From assembly GCF_041449215.1 (NCBI RefSeq), contig NZ_JBGNFV010000001.1:2455001-2519000 (forward strand): a DNA stretch of 64,000 nucleotides, read 5' to 3'. A model generated the notes under the pieces. The model was not told the origin of the DNA. It saw only the letters and a program-made list of their open reading frames with translations, and searched no databases. Below, one piece after another: positions 1 to 64,000 of this stretch; positions within the stretch are counted from its first letter, which is position 1; each line of letters starts with the position of its first letter. Source of the DNA: Roseivirga sp. BDSF3-8 (lineage in GTDB: Bacteria > Bacteroidota > Bacteroidia > Cytophagales > Cyclobacteriaceae). The position numbers were made by a program, and so were the translations under genes.

Positions 1-539
1 AAACCCTGCTGCCAAGGCCCGTTCTCGATGAAGAAGGTAACGAAGTAGACCCCCGCGAGGAGCTCGTGCGTCACCTCCTGGAGTATAAGCAATACAAAGA
101 GATAGTAAAGGAGCTCTCCACCATGGAAGAGAACATGCTCCATGCCGAAAAGAGGGGTAACGTCATCAAAGAGGTGCGCGCCCTCAGCGAACTTTCCAAT
201 GTTGAGGCCGAACTGCAAAACATAGACCTCTTTAAGCTGTTGAAAACATACCTTAAAGTAATGAAGCGGTATGAGGATGAGCAGAACCGGCCGGTGCACC
301 AGGTAGTACAATACCCTTACACCATCGAAAAGCAAAAGGAGTTTATTCTGAACCAGGTGGAAGGTAATGACCCCGTTCCGTTTCAAAAGGTAATTGAAAA
401 GATCCCCAATAAGATCGCCGTCATTTTTAACTTTTTGGCCATACTGGAGCTCGTGCAGTTAAGTCTGATCACTATTCAGCTCGGCGAGGGCTTCAATAAT
501 TTTTGGATAAAAAAGCCTGAAAAGGAACTTGCCCACTAA
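1..539 (+). CDS. scpA: Segregation and condensation protein A, 5' end outside window
   Basis: ScpA is the kleisin that bridges the SMC dimer and, with ScpB, forms the condensin complex that organises and segregates the chromosome. The reading frame is open from base 3, so the N-terminal SMC-binding part lies before the window. The visible part starts with an LPRPVLDEEG segment and a DPREELV(R)xLLEY motif typical of the ScpA middle region. It ends in the C-terminal winged-helix-like region (roughly the last 70 residues, with PVPFQKVIEKIPNKIAVIF). The stop codon directly abuts the ATG of the next gene, which suggests translational coupling. The Met near base 66 is internal, not the start. Confidence 0.9.
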   Translation, partial: TLLPRPVLDEEGNEVDPREELVRHLLEYKQYKEIVKELSTMEENMLHAEKRGNVIKEVRALSELSNVEAELQNIDLFKLLKTYLKVMKRYEDEQNRPVHQVVQYPYTIEKQKEFILNQVEGNDPVPFQKVIEKIPNKIAVIFNFLAILELVQLSLITIQLGEGFNNFWIKKPEKELAH

Positions 540-1679
540 ATGGACATCGACTCTAAGAAGATATTCAAGACATTAAACCCTAAAAATGTATGGATACCGA
601 TCGTTATCGGTGTGGGTATAGTGTTCTATCTTTTTGCCAGCGATGAATCCATCCGGGTGGAAGACCTGAGGCTCGTCCTCAATGCCAAAACCCTCCCCAT
701 CATACTGGCCTTTCTGGTGCTGTTCATGCGGGATGCAGGCTATGTCGCCAGGCTTCGCACCATTACCGGCAAAGAGCTTTCATGGGGTAGTTGCGTATTC
801 ACCATCATTATGTGGGAGTTTGCCTCCGCCGTTACCCCCTCCGTGGTAGGCGGTACCGCCGTTGCCGTCTTTATTATGAATAAGGAAGGCCTTAATCTCG
901 GCAAGTCCCTCGCCTTCGTTATGGTCACCGCCATCTTCGATAACCTCTTCTTTGTCGTCGCTGCCCCCCTCATTCTTCTCGTTACCGGAGGCGACATATT
1001 TCCGGAAGTAGCCACCATAGCCAAGCTCGGCATTAACCTTAAGGCCGTGTTTTACGTCAGCTACAGCCTTATCGCTTTCTACACCTCCGTTATGGCCTTC
1101 GCCCTTTTTGTGAGGCCACGCGGCTTCAAGTGGCTCCTTATCCGGCTTACCAGCAACCGCCTGTTAAAAAGGTGGCGCTACAAAGCCTATGAGCACGGCA
1201 ACGAAATTATCATGGCAAGCGCCCAGCTCAAAGGTAAAGGCTTTGCCTACTGGTTTAAGATCTCCCTTTTCACCATTTTTATATGGTCAGCCAGGTACAT
1301 CCTTCTCAATGCGCTCATGTCCGCATTTGCCGGCATCGACCTCAATGGTCACCTCACCATTTTCGCCCGGCAGATCATTCTCTGGATAGTTATGCTCTTC
1401 TCACCTACCCCCGGTAGCAGTGGTACCGCCGAGCTTGCCTTCCCCGTGTTCTTTGAGAACTTCCTCGGCAACTATACCATCGGCACCAACATCCTCTGGA
1501 GACTATTCACCTACTACCTCTACCTCCTGCTCGGAGCCCTCGTGCTTCCCCGCTGGATACGCAGAGTCTTTTTTAAGAAAAAGGCAGAAGAAGATAAGCT
1601 CAAAGCCCGGAAGGAAGAGAAAGCAAATAACGGCGGAGGCACAAAAAAAGCCGGCACCCACGGGGATACCGGCAATTAA
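540..1679 (+). CDS. Flippase-like / lysylphosphatidylglycerol synthase transmembrane-domain protein (UPF0104 type)
   Basis: A 379-residue polytopic inner-membrane protein with about eight hydrophobic segments. It belongs to the LPG-synthase transmembrane-domain/YbhN family, seen in the FAS(A)VTPSxVGG segment near residue 95-105 and the second PTPGSSGTAE motif near residue 290. The family is thought to move lipids or lipid-linked sugars across the membrane, but the substrate here cannot be read from sequence. There is no soluble lysyl-transferase domain. The C-terminus is a Lys/Glu-rich cytoplasmic tail. The ATG begins at the base after the scpA stop, so it is probably co-transcribed with scpA. 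Confidence 0.8.
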   Translation: MDIDSKKIFKTLNPKNVWIPIVIGVGIVFYLFASDESIRVEDLRLVLNAKTLPIILAFLVLFMRDAGYVARLRTITGKELSWGSCVFTIIMWEFASAVTPSVVGGTAVAVFIMNKEGLNLGKSLAFVMVTAIFDNLFFVVAAPLILLVTGGDIFPEVATIAKLGINLKAVFYVSYSLIAFYTSVMAFALFVRPRGFKWLLIRLTSNRLLKRWRYKAYEHGNEIIMASAQLKGKGFAYWFKISLFTIFIWSARYILLNALMSAFAGIDLNGHLTIFARQIILWIVMLFSPTPGSSGTAELAFPVFFENFLGNYTIGTNILWRLFTYYLYLLLGALVLPRWIRRVFFKKKAEEDKLKARKEEKANNGGGTKKAGTHGDTGN

Positions 1680-1701
1680 TTAATCTTTCCGATACCGGAG
1701 A

Positions 1702-2121
1702 TTAGAACTTCTCCGTTTCAGCAAAGAAGAAGCTACCCTCGATAGCTGCGTTCTCATCACTGTCAGATCCGTGTACCGCATTAGCCTCGATAGACTTGGC
1801 AAACAGCTTGCGGATAGTGCCATCCTCTGCTTCAGCAGGGTTAGTAGCTCCGATAAGTTTACGGAAGTCCGCCACAGCATTGTCTTTTTCAAGGATCAGC
1901 GCCACAATAGGACCGCTGGACATATAAGATACCAAATCCTGATAAAATGGACGCTCCTTATGAACTGCATAGAAGGCTCCGGCGTTATCTGCCGTAAGTC
2001 TGGTAAGCTTCATGCTAACAATACGGAAGCCTGCTTCTTCCATCATTTTGAGGATCGCGCCTGTATTGCCTGCTTCGTAAGCGTCAGGCTTGATCATAGA
2101 AAATGTCCTGTTTCCTGCCAT
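1702..2121 (-). CDS. ndk: Nucleoside diphosphate kinase
   Basis: Transfers the gamma phosphate of ATP to nucleoside diphosphates through a phosphohistidine, balancing NTP and dNTP pools in the cytoplasm. The protein is 139 residues, the usual size. It has the N-terminal TFSMIKPDA segment and the catalytic NAVHGSDS motif, with the active histidine at residue 117. It is transcribed convergently with the preceding membrane-protein gene, with about 20 bp between the stop codons. It is divergent from the DHH phosphoesterase gene across a spacer of about 190 bp. Confidence 0.97.
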
Positions 2122-2236
2122 GTTGAGTCAATTTTGGAATAAAAACCGTATTTACGGCCGCAAAAATAGCATTTATATTTAATTATTAAGAGTGAAGGCA
2201 AAAAGCGCTCAGCAGCCCCGGTCAGGCCGGCCTGCT

Positions 2237-2267
2237 TTTGTTTTTATCTATTTTATTATCACTTTTG
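2237..2267 (+). promoter_or_regulatory. Bacteroidota-type promoter for the DHH phosphoesterase gene
   Basis: TTTG at 2237-2240, exactly 19 bp, then CACTTTTG at 2260-2267. This is one base away from the Bacteroidota housekeeping consensus TTTG-N19-TAnnTTTG. It lies about 46 bp ahead of the chosen ATG at 2313, which supports that start over an in-frame TTG at 2238 that would fall inside the promoter. Confidence 0.6.
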
Positions 2268-2312
2268 CACTTCACTGAGGTCAACCCCCCTGTCAAAAAA
2301 GGGTTATTGCCA

Positions 2313-3350
2313 ATGCAAAATTTAGCATCTTTTAAAGAGTTCTTAAGCGTACCTCAGAAAGTCGTTATCACTACCCATCACAAGCCGGATGCGGATGCGC
2401 TGGGCAGTTCGTTAGGGCTGGCTGCTTTTCTGAAGAAGAAAGGCCATTCCGTAACCGTCATTACCCCTACAGATTATCCCCGCTTTTTGCACTGGATGAA
2501 GGGAAATGATGAAGTGATCGTCTTCAACGAGGGTAACGAGCAGCAATCGGCCAGCCTTATAGAAGAGGCTACAGCCATTTTCTGCCTGGATTTTTCTAAT
2601 CTCCATCGTATCAATGAGCTCGGCGAGCTCGTTCGCAATGCTTCCGCTACCAAGGTCCTTATAGACCATCATGAAGAGCCGGAAGATTTTGCTGACTTTA
2701 GCAAATGGGATAAGAAAGCCGCCGCCACCGCCGAGCTGATCTATATGCTCATCCGTGATATGGAAGAGACAGATCTCCTCGATCCGGACATAGCCGATTG
2801 CCTCTATGCAGGTATCATGACCGATACCGGGTCTTTTAAGCACCCTAATACCACCCGCAATGTGCACATCATCACTGCTGACCTTATGGAGTACGGGGCC
2901 GATGTGAGCAAAGTATCCAAACTCATTTACGATACCAATAGCCTGGACAGGGTGCGTTTTATCGGATATGCCCTTAACGAAAAGCTTACCGTCTTACCCG
3001 AATACCGTACAGCCTACTTCGCCATATCTGCCGAAGAGCTAAAGCGCTTTAATAGTAAGACCGGTGATACCGAAGGCCTTGTTAACTATGCGCTCGGTAT
3101 TGAAGGAATCACCCTGGCCGCTGTTATCATCGACCGTACAGAAGCCGTTAAAATGTCCTTTAGAAGCGTGGGTGACTTTAGTGTCAATAAGTTTGCCCGG
3201 GCCCATTTTGAAGGCGGAGGACACAAAAATGCCGCCGGTGGCAAATCCGATGACAGCCTCGAAAAAACAGTAGAAAAATTCGAGAGCCTGCTGGATGACT
3301 ACAAAGACCAACTATTGCAAAACGGAAAACCGATCAACGAACATGCATAA
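2313..3350 (+). CDS. DHH-family phosphoesterase, NrnA-like oligoribonuclease / pAp phosphatase
   Basis: A 345-residue cytoplasmic protein. It has the THHKPDADALGSS metal site near residues 20-32, the signature DHH at 118-120, a DTGSF motif near 170, and the DHHA1 substrate-binding motif GGGHKNAAGG near 301-310. NrnA-type enzymes degrade nanoRNA (2-5 nt) and dephosphorylate 3'-phosphoadenosine 5'-phosphate; assignment to that subgroup rests on overall layout. The start is ATG 2313, because an upstream TTG-initiated reading overlaps the promoter. The stop overlaps the next gene's start by 8 bp. Confidence 0.88.
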   Translation: MQNLASFKEFLSVPQKVVITTHHKPDADALGSSLGLAAFLKKKGHSVTVITPTDYPRFLHWMKGNDEVIVFNEGNEQQSASLIEEATAIFCLDFSNLHRINELGELVRNASATKVLIDHHEEPEDFADFSKWDKKAAATAELIYMLIRDMEETDLLDPDIADCLYAGIMTDTGSFKHPNTTRNVHIITADLMEYGADVSKVSKLIYDTNSLDRVRFIGYALNEKLTVLPEYRTAYFAISAEELKRFNSKTGDTEGLVNYALGIEGITLAAVIIDRTEAVKMSFRSVGDFSVNKFARAHFEGGGHKNAAGGKSDDSLEKTVEKFESLLDDYKDQLLQNGKPINEHA

Positions 3351-4269
3351 AATTTTCAGACAGGCCGCATTTGCCGTTATGGCCCTGGCCGCAGCCACAT
3401 CTTGCGATACCAAAGAGTATGAAACACTCGAAAGCGGTGTACAGTACAAGTACATCGAAGAAGGTGAAGGCGCCAGCCCCTCTCATGGTAAAGTAGTGGT
3501 AATGAAGTTTGCCTATACCGCTGATGATGGAGATGAGTTCTTCAGCAGCAGCGAAATGCCTAATGGTAATACCGTAATGGTGTATGACTCTACCATGATG
3601 GGCCAGAAAGGAAGTATTGAAGAAATCATCAGTATGATGCAGGTAGGCGATAGCGTAGAGGCTAAAGTCGGTGCCGAAACCTTCTTCAAAAAGACCTTTA
3701 ACATGGATCAGCTTCCTGATACCGTTAAAGCCGAAGAGAACATCACCTTTAACATTCGCCTGGTAGAAGTAGCCGACCAGCAGGAGTACGCTGAGCGCAT
3801 GAGCCGCGAGCAGACCCAAAAGGACGAGACCGCCATTGAAGAATACATTGCTGAGAACAACATGGAAGGCCTGGAAAAAACCGAATCAGGACTTCGCTAC
3901 GTGATCACCGAAGAAGGTGACGGCCCAGAGGTTGAGCAAGGCGACAGCGTTAAGATCAACTACACAGGTTACCTGCTTGACGGTACCGTATTTGATTCCA
4001 GCATTGAAGAGACCGCCCGCGAAGCAGGCGTTTTCATGGAAGGCAGACCTTATGAGCCCATCGGCCTGCAGTATGGCATAACCCGCTTTATCCCCGGGTG
4101 GAACGAAGGCATTGGCTACCTGAGCGAAGGCGATAAAGCCACCCTTATTATCCCTAGTGCCCTGGCTTACGGAAATCAGAGACGCAGCGCACAGATTGGT
4201 CCTAACAGCATTCTTGTATTTGAGCTGAGTGTGACCGAAGTAAAGAAAAACACCGATACAGCGAACTAA
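3343..4269 (+). CDS. FKBP-type peptidyl-prolyl isomerase lipoprotein, two FKBP units
   Basis: Catalyses cis-trans isomerisation of Xaa-Pro bonds, probably in the periplasm or on the outer membrane. The 308-residue protein starts with MHKIFRQ, a hydrophobic segment and a Cys near residue 21 (AATSCD), read as a lipoprotein signal. A degenerate FKBP-like unit spans about residues 40-140. A canonical unit spans about 185-300, with GDSVKINYTGYLLDGTVFDSS-type residues and a final PNSILVFELSV strand. The start at 3343 overlaps the preceding stop by 8 bp. A strong terminator follows at 4296. Confidence 0.85.
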   Translation: MHKIFRQAAFAVMALAAATSCDTKEYETLESGVQYKYIEEGEGASPSHGKVVVMKFAYTADDGDEFFSSSEMPNGNTVMVYDSTMMGQKGSIEEIISMMQVGDSVEAKVGAETFFKKTFNMDQLPDTVKAEENITFNIRLVEVADQQEYAERMSREQTQKDETAIEEYIAENNMEGLEKTESGLRYVITEEGDGPEVEQGDSVKINYTGYLLDGTVFDSSIEETAREAGVFMEGRPYEPIGLQYGITRFIPGWNEGIGYLSEGDKATLIIPSALAYGNQRRSAQIGPNSILVFELSVTEVKKNTDTAN

Positions 4270-4295
4270 GCGTATACAAAAACGCATTAAATACC

Positions 4296-4321
4296 AAAGC
4301 AGGCCCTGTGCCTGCTTTTTA
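4296..4321 (+). terminator. Rho-independent terminator after the FKBP lipoprotein gene
   Basis: 8 bp stem AAAGCAGG / CCTGCTTT around a 7-nt loop, followed by a T-rich tract. It separates the nrnA-fkbp unit from the next FKBP gene. Confidence 0.8.
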
Positions 4322-4367
4322 TTTGTCGTATACTATGTAAATTTGGACGTTTGATCGTTTGTTGAAT

Positions 4368-4850
4368 ATGAAAAAATCACTGCTATATATTCTGGCTATC
4401 ATGCCATTCGCCCTGTTCAGTTGTCTTAATGACGATGACCCTGAACCCTTTGTTCCCCCTACTCACGCAGAAGAGGTACAATCCATCGAGGACTTTCTGG
4501 ATGCCAGAAATATTGCCTACCAGAGCGATACCAGTGGTATGCGCTACTATATCGATTCTGTAGGCACAGGACCCGCCCCCCGGGAAGGCGATACCGTAAG
4601 CGTGCGCTACACCGGCTTCTTTCCAGGTGGCAATGTCTTTGACAGTAACGAAAATGGCCTGCCACTCGAGTTCGTCATTGGCGAAGGGAGAGTAATAAGA
4701 GGGTTCGAGTACAGCGTTTTAAAACTGAACGAAGGCGGTGCAGGTACCTTCTTCCTGCCCTCTCGCCTGGCCTACGGTAGCACCGGCGGAGGTCCCATTC
4801 CTCCTTATACAATCATTGGTTTCGAAGTCCATCTAATTAGCGTCAGGTAA
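4368..4850 (+). CDS. Small FKBP-type peptidyl-prolyl isomerase lipoprotein
   Basis: A 160-residue protein with a hydrophobic signal segment ending in FALFSC, a lipobox-like Cys near residue 19, then an acidic DDDPEP linker. A single FKBP domain follows: [15 protein letters not shown], the VIRGFE flap, LPSRLAYG and a final IGFEVHL strand. It is probably a cell-envelope prolyl isomerase related to the preceding gene by tandem duplication and divergence. I chose ATG 4368; TTG codons at 4359 and 4362 are possible but less likely. The next gene starts 8 bp after the stop. Confidence 0.85.
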
Positions 4851-4858
4851 TTCTGATT

Positions 4859-5437
4859 ATGAAGATTTGCTTCGCTACCAATAACCAGAAAAAGCTCGAC
4901 GAGATCCGTGATATTCTCGGTGATGAGTACGATATCCTGAGCCTTCAGGATATCGGCTGTCACGAGGAGCTGGCAGAGACTCAGAAGACCCTGGAAGGGA
5001 ACAGTGCCCAAAAGGCAGAATACGTGCATCAAACCTATGGGGTAGACTGCTTTGCAGACGATACCGGCCTCGAGGTGTACGCACTTGATGGTGAGCCGGG
5101 CGTATATTCCGCCCGCTATGCCGGACCCGGACGTGATAATGAGGCCAACATCCGTAAGCTGCTCGAAAGGCTGGCAGATAAAAAAGACCGCCGCGCCCAG
5201 TTCCGGACCGTTATCTCCCTTATCATCGATGGGAAGCTCAGGCAGTTTGAAGGGTGCATTAAAGGGGAGATCATTGATGAAAAGAAAGGGACAGCAGGCT
5301 TTGGCTACGACCCCGTTTTTGTTCCCTCCGGAGAGTCACTGACCTTTGCCCAAATGGGTAGCAGCAAAAAAAACGATATCAGCCACAGGGCTCTCGCCGT
5401 GGCTAAACTTATCAAATTCCTTAAAAAGAAGAAATAA
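4859..5437 (+). CDS. rdgB: RdgB/HAM1 family dITP/XTP pyrophosphatase
   Basis: Hydrolyses non-canonical purine NTPs (dITP, ITP, XTP) to monophosphates plus pyrophosphate, keeping them out of DNA and RNA. The 192-residue protein has the family's N-terminal [12 protein letters not shown] motif, an EGNSAQKA segment, [10 protein letters not shown], the [10 protein letters not shown] signature and the C-terminal SHRALA segment. The usual family length is 190-200. It sits 8 bp after the FKBP gene and 7 bp before udk, so all three are probably co-transcribed. Confidence 0.95.
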
Positions 5438-5444
5438 TCCTCTG

Positions 5445-6074
5445 ATGAAGGAAGGCCATAATCCCTACATTGTTGGCATTACAGGCGGTAGCGCCAGTGG
5501 AAAGACCCGTTTTCTCAATAGCCTGATAGGTAAGTTCACCTCTGATGAAGTCTGCCTTATCAGCCAGGACAATTACTACCGGCCACGTCATCTGCAACCT
5601 GTGGATGAGAATGGCGTCCAGAACTTTGACACCCCTCATAGCATCAATCATGAGGAATATGCTAACGATATTCGTAAGCTCAAGCAAGGTGTCATCGTAG
5701 AGCGGGAAGAATATACATTCAATAACCCTGAGGCCACCCCCTCAAAGCTTATTTTCAAGCCCGCCCCCATCATTGTGGTCGAGGGAATCTTCGTATTCTA
5801 CTATCCGGAGGTATCAGAGTTACTTGACCTTAAGGTGTTTATTGATGCTCGTGACTACATAAAGCTTAAGAGAAGGATCATCCGTGACCGGGACGAAAGA
5901 GGCTATGACCTTGAGGACGTGCTCTATCGCTACGAGAAACATGTGGCGCCTACATTTGATAAATATATTAAGCCATTTAAGTACGAGGCAGATGTTATCC
6001 TGCCCAATAACCGCGACGATGCCTTCGACCGTTCGCTCGATATGCTCGTGACCTTTTTACGCTCCAGGATATGA
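5445..6074 (+). CDS. udk: Uridine kinase
   Basis: Phosphorylates uridine and cytidine to UMP and CMP in pyrimidine salvage. The 209-residue protein has a P-loop GGSASGKT at about residues 13-20, the DNYYR motif, NFDTPHS, and the VEGIFVFY Walker B-like strand. The RRIIRDRDERG lid region is also present. I chose ATG 5445, which gives the normal family N-terminus; the frame stays open upstream inside rdgB, but that part has no family similarity. The stop overlaps the next ATG by 4 bp (ATGA). Confidence 0.93.
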   Translation: MKEGHNPYIVGITGGSASGKTRFLNSLIGKFTSDEVCLISQDNYYRPRHLQPVDENGVQNFDTPHSINHEEYANDIRKLKQGVIVEREEYTFNNPEATPSKLIFKPAPIIVVEGIFVFYYPEVSELLDLKVFIDARDYIKLKRRIIRDRDERGYDLEDVLYRYEKHVAPTFDKYIKPFKYEADVILPNNRDDAFDRSLDMLVTFLRSRI

Positions 6075-6763
6075 CCAATAAATTCGCAGTAATAGGATTG
6101 GGCCAGTTTGGCACCTCCATCGCCCGGACACTCGCCGGTCGGGGCGCAGAAGTCCTGGCTATCGATATCCATCTGGATAAAGTAGAAGCCATGAAGGATG
6201 ATGTAGCCTATGCCGTGGCCCTGGATAGCACAGATGTTAAGGCCCTGCAGGCCCAGAATATCATGGACATGGATGCCGTGGTTGTGGCCATAGGAGAAAA
6301 CTTCGAAGGCCTCTTACTTACTACAGTACGCCTCATGGAACTGGGTATTAATCGGCTCATTGCAAGGGCGGCCAATGCGCAGCAACGGATGATCCTGGAA
6401 AAGGTAGGTGTCAAGGAAATATTAAGCCCCGAGGATACGGTAGGTAAAACAGTGGCCGAGATGCTATTGCACCCAAATATGCATTCTTTTCTGCCTCTGC
6501 CTGATGATTACGAGATTGTCGAGATCAACACCCCTGGCCGTGTAGTGAACCAAACAGTAAGCGAAGTTGGTTTACGTGAAAAGTATAACCTCAACCTGAT
6601 CACCATCAAGCGTATTTACGAAGAAGAAAAAGAAGGTGAGGTAGTCAAGGTAGAGCACATCATTGGTGTTCCCAAAGGAGATACCGTGCTTTATGAAACT
6701 GACATCATAATCATCCTTGGTAAAGTACAGGATGTAAACAAGTTTATAGAAGTCAATAAGTAA
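6071..6763 (+). CDS. KtrA/TrkA-type potassium uptake regulatory subunit (RCK domains)
   Basis: A cytoplasmic gating ring subunit for a Ktr/Trk potassium transporter. It binds nucleotides through an RCK_N Rossmann fold (GLGQFG near residue 9-14 and an Asp ending strand 2 at AIDIH). An RCK_C domain follows (about residues 135-230). It is 230 residues, the usual single-RCK length. No membrane KtrB partner is encoded in the window, so the partner lies elsewhere. It overlaps udk by 4 bp. Confidence 0.9.
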   Translation: MTNKFAVIGLGQFGTSIARTLAGRGAEVLAIDIHLDKVEAMKDDVAYAVALDSTDVKALQAQNIMDMDAVVVAIGENFEGLLLTTVRLMELGINRLIARAANAQQRMILEKVGVKEILSPEDTVGKTVAEMLLHPNMHSFLPLPDDYEIVEINTPGRVVNQTVSEVGLREKYNLNLITIKRIYEEEKEGEVVKVEHIIGVPKGDTVLYETDIIIILGKVQDVNKFIEVNK

Positions 6764-6809
6764 TTAAGTGGAATATTGTTATTAATTCCCTAATTTCGCG
6801 ACTTCAACT

Positions 6810-7196
6810 ATGCGGAAACAATTTTCCATATCCATCGTCTGGCAGGTAGCCGCCCTTATGCTGGTGTTCATCACCGGTGCAGGTCCTTCCTTCACCGCCC
6901 TGCAGGGCTTCGGTGATCAGGTCGGTGTGGTATCTTCTGTCAGCACGCAGGAGGATCATTCTGCTGACGACAAACAGCCATTCTCTGAGGATAGAGAAGA
7001 GCAGGAAGTTATTTCTGCCCTGCATGCTACCCTGCCGGTAGCTCCTTTCCACATTAATGTGCTCCCCGCACTGGCTGTGGCTAACCTTCCCCGAATAGAA
7101 TTTTCCATGCCGCCCCTGCCCCGTATGGTGGCACCGGCCACACAGGTCTATTTTAAAACCTTATTCAGGCGCATCATTTCCCCCAACGCGCCCTAG
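6810..7196 (+). CDS. Small secreted or membrane-anchored protein of unknown function
   Basis: A 128-residue protein with an N-terminal hydrophobic segment (about residues 9-31) that could be a signal peptide or anchor. A polar acidic stretch (about 45-65) and a proline-rich C-terminal half follow. I do not recognise a family. It lies between the KtrA-type gene (46 bp) and secDF (110 bp). The frame is open from a good ATG with neighbour-like codon use, so I believe it is a gene, but nothing in it indicates function. Confidence 0.55.
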   Translation: MRKQFSISIVWQVAALMLVFITGAGPSFTALQGFGDQVGVVSSVSTQEDHSADDKQPFSEDREEQEVISALHATLPVAPFHINVLPALAVANLPRIEFSMPPLPRMVAPATQVYFKTLFRRIISPNAP

Positions 7197-7306
7197 TAGC
7201 ATCCTTTCCGTTCTCTTTTCAGATAGCGGTACCTTCTATCGTGTAGCTCACGGGCTATACATCTTACAATAACATTACTCATCTATTTATTTAAAACGTA
7301 TACCCA

Positions 7307-10300
7307 ATGCGTAATAAAGGCATAATTGTAACGCTGACCGTAATTATTACGGCCCTTTGCCTATTCTATTTGCATTTTACCTTTGTCGCCCGCTCATTTA
7401 TTGACGAGGCTACAGAATATGCCACTACAGAATCAGGCAGTATTGATTATCAAAAAAGACAGGCTTACCTGGACAGCCTCCGCCGTACAGAAGTGTATAA
7501 CTTCCTTGGTGCAGGCTATACCTTTGAGGATATTGAGAATAACCAGTTAAACCTGGGGCTTGACCTTAAGGGTGGTATGCACGTAACACTTGAGGTATCC
7601 CCCATAGAGATCGTGCGTGGCCTGGCCAATAACTCGCAGAATCCTGCTTTCAATGCCGCTATCGAGCGTGCCCGTGAAATGTCCCGCACCAGTGAGGAGC
7701 CATTCACCGAACTATTCTACGAAGCTTATAAGGAAGAGAAGCCCGACGGCAGACTCGCAGAAGTATTTGCCAACGCCGCCAACCGCGACCGCTTTAGCTT
7801 CCAGTCTACCGACCAGGAGATCCTTTCTGTTATTAACGAGGAGATAGAAGGGGCTATTGACCGCTCATTCCAGATCCTGCGTACACGTATTGACCGTGCC
7901 GGTACTACCCAGCCAAACATACAGCGCCTGCCTAACAGCGACCGTATCCAGGTGGAACTACCCGGTGTGGAAGATAAAGAGCGTATCCGTAAGCTCCTCC
8001 AGGGAGTGGCCAAGCTCGAATTCTTCGAGGTACAGAATATGAACGAAGTGAGTGCTGTGCTTTCTTCAATAAACCAGAAGCTGCTGCAGGAAGAGAAGCT
8101 TGCCAGAGCCACAGGTGAAACGCAAGAAACTGACGCCCCTGAAGTAAACGAAGAAGACATCCAGGAAATGCTCCAGGATCAGCCTCAGGCAGAGCTTACC
8201 GAAGCCGGCGCAGAAGAAGAAGCTCTCACGGAGGGAGATACATCTGAGCTTAGTGAGGAAGACCTAGAGTCCCAGCTTGCCCAGGCAGACAGCGTGGCTG
8301 CTGATAGTGCATTGAATCAGAATACGTCAGCCCTCTTCCGTAACCTTGTTTATTCTGATCAGATGAGCCTTTACTACGAAGTGAAGGACACCAGCAAGAT
8401 CAACAGAATACTGAAAAGAGATGAAATAAAGTCTCTTATTCCCCGTAATATCAAGTTTCTCTGGGCGGTTAAGCCAATCGAGATGGGGGCTGAAGGCGAC
8501 GAGGACCAAATGGAAGCCCTCCGCTTGTACGCGATCAAAACAGAGCGTGGTGGCAAAGCCCCTCTTACAGGTGATGCCGTATCAAATGCCAGCATCGACT
8601 TCAGCACAGGTAATCCGGGCATCAGCATGCGTATGAACCCTGCCGGTACTAGAGACTGGGCGCGCCTTACTGCTTCCAATATCGGCAGAGCCGTTGCTAT
8701 CGTGCTTGACAACTACGTTTACTCTGCTCCTGTAGTACAGAGTGAAATCACCGGTGGCAGCAGCCAGATTACAGGTGACTTCACCATAGAAGAAGCTGAA
8801 GACCTTGCCAATGTACTGAAGGCCGGTTCACTCCCTGCTCCTACACGTATTGTAGAAGAAGCCGTCGTAGGACCTACACTCGGCAAGCAGGCTCAGGCTC
8901 AGGGCGTGATCTCTATTCTTGCCGGACTTGGTATCGTGATCCTGTTCATGATCGCCTACTATAGCAAAGGAGGTATCATTGCTAATGTGGCCCTGCTGTT
9001 CAACGTACTCTTTATACTCGGTATCCTTGCTCAGCCTTCACTCGGTACATCACTTACCCTGCCGGGTATTGCCGGTATCGTACTTACTATCGGTATGTCG
9101 ATAGATGCCAACGTTCTCATTTTCGAGCGTATCCGTGAAGAACTGCGAAATGGCGTAAATAAGATGCGGGCTATCCAGCTTGGTTATGAGAAGGCATTCA
9201 GCTCTATCATAGATGCCAACGTGACTACCCTTATCATTGCCATCATCCTGTTTGTACTTGGCCAGGGACCTGTTAAAGGTTTCGCCGTTACCCTGATGAT
9301 CGGTATCTTCTGTTCATTCTTCTCAGCCGTATTTATCACCCGGGTGATAGTTACATGGATGACGAAGAAAGGTGATGACAGCAAAATTTCTTTTGCCACT
9401 CCGTTCAGCAAATCACTGCTGGCAGGTCTTAATATCGAGTTCATCGGTATAAGAAAGAAGGCTTACATGTTCTCAGGTGCATTCATCCTTATTGGTATGA
9501 TCGTACTGGGTGTTTTTGGTCTTAACCTCGGCGTTGACTTTACAGGAGGTCGCTCTTACGTGGTTAGCTTTACGCAGCCTGTGGTTCCTTCTGAACTGAA
9601 AGTAGACCTCACAGATGATTTTGAGAATAAGAGTGTGGAGGTGAAAACGTTCGGCAGCAGCAATGTGCTGAAAGTAACCACAAGTTACCTTATCGATGAT
9701 GAGCGTGAGGAGGCAGATGGTTTGGTAGAAGACCGCCTCGTGGCCGGTATTACCGAGGCTACAGGGATGACCTTCGTTCCCAATGGAAATGCTCTTGATG
9801 ATGCAGCCAATTCATTTACCATATCAAGCTCAAGCAAAGTAGGGGCTACTATCGCCTCCGATATCAAACGCAGTAGCTGGGAGTCTGGCCTGCTTGCACT
9901 GGTAGCCATCTTCTTCTACATCTACGTGAGGTTCCATAAGTGGCAGTTTGGACTGGGTGCCATCGTAGCCCTGTTCCACGATGTGCTGTTTACGCTTTCT
10001 GCTTTTGCCATAGCCGGCCTGCTGGGATTCAGCTATGAAGTAGATCAGATATTTATAGCCGCCATTCTTACCATCATCGGTTATTCCATCAACGATACCG
10101 TGGTAGTGTTTGACCGTATTCGTGAATACCTCGGCGAGCGTGTAGGCAATAACACCAAGTCTACCTTTAATATTGCCATCAACAGTACCCTCAACCGTAC
10201 CGTGATCACATCAGTAACCACCCTTATTGTGGTGCTTATCCTATTGATCTTCGGTGGTGAGGTACTCAGAGGGTTCAGCTTTGCCCTGTTTGTAGGTATA

Positions 10301-10393
10301 CTCGTAGGTACTTACTCTTCCATATTTATTGCCGCTCCTACTGTAGTGGATCTGTACGAGAGGTCTGAGGCCAGGAAAAAAGTACAGGCCTGA
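7307..10393 (+). CDS. secDF: Fused protein translocase subunit SecDF
   Basis: SecD and SecF fused into one 1028-residue inner-membrane protein, as is common in Bacteroidota. It uses the proton gradient to pull preproteins through SecYEG. The SecD part has an N-terminal helix, the NLGLDLKGGMHV motif near residue 82, a large periplasmic domain, and a six-helix block with the IGMSIDANVLIFERIREE motif near 600. The SecF part begins near residue 705 and has DFTGGRS and a second motif GYSINDTVVVFDRIRE near 925. An acidic Glu/Asp/Ser-rich insert spans about residues 265-335 in the periplasmic domain and is probably disordered. A strong terminator follows. Confidence 0.96.
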   Translation: MRNKGIIVTLTVIITALCLFYLHFTFVARSFIDEATEYATTESGSIDYQKRQAYLDSLRRTEVYNFLGAGYTFEDIENNQLNLGLDLKGGMHVTLEVSPIEIVRGLANNSQNPAFNAAIERAREMSRTSEEPFTELFYEAYKEEKPDGRLAEVFANAANRDRFSFQSTDQEILSVINEEIEGAIDRSFQILRTRIDRAGTTQPNIQRLPNSDRIQVELPGVEDKERIRKLLQGVAKLEFFEVQNMNEVSAVLSSINQKLLQEEKLARATGETQETDAPEVNEEDIQEMLQDQPQAELTEAGAEEEALTEGDTSELSEEDLESQLAQADSVAADSALNQNTSALFRNLVYSDQMSLYYEVKDTSKINRILKRDEIKSLIPRNIKFLWAVKPIEMGAEGDEDQMEALRLYAIKTERGGKAPLTGDAVSNASIDFSTGNPGISMRMNPAGTRDWARLTASNIGRAVAIVLDNYVYSAPVVQSEITGGSSQITGDFTIEEAEDLANVLKAGSLPAPTRIVEEAVVGPTLGKQAQAQGVISILAGLGIVILFMIAYYSKGGIIANVALLFNVLFILGILAQPSLGTSLTLPGIAGIVLTIGMSIDANVLIFERIREELRNGVNKMRAIQLGYEKAFSSIIDANVTTLIIAIILFVLGQGPVKGFAVTLMIGIFCSFFSAVFITRVIVTWMTKKGDDSKISFATPFSKSLLAGLNIEFIGIRKKAYMFSGAFILIGMIVLGVFGLNLGVDFTGGRSYVVSFTQPVVPSELKVDLTDDFENKSVEVKTFGSSNVLKVTTSYLIDDEREEADGLVEDRLVAGITEATGMTFVPNGNALDDAANSFTISSSSKVGATIASDIKRSSWESGLLALVAIFFYIYVRFHKWQFGLGAIVALFHDVLFTLSAFAIAGLLGFSYEVDQIFIAAILTIIGYSINDTVVVFDRIREYLGERVGNNTKSTFNIAINSTLNRTVITSVTTLIVVLILLIFGGEVLRGFSFALFVGILVGTYSSIFIAAPTVVDLYERSEARKKVQA

Positions 10394-10414
10394 TAGATAA
10401 GTAAGGCTATCATC

Positions 10415-10452
10415 AAAAAGCCCTCCGCTGATTTCAGCGGAGGGCTTTTTTT
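10415..10452 (+). terminator. Rho-independent terminator after secDF
   Basis: A near-perfect stem AGCCCTCCGCTGA / TCAGCGGAGGGCT with a tiny loop and flanking A and T tracts. It can act in both directions and so may also serve the convergent methyltransferase gene. Confidence 0.92.
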
Positions 10453-10491
10453 GTTCTGATCTTAAGTCAGCCTGAGTCCGACATCTATTAC

Positions 10492-11553
10492 TTACTTGTA
10501 GGCGATAGCTGCACTAACAGGCCCTGTGAGAGGGAAAAACTCTGTGCGCTTGAATCCTGCCTCTTTTACCCACGTATCAAACTCACTGAAGGTATAGTTA
10601 AACCCACCGTCAGACTCGATAAGCATGTTAAGCGACATAAGAAGTCCGAATGAGTTCTCTATACGGTTGTCATCCAGGATCATCTCGATGATGATCAGTG
10701 CGCCACCTTCGGGCAAGCCTTCGTAGGCCTTTCTGATCAGGCGCCTCTTATTTTTCATGCTGAAGCTATGAAGGATATTACCCATGGTGTATACATCTGC
10801 CTGAGGAAATTTCTCAAACCAGAAGTTACCCTCATGAATCTTCACGCGACCTTCTACACCATACTGCTTAATGGTATCCTCTACAAGCGGAGTAAGGGCC
10901 GGAAGGTCAAACGAAGCAAGCTCCAGGTGCTCATGCTTCATAGCCAGTACAGACGCTAGTACACCGCCTGAACCACCTATGTCTACCACCTTCTTATAAG
11001 GGCTGAAGTCATACTTTTCTGCAATGGCCATAAAGTTGCCCATCTGTATGCTCCCCATGGCATCTGTAAAGGACTTTAATGTGTCTTTGTCTTCATAGAT
11101 CGCCTCGAAGGATTCTTTGCCAGTATATTTAATCTCGTTTTGAGCCTCTCCAGTTTGTAAGCCCTCTTCAAGGTCCGCCCAGAAGCGATACTCCCGGTCA
11201 TTAGCCATGCTAAGGAAACCGCCGATATACTGGGGACTGCTTTTAATAAGGAAAGTACGCGTATCCAGTGTATTGAAGTACAGGGCCGTTTCGCCGGTAC
11301 CTTCTCTGTGCAGGAAGCCCATAGACGCCAGAGCGTCAAGCCAGTCATAAAGGTGTGATGGGTGAATACCAAGGCCTTTACCAATGGTAGGTCCTGTCTC
11401 CTTTTTCTCTCCTAAAAATGAGAAGAGATCAAGTTTAATAGCTGATAGAAGTGTTTTTGATGCCCAAAAGCCCAGGCCTACCTGCATTATTTGTGTAGGA
11501 TCTGCCTGCTTCGCCTGAGAAGTCAGGTTAGGTAAGTTAGCAAAATGTTCCAT
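10492..11553 (-). CDS. SAM-dependent O-methyltransferase of the plant-type / acetylserotonin OMT family
   Basis: A 353-residue cytoplasmic enzyme. An N-terminal winged-helix dimerisation region spans about residues 20-100. A Rossmann methyltransferase domain follows, with the SAM-binding VVDIGGSGGVLA motif near residue 190 and a FDLPA acidic strand near 215. The MGNILHSF segment near 260 fits the catalytic region. In bacteria such enzymes methylate hydroxyls of carotenoids, quinones or polyketides; the substrate cannot be predicted here and no biosynthetic genes flank it. It stands alone on the minus strand, facing a long AT-rich gap. Confidence 0.8.
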   Translation of the reverse strand: MEHFANLPNLTSQAKQADPTQIMQVGLGFWASKTLLSAIKLDLFSFLGEKKETGPTIGKGLGIHPSHLYDWLDALASMGFLHREGTGETALYFNTLDTRTFLIKSSPQYIGGFLSMANDREYRFWADLEEGLQTGEAQNEIKYTGKESFEAIYEDKDTLKSFTDAMGSIQMGNFMAIAEKYDFSPYKKVVDIGGSGGVLASVLAMKHEHLELASFDLPALTPLVEDTIKQYGVEGRVKIHEGNFWFEKFPQADVYTMGNILHSFSMKNKRRLIRKAYEGLPEGGALIIIEMILDDNRIENSFGLLMSLNMLIESDGGFNYTFSEFDTWVKEAGFKRTEFFPLTGPVSAAIAYK

Positions 11554-12740
11554 TAAAAACCGGTTGATGAATAAACTGGTATAACAATATATTCCAAAAT
11601 AGTTATTTTAGAATGAGTTCAATATTAATTGGAAATAATTTGTAAAGTAACCCATAAAATTCATGGAATTTTTTAATTAATTATTTAATTGTTGCAACAT
11701 GAATTGTTTGATTAATCTTTGTTGAACATGGGAAATAGAGAAGTTCTTTGCTTATAGCCTTCAAATTATGCAATAAATAAAGGTTCCTAACCGTATATTG
11801 GTTTTATCTGTTTCTGATAATTAGTCAATATTATATCTGTATTGGTAAATAATTTTATAGGTCTGATTTTATATAAAATTGACCTATATCAATTTTTAAA
11901 AAGGCTAAGGATAAAATTCATCAAAAAATAGTGGTCTGGTTAAGAGTTTTTTAACTGCTTTAATGGGGTGGATTTCAGGGGGTACTTAAAAATAGAAGGC
12001 AAATTAATAAGGAGGTTTTAAGCTGATGGGCAGCTACGTGACCAGCCTGAATGGGGTCCGCTTCTCTTCGTTTTTTGGTGGGAGGTAGAGGCCCTATTTC
12101 CCAATACTCTGGGGCATTATAGTGGTGGAGGTAGCCATGCTATTCTGTTAGTGAGAGAATAGTGGCGGTCTGATTAGAACGAGCGGGTTGAAGTAAGGAA
12201 TAAACTCATCATTGAATAGAATTTGACTTAAAATAGCATAAACCATTAATCTTACTCCCTCATTGTGGCCCTCTGAGAGGAAATTGCCATATTCTCCTCA
12301 AAGCTTATTACTGAAAAGTTGTAATAGATTATTTCTCCCTTGGGCTAATGGTTTTTCGATAAAAGGCCTCATGGTCAGATATCCCCTATTAAGAAGTAAG
12401 AGGGTGAAGTTCAATTTAATAGCATGGGCATGCATAAAACCACATCCGAAGACAATTTTAATTCGACGAAACCGGCTTTGTGATAGGTAGGCGTAAATTA
12501 TTGTATGTCTCTGACTGGCTCTTTCAGAAAAATAGTGATTTTGATTTTTAATTATTGGACTGACAAGCTTTTAGGCTCAAAAAAAGTCGGATTCCAGACA
12601 TTAAAAACAGGTTTTTTTACTATTTGGGAGATGTCGGCTGTTTTGCAGCAAACTTCTATGCGTAAGGTTCGGTACGAAATCCACCAAATTTTCACGTCGA
12701 ATCCTCTAATTTTGTATTCGAATTATTCATAATAAGTGGC
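11554..12740. other. 1.19 kb gene-poor AT-rich region
   Basis: No recognisable gene on either strand. The first 400 bp are very AT-rich, with poly-A/T runs. The rest has higher GC and no long ATG-initiated frames. A minus-strand frame of about 97 codons without an upstream ATG (roughly 12,298-12,590) is open but matches no family I recognise; it could be a decayed gene. Two plus-strand frames of 75 codons (12,263 and 12,505) look random. I see no terminal inverted repeats marking a mobile element. Confidence 0.5.
12707..12714 (+). promoter_or_regulatory. Candidate -7 element for the T9SS type A gene
   Basis: TAATTTTG matches TAnnTTTG and lies 27 bp before the ATG at 12,741. No good TTTG is present at the expected upstream distance, so this is a weak call. 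Confidence 0.35.
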
Positions 12741-13784
12741 ATGAAGTTCAATAAGCTTTTCCTTTGTTTGTGTGTGGGTTTCGCTTTTACGGTTGAAACA
12801 CTGCACGCTCAGACATGTACAACTATTGCTAACGGTGACTGGTCAGATGCCAGCACATGGAGCTGTACCGGTGGCGTGAGGAATCCGCCAGTAGGAACCT
12901 GGAATGGCGTAGAGCTCATCATTAACCATGATATTTACATTGGTAATAACGATGTAATCAACATGAGCTTTAGCAGTACCATGTCCAAACTTACCATCAC
13001 TTCTGGTAGTACACTCGTGTTTAGATCAAATTCTCAATTGAGGTTACCCTCAGGCTCTCAGGTTGTATTGGAGGAGGGCGCTGAGATTTATGCCGCTAAC
13101 AACAGCAGATCGACCCTGATTGAGATTGGTGGAAACGGTGTATGGGGAAGAGATTGTGAGGCCGAAGGGTGTACTAATGGTGTTCTTACAGGCCCGGGAA
13201 CTATGGATGAAAACTCCAACCCTAACGATCCGCTACCCGTAGATTTGCTGTTTTTCGATGCAAATCTTATAGGTAACAACGTGCAATTACGTTGGGCTAC
13301 CACATCGGAATATAATAACAGTCACTTCATTATCGAGAAAGCAGGAGCCAACCTCCAATTCTCCGAAGCTGGCAGGATAGAAGGTGTCGGCGATAGTGAT
13401 GTGCTGTTGAATTACAGCTTTACGGACAGGTCACCCATTAGTGGCGTGTCATATTACCGCCTGGTTCAGGTGGATCTGGATGGAAGTACTGAAATTTCCA
13501 GGACAGTGGCTATTCATTCCTCATTTATTAATGCCGGTGTAAAGATTTTCCCCAACCCCTCCGTTGGCGGGAGCATCTCACTGGAGTATTACCACCCTGA
13601 GGTAAATAGCCTGAAGGTAACTTATATGGATGCTACAGGCAGAGTAGTCTATAAAGAAGAGGTAACTGAGCCAATAGGTAGCCGTGTGGAACTAGGAAAA
13701 GACATTAACCTTGAAAAAGGATTATATGAGGTACATATACTTTTAGACAATCTTGTATACGTAAAAAGATTGCTTGTAAACTAA
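12741..13784 (+). CDS. Secreted protein with T9SS type A sorting domain
   Basis: A 347-residue protein with a cleavable signal peptide (about residues 1-23, ending LHAQ). It has a short beta-helix-like region (about 25-150) of the kind seen in surface proteins. The LPVDLLFFDAN segment near 165 marks the usual linker to a fibronectin-like region in Cytophagales. The C-terminal about 75 residues form a Por secretion tail: KIFPNPS near 265, then GLYEVHI and the final VKRLLVN. It is therefore expected to cross the outer membrane by the type IX system and be attached or released. The passenger function is unknown. A terminator follows. Confidence 0.82.
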   Translation: MKFNKLFLCLCVGFAFTVETLHAQTCTTIANGDWSDASTWSCTGGVRNPPVGTWNGVELIINHDIYIGNNDVINMSFSSTMSKLTITSGSTLVFRSNSQLRLPSGSQVVLEEGAEIYAANNSRSTLIEIGGNGVWGRDCEAEGCTNGVLTGPGTMDENSNPNDPLPVDLLFFDANLIGNNVQLRWATTSEYNNSHFIIEKAGANLQFSEAGRIEGVGDSDVLLNYSFTDRSPISGVSYYRLVQVDLDGSTEISRTVAIHSSFINAGVKIFPNPSVGGSISLEYYHPEVNSLKVTYMDATGRVVYKEEVTEPIGSRVELGKDINLEKGLYEVHILLDNLVYVKRLLVN

Positions 13785-13812
13785 TTAGTTAGTCAAAGGA
13801 AAAGTAAGACTA

Positions 13813-13836
13813 AGGGCCTCCGGGCCCTTTTTTATT
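13813..13836 (+). terminator. Rho-independent terminator between convergent genes
   Basis: 7 bp stem AAGGGCC / GGCCCTT with a TCCG loop and a T6 tract. It ends the T9SS type A gene and abuts the stop codon of the convergent DUF429 gene. Confidence 0.88.
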
Positions 13837-14438
13837 TAATACGTAATAGCACCCTCCCTGGGGTCTCCTATTGTATTTGCTATTCCATTGCTAACCCGCA
13901 TGGATGATGCCAGCGCCAGGAGAGCGTCTATATGATGCCAGCTGATCTCACCATCAGGGATCTCCCATGCTGTATGTTGGGTAATGATGTCACAGGCTAA
14001 GTGCATATTTCCCCCGCTCTTTTTATACCCCGCTCCATCCAGGCTCCACTGGCGAGCCATTAATTTTGGGTAAACTTCTACTACCTGGCTAGACACTGAA
14101 TTTTCCACGGCAGTTTTAAGCTTTATGGCTCTTGCTGTAAGGCCACCTATAAACATTGGAGACATAGCTCCTGCGGTACGGTCAGATATCCGGTAGAAAT
14201 AATCATCATAATCAGTGGGCCACCGGTATATACCTGGTAATGATAGGGGGGCATCAATACCCAGAATGTAAGGTTTTAAATCCTGAATCAGGTTAAGAAG
14301 GAAATCATCAGCAGACTTTCCTTTTAATGATCTTTTCCAATTGACAGTCAGGCTGTCTGCTTCGACCCAGGCGATAACCGTATGTCCCGAAAGTTTGCTG
14401 CCAAAGTCTACTCCTGCCACAGGATAGGATGCTTTCAT
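13836..14438 (-). CDS. DUF429 family protein (predicted RNase H-fold nuclease)
   Basis: A 200-residue protein with the family's acidic motifs: GVDFGSKLSG near the N-terminus, GIDAPLSLP near residue 60, VEVYPKLMA near 120, and H(I)DALLALA near 168. These are placed like the metal-binding residues of an RNase H-like fold, so a nuclease or NTPase-like role is inferred for the family. No biochemical role is established that I can name. It is monocistronic and convergent with the preceding gene. Confidence 0.72.
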   Translation of the reverse strand: MKASYPVAGVDFGSKLSGHTVIAWVEADSLTVNWKRSLKGKSADDFLLNLIQDLKPYILGIDAPLSLPGIYRWPTDYDDYFYRISDRTAGAMSPMFIGGLTARAIKLKTAVENSVSSQVVEVYPKLMARQWSLDGAGYKKSGGNMHLACDIITQHTAWEIPDGEISWHHIDALLALASSMRVSNGIANTIGDPREGAITY

Positions 14439-14685
14439 GAAATTAATGTAGTCTTTTAGGGTACTTGTTATAAGAATAAAACAAGCCTGTCTTTGTAAAG
14501 TTAATTGGTTTATTGTGCTGGTAATGGTAGCTATTATTTTTTAGTAAAATTAGAAGGTGAAATGAAAAATACTGGTTTTAAATGGTGGTATTTTAAGTAT
14601 CTGTGTAGTCAGTGTCATTAAAAAATTACATTTATGAATCCATTAATTAGTCATATCGTACATTATAGCATAAAATAATTATGAT

Positions 14686-15579
14686 ATGAAGATGAATAAG
14701 TTATTTCAGGGTCTTGCCTTGGCTTCAGCCGTATTTTTTGCATCGTGTAGCGATGACGAAGGCAGTACCGGTACATTAAGTTTGTCTATTACTGATGCGC
14801 CCATTGATGCCGACCTTGTGGAAGAGGCTGTTATTTCATTTACTCAAGTGGAGGTAAACGGACCCGAAGGTTGGGAAACAGTAGCCCAATTTGAAGAGCC
14901 TTTGTCGATTAATCTGCTCGACTACCAGGAAGGTGACGGGTATTTCATAACAGAAGAAGAGTTGCCTGCAGGAAATTACAGTGAGTTCAGGCTAAAGCTT
15001 TCAGCCCCTGAACGTGATGGTGGTGATGCGGCCAACCCCGGTTCATACCTGAAAATGACTGATGGTACAGTAGAGCCTCTTTTCGTTCCCAGTGGTTCTC
15101 AGTCAGGTTTCAAAATTAAAGGCGAGTTTTTCCTACAGCCTGATGGCGTAACCAATGTAACCCTGGACTTTAACCTGAGAAAGAGTGTGGTAATAGCCGG
15201 AGCCAGTGAAAAATATCTTCTAAAACCAGTTGTGAGACTAATTGTAAACGAAGACGCCGGCATGATAGACGGTACGCTTGTGGATGCAGATAGCATTGGG
15301 GGGTCGCTGGTAGTGTATAGCTATGATGATGATACCTTTACTGAAGCCGAACTTACGGCCGATCTGGAGGAAAATGCTTTCCCCAACTCTGTAAATTCTG
15401 ACCTGCTGGACGAAGCCGGAGATTTCAGGTTGGCTTTTATGAGTAGCGGAATCTATGACTTGTATTTTGTAAGAACCCTGGATGGTGTGGAAGAAGTGAT
15501 TGGCACCCGCCAGGATGTGGATGTAATTCCTGGAACCATTGTGGACCTGACAGTATATGCTGATTCACTTGCTAATTGA
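14686..15579 (+). CDS. DUF4382 domain lipoprotein
   Basis: A 297-residue lipoprotein: signal segment ending FFASC near residue 21, followed by acidic SDDEGS. A DUF4382 domain comes next (about 28-190), with the GTLSLSITDAPID and VEVNGPEGW features typical of Bacteroidota copies. The C-terminal 100 residues look like an extra beta-rich carboxypeptidase-regulatory-like domain. The function of DUF4382 proteins is unknown; they are surface or periplasmic. Its transcript appears to end at the left-end hairpin of the insertion sequence. Confidence 0.8.
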   Translation: MKMNKLFQGLALASAVFFASCSDDEGSTGTLSLSITDAPIDADLVEEAVISFTQVEVNGPEGWETVAQFEEPLSINLLDYQEGDGYFITEEELPAGNYSEFRLKLSAPERDGGDAANPGSYLKMTDGTVEPLFVPSGSQSGFKIKGEFFLQPDGVTNVTLDFNLRKSVVIAGASEKYLLKPVVRLIVNEDAGMIDGTLVDADSIGGSLVVYSYDDDTFTEAELTADLEENAFPNSVNSDLLDEAGDFRLAFMSSGIYDLYFVRTLDGVEEVIGTRQDVDVIPGTIVDLTVYADSLAN

Positions 15580-15620
15580 GCAAGGATAATAAGCTAAGCG
15601 ATATAATTTTAGGAAGAGGA

Positions 15621-15651
15621 GGCTGTCTCAAAAGGCAGCCTCTTTTTTTTT
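15621..15651 (+). terminator. Hairpin with T9 tract formed by the IS left end
   Basis: GGCTG ... CAGCC (extendable to GAGGCTG ... CAGCCTC) followed by nine T. It would terminate plus-strand transcripts from the DUF4382 gene and so shield the transposase from read-through. Confidence 0.65.
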
Positions 15652-15717
15652 GGAGTTGGCCATAAAAAAAGCGAGGGCATTACTACCCCCGCTTTCCAAG
15701 ATGTGATATCTTGAGTT

Positions 15718-17247
15718 GTGTCAATAAGCGAAAAGATAGTTTTTAAAGACTACAACCCCAAGCAAATTATGCTTTTACCTCCGAGCCTGGAGGAGTTAAT
15801 AGAGGCAGACCATCCAGTTCGGGTGGTCAACGAAGTGGTCGATCGTCTTGATATTGCCCCTCTATTGACTGGTTATAAGCCTGGCGGTACATCAGTATAT
15901 CATCCAAGGATGCTGCTTAAAATATTGATTTACGGGTATATGAGTAATATCTACTCTACCCGCAAGTTGGAGGCAGCTATTGGTCAAAACGTTCACTTCA
16001 TGTGGTTGGCAGGTATGAACAAGCCTGACCATAACACTATTGCCCGTTTTCGATGCGATCGGTTGAAAGATAGCCTGAAGGTGATCTTTGCTCAGATTGT
16101 AATGTTCTTAGTTGATGAGGGCCTACTGGACTTAAAGACAGTTTACACCGACGGCACCAAGATAGAAGCCCAGGCTAATCGCTACACGTTTGTGTGGGGC
16201 AGGTCTATTAAGACCAATACCGAAAAGATAAGCCAACAGCTTGAAGAGTTGTGGGACTATACCCAGCGGGTGGCAGAAGACGAGTTATATCAGGAAAAGC
16301 CTGATTTTAGCAAAATCGATGCTCGAAAGGTTAGTGATACTATTGATAGGATTGACCAGGCACTCACGGGCAAGAAGATAGCAAAAGGGAAGAGGCAGAA
16401 GCTTACCTATGCACGAAAAAACTGGCCTGGGAAGCTGGCTGAATACCAGCAGAAGCAAGCTATACTGGGACAACGAAACAGCTATTCAAAGACTGACCAC
16501 GATGCAACCTTTATGATGATGAAGGAAGACCATATGCGAAATGGACAGCTCAAGCCGGGCTATAACCTTCAGATCAGCACCTCCAATCAATACTTGGTAA
16601 ACTACACGATCCATCAAAATCCTACCGACACCCTAACGTTACAACCCCATCTTAAGAACTATCAGCAGTTATATAACACCCTGCCTGACACTATATGCGC
16701 TGATGCAGGATATGGTAGCGAAGAGAACTATGACTATCTGAAAGATAAAGTAGAGAAGGCCTATGTAAAGTATAATTACTTCCATAAGGAGCAAACCAGA
16801 AAATGGAAGCAAGACATATCTAAATCTCAGAACCTGCATTACAACGAAGAGCAGGATAAGGTCTATTGCCCGGCAGGCCAGCCAATGGATCATATAGGAA
16901 AGCGAAAAACAAAAACTAAGTCGGGTTATGAACAAACTTATGCACAATATCAGGCCAGAAACTGCCTGGAGTGTCCATTAAGGAGCGGTTGTTTTAAAGC
17001 AAAAGGCAACCGGATAGTTGAGATCAATCATAACCTTAGAACTCACAAGCAAAAAGTGCGGGATATGCTTATGAGTGACCAGGGAATAGCTCATCGCAAG
17101 CAGCGACCGGCAGATGTAGAAACTGTGTTCGCAGCCATCAAACACAACCGGGGCTTCCGCAGATTTATGATGCGGGGAACAGAGAAAGTCGAAATAGAAG
17201 CCGGACTACTGGCTATTGCACATAACCTGCTCAAAAAGGCTTCATAG
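15718..17247 (+). CDS. IS1182 family transposase
   Basis: A 509-residue DDE transposase. The N-terminal region (residues 1-100) has the family's LMLLPPSLEELI segment and LLKILIYGY. The first catalytic Asp is in VYTDGTKIEA near residue 146, the second in CADAGYG near 327, and the Glu near ETVFAAIKHNRGF at about 470. A Cys-rich CLECPLRSGC motif near 420 fits this family. Translation must start at GTG 15,718: an in-frame TGA lies two codons upstream, and the next ATG would remove the conserved N-terminus. All three acidic residues are present. Confidence 0.92.
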   Translation: MSISEKIVFKDYNPKQIMLLPPSLEELIEADHPVRVVNEVVDRLDIAPLLTGYKPGGTSVYHPRMLLKILIYGYMSNIYSTRKLEAAIGQNVHFMWLAGMNKPDHNTIARFRCDRLKDSLKVIFAQIVMFLVDEGLLDLKTVYTDGTKIEAQANRYTFVWGRSIKTNTEKISQQLEELWDYTQRVAEDELYQEKPDFSKIDARKVSDTIDRIDQALTGKKIAKGKRQKLTYARKNWPGKLAEYQQKQAILGQRNSYSKTDHDATFMMMKEDHMRNGQLKPGYNLQISTSNQYLVNYTIHQNPTDTLTLQPHLKNYQQLYNTLPDTICADAGYGSEENYDYLKDKVEKAYVKYNYFHKEQTRKWKQDISKSQNLHYNEEQDKVYCPAGQPMDHIGKRKTKTKSGYEQTYAQYQARNCLECPLRSGCFKAKGNRIVEINHNLRTHKQKVRDMLMSDQGIAHRKQRPADVETVFAAIKHNRGFRRFMMRGTEKVEIEAGLLAIAHNLLKKAS

Positions 17248-17326
17248 AGAGCCTGTTTTCTTCGCCAAAAGAAAACAGATCATCAATAGCATTTACAGCA
17301 GATGAGCCTGGAAAGAAAAAAGTAAA

Positions 17327-17356
17327 GGCTGCCTCAACACTTTTGAGACAGCCTCC
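17327..17356 (-). terminator. Hairpin formed by the IS right end, acting on the minus strand
   Basis: AGGCTGTCTCAA pairs with TTGAGGCAGCCT (one mismatch) and is followed on the minus strand by TTTACTTTTTT. It lies immediately after the TAG of the large T9SS gene and can serve as its terminator. Confidence 0.6.
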
Positions 17357-17361
17357 TTTTT

Positions 17362-20300
17362 CTATTTCAGTAACTGAAGCCAACCTGTGCAGGACTCACC
17401 GTTTGGCAGGAGTATTTCAAAATAATAAACGCCCGCCGCCAGGTCGGCCCCGTTCCAGTCATTACCATAATTTTTGGCTTCATGCATTACTTTGCCCCAT
17501 CGGTTACTAATTACTACATCAACCGGCTCCGGGCTAATGATAGTAAAGGTGTCATTTTTACCATCCTTCGCATCCGGGGTAATTACATTGCCCACCCTGA
17601 ATCTTTCTACATTTATCTTGCGGGTAAAGGTTTGCTCACAGATACCATTACGGGTAGTCAGTGTAACGGTATAGGCGCCTGGCTCATCGTATTCATGTTG
17701 TAAAGAAGCACTATCCGCGGAAGTAGTTCCATCACCGAAGTTCCAGTTTAACTCTTCATATATTTCTCCATCAAAAGAGAAGTCCACCGCCATAATGCCT
17801 TCGCACATTGCCGTTCGCTTCATTTCAAAGCCTGTGTCAGGCTGGGGGGTGACGCTAACCATTACAGAGTCAGTAAAGGTACAGCCATTAGCGTCTACCG
17901 CCGTTAGTACATACATAGTCGTTGAGTCCGGCGAGGCAGTCGGGCTGGCTATAGTGGGATCGGAAAGTCCCTCTTCAGGCATCCAACTGTATATATCTGC
18001 CCCCCCTGCCTGCAGTACCGTCTGGTCACCCTGGCAAATGTTCACATCAGCAGGCATGAAAAACTGGCCTTCAAAAACACTGATCACCTTTTGTGCCCGG
18101 CTGGTAATGGCACAGGTTTGTTCGTCATTGATAAGTAAGGAAACGGTATACTGCCCTGCGTTCGGATAAGTGACAGGGGGTGGGTTCTTACCGTTAAAAG
18201 TTTCTCCATTCCCAAAGTCCCAGATAAAGTTCTTTCCGCCTACACTTAGGTTGATAAAATTGACTGTTAAAGGAGCACAGCCTGTTTGAGGTTCCGCTTC
18301 AAAACGAGCATCCAGCGTAGCCAGGTCAAACTTGAAGGCTGCATTGTTGCAGTTAAAGCTGCTGTTAATCCTGGACCAGGCTCCTGCTGTAGTGGGAAAG
18401 TTGTTAGTACCGCCGCAGCCTGCACACACACTTTGGTATACGATGCCCCGCTTGTCAAATCGACTCGTACCACCGTCTACATGGTCATTTTGCTCCTTTC
18501 CTCCGAAGTATGTAGCGTAGAGAAGCCTGTTTGCCTGCGGGCCTAATACCATCAGATAAAAATCGTTATTATCCGTAGTGGACTGAAAAGCGTCTGAAGT
18601 AAGAGGGAGCTGGTCTATTTCACGTCCGTTCAGAACATAGTTCGATACCCTGTTATTGATACCCGGTCCACCCCAGCCACTGATGAAAATGATATCGCAA
18701 TCATTTACCAAAAAGGCTGTGGGTCTTATATCCGGATTAACGGCTCCTGAAGCATTTATCTGACCTAGCGTAGTAGAAAACAGTGTGCTGTCAAGTGCCG
18801 GTGTCAGTTTGTGAAGAAACTGCCCGGCGTTACTGTTCCTGTAGGTAGTTCCCTGAATGGGGTAATTACCTTTTGTTTGTCCCAGTATAAAAATATTATC
18901 ATCGGCGTCCTGATCCAGAAGATAGGCCTGATCATAAGCTGAAGTTCCTAGGTATGTGCCGCCTAGCTGGGTATTAGTGGCCGGGTCAAAGCGGGCTATC
19001 CACCCATCTATGCTTCCGCCATAAAGGCTATCCATACTGCTTAGCGGTATATCGGAACTGCTTGTCCCTCCGGCAGCGTAGATGTACCCGTTCGCATCCG
19101 TACGGATAGCATAAGCCCCATCATGATTGCTTCCACCAAAAAACGTACCCCATTCCAGGTTAGATAAGTCCGGACTCATCTTTACGATAACCCCGTCATA
19201 AGCCCCCGCATGTGCCTTCATAGGCGTGTAACTCCCAAAAAAATCCGCCGATTCTGTAGAGGTAGCTGCATAAATGAAGTCGTTTTCATCTATGTAGATT
19301 TCCCCCCTGAACTCATCACCATAATTTTTTGACAATGGATTGAAGGAACTCATAAGGCAGTCCAGCCCCTGTCCGCCCAGTAGGGTAGAGCCTAACAGTT
19401 CGCTGCCATCATTAGATAGCTTAGCAATGTACATATCCGCTCCCTGGTCGAAGGTAATACCATCTATCACCTCCAGATTAGGGCCGCCCTCAAAGGTGTT
19501 TTTGTATGCACCAGCTGTTGTAGGAAAATCCGGAGAACCTGTAGCTCCCAGTATGACCAGATTGCCTGCATTATCTACGATCAGGCTATGGGGCGTTTCT
19601 GTATTACTTGCGCCCAGGTAAGTCGCATAATCCAGGCTACTGCCCAGGCTGTCATACTTCAGTATGCCAATATCTATACCGCCATTAAAGGAAATATCAT
19701 AAGCACCGATGGTTGAAGGAAAGCCCGGGTCAAACACGATACCGCCGGAATAAAAGTTACTGTTATCGTCATAAGTGGCAGTGAATCCCCAGTTATCTGC
19801 GTTGGAGCCGCTAAATGTAGAGAATATCAGAATAGGATCTATGACCATAGGTAAATCAGGGTTATAGCCTGAGGGAAAGCTGAAGCCGACCTGATTATCA
19901 CTTATCGTAAATCTGCAGCGGATGAATAGCGTGTCAGTACCTGCCACCTGATAGGCTATTGGCCTGGACTCCACCATTCTGTTCACTGATGTTTCAATGA
20001 TCAACTGCCCGCCCGCCAGCTTGACTGAAGAGGCGCCCCTGTATTTCATTTTGATAATGTTGGGATCGGCTCCGGGGGCTATCAGCAAATCATACTTAAG
20101 ATCCTGGGGTATCTCGCCAGTACCCACGCTATAAAACCTGGCACCAATACCCGGATATATTTCAGAGAGGGCCACACGCTTGTATCCTTTTGCTCCTTTA
20201 CCCCAATGAGTAGGATCATTTCCCTTATAGAAATTGAAATTAGCTTTATGTCCATCTTCTCCATTGTATTCCGACAGTTTGGCGCCTTCAAAGGTCATAT

Positions 20301-20592
20301 CAAAGCTATGCATAGGCACCCTGTCCGGATCAGGTAAGCTACTGGCACTGCGCAGGGCGGGTTCCGGCGGGGTAATGTGGCTGTGAAATGTGGCCACCTT
20401 TTCCTGAGAATAAAACCCGTACGTAATGCCTTTATCGGTAAGGTACATGGCACCCCCCGGCAGTTGAGTACGAAAAGCTACACTTCCAGGCCACTGACCC
20501 TTGTTTTCGATAAAAAGCCCGGGTACCTGGCACTGACAGATAGTGGGAATTAATAATAGAGAGATAATGAAAAAGACGAGACGTAGGGTCAT
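17362..20592 (-). CDS. Large secreted protein with SBBP repeats, PKD domains and type B T9SS (gliding-motility) C-terminal domain
   Basis: A 1076-residue protein. A signal peptide covers about residues 1-22 (ending CQC). A DUF7948-like N-terminal region follows (about 25-260, with IENKGQWPGSV). A long run of beta-propeller-like SBBP repeats (about 270-720) shows repeated GG(S/T)D...I/DA patterns. At least one clear PKD domain (near 770-850, NFIN/WDFGNG) and another near 945-1005 (WNFGDGT) are present. The final 75 residues form the CHU_C/type B sorting domain (VITPDAKDGKND ... GVYYFEI ... GWLQL). It is expected to be exported by T9SS and displayed on the surface, perhaps in adhesion. The insertion sequence ends just after the stop without damaging the domain. 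Confidence 0.85.
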   Translation of the reverse strand: MTLRLVFFIISLLLIPTICQCQVPGLFIENKGQWPGSVAFRTQLPGGAMYLTDKGITYGFYSQEKVATFHSHITPPEPALRSASSLPDPDRVPMHSFDMTFEGAKLSEYNGEDGHKANFNFYKGNDPTHWGKGAKGYKRVALSEIYPGIGARFYSVGTGEIPQDLKYDLLIAPGADPNIIKMKYRGASSVKLAGGQLIIETSVNRMVESRPIAYQVAGTDTLFIRCRFTISDNQVGFSFPSGYNPDLPMVIDPILIFSTFSGSNADNWGFTATYDDNSNFYSGGIVFDPGFPSTIGAYDISFNGGIDIGILKYDSLGSSLDYATYLGASNTETPHSLIVDNAGNLVILGATGSPDFPTTAGAYKNTFEGGPNLEVIDGITFDQGADMYIAKLSNDGSELLGSTLLGGQGLDCLMSSFNPLSKNYGDEFRGEIYIDENDFIYAATSTESADFFGSYTPMKAHAGAYDGVIVKMSPDLSNLEWGTFFGGSNHDGAYAIRTDANGYIYAAGGTSSSDIPLSSMDSLYGGSIDGWIARFDPATNTQLGGTYLGTSAYDQAYLLDQDADDNIFILGQTKGNYPIQGTTYRNSNAGQFLHKLTPALDSTLFSTTLGQINASGAVNPDIRPTAFLVNDCDIIFISGWGGPGINNRVSNYVLNGREIDQLPLTSDAFQSTTDNNDFYLMVLGPQANRLLYATYFGGKEQNDHVDGGTSRFDKRGIVYQSVCAGCGGTNNFPTTAGAWSRINSSFNCNNAAFKFDLATLDARFEAEPQTGCAPLTVNFINLSVGGKNFIWDFGNGETFNGKNPPPVTYPNAGQYTVSLLINDEQTCAITSRAQKVISVFEGQFFMPADVNICQGDQTVLQAGGADIYSWMPEEGLSDPTIASPTASPDSTTMYVLTAVDANGCTFTDSVMVSVTPQPDTGFEMKRTAMCEGIMAVDFSFDGEIYEELNWNFGDGTTSADSASLQHEYDEPGAYTVTLTTRNGICEQTFTRKINVERFRVGNVITPDAKDGKNDTFTIISPEPVDVVISNRWGKVMHEAKNYGNDWNGADLAAGVYYFEILLPNGESCTGWLQLLK

Positions 20593-20664
20593 TTGCTATG
20601 AGGCATTTGTGACAAAGTAGCAAATATGGAGGAGATTTAAAGCAGACTGGTAGGGGGAAAACAC

Positions 20665-20700
20665 AAAAAAGGTTGCCGCTTGATAGCGACAACCTTTTAT
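20665..20700 (-). terminator. Intrinsic terminator ending candidate RNA copy A
   Basis: On the minus strand, AAAGGTTGTCGCT and AGCGGCAACCTTT (one mismatch) pair around a 4-nt loop, followed by a T7 tract. No protein gene lies upstream on that strand before 21,148, so the transcript it ends is non-coding. Confidence 0.8.
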
Positions 20701-20893
20701 TCATCTACTCATTCACTAAACCACGCCGTATGGAATGTATCTTTAAAAAATTACGGAAGCTTGCCTAAGTCCAAAAAGATTTTCGCATTTATTAAAGCGT
20801 ATAGCTTCGTTAAAAAAATATTGCTCTAGGCAGTTTAAAAAATTTAAATGCGAATATGCTGTCAAAAGTGCTTCCGCTTACTCAACCTATTCG
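20665..20893 (-). ncRNA. Candidate structured small RNA, copy A
   Basis: There is no coding frame here, and the minus strand reads as a structured transcript. An outer helix pairs CGGAAGC (complement of 20,870-20,876) with GCUUCCG (20,754-20,760). A nested inner helix pairs UUCGCAUUU (20,846-20,854) with AAAUGCGAA (20,782-20,790), 9 perfect pairs. A possible pseudoknot pairs UGCCUA (20,827-20,832) with UAGGCA (20,762-20,767). Three AUUUUUUAA-type motifs lie between. It ends in a strong terminator (20,665-20,700). A second copy at 39,982-40,171 has the same layout with compensating base changes. Start and end are estimates from the promoter-like box and the terminator. It lies 73 bp ahead of the large T9SS gene on the same strand, so a leader/attenuator role is an alternative. 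Confidence 0.6.
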
Positions 20894-20904
20894 CTCTCTT
20901 TAAT

Positions 20905-20920
20905 ACCAACCCCGTGCCAA
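20905..20920 (-). promoter_or_regulatory. -24/-12-like promoter box of RNA copy A
   Basis: The minus strand reads TTGGCACGGGGTTGGTA. This matches the sigma-54 -24 half (YTGGCACG) fully, but the -12 half has GT instead of GC. The same TGGCACGGG nonamer sits at the equivalent place in copy B. Confidence 0.45.
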
Positions 20921-20972
20921 AAATGAAAAATCGCGTTATAACGCCGTTTGGGAGGATTTTACCTAATTACTG

Positions 20973-20990
20973 TTTATCATTATGATAAAA
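20973..20990 (-). promoter_or_regulatory. Upstream palindrome of RNA copy A
   Basis: Perfect 17 bp palindrome TTTATCAT-T-ATGATAAA, centred about 63 bp upstream of the -24 GG. It resembles an enhancer-binding-protein site. Confidence 0.5.
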
Positions 20991-21017
20991 CCACTGAATA
21001 TCAGAAATTTTCATGTC

Positions 21018-21031
21018 TCATTATGATAAAA
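21018..21031 (-). promoter_or_regulatory. Second copy of the upstream site
   Basis: TCATTATGATAAAA repeats exactly the 14-mer at 20,977-20,990, offset by 41 bp (about four helical turns). This suggests cooperative binding by one regulator. It is also between 117 and 130 bp upstream of the UPF0182 gene on the other strand. Confidence 0.45.
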
Positions 21032-21147
21032 TGGGTGTCAATCTGAGATGGTAGTTAATGATCTATAAGAAAACAGGTACGATGAGAAGTATTATTTCAA
21101 TTTTCTTACCTTTCATTTTTTAAAACCGGTTCACAAAGAATTTTTTT

Positions 21148-24057
21148 ATGTACATCGCGCTGTCAATTGTACTCTATGGTCTGGCTCTTTACTTCTTTTT
21201 CAGAGGGCTGTATGTCAAAAAGAGAAACATGGTGGTTCTCGGTGCCGGGATAGCCATCTTCACAATCCTGTTTTTCCGCTTTTTGGTCTTCTATTCAGAA
21301 TTGCTCTGGTTTGAAAACCTGGGATATGACGATCGCTTCTGGACGCTTGAACTCACCAGGGTCAGCTTTATAGCCGGAGGAGCTATAGGAAGTGCGTTTC
21401 TCATGACTCTGCTTACCTTATATCTCTCGCCCTATAAGCAGCGTATAAGGTATCTCTCCATAGCATTGGCTGCCATAACAGGAGGTTTTTGGGGCCTTAG
21501 CTCATGGGAGAGCTTTCTTTTGTTTACTAACCAGGTCTCTACCAGTCTGCAGGACCCTATTCTTGGCCAGACAGTTGGCTTCTACCTCTTTACGTTACCT
21601 ATTATAAAAAGCCTGCTTACCCTGCTCATATGGTTGTCAGTACTTGCACTTATCGTATCGCTGGCTGGTGCATATCTTCACCCTAACCGAAATGGGGTGC
21701 TCGAATTTTACCAGCCTATGGGTGATGCCCCCACTATGCGCAGGCTATTCTTTCCGGTTTACTTTACCGGGGGTATTCTGCTGGTCGTGCTGGCTATACA
21801 GAAATACATAGACCGGTTTAACCTTATGTATAGTGACTGGGGGGCAGTGGCAGGCCCTGGCTGGACCGATGTGCAAATCAGATTACCTGCCTATTGGGTG
21901 GTTAGCGTACTTACCCTGATGGCAGGCCTATCTTTATTACTTACGCCAGGCAGGCGTATATGGCAGAATATGGCCAGAAAGCTACGCGGCGAAGCACATA
22001 CAAATCACCCTATAGCTTTGATAATGGCAGCTATAAGTGTCGCATTGCTTTGGGTAACAGCCCTTTCCCTTGTACCAGGGGCTTTTCAGTTCCTGAGGGT
22101 GGAACCTAACGAAATCACCCTTGAAAAGCCCTACATCCTACATAATATTGATTTCACCCGCCGGGCCTTTAACCTCCATAATGCTGAGGAACGCGAATTT
22201 ACGGCAGATGGAGATTTTACAGCCTCTACGGTTGAGGATAACCCCGACTTGTTTGAAAATATACGTCTATGGGATTACCGGGCACTGGATGAGGTGTTCA
22301 GACAATTTCAGGAGATACGCCTGTACTACGAGTTCAGGGATGTGGACATTGATCGCTACATGATAGACGGCAAATACCGCCAGGTGATGGTTTCGGCCAG
22401 GGAAATGAACGTAAATAACCTTCCCGATCAGAGTAAAACGTTCGTAAACCAGCGCTTCAAATACACGCATGGGTTCGGAATTACCCTTACGCCTGTGTCC
22501 AATTTTACAAGGGAAGGCCTGCCTGAAATGCTTATTAAGGACATACCTCCCAAATCAGTCTATCCTTCGCTGGAGGTGACAGAGCCACGCATCTACTACG
22601 GTGAGGTAGAATCTAACCCGGTAATTGTAAATAGTAATGAACCTGAATTTGATTACCCCAGCGGTGAAGAAAACATATATAACCGGTACGAAGGAGAGGG
22701 AGGCGTGCCTCTGACTAACTGGTGGAGACGTTTTGTATATGGTTACAGATTTGACGGTACCCGTTTTCTGTTTAGCAGCTATCCTACAGACAGCAGCCGT
22801 ATGATGTACCATCGCCAGGTACGCCAGCGCGTGAAAAAGCTGGCCCCCTTTCTCACATATGATAAAGACCCTTATATCGTATTGTCCGGGGGTAGATTAT
22901 ACTGGATAATCGATGCCTATACTACCAGCAGGCATTACCCTTATTCAGAACCCTATAACGAACGCGAGAGCATTTCTTTCGGTGATAGCGAGCAGGACCG
23001 TCAGAACACGCAAACCACGCAACCCGGCTTTGCCGGAGTAAACTATCTGCGAAACTCAGTAAAGGCAGTAGTGGACGCATACGACGGTTCAGTGCAATTT
23101 TATGTGTTTGATGAGGAAGACCCGCTTATCCGTACCTGGAGTAATGTCTTTGAAGGGCTGTTCAGGCCATCAAGCGAAATGCCGGATGATTTACGCAGCC
23201 ATGTACGCTACCCCCTGGACATGCTACTGGTACAGGGGCTGGTGTATGCCAAGTACCATATGAGCGATCCCACAGTATTTTACAATCAGGAAGATCTTTG
23301 GATCAGAGCTACTGAAAAATATCGTGAAAGCGTACAGGCTGTGGAGCCTTACTATATATTATGGAAGCAGGAAGGTAACCCTGAATTACAATTCAGCCTA
23401 ATATTACCCTTTACCCCTAAAAACCGCCGCGTGTTGATAGGCTGGGTGGCCGGATTATGCGATGGCGATAATTATGGTAAATTTATCAGCTATAATTTTC
23501 CTAAAGATACCCGTGTGCTGGGACCCCAGCAGGTAGAAACCAAAATAGACCAGGACAGTCACTTATCAGGTCAGCTAAGTTTGTGGGACCAGAGGGGCTC
23601 AAATGTGATCAGAGGTAATGTACTTGCCATTCCTATAGGCAACACCCTTATCTATGTAGAGCCAATATACCTGCAGGCTGAAACGGCAGCTTACCCTGAG
23701 CTCAGGCTTGTGGCAGTAATGCATGGTGATGAACTAAGCTACGCCGAATCATTCGGTGAAGCCCTGGAGGGACTCTTTAACCGACGAGCGGAAGATGGCC
23801 GGGGACCATCGCTGCCAGTAAGTGACCGGCCCACCCAGCCGGCTGGAAGCGAAAGTCAGGTGAGGCTTATCGAAGAGGCCAACCGGGCTTTTGAAGAATA
23901 TGTAAGATATACCTCTCAGCGAAGGTACGAAGAAGCTGGACAGGCACTTCAGGAACTGGAGCAGCATCTGAAAAGTCTTAACGGAAATTCAAACGAAAAA
24001 TCCACTGAGAATATAGTAATTGGAGACACAACCGCCGCCTCCGGGAACAATGAGTAA
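21148..24057 (+). CDS. UPF0182 family large membrane protein
   Basis: A 969-residue protein. About seven transmembrane helices lie in residues 1-310, including the YSELLWFENLGYDDRFW segment characteristic of UPF0182. A long extracytoplasmic domain follows (about 320-860), with YRALDEVFRQFQEIR and YYEFRDVDIDRY motifs. A charged coiled-coil-like tail (about 890-969) ends it. The family has no agreed function. It is best known from Actinobacteria, Cyanobacteria and Firmicutes, so its presence here is uncommon in my experience. ATG 21,148 is preceded by a long non-coding stretch containing the divergent small-RNA element. Confidence 0.85.
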   Translation: MYIALSIVLYGLALYFFFRGLYVKKRNMVVLGAGIAIFTILFFRFLVFYSELLWFENLGYDDRFWTLELTRVSFIAGGAIGSAFLMTLLTLYLSPYKQRIRYLSIALAAITGGFWGLSSWESFLLFTNQVSTSLQDPILGQTVGFYLFTLPIIKSLLTLLIWLSVLALIVSLAGAYLHPNRNGVLEFYQPMGDAPTMRRLFFPVYFTGGILLVVLAIQKYIDRFNLMYSDWGAVAGPGWTDVQIRLPAYWVVSVLTLMAGLSLLLTPGRRIWQNMARKLRGEAHTNHPIALIMAAISVALLWVTALSLVPGAFQFLRVEPNEITLEKPYILHNIDFTRRAFNLHNAEEREFTADGDFTASTVEDNPDLFENIRLWDYRALDEVFRQFQEIRLYYEFRDVDIDRYMIDGKYRQVMVSAREMNVNNLPDQSKTFVNQRFKYTHGFGITLTPVSNFTREGLPEMLIKDIPPKSVYPSLEVTEPRIYYGEVESNPVIVNSNEPEFDYPSGEENIYNRYEGEGGVPLTNWWRRFVYGYRFDGTRFLFSSYPTDSSRMMYHRQVRQRVKKLAPFLTYDKDPYIVLSGGRLYWIIDAYTTSRHYPYSEPYNERESISFGDSEQDRQNTQTTQPGFAGVNYLRNSVKAVVDAYDGSVQFYVFDEEDPLIRTWSNVFEGLFRPSSEMPDDLRSHVRYPLDMLLVQGLVYAKYHMSDPTVFYNQEDLWIRATEKYRESVQAVEPYYILWKQEGNPELQFSLILPFTPKNRRVLIGWVAGLCDGDNYGKFISYNFPKDTRVLGPQQVETKIDQDSHLSGQLSLWDQRGSNVIRGNVLAIPIGNTLIYVEPIYLQAETAAYPELRLVAVMHGDELSYAESFGEALEGLFNRRAEDGRGPSLPVSDRPTQPAGSESQVRLIEEANRAFEEYVRYTSQRRYEEAGQALQELEQHLKSLNGNSNEKSTENIVIGDTTAASGNNE

Positions 24058-24142
24058 GAAAATACCTTAATTTAAGAGAACAAAACATAACCAAATCAGG
24101 TATTATTATTGAGGAAATAAATAATTGCCTCACTTGAGTAAA

Positions 24143-24167
24143 TAATTCCTGTAACTTACAGGAATTA
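24143..24167. repeat. 25 bp near-perfect palindrome in intergenic region
   Basis: TAATTCCTGTAA and its reverse complement TTACAGGAATTA flank a single C. There is no T-tract on either side, so it is not a typical terminator. It lies 86 bp after the UPF0182 stop and 112 bp before the PAS kinase ATG. A repressor or activator operator is the simplest reading. Confidence 0.6.
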
Positions 24168-24278
24168 GCGGATACGGCCTTGGCTATTTTTTAAACTATG
24201 GAAAAGGCTTATATTTAGCACTAACTTTTTGAATTATAACTTTTTAGCGATTCCCTGAAATTTTTTCAACATTGCATT

Positions 24279-25796
24279 ATGGGAACCGACCCTACTGAGG
24301 TAGATTGTATGCCATACGCGTCCGAAAGTAAAAATAAGGACAAAACTTCCTACGATTATAGTGCAGGCTTTATCAGAAGTTGTCCCGATATCCTTATGCA
24401 TCTGAATGAGGATTTGAGGGTGCTTTTTGTAAACGAGGCATTTCAATCCACCTTTCATCTTTCTAATAACGACGTTAAGGGCATGGCTTGGGAAGATACC
24501 CCATTTTCCAGGCAGGAAACCGGTGTGGCTGACAGAGCCGAATTACGCAGGCAACTTACGGCCAATGGTGGCAAGTATGACTTTACCTTTAGCTCCACGT
24601 CCACAGACGGGAGTGAATCCTGTCAGTATCATACCAGGCTATATGCAGAAAACGGAAACAGCAACTCCCTAACCTATTGGGTCGTTGGACGCAATATAGG
24701 AGCGGTTGGTAATAAGGCTAAAACCTACGCGGCTAACTATGACCGCCTGGTGAAAAATTATCCTGACCTGGTTTGTCGATACGATAAAGAGCATCGTATA
24801 ATCTATGCTAATGAGGCTTGCCAGAAGTTTTTTGGTATAGACTCAGAGGAACTTGTAGGAAAAAAGAAGGAAGATCTGGGGCTGGTAAGCGAAGAGGGGC
24901 TGGAGTCATGGAATAAAAAGCTTAAGGCAACCTTTAAAGAAGGGGAGACAGATGACATTACCTTTGAGGTCATATTCAACGGGAAATCCAGGCATTTTCA
25001 TTCAGTAATAGTTCCTGAGAAAGGGTCTGCCGGGTCTGTAGAGCATATCCTTGCGATAACCCGAGAGGTCACCGATCTAAAAAACACCGAATCGCAGCTC
25101 AGAAAAGATAATGAAGACCTGCGTTCGCTCAATACCTATCTTGATAACTTCATATATACCATTGCGCACGACCTGCGTGGCCCTGTGGGTAATTTGAAAA
25201 GCCTTCTGTGGCTGTATAAGCTGGAAAGTGATGACAAAGCCCGGCAGGACATCATGAATAAGCTGGAGGATACTTTCGGCAGACTGGATAACCGGCTTAA
25301 CGGGCTCATTGGCCTTATAGAAAGTATGGCAAACCTTGAAAGTAAGATTGCCACCTGCAAGCTTGAAAACATCATTCGCGATATACAGGCAGATCTGGAG
25401 AACCGTCCGGACTTCACCCCCTATACCATTCACAAGCACCTGGATGTAAAAGAGATTAAATACATCGAGGCCTATATGGTGAGCATACTGTCTAACCTGC
25501 TATCCAATATCATGAAATACCGCGAACCCAGCCGTCCGTTAAGGATCAGGGTAAGCACCTACCGTATGGGAGAGTTCGTCATTCTCGAAGTAGAGGATAA
25601 TGGGATAGGAATAGACCTCGAAAATATCGGAAAAGATCTGTTTAAGCCTTTCAGGCGCTTTACTAAGCAAAGCGAAGGCAAAGGCATAGGCCTCCACATC
25701 ATAAAGACCATGGTAGAGAAAAACGGCGGGCGAATTGAGGTGAACAGTACCGTAGGAGAGGGAACTACCTTTCAGCTTTACCTTAAAGAATACTAA
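24279..25796 (+). CDS. PAS-domain sensor histidine kinase, soluble
   Basis: A 505-residue cytoplasmic kinase without a membrane segment. PAS 1 covers about residues 30-130 and PAS 2 about 155-265. A short coiled coil precedes a HisKA-type dimerisation domain with the phospho-accepting His297 in the motif AHDLRGP. The HATPase_c domain has an N box LSNLLSNIMKY near 405, G1 EDNGIGID near 440 and G2 GKGIGLHI near 468. No response regulator lies beside it, so the partner is elsewhere. Signal input is probably intracellular and unknown. Confidence 0.88.
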   Translation: MGTDPTEVDCMPYASESKNKDKTSYDYSAGFIRSCPDILMHLNEDLRVLFVNEAFQSTFHLSNNDVKGMAWEDTPFSRQETGVADRAELRRQLTANGGKYDFTFSSTSTDGSESCQYHTRLYAENGNSNSLTYWVVGRNIGAVGNKAKTYAANYDRLVKNYPDLVCRYDKEHRIIYANEACQKFFGIDSEELVGKKKEDLGLVSEEGLESWNKKLKATFKEGETDDITFEVIFNGKSRHFHSVIVPEKGSAGSVEHILAITREVTDLKNTESQLRKDNEDLRSLNTYLDNFIYTIAHDLRGPVGNLKSLLWLYKLESDDKARQDIMNKLEDTFGRLDNRLNGLIGLIESMANLESKIATCKLENIIRDIQADLENRPDFTPYTIHKHLDVKEIKYIEAYMVSILSNLLSNIMKYREPSRPLRIRVSTYRMGEFVILEVEDNGIGIDLENIGKDLFKPFRRFTKQSEGKGIGLHIIKTMVEKNGGRIEVNSTVGEGTTFQLYLKEY

Positions 25797-25832
25797 CTTA
25801 CTTAGGAATTCGGCTAAAACGGCTAAATTTTT

Positions 25833-25840
25833 TAACTTTG
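25833..25840 (+). promoter_or_regulatory. -7 promoter element nearly touching the start codon
   Basis: TAACTTTG matches TAnnTTTG, only 4 bp before the ATG at 25,845. If it is used, the transcript would start at or within the start codon, giving leaderless translation. Confidence 0.45.
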
Positions 25841-25844
25841 GAAA

Positions 25845-27251
25845 ATGTATGCCGTTGTCGATCTGGAGACTACCGGAGGTAGCTGCCGTCATGATAAAAT
25901 CACTGAAGTAGCCATCTATATTACTGATGGTAAGAAGATTGTGAAATCATGGAGCAGTCTTGTCAATCCCGGTTGCCCTATTCCCGCTCATATTACCCGC
26001 ATTACTGGTATTGATAACCACATGGTGGCCGATGCGCCGGCTTTTCATGAGGTGGCCAAGACTATAGTAGAGCTGCTGGAAGGCAGAGTCTTTGTGGCTC
26101 ATAACGTGAACTTTGATTACGGATTCCTGCGGGAATCTTTTGCTGCCCTCGGGTTTCCATTTGATAAGGAAAGGCTCTGTACCGTACAGGCCAGCAGACG
26201 TATACTGCCAGGCCACCGTTCATACAGCCTCGGTAAGCTCTGCCATGCTCTCAAAATTCCATTGTATAACCGTCACCGGGCAGCCGGAGATGCGGAGGCT
26301 ACAGCACTGCTATTGCACCATCTGGTAAGCAATAGCTCACATAATCTGCTTTCTGACTATACGAAAGGGGGTAAGCGTAAAAAAACTACTGCCCGAAAGC
26401 TATTAACCGATCTGCCGGAAGCTACCCTCCGGAAGCTTCCTTCCACCACTGGCGTGTACCAGCTTAAAGATGAAAATGGCGTCATACTGTATATTGGTAA
26501 AAGCACCGATATGCGCCAGCGCGTACTTACGCACCTGGCAGGCAAGGGGGGGCGTAAAGCTGCCGCCATGGCGCGTATGGTGAAGCAAATAGATACCCTG
26601 GAGACCGGCAGCGAACTCGTGGCCCTGCTTCACGAATCCGACCTGATCAAAAAGCATAAACCCTTTTACAATGTTATGCAGAAAAGAGGCGAGTTTGCCA
26701 TTGGTCTGGCCGTGGATGTCCGGATTGATGGTTACATCCGCATGGAACTAAAAAGGCTTAAGGGAAATGAGCAGGTAGTAGCTGCATTTGCTACGGAAGC
26801 CAAGGCTAAAAAGATGCTCACCGCACTGGTGCAGGAGCACAATCTTTGCATGAACCTATGTGGGCTGGAAAAGACGAAAGGTCCCTGTTTTCACCATACA
26901 CTCGGATGGTGTCTCGGGGCATGCTGCGATAAGGAGAAGCCGGATACCTATAATGCCCGGGCTGAGGAGGCGCTCAGGGCTTTTATGATCCCGGCCGAAG
27001 ACATGTACATCGTAGACGAAGGGCGAAGTGCCCGGGAGAGAGCCATCATCAGAATAGAAAATGGCCGCTGTACCGGCTACGGCTTTGCCGATGCCGGTAA
27101 GTTGGACCATTTATCTTATCTCGCAGGCATAGACATGCAGCCTGTGACAGATTGCAGGTACGTACGGCGTGTGATCAATTCTTTTCTAAGGGAAGAAAAG
27201 GTAGAGAGGACCATTCTCTTCAAATCAGATCAGATATCGATCTCCACCTGA
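25845..27251 (+). CDS. DnaQ-like 3'-5' exonuclease fused to a GIY-YIG (UvrC N-terminal type) nuclease domain
   Basis: A 468-residue protein. Residues 1-165 form a DEDDh exonuclease: VDLETTGG motif I, HNVNFDYGFL motif II near 88, and HRAAGDAEAT motif III near 145. Residues about 195-275 form a GIY-YIG domain (GVYQLKDENGVILYIGKS). A Cys-rich segment follows (CxxxCGLEKTKGPCFHHTLGWCLGACC, about residues 330-362), as in UvrC/Cho-related proteins. It is a plausible DNA repair nuclease; the architecture is known in Bacteroidota. The stop overlaps the convergent lysA by 22 bp. Confidence 0.88.
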   Translation: MYAVVDLETTGGSCRHDKITEVAIYITDGKKIVKSWSSLVNPGCPIPAHITRITGIDNHMVADAPAFHEVAKTIVELLEGRVFVAHNVNFDYGFLRESFAALGFPFDKERLCTVQASRRILPGHRSYSLGKLCHALKIPLYNRHRAAGDAEATALLLHHLVSNSSHNLLSDYTKGGKRKKTTARKLLTDLPEATLRKLPSTTGVYQLKDENGVILYIGKSTDMRQRVLTHLAGKGGRKAAAMARMVKQIDTLETGSELVALLHESDLIKKHKPFYNVMQKRGEFAIGLAVDVRIDGYIRMELKRLKGNEQVVAAFATEAKAKKMLTALVQEHNLCMNLCGLEKTKGPCFHHTLGWCLGACCDKEKPDTYNARAEEALRAFMIPAEDMYIVDEGRSARERAIIRIENGRCTGYGFADAGKLDHLSYLAGIDMQPVTDCRYVRRVINSFLREEKVERTILFKSDQISIST

Positions 27252-28462
27252 TTTCTTAACAGATCCTCCATCGTTTCGCGGCGGCGTATCAGCTTAGCCT
27301 CACCCTGATGAATCATTACTTCCGCAGGCCTGAATCGGCTATTATAGTTAGAAGCCATACTAAACCCGTAAGCACCTGCATTTTTTATGGCAATGATGTC
27401 CCCCTCGCGTAGTTCGCTGAGCTTGCGGTCATAGCCCAATGTGTCCGTTTCGCAGATATACCCTACCACAGTATACACCCTGAAAGTACTTTCGGGATTT
27501 GAAATATTGACCATATCGTGGTAAGAGTCATACATCATCGGCCTCAGCAAATGATTCATGCCAGAATCCACCCCCGCAAATACAGTGGCTGGCGTGGTTT
27601 TGATCACATTCGTCTTTACGAGGAAGTAACCAGCTTCACTAACCAGAAACTTGCCAGGCTCAAACCATACTTCCAGCTTCCGTCCGTATTCTTTACTGAA
27701 ATTGGCTATCGTTTCCGAAAGCCTTTTGCCAAGGGCATTAATATCCGTCGTCACGTCCCCTTCACGGTAGGCTACTTTAAAGCCGCTGCCAAAGTCCAGG
27801 AACTCAAGATCAGGAAAGTCCTTTGCTGCGTCCAGTAAAATCTGGGCTCCCCTTATGAATACCTCACTGTCCAGAATGTCCGAACCCGTATGCATATGCA
27901 GACCCGTTACGTTAATATCATTAGTGGCCACTACCCTTAGCAAGTGCCTCATCTGCAGTATGGATATGCCAAACTTACTGTCGATATGGCCGGTAGATAT
28001 CTTTGTGTTGCCACCCGCCATGATATGAGGGTTCAGCCTAATGCATACGGGCACTTTATTACCAAATTCGTGTCCGAATTGCTCCAGGATGGATATATTG
28101 TCAATATTGATCGTAACACCCAGTTTCACCCCTTCTCTAATCTCATCAATAGACACACAGTTAGGTGTAAATAAAATCTCCTCCGGTGTAAAGCCTGCCT
28201 TGAGCCCCAGGTGAACTTCCTGTATAGAAACAGCATCCATACCCGTACCTGCTTTACGCAGGAGCTTTAGTACAGAAATATTGGTGAGAGATTTGGCTGC
28301 ATACTTAATCCTTACCGGCATAGAGCCAAAAGCCTTTCGAAGCTTTTCAGTCTGGCTTATGATCTTATCGGCATCATAAACATAAACGGGGGTTCCGAAT
28401 TTTTCGGTAAGTTCCAGGAGGTCAACTCCCTGTATCGTATATCGCTTTTTCGTAAGTTCCAT
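27230..28462 (-). CDS. lysA: Diaminopimelate decarboxylase
   Basis: Converts meso-diaminopimelate to lysine with pyridoxal phosphate, the last step of lysine synthesis. The 410-residue alanine-racemase-fold protein has the PLP lysine at residue 57 (YAAKS), the HxGS-type motif HMHTGSD near 193, and the EPGKFLV segment near 272. The CETDTLGYD motif near 340 carries the substrate-site Cys from the partner subunit. It is a single gene, convergent and overlapping by 22 bp with the exonuclease/GIY-YIG gene. Confidence 0.93.
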   Translation of the reverse strand: MELTKKRYTIQGVDLLELTEKFGTPVYVYDADKIISQTEKLRKAFGSMPVRIKYAAKSLTNISVLKLLRKAGTGMDAVSIQEVHLGLKAGFTPEEILFTPNCVSIDEIREGVKLGVTINIDNISILEQFGHEFGNKVPVCIRLNPHIMAGGNTKISTGHIDSKFGISILQMRHLLRVVATNDINVTGLHMHTGSDILDSEVFIRGAQILLDAAKDFPDLEFLDFGSGFKVAYREGDVTTDINALGKRLSETIANFSKEYGRKLEVWFEPGKFLVSEAGYFLVKTNVIKTTPATVFAGVDSGMNHLLRPMMYDSYHDMVNISNPESTFRVYTVVGYICETDTLGYDRKLSELREGDIIAIKNAGAYGFSMASNYNSRFRPAEVMIHQGEAKLIRRRETMEDLLRNQVEIDI

Positions 28463-28574
28463 ATCCTAAGGTATTGCCCTGCAAATATGGTCAAAAAAAA
28501 AGCAGAGGACAACGATCCCGTTACCCTCCGCATCAGAGCGCCTTTTTATAGGCACTTAACCATTACTAACTAAT

Positions 28575-29390
28575 TCAATAATCCAAATCAATCTTTTCTT
28601 CTCGCACCTCCCCATTCTGTTCTATTAACAGCAATAGAGTAGGGCTTTTCAGTCTTTTTAGCTGTATCTTCTTTTGGTAGGAGCCATCAAAGTTTTTGAG
28701 GGTTTCCTTAAATAATTCTTTTCCCTTATCGTCAGTGACTTTTATATCCGTTGGCACTGCTTCTGCCTCAAAGCTCAGGCTTAGTTCATTGCTTTTCAGA
28801 TCCACATCATAGTCCAGTGCTGACAGGAAGCCCCCTGGTTCGGGATAAATTCTCTTTCCCCTTTTTACAATTTCGTTCCTGTCCGCTTTTTCACCCATAA
28901 TTACCGCTACATTCCTTTCCTCTATCATTTGGCGAATATCCTCCGGCAGTTCATCCTCATCTGAAAAACGGTAAACCTCTACCGTTTTACCTTCTCCCTT
29001 TTCTACCATTATGACCTTATTGCCATACTCAATTACTTGCGACTTACTGTCTTTATCCTTATCCCCGTGGATAATGATTTCCTCCTTTTTCTTCTCATCA
29101 CCTGCACGTATGACACGTACCTGCCTCATATTCCCGTTACCGGTAATCATCTCTTCCTTGTCAGTATGGATTACAATCACACCGTCTTCTCCCATAAATT
29201 CCTGCAGTTCCTTATCCTCATTCATTTCCTCTTCAGAAGAGTAAGAGCGCGACAGGGTTTTGCCATCTTTAGAAACGTTAATCTTAATGTGCGTTTCCAT
29301 TCTTTCGCGGCTTGCTTCCTGTGCTGCGGCAGGCAGGGCTACTGAGCCGGTCAGTATAATAGTCAAGAGTAGGTGTGTTGTTGTTTTCAT
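28575..29390 (-). CDS. Acidic secreted protein of unknown function
   Basis: A 271-residue exported protein with a signal peptide (about 1-23, ending PAAAQ). Its middle is very rich in Glu, Asp and Lys, with EEEMNEDKELQEFMGED and repeated EKKKEE/DKDKDSK stretches (about 50-180). The C-terminal 75 residues are beta-strand-like (DIKVTDDKGKELFKETL ... LLLIEQNGEVREEKI), reminiscent of T9SS sorting-tail folds but without the usual end motifs. I do not recognise a family. It is divergent from the kinase/regulator pair, a common layout for a target of that pair. Confidence 0.65.
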   Translation of the reverse strand: MKTTTHLLLTIILTGSVALPAAAQEASRERMETHIKINVSKDGKTLSRSYSSEEEMNEDKELQEFMGEDGVIVIHTDKEEMITGNGNMRQVRVIRAGDEKKKEEIIIHGDKDKDSKSQVIEYGNKVIMVEKGEGKTVEVYRFSDEDELPEDIRQMIEERNVAVIMGEKADRNEIVKRGKRIYPEPGGFLSALDYDVDLKSNELSLSFEAEAVPTDIKVTDDKGKELFKETLKNFDGSYQKKIQLKRLKSPTLLLLIEQNGEVREEKIDLDY

Positions 29391-29519
29391 GGAGTTTGAG
29401 TGGTTTGATGGTGGTAAGGTAGCAAGAGAACCTATTCCAGCGCGTTAATGGCCGGTTAAAGAATGTTAATAAATGTTAAGCCGAAACAAGTTTTCAATCG
29501 ATAATGTAGTTTTACAACC

Positions 29520-30986
29520 ATGAGTATGCGCAGGATACAAATCATCATCGGCCTTATGGCCATGGCCCTGATAGGTCTGGTAGCTTTTCAGCTTTACTGG
29601 ATTGATAACGCCATGATGGTAAATCGCCAGAAATTTAACCGCGATGTGCACCAGGCCATCGCCCGTGTGGTGCTCAGGCTGGAGCAGCAGGAGGTCATCA
29701 ATATTACCTATCGGCAATTAAAGGTCAATGCCGGCCATGTGACCACCCGCAGTGGCTCATACCAGGTCATAGTTTCCCCCACACCACCGTATGGTGAGCC
29801 CGCCGGAGATGTGATTATTGCCGAAAGAAGCAGCAAGTCTGCACTGATGGAGCCGCAGTCAGACAGTAACCGCGTTATACGAAAGACCGAAATGGTGGAG
29901 ACTGTGCTTTCAGAACTTTTCGGGACCCACCCTAATATTCACCAGCGTATAGAACCCGATAATGTAGACAGTTTGCTGAGCCGCGAGCTGCGCCAGGTTG
30001 GCATTACGGCAGATTATGAGTTTGGTATTTACGACCGGCTTCGTGACTCTCTCGTTTTTCAGCGCGCAGTTAATACAGACAAGCCAGGCTTTAAAAGAAG
30101 TACCTATCAGGCGGGCCTGTTTCCTAATGATCTGGCCAATAATTTTAATGTGCTGTCACTCACTTTTCCAAATGAAAACAGCTACCTGCTAGGCAAAATC
30201 TGGCTGCCTCTGGTAAGCAGCGCCTTACTGGTACTTGTAATCGTATTTTGTTTTGGCTATGCCATAGTGGCCTTGCTAAGACAAAAAAAGATAGGGGAGA
30301 TAAAGAACGACTTTATCAATAACATGACCCATGAGTTTAAAACCCCCGTATCCACCATTGCACTGGCATGTGAGGCACTGAACGATAAGGAAATGCGACA
30401 GCATCCATCTATTCTTGACCGCTACCTGGGGATTATCAGAGAGGAGAATTCACGTATAGGCAGGCAGGTAGAAAAAGTACTGCAGATAGCTACCCTGGAT
30501 AAAAAAGAACTTCGGCTTAAGAAAGAGCCCCTCGACCTTCATGAGATTATCGAGAAGGCCATACCCCGAATAGCCATGCAGGTAGAAAGCCGTGGTGGAG
30601 CACTTGAGGTCCTGTTGAATGCAGAAGAGGCACGCGTGGAAGCTGATGAGACCCACCTCACGAATATCGTGTTTAATCTGCTGGACAACGCCAATAAGTA
30701 CTCTCCGGAAAATGTTGAGATCCGGTTAGAAACCAGCAATACCCCGGCAGGCCTGAGCCTGAAAGTTTCCGATAAAGGAATAGGTATGAACCGCGATGCC
30801 CTGAGGCGTATATTCGAAAAATTTTACCGGGTACCCACAGGCAATGTGCATGATGTGAAAGGTTTCGGCCTGGGGCTGGCATACGTAAAAACAATGGTGG
30901 AGGCTCACGGCGGTACCATTAATGTAGAGAGCCAGCCAGGCCAGGGAAGTACATTTGAGATTATATTACCCCAGACACATGAGTAA
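29520..30986 (+). CDS. Membrane sensor histidine kinase
   Basis: A 488-residue kinase. Transmembrane helix 1 covers about residues 8-27, a periplasmic sensor about 28-230, and helix 2 about 232-255. A HisKA domain follows with phospho-accepting His271 in MTHEFKTP. The HATPase_c domain has an N box near 388 (NIVFNLLDNANKYSP), G1 DKGIGM near 420 and G2 GFGLGLAY near 450. It overlaps the response-regulator gene by 8 bp, so the two are a cognate pair. It is divergent from the acidic secreted protein, which may be its target or signal partner. Confidence 0.92.
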   Translation: MSMRRIQIIIGLMAMALIGLVAFQLYWIDNAMMVNRQKFNRDVHQAIARVVLRLEQQEVINITYRQLKVNAGHVTTRSGSYQVIVSPTPPYGEPAGDVIIAERSSKSALMEPQSDSNRVIRKTEMVETVLSELFGTHPNIHQRIEPDNVDSLLSRELRQVGITADYEFGIYDRLRDSLVFQRAVNTDKPGFKRSTYQAGLFPNDLANNFNVLSLTFPNENSYLLGKIWLPLVSSALLVLVIVFCFGYAIVALLRQKKIGEIKNDFINNMTHEFKTPVSTIALACEALNDKEMRQHPSILDRYLGIIREENSRIGRQVEKVLQIATLDKKELRLKKEPLDLHEIIEKAIPRIAMQVESRGGALEVLLNAEEARVEADETHLTNIVFNLLDNANKYSPENVEIRLETSNTPAGLSLKVSDKGIGMNRDALRRIFEKFYRVPTGNVHDVKGFGLGLAYVKTMVEAHGGTINVESQPGQGSTFEIILPQTHE

Positions 30987-31674
30987 GATCAGGCTGTTAG
31001 TAGTAGAGGATGATCCCAACCTCGGGCAGATACTCCGCGAGTATCTGGAAGTGAAAGGCTTTGATGCCACCCTGGCCCAGGATGGAGAAGCAGGTATGCA
31101 GGCCTACCGCCAGGGAGAGTTTGATTTGTGTATTCTGGATGTGATGCTGCCCAAAAAGGACGGCTTCACCCTGGCCCGGGAGATACGTGAAGGTGATACC
31201 CGCACGCCACTGCTCTTTCTTACCGCCCGCGGCCAGCAGCAGGATACGCTGGAAGGCTTTAAAGCAGGGGCAGATGATTATATGTCAAAGCCCTTTAGTA
31301 TGGAAGAGCTGCTTATGCGTATAAAAGCCATACTGAGAAGAAGCGGATCAAAAGAGGAGGAGACGCAGCAGACCGAGTTTACTATTGGCGACCTTCGTTT
31401 TATTCACCCCGAGCAAAAGATACTTAAAAGCGATGGTGAGGTCATGAAAGTAACCACCCGGGAGGCTGACTTACTCAGGCTCCTGTGCTTGCATAAGAAC
31501 CAGACCCTGCCGAGAAGCTATGCCCTGAAGGAAATATGGAATGATGACAGCTACTTCAATGCCCGGACCATGGATGTGTATGTCACCAAGCTACGAAAAC
31601 TGCTCAGATTCGAACCACGGGCTGAAATTGTAACCGTGCATGGAGAGGGCTTCAGGCTTTTGGTAAAAGACTGA
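30979..31674 (+). CDS. OmpR-family response regulator
   Basis: A 231-residue regulator. The receiver domain (about 1-115) has the acidic pair EDD near residues 9-11, phospho-accepting Asp54 in CILDVMLPKKDG, the Thr of FLTAR near 82 and Lys of MSKPF near 104. A winged-helix trans_reg_C DNA-binding domain follows (about 130-230). ATG 30,979 gives the canonical receiver start; an earlier in-frame ATG would add eight residues inside the kinase gene. Output target unknown; the divergent acidic secreted protein gene is the obvious candidate. Confidence 0.92.
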   Translation: MSKIRLLVVEDDPNLGQILREYLEVKGFDATLAQDGEAGMQAYRQGEFDLCILDVMLPKKDGFTLAREIREGDTRTPLLFLTARGQQQDTLEGFKAGADDYMSKPFSMEELLMRIKAILRRSGSKEEETQQTEFTIGDLRFIHPEQKILKSDGEVMKVTTREADLLRLLCLHKNQTLPRSYALKEIWNDDSYFNARTMDVYVTKLRKLLRFEPRAEIVTVHGEGFRLLVKD

Positions 31675-31747
31675 GCAGTATTAGATAATTTTTTGTCTAT
31701 TCCGCTTATTGCTGAATTTCTGATTAATGAAAAGCCGTTTCTTTTTT

Positions 31748-31755
31748 TATATTTG
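31748..31755 (+). promoter_or_regulatory. Candidate -7 element for the HisA-like gene
   Basis: TATATTTG fits TAnnTTTG, 98 bp before the ATG. The upstream box is poor. Confidence 0.35.
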
Positions 31756-31853
31756 CACAGGCTGGGCTTTGTTTTTAACAAAAAATTAACCCGCTACTCT
31801 TCCGTATCCATCCGGGTATTCAGATTTTTCAAGTGTAAAAATTAGACGAGTTT

Positions 31854-32576
31854 ATGATTCAGATAATTCCCTCGATTACCGTTATTGACGGCAAAGTGGT
31901 GCGCATTAAACAGGGTGACTTCTCTACAGAAAAGAAGTATCACGATAGCCCGGTAGATGTAGCCAGGGAACTGGAGGATCATGGCATAAAGATACTTCAC
32001 CTGGTAGACCTGGATGGGGCTAAAAAAGGCACTCCGGTAAACTACCACATACTTGAGGCTATCGCCGGGCATACTAACCTGGAGATCGACTTTACCGGGG
32101 GGATCCATACAGACGGAGATATCAGTAAGGCTTTTGAGTATGGAGCCAATTACATCACCGCTGCCAGTGTGGCAGTAAACCGTCCCGAGCAGTTTGCAAG
32201 CTGGATAGTCAGCTACGGACGGGAAAAGGTGACGCTTGGTGCAGATGCCAAGGATGAGCTTATTGCCATCAAAGGCTGGCAGAAGAATACCAATATCAGT
32301 CTTTTTGAACACATAGAGTATTTTTACGATAGAGGGCTCAAGTATGTAAAGACTACCGACATAGCCCTGGATGGGGTGCTGCAGGGGCCTGCTTTTAATC
32401 TTTATGAAAAAATACTAAAGCGTTTCCCCGATATCAAACTGCTGGCCAGCGGGGGTGTTCGTAATATCGATGATATTGAGCGATTAAACGATATGGGTAT
32501 ATTCGCCGCCATTTTTGGTCGCGCATACTATGAGGCTCAGATCAAGCTAAGTGATCTCAAGAAATTCCTTGTATAA
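31854..32576 (+). CDS. HisA-like phosphoribosyl isomerase with altered catalytic residue
   Basis: A 240-residue (beta/alpha)8 barrel of the HisA/HisF family, closest to HisA (ProFAR isomerase, histidine pathway step 4). The phosphate-binding loops FTGGI near residue 80 and ASGGV near 203 are present. The second catalytic Asp131 (LGADAKDE) and Thr168 (TTDIALDG) are also present. The first catalytic Asp, which normally follows the N-terminal P-A-[IL] in HisA, is Thr9 here (IIPSITVIDGK). No other his genes are nearby. It may be a paralogue with a different substrate, or a variant HisA; I would not call it HisA with certainty. Confidence 0.7.
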   Translation: MIQIIPSITVIDGKVVRIKQGDFSTEKKYHDSPVDVARELEDHGIKILHLVDLDGAKKGTPVNYHILEAIAGHTNLEIDFTGGIHTDGDISKAFEYGANYITAASVAVNRPEQFASWIVSYGREKVTLGADAKDELIAIKGWQKNTNISLFEHIEYFYDRGLKYVKTTDIALDGVLQGPAFNLYEKILKRFPDIKLLASGGVRNIDDIERLNDMGIFAAIFGRAYYEAQIKLSDLKKFLV

Positions 32577-32600
32577 CCTCCCCAGATAAATCATTAATAC

Positions 32601-32628
32601 AGGCCGCTTCTCAGAAGTGGCCTTTTTT
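32601..32628 (+). terminator. Rho-independent terminator after the HisA-like gene
   Basis: AGGCCGCTTCT and AGAAGTGGCCT pair (one G-T wobble), followed by T6. Confidence 0.85.
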
Positions 32629-32660
32629 GTGTTCGCGTTGTTCGTTAGGCAGTACCAAGT

Positions 32661-32690
32661 AAAAAAGCAGCCCAGGGGCGGAGCTGCTTT
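32661..32690 (-). terminator. Rho-independent terminator of the minus-strand secreted-protein gene
   Basis: On the minus strand AGCAGC pairs with GCTGCT around a C-rich loop and is followed by T6. It faces the terminator at 32,601. Confidence 0.8.
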
Positions 32691-32722
32691 GCAAAATATT
32701 TTATAGGGGAAAACCCCGCGTA

Positions 32723-33202
32723 CTACTGCTTAAGATTCTGTGTTAGTTTGCGGCCCCAGTAATTCAGCCATTCTGAAGCTTGCTGCTTTTGACTGGTAAG
32801 GTCTAACTCCCAGCCCTGATAGCTGTTTTTCTTTTCATCACGAAAACTTGGTGCTTCAAAGAAATCCGAGAGGCTGTATTTGTAAAATAACTGAAATAAA
32901 AAGCTGTAATTAGAGTAAGTGTACTCCTTCTGCTTTTCTTCTCCCTTGTCAGAGGTTTCTTTTTTTACCTTCGCCTCGGGTGATTCTAATGTGGTGATCC
33001 ATGAGCGGGACACCTCTTTTTCAGACCCATTTAAGGGATTAACCTTGTGGCTCTCATCTTCGCTTTCGTATGCCTCCTCTACCGGAGCATCCTCCTGCGT
33101 TTCAGCCTTCTTACTGCTATGTTCACATTGACCACCCCCTGCCATAGCATAGGGTATGGCGAGAAAGCTGCTTAGAAAAAACGTTAGCAATACTTGTTTC
33201 AT
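32723..33202 (-). CDS. Small secreted protein of unknown function
   Basis: A 159-residue exported protein. From ATG 33,202 it has a clean signal peptide (MKQVLLTFFLSSF ... AMAGG, about 1-23). A polar Glu/Ser/Lys-rich middle follows (about 30-95), then a Tyr/Phe/Trp-rich C-terminal region (SFLFQLFYKYSLSDFF, WELDL, WLNYWGRKL). An upstream in-frame ATG at 33,238 would add 12 residues and spoil the signal peptide. I do not recognise a family. It is monocistronic. Confidence 0.6.
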   Translation of the reverse strand: MKQVLLTFFLSSFLAIPYAMAGGGQCEHSSKKAETQEDAPVEEAYESEDESHKVNPLNGSEKEVSRSWITTLESPEAKVKKETSDKGEEKQKEYTYSNYSFLFQLFYKYSLSDFFEAPSFRDEKKNSYQGWELDLTSQKQQASEWLNYWGRKLTQNLKQ

Positions 33203-33331
33203 ACTATTGGTTTGGAATGTAACGAGTAGGCCGGTCAATAGTAAAGTAAAAATAATAAAAAATTATAAACCTTTTTTATCTACGGGTCAAATCTTCTGAT
33301 GGTTCCATAATTAACTCCTGAAAAAGCAATA

Positions 33332-33356
33332 TTATCAAAAGGTTTTCTTTTGATAA
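33332..33356. repeat. Perfect 10 bp inverted repeat in a divergent promoter region
   Basis: TTATCAAAAG and CTTTTGATAA flank GTTTT. It lies between the divergent genes at 33,202 (minus) and 33,598 (plus). There is no proper T-tract, so an operator is more likely than a terminator. Confidence 0.5.
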
Positions 33357-33486
33357 GTGGGGGATTTTTACTATTTTATTTTTCTGCTACAGTTTACAAT
33401 TGTAGTCAATTAGCTAAATAAGTAGAAGTCCGTTTCCACAGAATTGCATTTTACAGAAATTGAACCCTTTACGATGCGATTTTATT

Positions 33487-33520
33487 AAGCAGTCTGCCAA
33501 ACCCGGCAGGCTGCTTTTGT
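33487..33520 (+). terminator. Orphan Rho-independent terminator
   Basis: AAGCAG-TC-TGCC pairs with GGCA-GG-CTGCTT around AAACCC, followed by TTTTGTT. The only plus-strand sequence ahead of it is the 285 bp since the divergent gene start. It therefore ends a short non-coding transcript or attenuates the GNAT gene leader. Confidence 0.6.
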
Positions 33521-33597
33521 TATTATGGCATTGTTTGCAGCCTTTTTCCCTTATGAGTACCTAAGGATATTTGCGTAATTTACGCCCCTTCAGGTGA

Positions 33598-34461
33598 ATG
33601 AGCATGACATACATCACTTCCCTCACACAGGCAAAGTTATCCGAAATGTATACCGCTTTTAGCGCGGCATTTAAAAAGTACCCTATTTCCTTTGATCTGA
33701 GTCTTGCGGACTTCGAGAGGAAATTCATCACCAAACTTAATCTGGACCGGCAAGCTTCTGCAGGAGTATTTGATGGAGAAAGGCTGGTAGGCTTTTTATT
33801 TCAGACCCTTGGCTGGCACCACGAAGACCTCGTGGCATATAATGGAGGTACAGGCGTACTTCAGGACTATCGTGGCAGAGACCTGACCCGGCAAATGTAC
33901 GCTTATGTGGAACAACACTGCGCCAATTCCGGCGCCTGCCGGTTCTTATTGGAGTGTCTCACTAACAATGCACCTGCCGTCAGGGTCTATAAAGCCTGTG
34001 ACTTTACCATTACCCGTTTATTTCACTGTTTTTTTCTGGAAAAGGACTTTCTGCCAAACATTCGTCTGGCTCAAAAAGTAAACATGACACTGCCCTCTGC
34101 TCCCGACTGGCACTTATTGGCGAAACTGGGGCAGGGTATGCCCGCTTTTGAAGAGAGCATCCACCAGCTTAAACGTAATGCCGCTCTTTATACTGTTGTG
34201 GAGGCCCGTATAGAAAATGAGGCGGTAGGTTGCCTCATGTTTGATCGGATTACAGGCCGAGTCGCCTATTTGTGTGTGGCAGAGGCCTACCGTAGGCTGG
34301 GTATTGCTACCAGTATGTTACATAAAATGGCCTCTATGAGTTATTCGCCCGTTATAGCCGCAGTTAATATCGACGAGGGAGCTTCTGAGCTCATCGGGTA
34401 TTTCCGCAGAATGACCTTCGAAAATCGCTTTGATCAGTATGAGATGATACGCTCCATTTAG
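33598..34461 (+). CDS. Tandem GNAT acetyltransferase
   Basis: A 287-residue protein with two GNAT-like halves. The first (about 1-150) has the acetyl-CoA loop VLQDYRGRDLTRQMYAY near residues 85-101. The second (about 160-287) has AEAYRRLGIATSML near 230-243. The acceptor substrate is unknown. ATG 33,598 and ATG 33,604 are both possible starts. The stop lies 4 bp before murF-alr, so it is probably co-transcribed with that cell-wall gene. Whether that implies a role in peptidoglycan metabolism is only a guess. Confidence 0.8.
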   Translation: MSMTYITSLTQAKLSEMYTAFSAAFKKYPISFDLSLADFERKFITKLNLDRQASAGVFDGERLVGFLFQTLGWHHEDLVAYNGGTGVLQDYRGRDLTRQMYAYVEQHCANSGACRFLLECLTNNAPAVRVYKACDFTITRLFHCFFLEKDFLPNIRLAQKVNMTLPSAPDWHLLAKLGQGMPAFEESIHQLKRNAALYTVVEARIENEAVGCLMFDRITGRVAYLCVAEAYRRLGIATSMLHKMASMSYSPVIAAVNIDEGASELIGYFRRMTFENRFDQYEMIRSI

Positions 34462-34465
34462 TTGC

Positions 34466-36958
34466 ATGGATCCACAATCGATTTATACGATAACCTTTAG
34501 CAGGCTACCAGATATTACTGGCGGCTCACTCATACGGCAGGGGGCTGACCTTCCTGTTACAGACCTCCTTACCGATAGCCGGAAACTAAGGATATCCCCC
34601 GGGGCCGTGTTTGTAGCGATCACAGGTGACCTGCACGATGGGCACCGCTTTATTCACGAGTGTTACCGCAGTGGCATACGGCAGTTCATTGTGGAGCACC
34701 AGCCGGATGGCCTCCTGGAGCTTAAGGATAGCAATGTCCTGTTGGTTCATTCCGCTAAAGATGCCTTGCAAAGCATTGCCATGTATCACCGCAGCCGCTT
34801 TAGCATTCCTGTGCTGGGCATCACCGGAAGTAATGGTAAGACAATAGTTAAAGAATGGTTGGGGCAGATGCTCTCTGCCAGATTTACTATTGCCCGTAGC
34901 CCTGGCAGCTACAATAGCCAGATAGGGGTACCCCTCTCCGTTTGGCAACTAGACCAGCACCATGAGCTGGGCATTTTTGAGGCAGGAATCTCAAAACCAG
35001 GAGAGATGGAGCGGTTGGAACGTATCATTAAACCACGGCACGGTATTTTTACCACCCTCGGACCTGCCCATGATCAAGGCTTTGCCGATAGGAAAGAAAA
35101 ACTTTCGGAGAAGCTAAAGCTTTTCAGGCACAGTGAAGTCATCTTTTTCTGCGAGGATCACCAGGAAGTAGCCGCTGCCATCCGCCATACCTATCCAGAC
35201 AGGCAATTGCAAAGCTGGTCTATGCATCATGAGGCGGCAGACCTCTTCGTCCGGGTAATGGAGCGCAGCCACCGGTCCGCAAGTCTCCGGCTTACCTACC
35301 ATTCGCACAGTTTTGCACTGGACCTCCCCTTTGCTGACGAGGCATCTGTAGAAAATGCCCTCCATTGCGTATTATACCTTCTTCACCTGCAGTATAGCCA
35401 TGCAGAAATACAGCAATTAGTCAACACCCTGCAGGGCGTCCATATGCGCCTGGAAATGAAGCAAGGCATTCATGATACCTATATCATAGACGATTCCTAT
35501 AATAATGACCTCGCCGGACTGCATAAGGCACTCGAGTTTATGCAGCAGCAGCCCTATCCCCTGCGGCGCACCGTTATCCTCTCAGATATTCTTGAATCCG
35601 GTGTAGACAAGCCGGCACTTTACCGTAAAGTGGGCCAGATACTTGGTGGCTCAGGTGTTTCGCGGCTTATTGTCGTTGGGCCGGATACCCTAGCCCACCG
35701 CTATGCATTTGACCTTGAGCACCAGCTACAGGTAGAAGCCTACCCAGGGACCGAGGCCTTACTGAAAAGTCTGGATGGCCTGCACTTTCATCAGGAACTG
35801 ATCTTGGTCAAAGGTGCACGTGCTTTTAGCTTTGAGCGTATCGTACAGCGGCTACAGCAGAAGATTCATGGCACTGTACTGGAGATCGACCTGGATGCCC
35901 TCACCAGCAACCTGAATTTCTACCGCAGTCATTTGAGGCAGGGCACTAAACTCATGGTGATGGTAAAAGCCTTTGCCTACGGAAGCAGCCTCAAAGAAAT
36001 CGCCCACCTGTTGCAGTTTCATAGGGTAGACTACCTGGCAGTGGCCTATGCCGATGAGGGTGTATTTTTACGTGAACACGGCATACACCTGCCCATCATG
36101 GTCATGAATCCCTCTCCGGACAGCTTTGACAAACTGCTTTCCGCTAACCTGGAGCCTGAAATATACAGCATGAAGATGCTCGAACAACTCGGACGCTACC
36201 TGAGTAATGCGGCGCGTAGCATCAAGGTCCATCTTAAAATAGATACCGGAATGCGCAGATTAGGCTTCGAGCCCGATGAGATACCCCCGCTGCTTACCCT
36301 GCTGGAGAAGTATGATCAAATACAGGTGGCCGGCGCCATGAGCCACCTGGCCGGCGCCGATGAAGACAGGCACGAAGACTTTAGCCATCGGCAGGCCGGG
36401 CAGTTTATCAAAGCATGCGAACGCTTCCTTGAGGCCGGCCTGAATCCCCTGCGTCATCTTGTCAACTCCGCGGGTATCCTGCGCTACCCTGAGTATCATA
36501 TGGATATGGTGCGCCTGGGCATAGGCCTGTATGGCATAGAGTCTAATCGCGAACAGCAGGACCGGATACAGCCCATTAGCACATTCAAAACCACCATAAG
36601 CCAGGTGAAGCATATCCGTCAGGGGGAAACCATAGGCTATGGGCGGTCAGAGACTGCCTCGCACGATATGGACATTGCCACCATTGCCGTGGGGTATGCT
36701 GATGGCTACGATAGGGGCTTCAGCAATGGAGTAGGGGAGGTCATCATCAGAGGGAGGCGTGCGCCCGTTACAGGCCGCGTATGCATGGACATGACCATGG
36801 TAGACGTAACCGGCCTTGGAGCCGAAGAGGGAGATGAGGTGCTAATATTCGGTCCGGGTATGCCCGTGACGGAACTGGCCCGTAAAATAGATACTATTTC
36901 TTACGAGATACTCACCAATATCAGTGAGCGGGTCAAGCGCGTCTTTACCAAAGAATAG
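34466..36958 (+). CDS. murF-alr: Bifunctional UDP-N-acetylmuramoyl-tripeptide:D-Ala-D-Ala ligase / alanine racemase
   Basis: An 830-residue fusion typical of Bacteroidota. The MurF half (about 1-455) has the ATP-binding GITGSNGKT near residue 117-125, the central ligase domain and the C-terminal domain (DDSYNND near 345). It adds D-Ala-D-Ala to the UDP-MurNAc-tripeptide. The Alr half (about 465-830) makes D-alanine with PLP on Lys501 (MVKAFAYGS) and has the RLGIGLYG segment and GRVCMDM motif. The fusion couples D-Ala supply to its use in the wall precursor. Confidence 0.95.
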   Translation: MDPQSIYTITFSRLPDITGGSLIRQGADLPVTDLLTDSRKLRISPGAVFVAITGDLHDGHRFIHECYRSGIRQFIVEHQPDGLLELKDSNVLLVHSAKDALQSIAMYHRSRFSIPVLGITGSNGKTIVKEWLGQMLSARFTIARSPGSYNSQIGVPLSVWQLDQHHELGIFEAGISKPGEMERLERIIKPRHGIFTTLGPAHDQGFADRKEKLSEKLKLFRHSEVIFFCEDHQEVAAAIRHTYPDRQLQSWSMHHEAADLFVRVMERSHRSASLRLTYHSHSFALDLPFADEASVENALHCVLYLLHLQYSHAEIQQLVNTLQGVHMRLEMKQGIHDTYIIDDSYNNDLAGLHKALEFMQQQPYPLRRTVILSDILESGVDKPALYRKVGQILGGSGVSRLIVVGPDTLAHRYAFDLEHQLQVEAYPGTEALLKSLDGLHFHQELILVKGARAFSFERIVQRLQQKIHGTVLEIDLDALTSNLNFYRSHLRQGTKLMVMVKAFAYGSSLKEIAHLLQFHRVDYLAVAYADEGVFLREHGIHLPIMVMNPSPDSFDKLLSANLEPEIYSMKMLEQLGRYLSNAARSIKVHLKIDTGMRRLGFEPDEIPPLLTLLEKYDQIQVAGAMSHLAGADEDRHEDFSHRQAGQFIKACERFLEAGLNPLRHLVNSAGILRYPEYHMDMVRLGIGLYGIESNREQQDRIQPISTFKTTISQVKHIRQGETIGYGRSETASHDMDIATIAVGYADGYDRGFSNGVGEVIIRGRRAPVTGRVCMDMTMVDVTGLGAEEGDEVLIFGPGMPVTELARKIDTISYEILTNISERVKRVFTKE

Positions 36959-36966
36959 GACAGAGC

Positions 36967-37167
36967 CTACCCGCCGCAGCCAAGGAATTTCTTGAAATTA
37001 CCCGTATCCGGTAGGCCGCCGTAGTCATTTTCCTCCGTGTCTTCAGATAAATTTTCCTTTAATTTTTCTTCTTTTCTCGACACCGTGCCCCCGCCTTCCG
37101 AATCCCCTTTATTAGACGGGTATTCATCCTTATCACTTCGGCTATTTCCCTTTTCATTCGTTTGCAT
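36967..37167 (-). CDS. Small hydrophilic protein ending in FLGCGG
   Basis: A 66-residue, highly charged, Ser/Glu/Lys/Asn-rich protein, probably disordered. Its C-terminus reads NFKKFLGCGG. I have the impression that short proteins with a comparable [NF]KKxLGCGG-like end recur in Cytophagales, but I cannot confirm it. It is convergent with murF-alr (8 bp between stops) and divergent from feoA. There is no signal peptide. The single Cys in the Gly-rich tail is the only feature suggesting function (metal or thiol site, or C-terminal modification). Confidence 0.5.
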   Translation of the reverse strand: MQTNEKGNSRSDKDEYPSNKGDSEGGGTVSRKEEKLKENLSEDTEENDYGGLPDTGNFKKFLGCGG

Positions 37168-37277
37168 GGCTGTTTTTGTTTATCAAATAGTACATCGCCC
37201 GCCTGCGTGGCAGTCTGTAAAACCTTACGGAAAAGGAACCTTCTCCGGGTAGAAAATGGTTCTCCAGAGCGGTATAG

Positions 37278-37310
37278 TTTTGTAAGCTATACGAATCTGA
37301 CTTAAATTTG
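37278..37310 (+). promoter_or_regulatory. Bacteroidota-type promoter for feoAB
   Basis: TTTTG at 37,278-37,282, 20 bp, then TAAATTTG at 37,303-37,310, a full match to TAnnTTTG. The feoA ATG is 24 bp downstream. Confidence 0.65.
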
Positions 37311-37334
37311 TGCTGAACTGGATCATGTAATTGT

Positions 37335-37574
37335 ATGGTCACGGATATAAAATATAAAAGTGTTGCCGATCTTAAACCAGGTGAAAGGGGAGTAATCAGT
37401 GGATTCACCGATTCCCACCTGAGCCTGAAACTCCTGGAAATGGGCTGCCTCCCAGGCACCGAAGTCAGGATGAACTATGCAGCGCCCCTTGGAGACCCTA
37501 TCTGTATCAAGGTAGCCGGTTACAATCTGTCCCTTAGGATAGATGAGGCTCAAATCATTATCCTGGAATCCTGA
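37335..37574 (+). CDS. feoA: Ferrous iron transport protein A
   Basis: A 79-residue cytoplasmic SH3-like protein that works with FeoB in ferrous iron uptake. It shows the family's SLKLLEMGCLPGTEV segment and the closing GYNLSLRIDEAQIIIL strands. It is followed after 7 bp by feoB, the usual order. A clear promoter lies directly upstream. Confidence 0.9.
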   Translation: MVTDIKYKSVADLKPGERGVISGFTDSHLSLKLLEMGCLPGTEVRMNYAAPLGDPICIKVAGYNLSLRIDEAQIIILES

Positions 37575-37581
37575 GGATTTA

Positions 37582-39264
37582 ATGTCATTAAAAGCGAACC
37601 CCCGTTTAGCATTACTGGGCAATCCTAACTGTGGGAAAACCTCCCTGTTCAATCACCTTACCCGGCAGCACCAGCGTACAGGAAACTTTACCGGTGTTAC
37701 GGTAGACAAAAAGGTGGGCTACAGTAAGCTAAATGAGCACATGGAGGCCCGCGTTATTGACCTTCCGGGAGCATATAGCATTTACCCGCATTCACAGGAC
37801 GAACAGATTGTATCTGACCTGCTGGGCTGTACAAGCTCGCCGGACTACCCCGATATTCTGCTGGTTGTGCTGGATGCCTGCCACCTTAAGCGCAGCCTGC
37901 TGTTACTTACAGAAGTCAGAGACCTGGGCTTCCCGGTCCTTGCCGCGCTTACGAAGGTAGATGCTGCTGCACAACAGGGCATAGAGATCGATCTGCGATC
38001 ACTGAAAGAACAACTCGGTATGCAGATCAAGGCAGTTAACACCCAGTCTGGTGAGGGCATAGAGGACCTTAAATACCTGCTCTCCAACCCCCAGATGAAA
38101 AAGGTCGCTCCCTATTACGATGTGACCGAACTGGCCCCTGAGCTTATCGGCCGCATGAGAAAAAACTATGGCTGGTGCAGTTCTTACCGGTGCTACCAGA
38201 TGGCCTGCCACTTTGAGAGCATAAAATGGTGCGGAGATGAAGACCGTGAGTTTATTAGCCAGCTACGGGACGACTGTGCTTTTGACAGTACCACTACTCA
38301 GGGCCGCGATACCATTGGCCGATACACTTTTATTGATAAGGTCATTGAGTCAGTTGTAACCTTACACCGCCGAAAAAAGAGGCGGGAGCAGTTTACAGAT
38401 ATGATAGACCGCTACGCCACCCACCGGTATTGGGGGTTTGGGTTGCTGTTTGCTCTGTTCTTCATTGTCTTTCAGTCTATATACATCTGGACAGCTATAC
38501 CTGGCAGTTTCATACGCCAGGGTGCCGATAGCCTGGCAAGCTATCTGGCCGGCAATCTTAATCCATCCGTAGGTACAAGTCTGCTGATTAAAGGCCTCCT
38601 GCCAGCCACCGAGCTCTTACTTGTAGTACTGCCACAGCTTGCCATACTGTTCCTCTGCCTTACCCTGCTGGAGGAGTCCGGCTACATGGCCCGGGTGGCT
38701 TTCCTTACAGACAAGATAATGCGCCGCTTCGGCATGAGCGGCAAGTGCCTTATGCCCCTGTTATCCGGTGTCTCCTTTGAGTCTGCCGAAGTCTGCCGAA
38801 GTACAGGCCGCCGGGGGCGTTTCATGGCCTTTTTACTTCACCACTCGGCCCGTATACCCTTGTACATGCTACTTGTGGCGCTTTTTGTGCCTACCATACC
38901 TGTACTTACCTACCTCAACCTGCAAGGTATTGTACTCATGGCCCTTTACCTTGCCGGCATTGTGGTCAGCATAGGCGTCTCATACCTGGTACGCATTTTC
39001 CTCAATACCCAGGGTATTCACAGCTTATTTATGATGGAACTACCTGTGTACAGCATGCCTAACAGACACAGTGTAGGCGTGGGCATGTATGAGAAATTCA
39101 GACACTTTGGCCTTGAGGCAGGTCGTCTCATCCTCCTTTTTCTCATTTGTCTGGTGATGTACAATGCCCTGTTTGGCGGAGACATGACCCCCGTTAGCAC
39201 TGCCGCTGCTAAAGTAAACGACGCTGACCTGCTGGCGGGTATCCTTTCCTATTTTTCCCTGTAA
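37582..39264 (+). CDS. feoB: Short, aberrant FeoB-like GTPase/transporter
   Basis: FeoB imports Fe2+ across the inner membrane under control of an N-terminal G domain. This 560-residue version is much shorter than the usual 700-800. The G domain is intact: G1 GNPNCGKTS at 13-21, G2 FTGVTVDKK near 40, G3 DLPGAYSIYP near 60, and an unusual G4 TKVD in place of NxxD. The first membrane block is present (LEESGYMARVAFLTDKIMRRFG near 372), but the GCxxPAI gate motif expected soon after is replaced by VSFESAEVCRSTG. The protein ends soon after the helix that normally precedes the second Gate domain, which is missing. No frameshift is visible. Transport ability is doubtful. Confidence 0.75.
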   Translation: MSLKANPRLALLGNPNCGKTSLFNHLTRQHQRTGNFTGVTVDKKVGYSKLNEHMEARVIDLPGAYSIYPHSQDEQIVSDLLGCTSSPDYPDILLVVLDACHLKRSLLLLTEVRDLGFPVLAALTKVDAAAQQGIEIDLRSLKEQLGMQIKAVNTQSGEGIEDLKYLLSNPQMKKVAPYYDVTELAPELIGRMRKNYGWCSSYRCYQMACHFESIKWCGDEDREFISQLRDDCAFDSTTTQGRDTIGRYTFIDKVIESVVTLHRRKKRREQFTDMIDRYATHRYWGFGLLFALFFIVFQSIYIWTAIPGSFIRQGADSLASYLAGNLNPSVGTSLLIKGLLPATELLLVVLPQLAILFLCLTLLEESGYMARVAFLTDKIMRRFGMSGKCLMPLLSGVSFESAEVCRSTGRRGRFMAFLLHHSARIPLYMLLVALFVPTIPVLTYLNLQGIVLMALYLAGIVVSIGVSYLVRIFLNTQGIHSLFMMELPVYSMPNRHSVGVGMYEKFRHFGLEAGRLILLFLICLVMYNALFGGDMTPVSTAAAKVNDADLLAGILSYFSL

Positions 39265-39283
39265 TAGAATCCTTCCTTTTTTT

Positions 39284-39982
39284 ATGGATAATATCGTTTT
39301 GCCTTTAGGCTCTTTTATAAATATGCTTGCCGTAATAGGGGGGAGCCTGGCCGGTCTGGTATTACATGGTAAATTTCCCGAGCGTTACCGCCGCATAGCT
39401 TTTCAGGCAATAGGCCTATGTACCCTGCTTATCGGGGCACAGATGGCATTCAAGGCAGAGGATATTCTCATTTTGATTATCAGCATGCTTACAGGTGCCT
39501 GGTTAGGTGAGTGGGCCAGGCTCGATGAACGTCTCCGGACACTCGGCGACTACCTTAAGGCCAAGACCAAAAGTAAGGCGGAGTATTTCACTGATGGCCT
39601 GGTAACCGCCTTTCTGCTGTATTGTGCAGGGTCCCTTACCATACTGGGGGCCCTGGAAGAGGGGCTAAATGAGGACCGCAGCCTGCTTTATACCAAATCT
39701 GTACTGGACGGCTTCACCTCCATAGTGCTGGCATCCAGCTATGGAGTAGGTGTACTCGTGTCAGCCTTACCACTGTTTGTATTTCAGGGAGCACTTACCC
39801 TTTCTGCCGGTTTTATGGAGCCGCTATTGCCCGAACAGGTCATTAACCAGATATCAGCTGCTGGGGGGATAATGATTTTAGGGTTAGGGCTAAACCTGTT
39901 GGAAATCAAGGATATAAAGGTTACTAATATGCTGCCTGCACTGGTGATCATTGTAGGGTTGTCACACCTTATTTTGAGATAA
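39284..39982 (+). CDS. DUF554 membrane protein (YdfK-like)
   Basis: A 232-residue protein with about six to seven hydrophobic helices. It shows DUF554 features: an N-terminal GSFINMLAVIGGSLAG segment, GAWLGEWARLDERLRTLG near 75, and FLLYCAGSLTILGALEEGL near 113. Function unknown; some members have been proposed as transporters, but I cannot support a substrate. It starts 19 bp after feoB, so it is probably in the same transcript. The minus-strand terminator of the second small-RNA copy overlaps its last codons. Confidence 0.78.
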   Translation: MDNIVLPLGSFINMLAVIGGSLAGLVLHGKFPERYRRIAFQAIGLCTLLIGAQMAFKAEDILILIISMLTGAWLGEWARLDERLRTLGDYLKAKTKSKAEYFTDGLVTAFLLYCAGSLTILGALEEGLNEDRSLLYTKSVLDGFTSIVLASSYGVGVLVSALPLFVFQGALTLSAGFMEPLLPEQVINQISAAGGIMILGLGLNLLEIKDIKVTNMLPALVIIVGLSHLILR

Positions 39983-40017
39983 AAAAAATAGGGAGGTGCG
40001 ACCTGCACACTCCCTAG
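39982..40017 (-). terminator. Intrinsic terminator ending candidate RNA copy B
   Basis: On the minus strand CTAGGGAGTGTGC and GCACCTCCCTA pair around AGGTC, followed by eight T. The T-tract overlaps the DUF554 stop codon. It works only on the minus strand. Confidence 0.82.
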
Positions 40018-40171
40018 TTCATTCTGAAATAACCGAACTCATACAAAAAATCCGAAGGTTGGTTAACTGCTAAAAAATCTCGCTACCCGGACTATATCCT
40101 GTTAAAAAATAAAAACAGTCAGTTTAAAAAATAAGTAACGATAACGTTTAAAAAATACCTTCGCTATTCGC
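39982..40171 (-). ncRNA. Candidate structured small RNA, copy B
   Basis: The same element as at 20,665-20,893, also on the minus strand. The outer helix pairs CGAAGGU (complement of 40,157-40,163 read as ACCTTCG) with ACCUUCG (40,053-40,059). The nested inner helix pairs UCGUUACUU (40,133-40,141) with GGGUAGCGA (40,080-40,088), allowing G-U pairs. A short pseudoknot-like pairing AACUG / CAGUU (40,120-40,124 with 40,065-40,069) occupies the same place as in copy A. Four AUUUUUUAA motifs and a terminal hairpin are present. Helix sequences differ from copy A yet keep pairing, which supports a selected RNA. The downstream gene is convergent, so this copy cannot be a leader of a protein gene. Confidence 0.6.
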
Positions 40172-40182
40172 CTATACTATTA

Positions 40183-40198
40183 ACACATCCCGTGCCAC
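40183..40198 (-). promoter_or_regulatory. -24/-12-like promoter box of RNA copy B
   Basis: The minus strand reads GTGGCACGGGATGTGTT: TGGCACG matches the sigma-54 -24 half, and the -12 half is again GT rather than GC. It shares TGGCACGGG with copy A. Confidence 0.45.
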
Positions 40199-40252
40199 AA
40201 TTGAAAAACCCCCTTTCAGGCCCATAGGGGGCAATTGCACTCCTCAGGGTCG

Positions 40253-40268
40253 TATCAAAATGATAAAA
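40253..40268 (-). promoter_or_regulatory. Upstream site of RNA copy B
   Basis: TATCA-AAA-TGATA palindrome within TCAAAATGATAAAA, matching 12 of 14 bases of the copy A site. It is centred about 64 bp upstream of the -24 GG, the same spacing as copy A. Confidence 0.5.
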
Positions 40269-40298
40269 TGCTGAATAAATCTATAGCAAAATGAGAAT

Positions 40299-41342
40299 TC
40301 AAACACTTATGTTTGTATAGTGTTTCCGAAAACCGTCGATCTCCCCCTTCTTTCCCAGAATAATAAGCACCACCCCTTCTGTGATTCTCGTACTTCCGGA
40401 AGGATTAAACTGAAATCCGTTACGGCTTCGGTCAGTGATGGCTATGATAGTGGCCCCCGTGTTCTTTCTTACATCCAGCTCACTGATAGATTTATCACGG
40501 TAGCTATGCAGCACGTTATGGTACCCTACCTCTTCCAGCATCAGTTTTTCTGTATAGCCCCCTACGCCACTCAGCAGGTCCAGAAATTCAATTACGTAAG
40601 GTTTCGTCACCAGTTGAGCCATATGAAGGCCTCCCAGTGCGTCAGGCATTACTACCCGATCAGCCCCGGCCCGAAGAAGTTTCTTTTCAGAGCTTTCTTC
40701 CGATGAACGTGATATGATGTATATCGATGGGTTGAGCTCACGTGCCGTCAGTGAAATGAAGACATTGTCTGCATCCTTACTCAGAGTCGTAATTATGCAT
40801 TTGGCCTTCTCTATACCTGCAGACTTAAGTACCTCATCCGAAGTGGCATCTCCCGGCACGCACGGAAAGTTCTCAGGTACAGCCACACGGTCTACTATGT
40901 CCTCATCATTTTCAATTATGACAAAAGGCTGGTCGCTCCTGCGCAATTCTTCGCAGGCTTTGAGTCCATTACGCCCAAGGCCGCATACAATGATGTGGTT
41001 TTCCAGTTCTCTCACCTTTTTGTCACTTATTATCGTTTTAAAGATTTTTTGAAGCTCTCCCTCAAAAATAAAGGTTGCGATAACAGACACCGCGTAAGCA
41101 AATATGATAATGTTTGCCAGTATATACAGGCTGGTAAACAGCTGTCCGGCCTGGCTCAGTTGCCGCACTTCGTTAAAGCCCACCGTAGACATCGTCAGCA
41201 TCGACATGTAAAATGCCTCCAGCAGCGAGTACCCTTCTATAAAACAATATCCCGCACACCCTACCAGAAGGCTCAAAAAGAGCAATAGGATTGCGTAGAT
41301 CAGTCGCCTGAAGTTTTTATTGTAAAAAAATTCTTTAAGCAA
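40299..41342 (-). CDS. Two-helix potassium channel with RCK (TrkA-N/C) regulatory domains
   Basis: A 347-residue channel subunit. Helix 1 covers about residues 13-34. The pore loop holds the filter STVGF at 52-56, in which the common TVGYG has become TVGFN. Helix 2 covers about 68-92. A cytoplasmic RCK_N domain follows (IIVCGLGRNGLKA near 117) and an RCK_C domain (about 260-347). Four such subunits would form an MthK-like channel gated by ligand binding. The altered filter could change ion selectivity. It stands alone on the minus strand, with the small-RNA copy B promoter immediately after its stop. Confidence 0.85.
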   Translation of the reverse strand: MLKEFFYNKNFRRLIYAILLLFLSLLVGCAGYCFIEGYSLLEAFYMSMLTMSTVGFNEVRQLSQAGQLFTSLYILANIIIFAYAVSVIATFIFEGELQKIFKTIISDKKVRELENHIIVCGLGRNGLKACEELRRSDQPFVIIENDEDIVDRVAVPENFPCVPGDATSDEVLKSAGIEKAKCIITTLSKDADNVFISLTARELNPSIYIISRSSEESSEKKLLRAGADRVVMPDALGGLHMAQLVTKPYVIEFLDLLSGVGGYTEKLMLEEVGYHNVLHSYRDKSISELDVRKNTGATIIAITDRSRNGFQFNPSGSTRITEGVVLIILGKKGEIDGFRKHYTNISV

Positions 41343-41551
41343 GGTGCCGGTACTGTTTTCGGGGGTCTATAATAGGGATAAATTGGCAAAAATATGCACT
41401 CAATTTGCCTATGTATAGGTGGCTTCCGGTCTCCCAGGCAAGTGTCCCTGCCACATACTCAGTAGCCAATGGTCACAGGCCCATCAGCCTGTAAAACATT
41501 CAGCCGCGTGAGCCCGTTAATCCAGTACAGGAATTTTTTCGGTATCAAACC

Positions 41552-41794
41552 ATGGAGAATTATATGTTAAATATTTTTTTATGCGGGGTCGTTTATGTGA
41601 TCATGGTATACCTGATGGTAAAGTTGCTAAAGAAGAAAAACATAAAGCTGCCTCCCGATGACGGTGACGATGGGGGCCTTGAAGTAGAAAATACCCCTAA
41701 AATAGACTTACCCCCCGGGGTCTGCTGGCCAGGGCCAGGTGGTTCGGGAGGCTCAGTTCTCACCCGTGAGGAAACAGAAAACTTTTCATACTAA
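41552..41794 (+). CDS. Small single-pass membrane protein, function unknown
   Basis: An 80-residue protein with one transmembrane helix (about residues 5-25), a Lys-rich stop-transfer (LLKKKN) and an acidic/glycine tail. The tail reads PPDDGDDGGLEV ... IDLPPGVCWPGPGG. Similar short proteins with a helix plus DDGDGG ... DLPPGV appear in other Cytophagales as far as I recall. ATG 41,552 is used; ATG 41,564 is an alternative. A terminator follows at 41,799. Confidence 0.6.
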   Translation: MENYMLNIFLCGVVYVIMVYLMVKLLKKKNIKLPPDDGDDGGLEVENTPKIDLPPGVCWPGPGGSGGSVLTREETENFSY

Positions 41795-41798
41795 ACAC

Positions 41799-41822
41799 AG
41801 CGGCTCAGCAGCCGCTTTTTTT
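41799..41822 (+). terminator. Rho-independent terminator after the small membrane protein gene
   Basis: AGCGGCT / AGCCGCT stem with CAGC loop and T7 tract. Confidence 0.88.
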
Positions 41823-41882
41823 ATTCCTGTTCTTTTTTCCGAACCAAACGTTTCTTCTCTGCGTACGTTAAAATAATAGCAT

Positions 41883-41890
41883 TACTTTTG
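41883..41890 (+). promoter_or_regulatory. -7 promoter element for the TetR-type gene
   Basis: TACTTTTG, a full match to TAnnTTTG, 38 bp before the ATG at 41,929. The -33 box is not obvious. Confidence 0.4.
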
Positions 41891-41928
41891 TAATGGAATA
41901 TCTTTACTATACATAAACCTGAGAAGCA

Positions 41929-42633
41929 ATGAATGGATTCGCCATGATCCAGATCAGGGTAAATGAAAAACTTTACCTCAAAAATCCGGAAGATACCGAA
42001 CTGGGGCGGCGCATCGTGGACCATGGGATCAAACTCATAGATCGTATTGGGTTCGAACAGTTCACTTTCAAAAAGCTCGCCCGGGAGATATCCAGCACCG
42101 AGGCTTCAGTATACCGCTATTTTGAAAATAAGCACAAGCTACTCACCTATCTTGTCAGTTGGTACTGGAGCTGGCTCGAGTATCAGGTGGATTATCAGAC
42201 TCACAATATCGAAGACCCGGCCCGCAGATTAAAGATAGCCCTGCGTGTACTGGCTGAAAGTAGCAGCTTTGACCCTCAGTTCTCACATATTGACGAGACA
42301 GCCCTGCACCGTATCGTAGTTTCCGAAAGCAGCAAGAGCTACCTTACCAAAGAAGTTGATCAGGATAATAAAGAAGGTTTTTTCAAGAGCTATAAGTCTT
42401 TGTGTAATAAACTTTCTGCGATTGTTTCAGAGGTAAATCCAGATTTTGCTTATCCGCGGGCCATGACCAGCACCATGATCGAGTCCGCCCATCAGCAAAT
42501 CTTTTTCTCCCATCATTTACCCTCCCTCACCGAGCTTAAGGTAGACACCGAAGGGAACGAGGCCGTAGCCGGATACCTCGAATATATGGTATTTAATCTG
42601 CTTTCTGTAGAAAAAAAAGAGGGCAAAGACTAA
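41929..42633 (+). CDS. TetR/AcrR-family transcriptional regulator
   Basis: A 234-residue regulator. The N-terminal helix-turn-helix region (about residues 20-75) has GFEQFTFKKLAREISSTEASVYRYFENKHKLL, the TetR DNA-recognition signature. The all-helical C-terminal ligand domain (about 80-234) is not diagnostic. It is monocistronic. No efflux pump or enzyme gene is adjacent in divergent orientation, so its target is unclear; it could be autoregulated. Confidence 0.85.
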   Translation: MNGFAMIQIRVNEKLYLKNPEDTELGRRIVDHGIKLIDRIGFEQFTFKKLAREISSTEASVYRYFENKHKLLTYLVSWYWSWLEYQVDYQTHNIEDPARRLKIALRVLAESSSFDPQFSHIDETALHRIVVSESSKSYLTKEVDQDNKEGFFKSYKSLCNKLSAIVSEVNPDFAYPRAMTSTMIESAHQQIFFSHHLPSLTELKVDTEGNEAVAGYLEYMVFNLLSVEKKEGKD

Positions 42634-42685
42634 GGTAATTTCCTATACCTGATTACTTTTGCAGTCTATTGTTTCCAAAATTCCA

Positions 42686-42760
42686 GGGGTTTTAGCTCAG
42701 TTGGTTTAGAGCGCTGCCTTGACAGGGCAGAGGTCATGGGTTCGAATCCCTTAAACCCCA
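42686..42760 (+). tRNA. tRNA-Val (GAC anticodon)
   Basis: A 75-nt cloverleaf: acceptor GGGGTTT / AAACCCC with discriminator A, and D arm GCTC-AGTTGGTTTA-GAGC. The anticodon stem CTGCC / GGCAG encloses TTGACAG (anticodon GAC). The T arm contains GGTTCGAATCC. CCA is not encoded. Confidence 0.95.
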
Positions 42761-42765
42761 CATCA

Positions 42766-42795
42766 AACCCCGGTCGTCCCAAACCGGGGTTTTTT
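42766..42795 (+). terminator. Terminator after tRNA-Val
   Basis: 9 bp stem AACCCCGGT / ACCGGGGTT, 8-nt loop, T6. Being symmetrical with an A tract upstream, it may also serve the convergent minus-strand gene ending at 42,858. Confidence 0.88.
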
Positions 42796-42857
42796 GTTAG
42801 CTATTACCTCATCAGATCAAGACACTCCAACGCCTGTTAATTGAGAGATGCATAATC

Positions 42858-43442
42858 TTACCAGCCCTTTGGCTTATACAGAATGATTATCTGAATCATT
42901 ATACCCATCACTATTAAAAAAATGATTTCAGCCTGCGTGAATAAGTTAATAGTGTCTTTAGCCTCCTTGCTGATAAAAACCTGGCGCCTTCCTTCCTGTA
43001 ATTGTATCTTAGATAAGTCGTGTAAATGTTCGTCTATCTTTTCAATGATTTCAAGAATACTTTCTTTTGAAGCATCATCAGAATCTTCCATTTGTTCAAG
43101 TGACATCAATTTTTCCTGAAGTAAATTAAATGCAAACGTCTCTTTTTCAGTTAGCTTGGTTAGACTGTACTTTTCTATTAGAGCACGGAGCTTCTCGTTC
43201 TGTTTGCTGTTTTGGCTTTTCTGAGAGTCTTCTTCCAGGCATGTGTAAGCGATTTCTTTTTCCTGAATTATCCTGGATATATCAAATAAAATATCGCTGG
43301 CCACGATCCTGTCTTCATACATGGTCGTAACCGAGTAACTCAGGCGATTAAAGTTATCTCTATCAATCAGATTGGTCATAAGTACTATAAGAAAAACTAA
43401 TAAGATACTTACCGCCCATCTTATTTTAGTGAAAACCCTCAT
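42858..43442 (-). CDS. Orphan four-helix-bundle sensor fragment (chemoreceptor-type) with two membrane helices
   Basis: A 194-residue protein. Transmembrane helix 1 covers about residues 10-28, followed by a long helical region about 30-165 resembling the 4HB_MCP ligand-sensing domain of chemoreceptors. Transmembrane helix 2 covers about 168-186, and a short cytoplasmic tail (YKPKGW) follows. No HAMP, methyl-accepting or kinase domain follows. It lies on the same strand as CheB and CheB/CheR-type genes but 1.3 kb downstream of them. It may act as a sensor that pairs with another protein, or it may be a remnant. Confidence 0.65.
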   Translation of the reverse strand: MRVFTKIRWAVSILLVFLIVLMTNLIDRDNFNRLSYSVTTMYEDRIVASDILFDISRIIQEKEIAYTCLEEDSQKSQNSKQNEKLRALIEKYSLTKLTEKETFAFNLLQEKLMSLEQMEDSDDASKESILEIIEKIDEHLHDLSKIQLQEGRRQVFISKEAKDTINLFTQAEIIFLIVMGIMIQIIILYKPKGW

Positions 43443-44126
43443 AAGCCCAATTTTTTATATGACAATTTTTCTTTAAATGTTCTACAGATACGTACGTAAT
43501 AGAAAGCATTTAGTAAACCCAATTACATATTTATATTTTTTAAGCCACCGACAGTATGTTCAATAGTGTATTTTAAAATCCTGTAATTAAACCACAGACT
43601 TATATCATATACCCCCTTATTGTTCCTCTCTTACGCGAGTCCCTCCCTCAAGCAGACCACCAACTATTTATTATTCTTACCCTGTAATTCACTCATTGTC
43701 CCCCCCTGCTATGCGCCGCAAGCCGCGATTAATCGCCCTCTACCGGTACACACCATACCTCTCAACTCATAACTAAACACTCACCACTCAAAACTCTATG
43801 TACTCGTCAATTCAATCATTCTATCATTCCGTGGACTCCTGCTTTACCACGTCATTCAAGCTCTTCCTGTCATTGTAAATCATCAACTATTTTTGCACTT
43901 TTACCGTACCGAAAGAATCTATCAATCCCTTCTTCTCAAGAAAATCCGCATTATTTCCTCTTATTATTCTTCGCTTCTGCTTCGCTTATCCCACGCTTCT
44001 GCTTCGCTTCTCCTTCGCTATGAGTCTTACTTCAGTCTATCCTTCCTTCGCCCTGCCTTCGCTCCTTCTCCTTCAAGGTCCCTGAATTGAACTATTCCTA
44101 TATCCCCGCCATCAACATTGCCAAGC
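43443..44126. other. Gene-free, strongly strand-biased region
   Basis: From about 43,600 the plus strand is rich in C, T and A and poor in G. It has short repeated words such as TCATTC and ACTCA, plus a 16 bp direct repeat CGCTTCTGCTTCGCTT at 43,972-43,987 and 43,994-44,009. No credible gene. The words resemble those of the adjoining tandem repeats, so this may be decayed repeat. Confidence 0.6.
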
Positions 44127-44724
44127 CCCTCATAATTCACTCAATCAATCATTCAAAATTCACCCATTAAAAAAGGCACCCATCTTCCGACCAGCACCTC
44201 CGTCTATATTATTCTATAATTCAATTATTCTATTACTCAATAATTCACTCAATCAATCATTCAAAATTCCCCCATTAAAAAAGGCACCCATCTTCCGACC
44301 AGCACCTCCGTCTATATTATCCTATAATTCAATTATTCTATTACTCAATAATTCACTCAATCAATCATTCAAAATTCCCCCATTAAAAAAGGCACCCATC
44401 TTCCGACCAGCACCCCCGCCTATATTATTCTATGATTCAATTATTCTATTACTCAATAATTCGCTCAATCAATCATTCAAAATTCACCCATTAAAAAAGG
44501 CACCCATCTTCCGACCAGCACCTCCGTCTATATTATTCTATAATTCAATTATTCTATTACTCAATCATTCGCTCAATCAATCATTCAAAATTCACCCATT
44601 AAAAAAGGCACCCATCTTCCGACCAGCACCTCCGTCTATATTATTCTATAATTCAATTATTCTATTACTCAATAATTCACTCAATCACTCATTCAAAATT
44701 CACCCATTAAAAAGGCACCCATCT
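44127..44724. repeat. 108 bp tandem repeat array, about 5.5 units
   Basis: The word GGCACCCATCTT begins at 44,175, 44,283, 44,391, 44,499, 44,607 and 44,714, spacings of 108, 108, 108, 108 and 107 bp. Units differ by only a few substitutions. Each contains an AT-rich part with TCAATTATTCTATTACTCAA and a C-rich part with CCGACCAGCACCTCCG. The last unit ends 16 bp before the stop codon of the minus-strand CheB gene. No spacers and no dyad, so it is not CRISPR. Spans intergenic sequence only. Confidence 0.95.
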
Positions 44725-44740
44725 TACTCTTCCCCTTCAG

Positions 44741-45673
44741 TCAGGCCGTCTTTTTGGTGCTTGTCATGGCTTCCACATGCCTCCTCAGGTTTTCCGTATG
44801 GAAACTACTCTCTTTAGCCTTACTCAGGTAGTGTTTAGCCATTTGCTGACGCCCGGTCATTTTTTCCTTTTCGGCAAGATTATAAAGCATGTTAGTACGC
44901 TCCTGCATAAGTGTAATTACGTTCAGTAGCGAATACTCCACCGTATCTGGCGATTCTAGCGTGATGGCAGGCTCCTCCTGTGGTTCATTAACCTGGCTGG
45001 AAAAGTTTGCTACTGCCTCTACCTGTCGTACCAGTATTTCCGGAATCTTCCTGTTCCCCAGTATATCCACCGGCTCAAATATCAGCTTTTTCAGTACTTT
45101 ATTGATACTCGCTATCTCCTGGCTATGGCTCGCATATCCTTCTTTGATGGCGTTCAGCGGCATTTCAGGAAATTCCGCCTCTTCCGGGTGCTGGGCCATG
45201 GTCAGGCCACCGCAATCCTGTATCGCTTTCATTCCCAGCGTTCCGTCTGTCAGTAGCCCGCTCAGCAGTATCCCTATCGTTCTTTCCCTGTAAGCTACTG
45301 CCGCCGACCTGAAGAGTATGTTTACACTGGGCCTGGCGCTATTTTCTTTGGGAGCACTTACTGAGTATACGTGACCATCGTAGATAAAGAGGTGCTTATC
45401 CGGGACAGGAAGATAGAGACAGTGCGGCCTTATCACCGCCTTATCAGTCACCTGCACCACCTTCAGCTTTGTGAATTTTGACATGAGCTCCTGCAGTATG
45501 CTCTTATGGTCCGGGTGTATGTGCTGCACGAAAAATAAGCTGACTGGCCAGGATGCATCCACTTGTTTAAGCAGGCCTTTAAAGGCATTAAGCCCTCCCA
45601 TAGAGGCCCCTACCACAATGATCTTATGGTTTTCTGTGGCCCGATTACGCTCTTGGATTTGCTCAGTTGACAT
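44741..45673 (-). CDS. CheB-type protein-glutamate methylesterase without receiver domain
   Basis: A 310-residue protein. Residues about 18-200 form the CheB catalytic domain, with the serine in VVGASMGG near 25, the histidine in FFVQHI near 51, and the aspartate in LSGLLTDGTLG near 145. The remaining 100 residues are helical and unlike CheB. Stand-alone CheB domains demethylate receptor glutamates or act in non-chemotaxis signalling. There is no receiver domain, so activity must be controlled otherwise. It lies 96 bp downstream of the CheB-CheR hybrid kinase gene on the same strand and is probably co-transcribed. Confidence 0.85.
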   Translation of the reverse strand: MSTEQIQERNRATENHKIIVVGASMGGLNAFKGLLKQVDASWPVSLFFVQHIHPDHKSILQELMSKFTKLKVVQVTDKAVIRPHCLYLPVPDKHLFIYDGHVYSVSAPKENSARPSVNILFRSAAVAYRERTIGILLSGLLTDGTLGMKAIQDCGGLTMAQHPEEAEFPEMPLNAIKEGYASHSQEIASINKVLKKLIFEPVDILGNRKIPEILVRQVEAVANFSSQVNEPQEEPAITLESPDTVEYSLLNVITLMQERTNMLYNLAEKEKMTGRQQMAKHYLSKAKESSFHTENLRRHVEAMTSTKKTA

Positions 45674-45769
45674 AGAATGTATGTTTGTGCTTTTGGCCTA
45701 ATAAGGCTCAGGGGAGCCGGCACCCTCTTTATAATGTAAGGGGGACCCTCTGCTATACCCATGCCTTTA

Positions 45770-48700
45770 CTACTTCTTTTTGTGAAAAGCGGTCAATTTA
45801 TTATAAAGGTCTTCGGGGGCATAAGGTTTAGTAAGTATGTCCGTAAAGTTTCCTTTATCCAGCAAGGTTACCCGGTCCTGTGAGTCAGCCGTAAGAGCTA
45901 TTATAGGCAGGTCAGCATATTTACCCCCCATTTCCCTTACTGCCTCGGCACATTCATAGCCATCCATCACCGGCATGCGTACATCCAGCAGTACCACATC
46001 ATAGTCCTTATTGCGGATCATCTCCAGGGCTATCTTTCCATTTTCAGCCTCATCTGCCTCCACGCCCCAGAACTTCTTCATAAATTGGATAAGTACCATG
46101 CGGTTTATCTCCATGTCCTCCACCACCAGTATAGACATGTTCTGGCCTTCTAGTGAGGGCGTATCGGCAGGTTCATCCAACGCCCCTTGGGTTTTGTCTT
46201 CCAGTTCCAGCGGCACGGTAAAGAAAAACTCCGAGCCCTTACCCGGCTCGCTTTTCAGGTGGATAGTGCTATCCATCATCGATAGCAGCTTTTTAGTGAT
46301 AGTCAGGCCCAGACCAGTCCCTTTTACCTTCTTACCTGGTGTAGATACACGGCTGAATTTTTCGAATACCTCTGATTGTAACTCTTTGGGTATCCCGATA
46401 CCCGTATCCACGACCCGGAATAGCAGATAAACGCGTTCCTTTTCTTTCTTCTTCAGGCTTATGACTACCTCTACGCGGCCCTCATTGGTAAACTTTACTG
46501 CATTGCTCACCAGGTTGTTTAGCACCTGGGCCAGCTTCATTTGGTCGCCCCGGACTATGTCCGGCACATCTTCACCTACATCCGTGGTTATCGTATTTCC
46601 TAGCTCTTTTGCCACCGGCAAGTGTGCCTGTTCCAGGCTCTCTACCAGTTGTCTTAGAGAAAAAGGCCCCACCTCCAGCTTCGCTTTACCTGCTTCTATC
46701 TGGCTGTAGTCCAGGATGTCATTTATCAGGTGCATCAGACTTTCCGATGAAAATTTCAGTGCCCTCAGGTTCTCCTCCTGTTCCGGCCTGGGCTCTTCCT
46801 TAAGCAATATACCCGACAGCCCCAGTATAGCATGTAGCGGAGACCTTATCTCGTGACTCATCGTGGCCAAAAACTCCTCTTTCGCCCGGATAGCAGAGAG
46901 TGCTTTTTCCCTCGCCTCTATCAGGTCCAGTTGTGTATTTTTTAGCTCCGTTATATCCTCTATGATTCCGTGCCATTTGCGGTACATAGTAGAGTCCCGC
47001 TCCTTTTCCGGTTGTGAAACCACCTTTATCCAGCGTATATCTTTGGTTTCCCTCCTTACCACACGGCCCTCCCAGCTAAAGGAGGTCTGGCTTTTTTCGC
47101 TTTCCCGGATAGTATCTTTTAGCGATTGTACATCCTCTTCATGCAGCCTGTTCCAGAATTTTTGTGAATCTTTTAATATTTCCTCCGCGGTTGTCTCAAA
47201 TATCCAGTTAATAGAGGGGCTCAGATAAGTGAATTTACTTTTAGCGTGATCCACATCATGTGCCTCATATTCATAAATTACTTCAGGCACATTTTCCGTT
47301 ATTCGCTGTAGTTGCTTGTCTTTGCTTCGTATCCGGTTCTCATTATTTTGCCTTTCCAGCTCTGCCCCCGCCCGCAAGGTTAATATCCGTAGTATATGGT
47401 CGTAGTGAAAGGGAGAGGTAAACGGCTTGTCATCTATCATTACCAGGATAGCCAGTATTTCACCCGTAAGCGGGCTGTTTATAGGCACACCCATATAGCT
47501 TTGGGCGTTCCATCGCTGTAGTTTAGGGTCCTCCGGAAATTTTTCCCTCACCCCATCTATATACTTACCATGTTCATTGATGGAGACACGTTCACACGGT
47601 GAGGCAGGTAATGCATACGTAAAGTTCTGGGCCAGTTTACCATTCACCCGAAGTGCTTTCGTTGTTATATCATTATTTTTTTTGTCCATGATGCCCACGT
47701 AGGCATACTTCACTTTAAAAATATGGCATAGCTGACTCGTCAGGTCTTTAAAGAATTCATCCCCGGTCAGGTTCGCACTTCGCTGCAATACCTCCCTTAC
47801 CTGTATGTCCATCTGTACTCGCCCCGTCACATCATGGCATACCATTGCGCCCCCTATGATTTTACCCATCGGGTCCTTTACAGGGGCTATCCTGATGTCA
47901 TAGTAATGTTCTTCACCATTAATCAGGCGTAAGGCTTTGCTTTCAATTAATATCTTTTTACCCTCAAACGCCTCCCTGAATAAGCCTGTCGTCTTTGTGG
48001 ACGGGTCCGGAAAGTGTTCCAAAAATTGCCGGGCATTGTCATTAGATCTAATAGAGTGGTTGATGGTGGCTTCTACCAGAAGTTTGAATGAAGCGTTTGC
48101 GATCAGGATATTATAGTCAGGGTCTATCGCCAGTATGCTCTCATTGTTCTCTTTTGCTATACTTTTTGTAATACTATCCTGGCGCTCAAGCATCTGTCGG
48201 CTTTTTATCTGCTTGGTTATATTAATGGCCACTGTTCGTATGCCTATTACATTTCCGTTTTCAAATACAGGATTTGAGGTAGTGTCCCAATAGGAGTCGT
48301 TTGAGTGAAATGTCTGCCTATTCGTCTTACCCCTTTCCATTACCTCACGCTTGAACTGAATGATTTCTGCATTCTCTTCAATCAGCGACTGGTCAGTCTG
48401 CCCGATTACTTCCACGTTCGCAAACTTTGTAGACTTATTATGAATCCACTCATAGCGTAGGTCCTTATCCTGATAGGCAATAAATATGTCAGAATTTTGA
48501 AGAGCTACCTCAAAGCGTTCTTTTATGGTCTCCAGTTCCTGTTTTGCTTCAGACAGGGCGGCTTCTTTTTCTATCAGAGTTTCATTCGTCAGGCCTAGCT
48601 CTGTATTAGCCGTTTGAAGCTCCTCATTGGCTGATTGTAATTCCTCATTACTTGTTTCCAGCTCTTCGTTTGAAGACTTCAGTTCTTCGTTTGTAGACTG

Positions 48701-50713
48701 CAGTTCTTCATTCAGTGACTGCAGCTCCTCGTTACTCGTTTCCAGCTCTTCTGTAAAAGTCTGCAGGTGCTCCTTCGTCGCCTCAAGTTCCTGCTCCAGT
48801 TCGATCACCCGGATAGCATTGATGTTTTCATCCTGCTCTACCTTATCCAGTGAGAAAGGATAGCGTGCTTCCTGGTCTATCTCTTCAAAGATCACCATAA
48901 AGTAGTCCTTCTCATTTTTAGGGTAAATCAGGGGCTTGGCAGTAAGTCTCACCAGGATCTCACCCTGCATCGCCTGAAAACGGAAAACCTTCGTTTTTTT
49001 CGTTTTTTTATCCCGTTTCGATTTGTTGTAAACAGCCCTTAGTTCTATATGCAGGTCTTTTTGGATGACCTTAAGCGCATTGGCATTCAACGCCCCTTCG
49101 CTCAGGTCCACGTAAGGCTGCATTTTGCCCTTTATATAGACCACCTCCATAGATTCATCGAGTATGATGTAAGGGTGTTCGTAGGTATGAATCAGCGTTT
49201 GCTGAGCGATCTCCTCCAGAGACATCTCATGATTTGCCTTAGTGCTCCGGCTTTCCTTTCGCTTACCCGCCTTTTTGAATGCATTAAGGCTTAAGGTATT
49301 GATCTGCACATCCGATTTCTTACGGAAGATCTTCTGTTTCTTTTCTTCTACACCAAAAAGGTTTGTAAGCTGAGATATGCTTTCCGATTTTCCCAGCAGC
49401 AGCAGGCCCTTTTCATTAAGCGCATAGTGAAATAAAGACATTACTTCACGCTGCAACTCATCCTTAAAGTAGATCAGTAAATTGCGGCAGGTGATCAGGT
49501 CCAGGCGTACAAAGGGCGGGTCTACCGTGATGTCATGTTTAGAGAACAGCACCATCTGCCTTATCCGCTTTTTCACCTCATATTTACCACTATCAAGGTT
49601 AAAGTACCTTTCGAGCAGCTCCTGGCTAAAGTTGGCTACCTGGTTCTTATCAAAGATGCCTCGCCTGCCGAAGGCAAGGGCATGCTCGTCTATGTCTGTC
49701 GCAAAAATCTGGACCTTTTTACCATGTAAGTCATCGCCCAATAGCTCGTGCAGCATGATAGCTACGCTATATGCCTCTTCTCCGGTAGCGCAACCTACCG
49801 ACCATATTCTCACATTAGCCTCCGCAGGCTTTTGATCAAGCGCCTTTTTAAGATACTTTTCCAGGTCATCAAACGCTTCCCGGTCACGGTAAAACTCTGT
49901 TACCCCGATTAATACCGTCTCATATAACAAATCCAGTTCCGCCGGATTTTTCCGTATATACATGAGGTACTTTTCGATATCGGGTATTGCCAGTGCATCC
50001 AGGCGCTTCAAGATACGGCGGTTTATAGTACTGCTCTTATATCTTTCAAAATCTGTCCCCGTCTTGTTTGCCAGTAGCCTCAGTATACTTTTAAGGTTCT
50101 GGTCTTTTTCCTCATCCCCGTTTTGGGTTACAGTTTTATAATTGGTTACATACTTATGTATTTCATTCCCTATTCCCTTCGCATCGGTCACTACATCCAC
50201 ATAGCCAGCATCATTGGCACTGGAAGGCATCTGGCCATAAGCGGCTTCTTCCGGGTTCTGTATGATGGTATATCCGCCGCTTTCCTTTATGTGTTTAAAC
50301 CCCTCAGTACCGTCTCTGCCCGTTCCGCTTAGCAATACACCTAATCCCCTTTTTCCCGCAGTCACCGCAATGGAATGAAACAGCCTGTTTATTGAAGGGC
50401 GGGGTTGCCGCGGTTCGTGTTCATTCGTAAGGCACAGCGTGTTACCTACCACTGATATTTCGCGATCAGAAGGGCAAACAAATATTTTACCTCCTTCCAG
50501 TGGCTGATCATTCTCCGCCTTAACTATTGGCCATTTAGCATGTGATTGCAGCAGGTGAACCATTTTGCTTTCATAATCCGGGCTTAAGTGCTGCGCTATT
50601 ACAATAGCAATATTATCCCTTTTAACGGGTAAGCCGGACACTAGCTTCTCCAGGGCCTTTAAGCCCCCGGCAGATGCGCCAATGCCGACAATAAATGGTT
50701 CATTATTTTCCAT
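45770..50713 (-). CDS. CheB-CheR-PAS-GAF-PAS hybrid histidine kinase with receiver
   Basis: A 1647-residue signalling protein. CheB methylesterase domain, about residues 5-190 (GIGASAGG, IAQHLSP, LSGTGRDGT). CheR methyltransferase domain, about 205-475 (SVGCATGEEAYS near 310, FDKNQV, TCRNLLIYF). A long coiled coil, about 660-750, is built from near-repeats of [ST]NEELQS. Then PAS, PAS, GAF (about 1010-1150) and PAS (about 1165-1275). HisKA has His1287 in MSHEIRSP, then HATPase_c (DTGIGIP, KGTGLGLTI) and a C-terminal receiver with Asp1577 in VLLDVRMPVMDG. No transmembrane segment. It joins adaptation-type methylation chemistry to a phosphorelay. Confidence 0.93.
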   Translation of the reverse strand: MENNEPFIVGIGASAGGLKALEKLVSGLPVKRDNIAIVIAQHLSPDYESKMVHLLQSHAKWPIVKAENDQPLEGGKIFVCPSDREISVVGNTLCLTNEHEPRQPRPSINRLFHSIAVTAGKRGLGVLLSGTGRDGTEGFKHIKESGGYTIIQNPEEAAYGQMPSSANDAGYVDVVTDAKGIGNEIHKYVTNYKTVTQNGDEEKDQNLKSILRLLANKTGTDFERYKSSTINRRILKRLDALAIPDIEKYLMYIRKNPAELDLLYETVLIGVTEFYRDREAFDDLEKYLKKALDQKPAEANVRIWSVGCATGEEAYSVAIMLHELLGDDLHGKKVQIFATDIDEHALAFGRRGIFDKNQVANFSQELLERYFNLDSGKYEVKKRIRQMVLFSKHDITVDPPFVRLDLITCRNLLIYFKDELQREVMSLFHYALNEKGLLLLGKSESISQLTNLFGVEEKKQKIFRKKSDVQINTLSLNAFKKAGKRKESRSTKANHEMSLEEIAQQTLIHTYEHPYIILDESMEVVYIKGKMQPYVDLSEGALNANALKVIQKDLHIELRAVYNKSKRDKKTKKTKVFRFQAMQGEILVRLTAKPLIYPKNEKDYFMVIFEEIDQEARYPFSLDKVEQDENINAIRVIELEQELEATKEHLQTFTEELETSNEELQSLNEELQSTNEELKSSNEELETSNEELQSANEELQTANTELGLTNETLIEKEAALSEAKQELETIKERFEVALQNSDIFIAYQDKDLRYEWIHNKSTKFANVEVIGQTDQSLIEENAEIIQFKREVMERGKTNRQTFHSNDSYWDTTSNPVFENGNVIGIRTVAINITKQIKSRQMLERQDSITKSIAKENNESILAIDPDYNILIANASFKLLVEATINHSIRSNDNARQFLEHFPDPSTKTTGLFREAFEGKKILIESKALRLINGEEHYYDIRIAPVKDPMGKIIGGAMVCHDVTGRVQMDIQVREVLQRSANLTGDEFFKDLTSQLCHIFKVKYAYVGIMDKKNNDITTKALRVNGKLAQNFTYALPASPCERVSINEHGKYIDGVREKFPEDPKLQRWNAQSYMGVPINSPLTGEILAILVMIDDKPFTSPFHYDHILRILTLRAGAELERQNNENRIRSKDKQLQRITENVPEVIYEYEAHDVDHAKSKFTYLSPSINWIFETTAEEILKDSQKFWNRLHEEDVQSLKDTIRESEKSQTSFSWEGRVVRRETKDIRWIKVVSQPEKERDSTMYRKWHGIIEDITELKNTQLDLIEAREKALSAIRAKEEFLATMSHEIRSPLHAILGLSGILLKEEPRPEQEENLRALKFSSESLMHLINDILDYSQIEAGKAKLEVGPFSLRQLVESLEQAHLPVAKELGNTITTDVGEDVPDIVRGDQMKLAQVLNNLVSNAVKFTNEGRVEVVISLKKKEKERVYLLFRVVDTGIGIPKELQSEVFEKFSRVSTPGKKVKGTGLGLTITKKLLSMMDSTIHLKSEPGKGSEFFFTVPLELEDKTQGALDEPADTPSLEGQNMSILVVEDMEINRMVLIQFMKKFWGVEADEAENGKIALEMIRNKDYDVVLLDVRMPVMDGYECAEAVREMGGKYADLPIIALTADSQDRVTLLDKGNFTDILTKPYAPEDLYNKLTAFHKKK

Positions 50714-50817
50714 GGAAAAAACTTGTCAAATTTTTATTCTAAGGTAGTGTAAAGATAAATAATGCATAAAGGAAAGTAAACAAGGCTCAGTTTACCTTAC
50801 ATTTGCACTAAGTATGC

Positions 50818-52380
50818 TTATGGGCCTGAGCGCGGCTTCTTGCCATTTTGTATGCTTATAAATGCTATGAGGCTGCCAGAGGTAGCCATGCCTGCTGATA
50901 TAAGCATGATCGTGGAAAACGTACGGGCAAATGCGCTGCTTACCTCCAGGCGGATCTTACTGGCCAGATCCTCATTAATGCCTTCTGGTACCCTGGCTTC
51001 TGCCAGTTCAGAAGCCTCCCCCTTCATTGCCATCATCAGGGAGTCGCTCAGAGCAAGAGGCTGTAACCGGGCCATCAGTATATTCTCAAATTGAACCAGC
51101 GCCAGTGCCCCCAGTATCGAGATGGCCAGTACCCCAGCCGTGCGACTAACCGCATTATTTACCCCTGAGGCAGCACCGGCTACGGCATCATCAGCTGCTG
51201 TCATCACCGTAGTGGTAAGCGGGGCCACCGTCAGTCCCATGCCCGTACCCATAAGTACTACAGGCCCGAAAAAGTGAGTCCAGTAGGCCTCCGGTCCTTT
51301 GGTAAGGCCCGCAAAGGACAGCCATACATATCCTGCCCCTGCTACCAGCGGACCCAGGGTCAGGAATATACGAGGCCCCGTGCGGTCCGTATGCCCGCCC
51401 GCCCATCGGGAAGTAAAAGCAATGCATAAGGCAAAAGGAAGAATCGCCAGCCCGGCCATCTTTTCAGGATATCCCTGTACCTGGATCAGGTTCAGCGGCA
51501 GGAAGAACATCACTACGCTTAAGGCACCGTATACACAAAAGGTGAGTACATTGGCGCCATTAAATGTCCTGCTCTTAAATAAGGAGGGAGGCACCATGGG
51601 ATGGGGACAGAGTAGCTCCTGCCTGATAAATAAGACTAAGCCAGTTAGGCCTGTAGCCAGAGCCCCGATTATCCAAAGGCTTTCCCATCCACGTTGCGGT
51701 GCTTCTATAAATGAATAGGTTAGTCCGCATAACCCCAGAGTTGCCATAAGGCTCCCTTTTATATCCGGGGCTTTTGCATTCGGATCAGATGTTTCCGGTA
51801 TTTTTTTCCAGAGAATGAAAGCGGCCAGTATGCCCAGGGGTACGTTTATGAAAAAAATCGCCCGCCACAGGCCTGCCCCTGCCAGCCATCCGCCTAGCAC
51901 CGGGCCCGCTACTGTGGTAAGCGCACTGAACATGGACCAGGTCCCGTATGCCTGCCCTCGCCGCTCCCTTTGAATTACCGCAGAAATGATAGACAGGCTG
52001 CCAGGCACCATCAGAGCCGCACCTACCCCCTGTATGCCTCTCGTTATTATCAGGAAAGTAGCATCCGGAGCCAGGCCACACAAAATCGAGGCGATCACAA
52101 AGGTAATTATGCCGGCTATCAGGATTTTCTTTCGACCAAGAAGGTCACCCATAGCCCCACCTGCGAGAAGCAGAGAAGATAAAAATAAGGCATAGGCATT
52201 CACAATCCATAGCAATTCCTTACCACCCACGTTCAGCTCACGCTGCAGAGAGGGAAGGGCCACATTAAGGGCTGAATAATCGATAAAAGCCATGCTTGAA
52301 GCCAGAATAGTGGCTATCAGCACATACTTTTCCTCCTCCCGGCTAACAGGCCTGTGGCCGGAAGTGGGGGAATTGCTCAT
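50818..52380 (-). CDS. MFS drug exporter, DHA2 (EmrB/QacA) type
   Basis: A 520-residue membrane protein with about 14 helices. It has the DHA2 motif A-like GDLLGRKKILI near residue 85, an N-terminal FIDYSALNVALPSLQREL segment in helix 1, and motif C-like GPVLGGWLAG near 160. It probably exports drugs or metabolites by proton antiport. There is no adjacent membrane-fusion partner or regulator; the radical SAM gene follows divergently in function but on the same strand. Substrate unknown. Confidence 0.88.
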   Translation of the reverse strand: MSNSPTSGHRPVSREEEKYVLIATILASSMAFIDYSALNVALPSLQRELNVGGKELLWIVNAYALFLSSLLLAGGAMGDLLGRKKILIAGIITFVIASILCGLAPDATFLIITRGIQGVGAALMVPGSLSIISAVIQRERRGQAYGTWSMFSALTTVAGPVLGGWLAGAGLWRAIFFINVPLGILAAFILWKKIPETSDPNAKAPDIKGSLMATLGLCGLTYSFIEAPQRGWESLWIIGALATGLTGLVLFIRQELLCPHPMVPPSLFKSRTFNGANVLTFCVYGALSVVMFFLPLNLIQVQGYPEKMAGLAILPFALCIAFTSRWAGGHTDRTGPRIFLTLGPLVAGAGYVWLSFAGLTKGPEAYWTHFFGPVVLMGTGMGLTVAPLTTTVMTAADDAVAGAASGVNNAVSRTAGVLAISILGALALVQFENILMARLQPLALSDSLMMAMKGEASELAEARVPEGINEDLASKIRLEVSSAFARTFSTIMLISAGMATSGSLIAFISIQNGKKPRSGP

Positions 52381-52433
52381 GATACAGGGTTGAGTAAAGA
52401 CTTAAGTTCGCCTTTTAATCGCGAATACCAAGA

Positions 52434-53501
52434 TTAGAAGAGAGAAAGTTGGCCGTCAGCCTTTCCCGGCCGGATGAACGCGCCGGTGTTGTAGTCCGGC
52501 ATGTGTCGTTCTTTCATATAGCGCGCCTTTGCGTGGCGAAACATGCTGGCCGTTAGCTCGGCGAAATGCCCCTCCCCATGCATCCTGCGGCGCCATTGGC
52601 TATCGTTCACATTACCCCCGTGCATGGCACATATCTGGTTCCAGACTTTCTGCGCCCGGTCAGGAAAGTTCTTTTCAAGCCAGTCTTTGAAGATAGGACC
52701 TACGCTGCCATTCAGCCGTACAATTGTATAGCCAGCCGTAAGAGCCCCCGCCTTAGCAGCCTCCTCCAGTATGGCCGGTATTTCGGCATTGTTTAGCCCC
52801 GGAATGATCGGGGCAGCCATAACGCCACAAGGCACCCCTGCCTCAGTGAGTTTACGCAGGACTTCCAGCCGTTTGCCCGCCCTTGCCGTTCGGGGTTCCA
52901 TTTTCTGCCGGATGGCCTCATCCAGCGTAGTGATACTGATGTAAACGTGTACCAGATTTTGGGCTGCCAGCTCCTTTAGCAAGTCCAGGTCCCGTAGTAT
53001 CAGGGCATTTTTTGTGATCATGCCTACCGGGTGGCGATGCTTCAGCAGCACTTCCAGGCAGCCCCGTGTAAGCCGCATCTCACGTTCCAGTGGTTGATAG
53101 CAGTCCGTGTTGCCCGAGAGAGATACAGGAGAGGGCTTCCATCTTGGGTTTTGTAAAAACTTTTCCAGGAGCTCAGGCGCATTTTTTTTAGCCACAAGCT
53201 TACTTTCAAAGTCCAGGCCCGCACTAAATCCCCAGTATTGATGGCTGTTGCGTGCATAACAGTAAATACACCCATGCTCACATCCCTGGTAGGGATTTAT
53301 CGAGTACATCATAGATAGATCCGGGCTGGTAACTTTATTCACCACCTTCTTGGCATTTTCAAGGAATACCTCCCTCTTGGGAGCTTGCTGCAGAGGTTCG
53401 TCAAGGCATTCCTCGTGCTCCGTTACATAGGCATGCCGGCTAAACGGGTTAGCCGGGTTGAACTGGGCACCTCTGCCTTTTACATAATCCCCTGTCTCCA
53501 T
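52434..53501 (-). CDS. Radical SAM protein of the PA0069 / SplB-related family
   Basis: A 355-residue radical SAM enzyme with the 4Fe-4S motif GCEHGCIYCYARNSHQY near residue 75. It carries the family's N-terminal GRGAQFNPANPF segment, the LSGNTDCYQPLE strand near 130, and YISITTLD near 190. It is related to spore photoproduct lyase-like proteins; the reaction is not known for this group. The start at ATG 53,501 is chosen because an upstream TTG frame runs through the promoter. It is probably a single gene. Confidence 0.85.
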   Translation of the reverse strand: METGDYVKGRGAQFNPANPFSRHAYVTEHEECLDEPLQQAPKREVFLENAKKVVNKVTSPDLSMMYSINPYQGCEHGCIYCYARNSHQYWGFSAGLDFESKLVAKKNAPELLEKFLQNPRWKPSPVSLSGNTDCYQPLEREMRLTRGCLEVLLKHRHPVGMITKNALILRDLDLLKELAAQNLVHVYISITTLDEAIRQKMEPRTARAGKRLEVLRKLTEAGVPCGVMAAPIIPGLNNAEIPAILEEAAKAGALTAGYTIVRLNGSVGPIFKDWLEKNFPDRAQKVWNQICAMHGGNVNDSQWRRRMHGEGHFAELTASMFRHAKARYMKERHMPDYNTGAFIRPGKADGQLSLF

Positions 53502-53507
53502 AAGCAA

Positions 53508-53538
53508 CAAATTTAGCAAAAGCTAAAATAAATAGCAA
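53508..53538 (-). promoter_or_regulatory. Bacteroidota-type promoter directly before the radical SAM start codon
   Basis: On the minus strand TTG, 20 bp, then TAAATTTG, ending 6 bp before ATG 53,501. The transcript should be nearly leaderless. Confidence 0.55.
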
Positions 53539-53571
53539 TAACTTAATGAGACTCAACGGGTTTTTGTGCAT

Positions 53572-53817
53572 ATGAATACCGAAAAGATCCGTGCTGCCAT
53601 CCGCACCATGGCAGTGGCCAGAGGGGATGACAGTACTTTTTGTCCCAGTGAAGTAGCCCGCGCCCTGTCCCCTCAGGATTGGCGGGAACTCATGCCGGCG
53701 GTTCGGCAGGAAGCATTCATACTCGAAGCAGAGGGGAAGCTGCAGGTCTGGCAAAAAGGAAAGCAGGTAGATCCGGCTCAGGCCTCCGGCCCCATCAGGC
53801 TCAGAAAGGCTCCCTGA
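53572..53817 (+). CDS. DUF3253 small protein
   Basis: An 81-residue cytoplasmic protein with the DUF3253 signature: CPSEVARALSPQDWRELMPAVRQEA, then a small winged-helix-like end with VWQKGKQVDP and GPIRLRK. The biological role is unknown. ATG 53,572 is preferred over the GTG two codons upstream. It is divergent from the radical SAM gene and followed 70 bp later by purK. Confidence 0.82.
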   Translation: MNTEKIRAAIRTMAVARGDDSTFCPSEVARALSPQDWRELMPAVRQEAFILEAEGKLQVWQKGKQVDPAQASGPIRLRKAP

Positions 53818-53887
53818 ATGCGTTTCTTTATCTCACGTAATTACGTAGTTTTACCAGCCGGACACTTAACCCGTTTTTTTAGTATTT

Positions 53888-55027
53888 ATGGCTGGTTTTT
53901 ATCAGGACTTCACAGTAGGCATATTAGGGGGTGGTCAGCTTGGCCGCATGCTCATACAGGCCGCTACCGACTGGAATGTAGATATTCACATCCTCGACCC
54001 TGCAGAGAATGCCCCCTGCGCTCACCTTGCTAAGGAATTTACCCAGGGAGCCCTTACAGATTTTGATACCGTATATGAATTCGGTAAAAAATGTGATCTC
54101 ATCACAATTGAGATAGAGAATGTTAATACCCAGGCCCTGCAAAAGCTGAGTGACGAAGGCGTAAAGGTATTTCCTCAGCCCAAAGTCATTTCCCTTATAC
54201 AGGATAAAAGGCTGCAGAAGCAGTTTTACCTAGAAAAAGGTATCCCTACTGCTCCCTTTGTACTTGTAGAAAATGCTGATGATGTGCGAAAGCACAGTTA
54301 CCGCCTTCCAACTGTAAATAAGCTGGGCCGCGCCGGATACGATGGCCGCGGCGTTCAGGTACTTCGCACTGAGGAAGATCTGGCCAAAGGGTTCGATGAT
54401 CCCGGCATCCTGGAAGACCTCATTGATTTTGATAAGGAAATATCGGTGATCGTCGCGCGAAACGAACACCGCGAAGTAAGCACATTTCCGGCAGTAGAGA
54501 TGGCCTTTCATCCTACCGCCAACCTGGTCGAGTTCCTTTTCTCCCCTGCCCAAATTGAAGATACCATAGCCAATCAGGCCTCTGAAATAGCCAAAAAAGT
54601 AATTACGGAGCTGGATATGGTCGGCCTCCTTGCCGTAGAGATGTTCGTGACCAAAGACGGCCAGGTGCTGGTAAACGAAGTCGCCCCACGTCCTCACAAC
54701 AGCGGCCACCAGACCATCGAAGCTAATATCACCAGCCAGTACCATCAGCATCTGCGCTCCATACTCGGCTTGCCCCTCGGTCATACCGCCAGCCGCGTAC
54801 CTTCCGCTATGGTAAATCTGCTTGGGGAAGACGGCCACACCGGTATGGCACGCGTAGAGGGACTGGAAGAAGCCCTGGCCATACCTGGCGTATACGTACA
54901 CCTTTATGGTAAAAAGACCACCAAGCCTTTTCGGAAAATGGGCCACGTGACCGTGGTAGATACAGATGAGGCAAACCTTCGCAAAACCGCACGTAAAGTA
55001 AAAGATCTAATACGCATAATCGCATGA
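53888..55027 (+). CDS. purK: N5-carboxyaminoimidazole ribonucleotide synthase
   Basis: An ATP-grasp enzyme of de novo purine synthesis that carboxylates AIR with bicarbonate and ATP to N5-CAIR. The 379-residue protein has the N-terminal GILGGGQLGRML, the NKLGRAGYDGRGV segment near 140, the EISVIVARN strand near 190, and VNEVAPRPHNSGH near 265. It overlaps purE by 4 bp (ATGA), the usual purK-purE pair though in reversed order compared with purE-purK operons. Confidence 0.95.
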   Translation: MAGFYQDFTVGILGGGQLGRMLIQAATDWNVDIHILDPAENAPCAHLAKEFTQGALTDFDTVYEFGKKCDLITIEIENVNTQALQKLSDEGVKVFPQPKVISLIQDKRLQKQFYLEKGIPTAPFVLVENADDVRKHSYRLPTVNKLGRAGYDGRGVQVLRTEEDLAKGFDDPGILEDLIDFDKEISVIVARNEHREVSTFPAVEMAFHPTANLVEFLFSPAQIEDTIANQASEIAKKVITELDMVGLLAVEMFVTKDGQVLVNEVAPRPHNSGHQTIEANITSQYHQHLRSILGLPLGHTASRVPSAMVNLLGEDGHTGMARVEGLEEALAIPGVYVHLYGKKTTKPFRKMGHVTVVDTDEANLRKTARKVKDLIRIIA

Positions 55028-55581
55028 GTAAGCCATCCAAAGACCAACAGCCCAAAGTAGGCATCATCATGGGCAGCCAGTCCGATATGCCCGTCATGAC
55101 CGAGGCCGCCAAAGTGCTCGAAGAGCTCGGCGTTAGCTTTGAAGTATCTATCGTATCAGCTCACCGTACCCCCCACCGCATGCTTGAGTATGCAGAGCAG
55201 GCACGGGGACGCGGTCTGCAGGCTATTGTCGCAGGAGCCGGAGGGGCCGCCCACCTGCCAGGCATGGTGGCTTCCCTCACCACCCTGCCCGTAATAGGCG
55301 TTCCGGTCAAAAGCCGTAACTCCATCGACGGCTGGGATTCCGTGCTGTCAATCCTACAGATGCCCGCCGGAGTACCCGTAGCTACCGTCGCACTGAACGG
55401 AGCCAAGAACGCCGGTATACTCGCCGCCCAGATAGTAGGGGCTACAGATAAGACCGTAGCTGATAACCTGCAGAACTTTAAAGATAAGATGCGCGATAAG
55501 GTACTTGAAAGTGCCGGCCAGATTGAGGAAAATGGCTACAAAGGCCGCAAGATCGGGTTTATAGGAAGCGGTAATGTATAG
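55024..55581 (+). CDS. purE: N5-carboxyaminoimidazole ribonucleotide mutase
   Basis: Converts N5-CAIR to CAIR, following PurK. The 185-residue protein has the class I PurE features GIIMGSQSDMPVM near residue 13, VSAHRTPHRM near 43, AGAGGAAHLPGM near 73 and NAGILAAQI near 135. It starts inside the purK stop. A terminal extension NGYKGRKIGFIGSGNV is slightly longer than usual. Confidence 0.95.
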   Translation: MSKPSKDQQPKVGIIMGSQSDMPVMTEAAKVLEELGVSFEVSIVSAHRTPHRMLEYAEQARGRGLQAIVAGAGGAAHLPGMVASLTTLPVIGVPVKSRNSIDGWDSVLSILQMPAGVPVATVALNGAKNAGILAAQIVGATDKTVADNLQNFKDKMRDKVLESAGQIEENGYKGRKIGFIGSGNV

Positions 55582-55653
55582 CGCTTGTATTTATTGCCGT
55601 AGCTAATTATGTTAGTAACATATTGTATGGCTCCTTCGTTTATTTAATAAAAT

Positions 55654-55827
55654 ATGCGTATGTCTGATAAGAAGAAAAGTATCGAGCGCAGTACGGCGGG
55701 TGGCAGATTGTATAAGACGACAGAGGACTTTTTCAGTCAGAGAAAGATACAGGAAACCATTCGTGAATTAATGGAATCCGATATCTATAAAGATATTATC
55801 AGAGATCAGCAGGCGGCTGCCCATTAA
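55654..55827 (+). CDS. Small basic/acidic helical protein, 57 residues, unknown
   Basis: An ATG frame coding for 57 residues beginning MRMSDKKKSIERS and ending RDQQAAAH. It is hydrophilic, helix-prone and mixed-charge, with no membrane segment. ATG 55,660 is an alternative start. It follows purE by 72 bp on the same strand. Composition looks coding-like (charged heptads, low Cys/Trp), but there is no family match I recognise. Confidence 0.45.
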   Translation: MRMSDKKKSIERSTAGGRLYKTTEDFFSQRKIQETIRELMESDIYKDIIRDQQAAAH

Positions 55828-55910
55828 GCCTGTTTTTACTCTATTTTTCTTTAAAGTAAAATCCGCTCATATTCAACCGGCTCATTGTATTACAACTTAT
55901 TGATTCTTCC

Positions 55911-56147
55911 CTTAGTTGGCCATAGCCGTCAAGCTAAGCACCAATTCCCCTCCTGTGGTAATAGGAGAGGTCCGACTTTCGGGGTGGTCCGGCATTCCGG
56001 TGGTACATGCAGTAAGTGGCAAGAGAGTAATCACTTCAGTGTACTCCTCTCTTAATTTGTGGGCTAGGCTCCCCGAGTGTGGAAAATTGCTAATGTGCTA
56101 TTTTCAAGCCATTTACACCCTTAACTTGACGGCTATGCTTAGTTGGC
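55911..56147. mobile_element. MITE-like element with 18 bp inverted ends and a perfect 10 bp target duplication
   Basis: The core is 55,921-56,137 (217 bp). CATAGCCGTCAAG[C/T]TAAG forms the left end, and its reverse complement with one mismatch the right end. Each end is abutted by CTTAGTTGGC (55,911-55,920 and 56,138-56,147), a direct repeat. There is no transposase inside. The ends resemble, from memory, the CAT...TCAA.TTAAG tips of IS231-type IS4-family elements, which duplicate 10-12 bp. It is therefore probably moved by an enzyme encoded elsewhere. Confidence 0.85.
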
Positions 56148-56186
56148 GGATATTATATACTCGTCCGTTATAAATACCTGCGTTTT

Positions 56187-56807
56187 TTGCATCAGAGACT
56201 AGACCGGCAAAAGCTGTTATTCAATAGTGTCCTGCTCGGACTATTGTGCCTTATAATAGCTTTTGTTTTGCGCTATGCTACAAAGCATATGGCTCCTGAG
56301 CTAATAAATAACGTATACGGATTACTCCCTGTAAAAGAAAAGTTTATCGGTACAGCTACTGCTTCTTTAGTAATAGCCGTGGTCTTTTCTGAAATAGCCA
56401 ACCTCCTTTTGTCTGAAAAAGATGCCATAAAAAAAGCCATCAAATTCAATGGAAATGAGCTGGAGCTTATGCTGGAAACCTCTTTTTCGGATGAAGAACT
56501 ACTTCAGTTTACATTGGACAATGGTAAGTTTTATATCGGATGGGTAAAAGAGCTGCCTGTTCCTAATGTGTCCAACTATACCCGTATTATCCCTGCCTTT
56601 AGCGGCTACAGAAACGAGAAAACCAAACGCCTTATTTTCACCACACAGTACCTTTCAGTTTATTCAGAGTATTTGATGGAAGGCAGGATCATGAATATTA
56701 GTGATATACGATCCGACCTTGTCATAGACATCAGTAACCTTGTTTCAGTAGGGTTTTTCGATATGGAAATGTATAAGCGCTTTAATAAGGCCCCTCGTAA
56801 GGATTAG
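56187..56807 (+). CDS. Membrane protein of unknown function, probably TTG start
   Basis: A 206-residue protein with two transmembrane helices (about residues 10-30 and 55-75). A soluble C-terminal domain follows (about 80-206), with FSDEELLQFTLDNGKFYIGWV and RIMNISDIRSDLVIDISNL. I recognise no family. There is no in-frame ATG near the start; TTG 56,187 (then HQRLDRQ) is the best candidate. The MITE lies 40 bp upstream, so the natural promoter may have been displaced. Confidence 0.6.
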   Translation: MHQRLDRQKLLFNSVLLGLLCLIIAFVLRYATKHMAPELINNVYGLLPVKEKFIGTATASLVIAVVFSEIANLLLSEKDAIKKAIKFNGNELELMLETSFSDEELLQFTLDNGKFYIGWVKELPVPNVSNYTRIIPAFSGYRNEKTKRLIFTTQYLSVYSEYLMEGRIMNISDIRSDLVIDISNLVSVGFFDMEMYKRFNKAPRKD

Positions 56808-56910
56808 CATAGGAGCCTTACTATTGCCGCTTTGGGATGTACCTGCAGTATCAGCTCCAGCTTTCTGCTTGTATTCATAATCATTGCCTTGTCTAAATCA
56901 TTAAGCAGGA

Positions 56911-56942
56911 AAGGCTGCCTTGTGCGTAACAAGGCAGCCTTT
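56911..56942. terminator. Bidirectional terminator between convergent genes
   Basis: A perfect 11 bp stem AAGGCTGCCTT / AAGGCAGCCTT with a 9-nt loop, lying between genes that converge at 56,807 and 56,967. Confidence 0.8.
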
Positions 56943-56966
56943 AGTCACCTATTATAAATGTCTATA

Positions 56967-57344
56967 TTACGGGCAAGCAAAGTAAGCGCGGATATAGTAA
57001 TTGTAGGATAGGGAGTAACTAACGTTATTAGAGTCTTTAAAGGTGACTCTAATAACGGCATCTCTACCCTCCATGTCTTCTCTTGGGATGTAGAAGTCGG
57101 TACGCGTTTTATTAGGACTATGAGGGTAGCTACTATAACCATAATCAGAAATGGACCAGCTAACATAACTTAGCCCTGTGGCTTCCTGTTGCTGTGCACC
57201 ATCATATATGTAAAACCTATCTACACAGGCGTCACCGATATGCTTAATTGAGTATCTGTATTGTAGGATTCCCTGGCTGTATGCTTCGGAGGTAAAGCAA
57301 ATGCCTGAGATAATAAAAAGAAAAGCAAATAAAGTCTTTTTCAT
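56967..57344 (-). CDS. Small secreted protein, unknown function
   Basis: A 125-residue exported protein: signal peptide about 1-23 (ending EAYSQG), then a beta-rich, Tyr-rich domain with two Cys (IGDACVDRF near 40 and the terminal FACP) that may form a disulphide. No family recognised. It is monocistronic; the gap upstream to 57,487 is AT-rich. Confidence 0.6.
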   Translation of the reverse strand: MKKTLFAFLFIISGICFTSEAYSQGILQYRYSIKHIGDACVDRFYIYDGAQQQEATGLSYVSWSISDYGYSSYPHSPNKTRTDFYIPREDMEGRDAVIRVTFKDSNNVSYSLSYNYYIRAYFACP

Positions 57345-57487
57345 CTTTACAGTGGTTTGTTTTTTAATAAGTTTTTCTTTTTATAAAATGTGAAAACCCA
57401 TTCATTAATACAATTTAAATGTGAAAAAAATTGCTAGGATGAGTTATTAGGATGTATTAATACTCTGATATATAAAATAATGTAAGC

Positions 57488-59296
57488 TTAAGCCACTTCA
57501 ATCCCTATATCTTCCATTAATTTACTCGCATTAAAGCTGCGGCACAGACCCGGTGTCAGCGTATAGTCAAAAATCAGTTTGCCATTTTCTATCCGGCTGT
57601 TAAAACTCACATTTTTCAGGTTAGGCATACTCTCCTCCAGGTGCCCCAGAGTCAGGTCATGTGTGCTCACCATCCCAAAGCCCTGCATACGGCTAAGCTG
57701 ACGGATAAGGCCTTCGCTCCCCTTATGCCTGTCTTCGGAATTTGTGCCTTTAAGTATCTCATCCAGCAGGAACAGCACCGGCCTGTCCGTCTCCTTCAGC
57801 AAGTCCAGCAACTGGCGTAGCCGCTTCAGTTCTGCATAAAAGCCCGATACGCTCTCCTCCAGGTTATCCTGGGTACGCATGCTGGTAAATACCTGTATCT
57901 CCCCAGTGTGCAAACTTGAGGCACATACCGGCGCTCCTGCGAGGGCCAGCACCACATTAAGCCCCACCGTACGCAGGAAGGTGCTCTTACCACTCATGTT
58001 ACTACCTGTCACCAGCAGCACTGAGCCCTGTCCGCTAAAGCTGAAATCATTGTTCACCCGCGCCTCTGCAGCAATCAGCGGGTGTCCCAGTTGCCTGCCC
58101 TCCGTTACATACTCCCGGTCAGCCACCTCCGGCCATGTTAGCTCCGGCTGGGCAAAGGACGCCCCTCCCAGAGAAGAGAGAAAGTCAAAAGTGCCTATGG
58201 CCTCCAGCCACCCGCCTATATAGGAACGGTGCTGCCTTTTCCACCCTCTGAATCCCTGCAACAAATGGATGTCCACCAGAAACACCGCATTTAATAGCTG
58301 ATAGAAGAAGTTTCGTCTGCTCTCCATGTAGCTGAACAGGCGTTTTAACTTATGTATCGCAGGACCAGCCCCATCCCCTGCCTGCAGCTTTGCGACAGCT
58401 ACCCGGAGGCGTTCGCTACTATACTCCGCCTGCAATGTATGATGGATCAGTTTTTCATAGCCCTCCATCGCCTTTAGGCTTGCCACCGTGTATTCCTCTG
58501 TGTCCTGTACCTGCTTCAGGCCCCTTTTGATAAGCCCTCCGGATAGCACAAGGAATAGTAGGGGTACAAAAGCAGGTAAGATACCTGTGAAAAAACCGAT
58601 GATAGCCGAAAGCGTCAGTAAGGGCAGTACATAACTCACTACCCGTATCCATCCCGGCAGTGGCTCATCCTCTTCCTGCATCCACTGCAGAAAGGGTGCC
58701 GTATCCTGCACCTCCCGCCTGTAAGGCCAGCCAAAGGCCCCGAATTCAAGCCTCCATTCAGGCATCTCTGCCAGTTCGCGGGCAGCCTCCTGTCTCAGGG
58801 CCACCTCTTTCCGGCCTGATGGGGTAAGCAGCGCCCCGGCCAGGCCGTCGCGCCCCATTTTGGTCACCGTGCGGTTTAGCCATTGAAATAGTGATTTTCG
58901 TCCGAATACATCCAGGTCATAAGCATACGCATGCCCCTGATCCAGATACTCCATGCCCTCGTCCAACCCCTCAAATCGTAGGTCCAGGCGCTGTAGCTCC
59001 TGTCCGCATATCTCCGCTTTGGCGCGGGCATGATCCCGGCGGAAGCGCACTTTGTGGTGCCAGTTGATCAGCGCCCCGAAGGCAAAGAAATAAGCCACCA
59101 GGGTCCCCAATAAGAGCAGTACCTGCCCCGTATCCACCAGGTAGATGAACCCTACCATCATTACCAAAAAAAATAGTGCCCGGGCAATACTTAGTTGATT
59201 GTATTGCCGGTTTAGCTTGTCCGCTACTTCGTTATAAGCCTTCTGGTTCCCGGTGAAGTAGGTTATACTGTCCTTATTTATTTCGCTCTGTGTCAT
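57488..59296 (-). CDS. Membrane-anchored MutS-family ATPase
   Basis: A 602-residue protein. Two N-terminal transmembrane helices cover about residues 38-80, and two more hydrophobic helices about 220-255 follow a HHKVRFRRDH-type charged segment. The C-terminal MutS ATPase domain has the Walker A TGSNMSGKST at 432-441 and Walker B-type FLLDEILKGTNS near 512, ending at STHDLTL near 545. The mismatch-recognition domain I (with the F-x-E motif) is absent. It is therefore not a classical mismatch-repair MutS; it may use the MutS lever/ATPase fold at the membrane. Confidence 0.82.
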   Translation of the reverse strand: MTQSEINKDSITYFTGNQKAYNEVADKLNRQYNQLSIARALFFLVMMVGFIYLVDTGQVLLLLGTLVAYFFAFGALINWHHKVRFRRDHARAKAEICGQELQRLDLRFEGLDEGMEYLDQGHAYAYDLDVFGRKSLFQWLNRTVTKMGRDGLAGALLTPSGRKEVALRQEAARELAEMPEWRLEFGAFGWPYRREVQDTAPFLQWMQEEDEPLPGWIRVVSYVLPLLTLSAIIGFFTGILPAFVPLLFLVLSGGLIKRGLKQVQDTEEYTVASLKAMEGYEKLIHHTLQAEYSSERLRVAVAKLQAGDGAGPAIHKLKRLFSYMESRRNFFYQLLNAVFLVDIHLLQGFRGWKRQHRSYIGGWLEAIGTFDFLSSLGGASFAQPELTWPEVADREYVTEGRQLGHPLIAAEARVNNDFSFSGQGSVLLVTGSNMSGKSTFLRTVGLNVVLALAGAPVCASSLHTGEIQVFTSMRTQDNLEESVSGFYAELKRLRQLLDLLKETDRPVLFLLDEILKGTNSEDRHKGSEGLIRQLSRMQGFGMVSTHDLTLGHLEESMPNLKNVSFNSRIENGKLIFDYTLTPGLCRSFNASKLMEDIGIEVA

Positions 59297-59631
59297 TATG
59301 TCGCAGCTTATTCAGTGATCGCCAGCCTTCTAAGCCAGGCAAGCCGGATGATTTACACCGGCTGCCAAATTACGCTTTTATTAAATACCCCTCTTCATCT
59401 GTTAACAAACATAGGAATAGGAGCGCACACTACCGGAAACCTGCATAATCTTCGGTTCAGGCCCTTCAAGCCCCCCAAACCCGGCCGCGTTATTATCGGT
59501 ACATATATCTGAAGCCCGGGCTTTCCGGTAGAAGCGTGATACCATTCACGGAATGGTTTTTTAAGTACGACGGTGTTGTCCCACCTTCTGCCTTCATCCG
59601 GGATGTTGTTTAACCAGTAAAAGTAAAACCC
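59297..59631 (+). other. 335 bp region between divergent genes, nothing assignable
   Basis: No convincing gene. A 65-codon GTG frame (59,315-59,512) has weak coding character. A hairpin ACCATTC / GAATGGT followed by T6 (59,541-59,562) resembles a plus-strand terminator with no gene before it. No repeats seen. Confidence 0.4.
59541..59562 (+). terminator. Orphan terminator-like hairpin
   Basis: 7 bp stem ACCATTC / GAATGGT with ACG loop and six T. No protein gene lies upstream on this strand since the divergent MutS-like gene. Confidence 0.45.
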
Positions 59632-59955
59632 ATGAGACAGATTATTTCTATCACCCTTTCCCTCTTCATGCTATTAGCCATCACCCCCCTAATGGCAGGT
59701 ACCAGCGAAGTTACCGTTCAGGTAAATGTATCCGACTACTATAGTGGTGAACCGGTAAACGAGCAGTTGTATATCACAGCCGAAAATCTTGATACCGGCG
59801 AAGTTATTACCGATACCCGGGACCGGACATTGGAACTGCAACCTGGCAACTACCGGATTTCGGCCGAGGGAGTTTACGCCCGTAGTGCCACCGCCTTTAC
59901 CGGCTATATCGGCAGCGACCAAACCCTTAACATCACTACCTATTACCAGCAGTAG
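59632..59955 (+). CDS. Small secreted beta-sandwich-like protein
   Basis: A 107-residue exported protein: signal peptide about 1-22 (ending PLMAGT), followed by a single Ig-like or carboxypeptidase-regulatory-like beta domain (EVTVQVNVSDYYSG ... LELQPGNYRISAEG). The PGNYRISAEG strand is typical of such domains. Possible role: periplasmic or surface binding; nothing specific. A terminator follows 20 bp after the stop. Confidence 0.6.
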   Translation: MRQIISITLSLFMLLAITPLMAGTSEVTVQVNVSDYYSGEPVNEQLYITAENLDTGEVITDTRDRTLELQPGNYRISAEGVYARSATAFTGYIGSDQTLNITTYYQQ

Positions 59956-59975
59956 ATTTCTCGAATCTTATCTCA

Positions 59976-60002
59976 AAAAGGCACCTAAGCGTGCCTTTTT
60001 TT
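59976..60002 (+). terminator. Rho-independent terminator after the small secreted protein gene
   Basis: AAAAAGGCAC / GTGCCTTTTT with a six-nt loop and T7. Confidence 0.88.
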
Positions 60003-60047
60003 ATGCCCTGTCTCTGATATCCTCTGCAGTCCGCTATCTTTAAGGCC

Positions 60048-60956
60048 ATGGATGCACAAGACACGGCCTCCCCTCAACTGGAAGATCACTACCTAACACT
60101 GGGAACAGACACCCTATATATGCGCCGTTTCAAAGGCAGCCCGGCAGGCCCCGTCCTTTTCATGTTACATGGCAGTATTGAAAACGGCCGGATATTTTAT
60201 AGCAAAAGCGGTAAAGGCCTTGCCCCCTGGCTGGCAAAGCGCGGCTTTGATGTGTTTGTGTGTGATCTTCGTGGCAAAGGGAACAGCACCCCACCCACAC
60301 GCAGAGGATCGCCCTACGGGCTTATGGATGCCATAAAGCAAGAGGTACCTGCCCTGCTGGATTACATAAATACCCAGCGTCCGCTGTCGCCTGTGCATTG
60401 GGTAGCCCATAGCTGGGGTGGCGTGATGCTACTATCCCTTATGGCACGGTTTTCTGATATTAAGCCTGCTTCGGCTGTGTTTTTTGGTACCAAAAGACAG
60501 ATTAAGATCTTTAGTTGGAAGAAATTCTTTCATGTAGACATTCTGTATACTATAGGAGCCGCCCTGGTCAAGCGTTGGTACGGGTACCTGCCTGCCAGGA
60601 AGATGAAATTCGGTAGCGATAATGAAAGCAGTAAACTGCACCGGGAGACCCGTCGCTGGGTGCAGGGCCCCTGGGTCGATTTTGACGACGGCTTTGACTA
60701 TACTGCCGCCATACGTAAGGTGTCACTACCCCCCATCATGCACATAGCCGCCATAAATGACGAATACCTCGGCCACCCACACGATGTGCGGCGACTGGTG
60801 GAAGAGGTAGGCCCACACCCCCACGAGTTTATGCTGCTGTCCCGTGACAATGGCAACCGGCACGATTACGACCACATCAATATGCTCACCCACCCGGATG
60901 CGGCCCATGATCACTTTCCGGAAGTTGAAGAGTGGCTCAGGAGGCATTCAGGCTGA
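60048..60956 (+). CDS. Alpha/beta hydrolase
   Basis: A 302-residue cytoplasmic hydrolase with the oxyanion HGS segment near residue 41 and the nucleophile motif HSWGG near 122. The catalytic His is probably in the RHDYDHINML segment near 275. The alpha/beta-hydrolase fold includes esterases, lipases and peptidases; the substrate is unknown. It is a single gene between two terminator-like regions. Confidence 0.8.
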   Translation: MDAQDTASPQLEDHYLTLGTDTLYMRRFKGSPAGPVLFMLHGSIENGRIFYSKSGKGLAPWLAKRGFDVFVCDLRGKGNSTPPTRRGSPYGLMDAIKQEVPALLDYINTQRPLSPVHWVAHSWGGVMLLSLMARFSDIKPASAVFFGTKRQIKIFSWKKFFHVDILYTIGAALVKRWYGYLPARKMKFGSDNESSKLHRETRRWVQGPWVDFDDGFDYTAAIRKVSLPPIMHIAAINDEYLGHPHDVRRLVEEVGPHPHEFMLLSRDNGNRHDYDHINMLTHPDAAHDHFPEVEEWLRRHSG

Positions 60957-61125
60957 TCCTTACTACCAGTCATCACCTCCTGCAGCCCCGTATAGAAATT
61001 ATTTTACCCCATGTCATTCTGTGCGTAAATATTTATTGTGCAGCAGGTTACTATCTGCTATGGCTATTATAAAACGTAACTGGCTACCAAAAGACTGATA
61101 TGTAGGGCTTGAAAAGTACGAGACA

Positions 61126-61692
61126 ATGTTTTCCCCGGAACTACCACTAAATCACACGTCGGGCCTCTCCGGCTCTCACGTGTCGCTACCGAACCACAAA
61201 CATGAAAAACCGGGTAGCATACGGCTCTATCGCATGACCGATAGGGTGGCTGTAGAAAAGATCATTCGCGAGGCAGAAGATGAGCTGCCTATCCAGCATG
61301 CAAGCAAACTGAATATAGGGCGTACCGTGCGCTACTGGCTGGAAGACGGCTACGCCAGGGCCGGTTTTTATTTATTTGACCTCTGCAATGAGGTGGTCGG
61401 GCTGGTCGGCTTTACTCCGCTGGAGATAGGCTTCGGTGAGGTATGCCAGTTACAGCCCCTGTTTCTCAGGGCAAACCTTCGCGGCAAAGGCTACGGACAG
61501 CAACTGCTGGATCATACCATCAATGGCGCAAGAGAGTCAGGGTATCGCCGGTGTTACCTCGAGCTTAGTGCACACCTTGAAGATGCCGTCCGCCTGGTGG
61601 AAAACTATGGATTTTACAAAATGCCCGCTTCACCTCGCCAGGGCTACCCCCATGACCCCTCTATACGGCATTACATGAAGTATATATTTTAG
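61126..61692 (+). CDS. GNAT acetyltransferase
   Basis: A 188-residue protein. The GNAT core (about 35-180) has the acetyl-CoA motif [19 protein letters not shown] near residues 120-138 and a final YGFYKMP strand. The first 30 residues are polar and weakly conserved, so a start at a later Met (for example MTDRVAVEK) is possible. Acceptor unknown. It is followed 29 bp later by the macrodomain gene, perhaps co-transcribed. Confidence 0.75.
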
Positions 61693-61721
61693 TTTATGCT
61701 GATAATGTCGCAAATTACGGC

Positions 61722-62222
61722 ATGGGCAAGATCAGTATACTCAAGGGAGACATCACCAAAGTAAAAACCGATGCCATCGTCAACGCAGCAAACACTTCCC
61801 TGCTTGGCGGGGGTGGAGTAGATGGGGCCATTCATCGTGCCGGAGGCCCCGCTATACTGCAAGAATGTCGGATGATCAATGGCTGTAAAACCGGTGAGGC
61901 AGTCGTTACCACTGCAGGTAACCTCCCCGCTGACATGGTTATACATACGGTGGGCCCGGTATGGAACGGAGGTACCAAGGACGAACCTGATTTGCTGCGG
62001 GCAGCGTATTTTAACAGCCTGGAACGTGCCCGTGAGAAAAAGGCCCGGACTGTAGCATTCCCTAATATCAGTACCGGCATATATGGCTACCCCAAAGAGC
62101 AGGCAGCAGAAATAGCCGTAAGTACCGTAAAAGAATACCTCAGCCAGCATGAACTGCCGGAACAGGTCGTATTTGTCTGCTTTGATGAGGAAAACGAGTC
62201 CATTTATCGCCAGCTCATCTGA
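61722..62222 (+). CDS. Macrodomain protein, probable O-acetyl-ADP-ribose deacetylase
   Basis: A 166-residue single macrodomain. The ADP-ribose pocket motifs are [22 protein letters not shown] near residues 18-39, the TVGPVWNGG segment near 82, and [10 protein letters not shown] near 115. It resembles YmdB-type enzymes that remove acetyl from O-acetyl-ADP-ribose or ADP-ribose from proteins. It lies between the GNAT and FAD-reductase genes. Confidence 0.88.
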
Positions 62223-62262
62223 TTTTTTTTCTGACCCTGTTTCATTTATAGCCCCCTTCCTG

Positions 62263-63525
62263 ATGGAGGATATTACTTACGACGTACTAATCAGTGGTGC
62301 CGGCCCTGCGGGTACATCCTGTGCGCTCAGTCTGAAGAATAGCGGCCTGCAGGTAGGCCTCATTGATAAAGCTACTTTTCCCCGGGATAAGATATGTGGT
62401 GATGCCCTTAGCCCTGATGTTATTAATCAGCTAAGATTACTTTCAGAACGAGAGGAGGGGCTCACACTTCCCTTTAGCCAGGCTACCCGCAAAACCGGTA
62501 TGCACGGCATAACCTTTGTCTCGCCAGCAGGACACCGTCTGGAGGTTCCCGTCAAGGTGCCTCATAAAGCAGGGGATGTGCTTAGCGCACCCGGCTACGT
62601 CATGGCCCGGCAACATTTTGACAACTTTCTCCTGCGCCAGGTAAAAGAGCAGACTGAAATAGAGGTAAAAGAGGGTACTGAGGCCCTTGAAGCCGGGCAA
62701 ACTGCGGATGGTTTTGCAATTACGACCAACAGAGGAGTGATACACACCCGCTTTCTTGTACTGGCAGATGGCGCACAGTCCCGCCTGGCCCGCTCAGTGG
62801 CAGGCATGAAAGTAGAGCATGACCATTATTGTGCAGGGATCAGGCAGTATTGGGAGGGAGTTACTTTTCCTGCTACCCGGCCCTTTATTGAGCTTCACTT
62901 TCTTCATGATGTATTGCCGGGCTACTTCTGGATTTTTCCTATGCCTAATGGCCGCGCTAATGTAGGTTTGGGCATGCTGAGTGCTGCCGTTAGAAAGAAC
63001 AAGGTCAACCTGCGTCAACTGCTCGATCATATTATCAAAGAACATCCCGGGGTGGCACATCGCTTTTCCCGGGCACGGGCTTTAGAGACACCCAAAGGCT
63101 GGGGCTTGCCGGTGGGTAGTAAAAAACGCCCACTGAGCGGCTACAGGTATGTCGTATGTGGGGATGCCGCATCCCTTATTGACCCCTTCACCGGAGAGGG
63201 CATCGGTAATGCCATTCGTAGCGGAAGGGTAGCCGCAGATACTATCCGGCAAACTTTCGATACTCAGCAATTCGGCGCCGCTGCTCTTAAGAGTTACGAT
63301 AAGGAAATTTATCGCCGTATGGGCAAAGAACTGGCGCTGAGCCGGCGAATGCAGCAGATGCTCCGTTTTCCTTTTCTCTTTGACCTGGTCGTCAAAAAGG
63401 CAGCCCGCAATCCTGCCCTCCGCTCTCTCATTACGGCTATGTTGACCGACATGGACATTAAAAAAGAACTGATAAAGCCATCTTTTTATGGCAAATTGCT
63501 GCTGGGTGCTCCATTCAGAAAGTAA
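62263..63525 (+). CDS. FAD-dependent geranylgeranyl-reductase-family oxidoreductase
   Basis: A 420-residue flavoprotein. The N-terminal dinucleotide-binding motif DVLISGAGPAGTSCALSL is near residue 6-23, CGDALSP near 45, and the second FAD motif YVVCGDAASLIDPFTGEGIGNA near 290-311. The family reduces isoprenoid or other hydrophobic substrates or hydroxylates rings. The substrate here cannot be told. ATG 62,263 is used; a frame reading further upstream overlaps the macrodomain gene and adds 38 unrelated residues. The last stretch of the window beyond it is gene-free. Confidence 0.85.
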   Translation: MEDITYDVLISGAGPAGTSCALSLKNSGLQVGLIDKATFPRDKICGDALSPDVINQLRLLSEREEGLTLPFSQATRKTGMHGITFVSPAGHRLEVPVKVPHKAGDVLSAPGYVMARQHFDNFLLRQVKEQTEIEVKEGTEALEAGQTADGFAITTNRGVIHTRFLVLADGAQSRLARSVAGMKVEHDHYCAGIRQYWEGVTFPATRPFIELHFLHDVLPGYFWIFPMPNGRANVGLGMLSAAVRKNKVNLRQLLDHIIKEHPGVAHRFSRARALETPKGWGLPVGSKKRPLSGYRYVVCGDAASLIDPFTGEGIGNAIRSGRVAADTIRQTFDTQQFGAAALKSYDKEIYRRMGKELALSRRMQQMLRFPFLFDLVVKKAARNPALRSLITAMLTDMDIKKELIKPSFYGKLLLGAPFRK

Positions 63526-64000
63526 GCCAATTAGCGTAAAGTATAAAGACATTCGTCAGTACCGCAAACGTTTGCAAAAGATTTAAATTCCCGCTCATAT
63601 TTTTTCTAACTGAAAATTTTGTTCTATATTACGGATGCTTTAAGAGTGTTACTAAATAATTATGCTTTCAACATACGCTATGTCCAACCATTTAATCCTT
63701 CGTCCGAAGGATGTGAATTTATGAGTCTGAACATGAAATAGTACGATGTCATTCTCCTTTTTAAGGCTGAAGGGACATGCTGTGTTGTAGCGGCTATCGT
63801 GAATTCTAAAGCATATGAAATCTGTTTAAGAAAACGTAACTGAAGTAAGCCATACCGGAGTAAAAGACATCCGTGGGGGAGCTTACCCAACCAATTCAGG
63901 TTGCTCTACAGGTTACCATTTTCGCTGAGTGCTATGCACTGTAATTCCGGCCAGGTTCAATAAGTTGATAACGGCTTTTGGACAAGCTTCAGGTAAATCC
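63526..64000. other. 475 bp without an assignable gene, to window end
   Basis: AT-rich. It contains a perfect 8 bp inverted repeat ATCCTTCG / CGAAGGAT with TC loop at 63,695-63,712 and no open frame longer than about 70 codons. It may hold the promoter of a gene beyond the window. Confidence 0.5.

Follow-up and report, generated by a model that had tools for sequence, protein, structure and literature searches.

Probable sibling small RNAs with sigma-54-type promoters and repeated U6 motifs in Roseivirga sp. BDSF3-8 and related Cytophagales

Our analyses of the window, i.e., the whole stretch of 64,000 nucleotides from Roseivirga sp. BDSF3-8, indicate that two segments on its minus strand, copies A and B, very probably belong to a family of sibling RNAs driven by sigma-54. 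The more complete reading, in which A and B are siblings under two-component sigma-54 control that titrate an RNA-binding protein, has in our estimate a probability of about 0.5. Comparison between genomes shows the family, its promoter architecture, the U6 motif with its spacing, and an activator gene next to a third copy, C, and near the copies in Nafulsella. Probably this is an undescribed family of regulatory sibling RNAs, in a group of bacteria in which Hfq was not detected. To our knowledge, little has been learnt about post-transcriptional control in Bacteroidota other than Bacteroides. If the reading is true, a csbD-linked two-component system gains an output, and one short repeated motif together with a nearby regulator offers a direct handle on the protein partner or the targets.

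Architecture of copies A and B

A preliminary description had seen in A an RNA with nested helices, short motifs and a strong terminator, and in B its second copy. When the sequence was read again, nested helices, AUUUUUUAA motifs and strong terminators were seen on the minus strand in both, and B shares with A the promoter type, the palindrome, the motifs and the terminator. Their features are as follows.

Copy A
20665-20893 (-): small RNA of 229 nt predicted length, predicted start about 20893, end at the terminator T run
20974-20988 (no strand assigned): palindrome, predicted activator (bEBP) site, TTATCATAATGATAA
21016-21029 (-): second, imperfect activator-like site, TTATCATAATGAGA
20904-20919 (-): sigma-54-type promoter, TGGCACGGGGTTGGTA (TGGCA-N8-G)
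20876-20870 / 20760-20754 (-): helix P1, CGGAAGC / GCTTCCG, enclosing P2
20854-20846 / 20790-20782 (-): helix P2, TTCGCATTT / AAATGCGAA, enclosing U6 motifs 1 and 2
20832-20827 / 20767-20762 (-): possible pseudoknot, TGCCTA / TAGGCA
20835-20843 (-): U6 motif 1, AUUUUUUAAACUG
20810-20819 (-): U6 motif 2, AUUUUUUUAACG, 25 nt after motif 1
20743-20751 (-): U6 motif 3, AUUUUUUAAAGA
20665-20696 (-): terminator, -17.8 kcal/mol

Copy B
39981-40171 (-): small RNA of about 191 nt predicted length, predicted start about 40171
40252-40266 (no strand assigned): palindrome, predicted activator site, TTATCATTTTGATAC
40182-40197 (-): sigma-54-type promoter, TGGCACGGGATGTGTT (TGGCA-N8-G)
40163-40157 / 40059-40053 (-): helix P1, CGAAGGT / ACCTTCG, enclosing P2
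40141-40133 / 40088-40080 (-): helix P2, TCGTTACTT / GGGTAGCGA, enclosing U6 motifs 2 and 3
40148-40156 (-): U6 motif 1, AUUUUUUAAACG
40124-40132 (-): U6 motif 2, AUUUUUUAAACUG, 24 nt after motif 1
40102-40110 (-): U6 motif 3, AUUUUUUAACAG, 22 nt after motif 2
40070-40078 (-): U6 motif 4, AUUUUUUAGCAG
40044-40051 (-): U6 motif 5, AUUUUUUG
39981-40016 (-): terminator, -17.6 kcal/mol

The terminator of A, with its T run, is as strong as had been described. Sigma-54 promoters are marked by a GG that stands a fixed number of bases from a -12 G (TGGCA-N8-G). From the sigma-54-type elements TGGCACGGGGTTGG and TGGCACGGGATGTG of A and B, starts are predicted near 20893 and 40171, that of A being placed 12 nt beyond the -12 G, and the palindromes of both copies begin 69 nt before TGGCA (-69). 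At sequence level, a sigma-54 promoter with upstream activator sites, a trait of the Qrr RNAs, is present. In the 6.1 Mb BDSF3-8 genome, a palindrome followed after 35-65 nt by TGGCAC was found twice, in A and in B, and not at all with the reversed control. The exact palindrome core TTATCATNNTGATA occurs at five places in this genome, and at three of them (A, B and C) it is followed by a sigma-54-type site and a predicted transcript with U6 motifs. The palindromes at loci L051 and L052 were rejected as family members because no motif pair stands behind a promoter. At L051:8976-9145 (G000:C1:1448975 region), the exact palindrome has TGGCACGAAAAGTGAC some 77 nt behind it and, a little further on, a run of nine T; this locus is possibly a further activator target without a U6 motif pair.

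The repeated short motifs of A and B, likewise part of the earlier reading, stand out from their surroundings: ATTTTTTAA was observed 11 times in the window against 1.21 expected occurrences, 5 of the 11 lying within A and B. A logo of 54 sites gives the consensus A-U6-A-A-R-C-U, i.e., AUUUUUUAARCU, of which the RCU was absent from our wide promoter-plus-motif search pattern. In the BDSF3-8 genome, ATTTTTTAAACTG has four matches, namely A, B, C and one apparently coding place, and none with the reversed control; the full motif ATTTTTTAARCT occurs five times in 1.31 Mb, three of these being A, B and C. A full motif, ATTTTTTAAACT, also lies in the window at 24186-24197 (+), 93 nt before the predicted start of a PAS histidine kinase at 24279. 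This kinase (24279-25796) was considered together with its neighbour (25845-27251) as a kinase-activator pair, which was rejected because the neighbour is an exonuclease/GIY-YIG protein.

Helices and covariation

The helices named in the preliminary description are present on the minus strand of A and B, and the distance between the 5' strands of P1 and P2 is 15 nt in both. At the equivalent place, B has a possible pseudoknot (AACTG/CAGTT) that is shorter than that of A. Comparing A with B, 3 of 7 pairs in P1 and 5 of 9 in P2 (8/16 in total) have changed on both sides and still pair, and two further P2 pairs have changed on one side. As the comparison of A with B comprises two sequences only, the covariation is suggestive, not decisive. 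In a four-sequence set, 11 of 500 shuffles reached the covariation score and 82 of 500 the count of doubly changed pairs. When A and B were shuffled 3000 times each, nested helices of 7+9 pairs arose in 2.5% (A) and 1.2% (B) of cases, with thresholds set post hoc, and the whole segments fold only mildly better than shuffled sequence (z -1.62 for A, -2.31 for B). At minimum energy, A folds with a competing 5' hairpin (GCGAAUA/UAUUCGC) instead of P2, and RNAalifold did not recover P1/P2 from the two-row alignment of A and B.

Stems around the motif pairs were commoner in 22 related members than with shuffled flanks (combined Fisher p 0.001). The best members in this test were G024_1, G012_3, G022 and Naf_1, whereas A (0.66), G102_C (0.82) and some others add nothing. 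The nested layout of P1 and P2 is absent as a common trait, the other compiled members having one stem of differing sequence or none that is clear, and nested covarying helices therefore fail as a family signature. Of the proposed new structured RNA family there remains a probable new family without Rfam match, defined by promoter, motif and terminator rather than by its helices. The preliminary description had not included the promoter and palindrome common to A and B, the third copy in the csbD 3'UTR beside a sigma-54 activator gene, or the siblings in other genera.

Relatives in other genomes and the activator locus

By hand, we compiled 23 members (A, B and C included) from 11 genomes of seven genera and one bacterial family: BDSF3-8, G102, G022, G024, G012, G148, G191, G029, G158, G026 and G156. 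The list was chosen by eye, where promoter, motifs and terminator looked right, and is therefore incomplete and biased. Over 2 kb, G158 matches Cesiribacter sp. SM1; over 1.8 kb, G026 matches Nafulsella turpanensis. BDSF3-8 has three siblings and 7 of the 10 other genomes have two to four; sibling pairs stand in tandem in G024 and Nafulsella, and a pair in G029 is oppositely oriented with about 1.4 kb between the two. Leaving aside A, B, C and G102_C, 17 of 19 members have a predicted length of 80-163 nt; G029_1 was called at 208 nt, and G012_2 is without a called terminator.

Across the compiled members, the recurring elements are a sigma-54-type promoter, U6 motifs and a terminator, TGGCA-N8-G being present in all 23, for most of which the search required it. 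Members mostly carry two to four motifs; G012_3 and G191_2 each have one exact motif and one U6C variant. Two motifs could be measured in 22 members; the first two are 22-26 nt apart in 16 of these and 12, 15, 15, 16, 45 and 165 nt apart in the remaining ones, where spacing was free in the wide pattern and limited to about 30 in two other search patterns. In one set of four siblings (L092, L281, L279 and L293), TGAGGCTAGC is kept just before the terminator.

Rfam gave no usable match for A and B at gathering or relaxed thresholds, in line with the earlier statement that no named RNA with this layout was known. At gathering score, only a tRNA was called in the 64-kb window and none of 15 member loci matched; at E<=1, copy A had three weak hits far under their cut-offs and copy B none. 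A phage collection searched with copy A gave no match. We call the family undescribed on the sole basis of literature searches, in which none of the papers listed described this family.

The palindromic core TCAWWWTGA, tried in four variants (AAA, TTT, TAA, TTA), was present in the 250 nt before 12 of the 23 members, at -66 to -131 from TGGCA, compared with a mean of 0.24 and a maximum of 2 in 200 shuffles. The genomes concerned are BDSF3-8, G102, G022, G029, G158, G026 and G156. The core is absent in the other 11 members, i.e., in all of those from G012, G148, G191 and G024. Upstream of G024_1 stands the palindrome TTATCGATTTGATAA, and some other core-less members have candidate palindromes such as GGGGAAGTACTTCCCC, GTGGAAATTTTTCCAC and CTGGGTAATTAATACCCAG, the shuffle control having covered the TCAWWWTGA core. 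Members without the core would presumably be driven by other activators, although G012, G024, G148 and G191 do encode close matches (64-69%) of the BDSF3-8 activator.

This activator is encoded next to copy C, at the following positions.

G000:C1:4072622-4075905: response regulator (activator) and kinase pair, adjoining csbD
G000:C1:4075929: third palindrome, copy C, between the activator/kinase pair and csbD

The activator has receiver, sigma-54 AAA+ and Fis-type HTH domains, and its partner is a HAMP-PAS histidine kinase. It contains GSFTGA, which we take to be a variant of the sigma-54 contact loop. The palindrome of copy C is followed by TGGCACAACTTGTGCA and then by the gene for a 61-residue CsbD protein (Pfam 1.4e-18), whose 3'UTR is copy C, with three U6 motifs and a terminator; the locus is flanked by the regulator/kinase pair and an EamA gene. 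In G102, which belongs to another genus, the gene order regulator, kinase, csbD, EamA, YebC is retained, as are the activator site, the promoter, the U6 motifs and, ahead of the terminator, a block of 30 nt that has one inserted base; the terminator stem differs in its bases from that of copy C. This block, TGTAGATTTTTTCATGTTT(A)ATTTAGGTTCA at L050:8400-8429 with its counterpart at L332, stands in two genera before terminators of different sequence, and it could serve for pairing. In G012, G024, G148 and G191, EamA comes so soon after the kinase that csbD would not fit between them, and csbD had no match there.

Matches to the BDSF3-8 activator at E<=1e-115 were present in 39 of 245 genomes and fall into two classes of roughly 60-75% and 47-54% identity. 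As G022 and G024 carry both classes, the ~50% class may be a paralogous lineage; the activators of Nafulsella, G158 and G029 belong to it. No match to the BDSF3-8 kinase stands beside the activators of this class in G026, G156, G158 and G029. In Nafulsella turpanensis (G026), the predicted starts of two RNAs lie about 170 and 410 nt beyond the end of the activator match, and in a second genome of the genus (G156) that of one RNA lies about 530 nt beyond it, all on the same strand as the activator, which is ~50% identical to that of BDSF3-8. The intervals contain no same-strand frame of at least 40 codons in G026 and one of 55 codons in G156. The HTH residues shared by the activators are weak evidence.

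It is very improbable that A and B are products of chance, picked out by a reader looking for helices in AT-rich DNA between genes. The modest folding z-scores would agree with chance, as would the loose patterns, which are barely above their shifted control, i.e., the promoter pattern with a spacing one base longer. However, a strict descriptor, a TGGCA-N8-G promoter with a motif pair 21-27 nt apart, had A and B as its sole matches in 1.312 Mb of the BDSF3-8 genome and gave one match in ten shuffled replicates together. Promoter and palindrome are common to A and B, copy C is kept in another genus, and in two Nafulsella-genus genomes the RNAs lie near an activator gene. When promoter spacing was scanned in BDSF3-8, N=8 gave two matches, N=6 and N=7 one each, and N=5 and N=9-12 none; the side matches reflect a G at N=7 in A and at N=6 in B. 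Among sampled loci, the strict descriptor was found in 3 of 30 at the correct -24/-12 spacing and in 0 of 30 at the shifted one. The loose promoter-plus-motif pattern, in contrast, was present in 131 of 245 genomes at correct and 124 of 245 at shifted spacing, and being nearly as common at the wrong spacing, it does not allow presence in a genome to be read from it.

ATTTTTTAAACTG alone (99 of 146 genomes) or its doublet (57 of 295) was discarded as a marker, as it occurs in many unrelated places. A pattern search of genome contigs yielded 26 matches, five of them convincing and from three genomes (L252; L261, L264 and L273; L266). Ten of the other 21 look like chance on examination of their sequence, and five of these ten still match the strict descriptor, about as expected from the gap range of the pattern. 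Several palindrome loci were set aside, in L003, L005, L178, L187 and L188 because no U6 RNA was seen in the sequence, and in L175-L177, L181, L182 and L185 on the matched string only. L004/L186 (G024:C78:362601) has a perfect palindrome, TGGCACTGATTTTGCA and a terminated stretch with degenerate U motifs only, and stays outside the 23. L193/L295, L277, L278, L283, L286 and L288-L291 were rejected by eye or had no script call. In L205 and L210 (G331 and G346), a U6 doublet ends what appears by eye to be a conserved frame of about 30 codons, and no correctly spaced sigma-54 site was noticed there.

Possible titration or base pairing, and known systems

In the mechanism that we propose, the csbD-adjacent response regulator, the most probable activator of A and B, would be phosphorylated and bind TTATCAWWWTGATAA, some 55-115 nt before the promoter. 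Sigma-54 RNA polymerase would then transcribe the siblings A and B, each with a number of AUUUUUUAARCU-type sites, frequently at intervals of about 24 nt, with variable stems between them and a terminator at the end. These repeated sites would capture an RNA-binding protein specific for the U6 motif, and the signal would thus release the mRNA targets of the captured protein, as CsrB/RsmZ do with CsrA. Here we infer transcription, the pairing of activator and site, single-stranded motifs, the protein and titration. A candidate partner is the RRM protein encoded in BDSF3-8 (99 residues, RRM_1 1.2e-21); in Bacteroides, the RRM-class protein RbpB binds sRNAs, although the RbpB-bound motif is described as 41 nt long (PMC11697453). 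Hfq (PF17209) was over the cut-off in 0 of 106 genomes, BDSF3-8 included, with one weak sub-cut-off match in G128 and 5 of 14 control genomes positive, and an Hfq sponge was therefore rejected.

Titration as the action of the RNAs falls somewhat short of an even chance in our judgment, and we prefer it to base pairing because what the siblings have conserved is hardly more than a short repeated motif at regular spacing. According to a review, Csr/Rsm siblings have diverged more, likely because their action does not depend on pairing (PMC4211561). Of 941 genes predicted in 1.31 Mb, one has the full motif upstream, the PAS kinase at 24279, so that no set of titrated mRNA targets is visible; as a whole, motif enrichment at gene starts in this 1.31 Mb is not convincing and gives no clear target set for titration or for pairing. 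With more reserve, we may speculate that several sigma-54 activators with differing palindromes feed one pool of AU6AARCU decoys, unrelated to Csr/Rsm, which, in Cytophagales that have no recognisable Hfq, would determine how much of an unrecognised RNA-binding regulator is free, one decoy residing in the 3'UTR of a stress-protein mRNA.

The siblings might instead act by base pairing in the manner of Qrr or FopS, with AUUUUUUAARCU as a tandem seed against AGYUUAAAAAAU in the A-rich, Shine-Dalgarno-free mRNA starts of Bacteroidota, or with the variable parts pairing while U6 docks a chaperone, a reading that we hold to be doubtful yet worth keeping in mind. Sigma-54, a phosphorylated activator and several siblings are the Qrr arrangement (PMC2680268), the RbpB-associated FopS siblings of Bacteroides pair beside the start codon (PMC11697453), and Shine-Dalgarno sequences are absent from Bacteroidetes mRNAs (PMC6847099). 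The antisense GYTTAAAAAA lies upstream of 5 of 941 genes (in three within 30 nt), the sense sequence and the reversed control upstream of one each, but 5 versus 1 is too small a count to weigh. Moreover, the full antisense AGYTTAAAAAAT was found upstream of none of the 941 predicted genes, a U6 seed would pair weakly, and pairing does not need a regular spacing of about 24 nt with unrelated sequence between.

Among known systems, the Csr/Rsm decoys (CsrB/C, RsmY/Z) resemble the proposed titrating siblings in having several copies per genome, a repeated short motif and little else conserved between siblings. Csr/Rsm decoy RNAs are under two-component control (GacS/GacA; cited in PMC4211561), and similar control may apply here, with a receiver-domain activator and a kinase beside C. 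Unlike these decoys, which repeat GGA in loops, the present RNAs repeat AUUUUUUAARCU and have a sigma-54-type promoter. As in luxO-qrr1, where the regulator gene lies near the sRNA gene, a regulator gene is close to one of the RNAs. The Qrr RNAs of Vibrio also have sigma-54 with a phosphorylated response-regulator activator and several siblings (PMC2680268), but they pair with luxR mRNA and require Hfq, for which the genomes searched gave no match over cut-off, and A, B and the 15 member loci have no Rfam match at gathering score. GibS/FopS with RbpB of Bacteroides are likewise a multicopy Bacteroidota sRNA family with an RRM partner and 1 of 14 members derived from a 3'UTR; FopS has canonical sigma-ABfr promoters and a shared R1 seed, was deposited in Rfam according to the paper, and is not linked to U6 repeats in the parts of the paper available to us (PMC11697453). 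In Flavobacterium psychrophilum, also of the Bacteroidota, Rfp18 and other sRNAs are known and sigma-54 promoters of envelope-stress and gliding genes were mapped, whereas a sigma-54-driven U-repeat sRNA family is not described in the accessible parts of that source (PMC9723704).

The preliminary description had left a choice between a free sRNA and a leader for A. It is very unlikely that A is a cis-acting leader of the T9SS-type gene downstream (DUF7948/PKD/CHU_C, 17362-20592). Distance (about 70 bp) and strand would fit, and the downstream protein has a T9SS signal domain; however, A has its own promoter-like site and is closed by a strong terminator with a T run that ends before this gene, which makes a free RNA likelier. 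Furthermore, B heads toward the end of a convergent DUF554 gene, and C is a 3'UTR. RNAs of type III toxin-antitoxin systems also consist of short repeats in a terminated RNA, and repeats that neutralise a protein would be a comparable design for A and B. This we regard as hardly credible: the motifs stand in unequal units, the copies are scattered, and the inspected neighbours of A, B and C (DUF7948/CHU_C, UPF0182, DUF554, a TrkA-type channel, CsbD and EamA) include no known toxin. About 3.4 kb from copy A, at 15718-17247 (+) of the window, lies a DDE transposase gene (PF13751).
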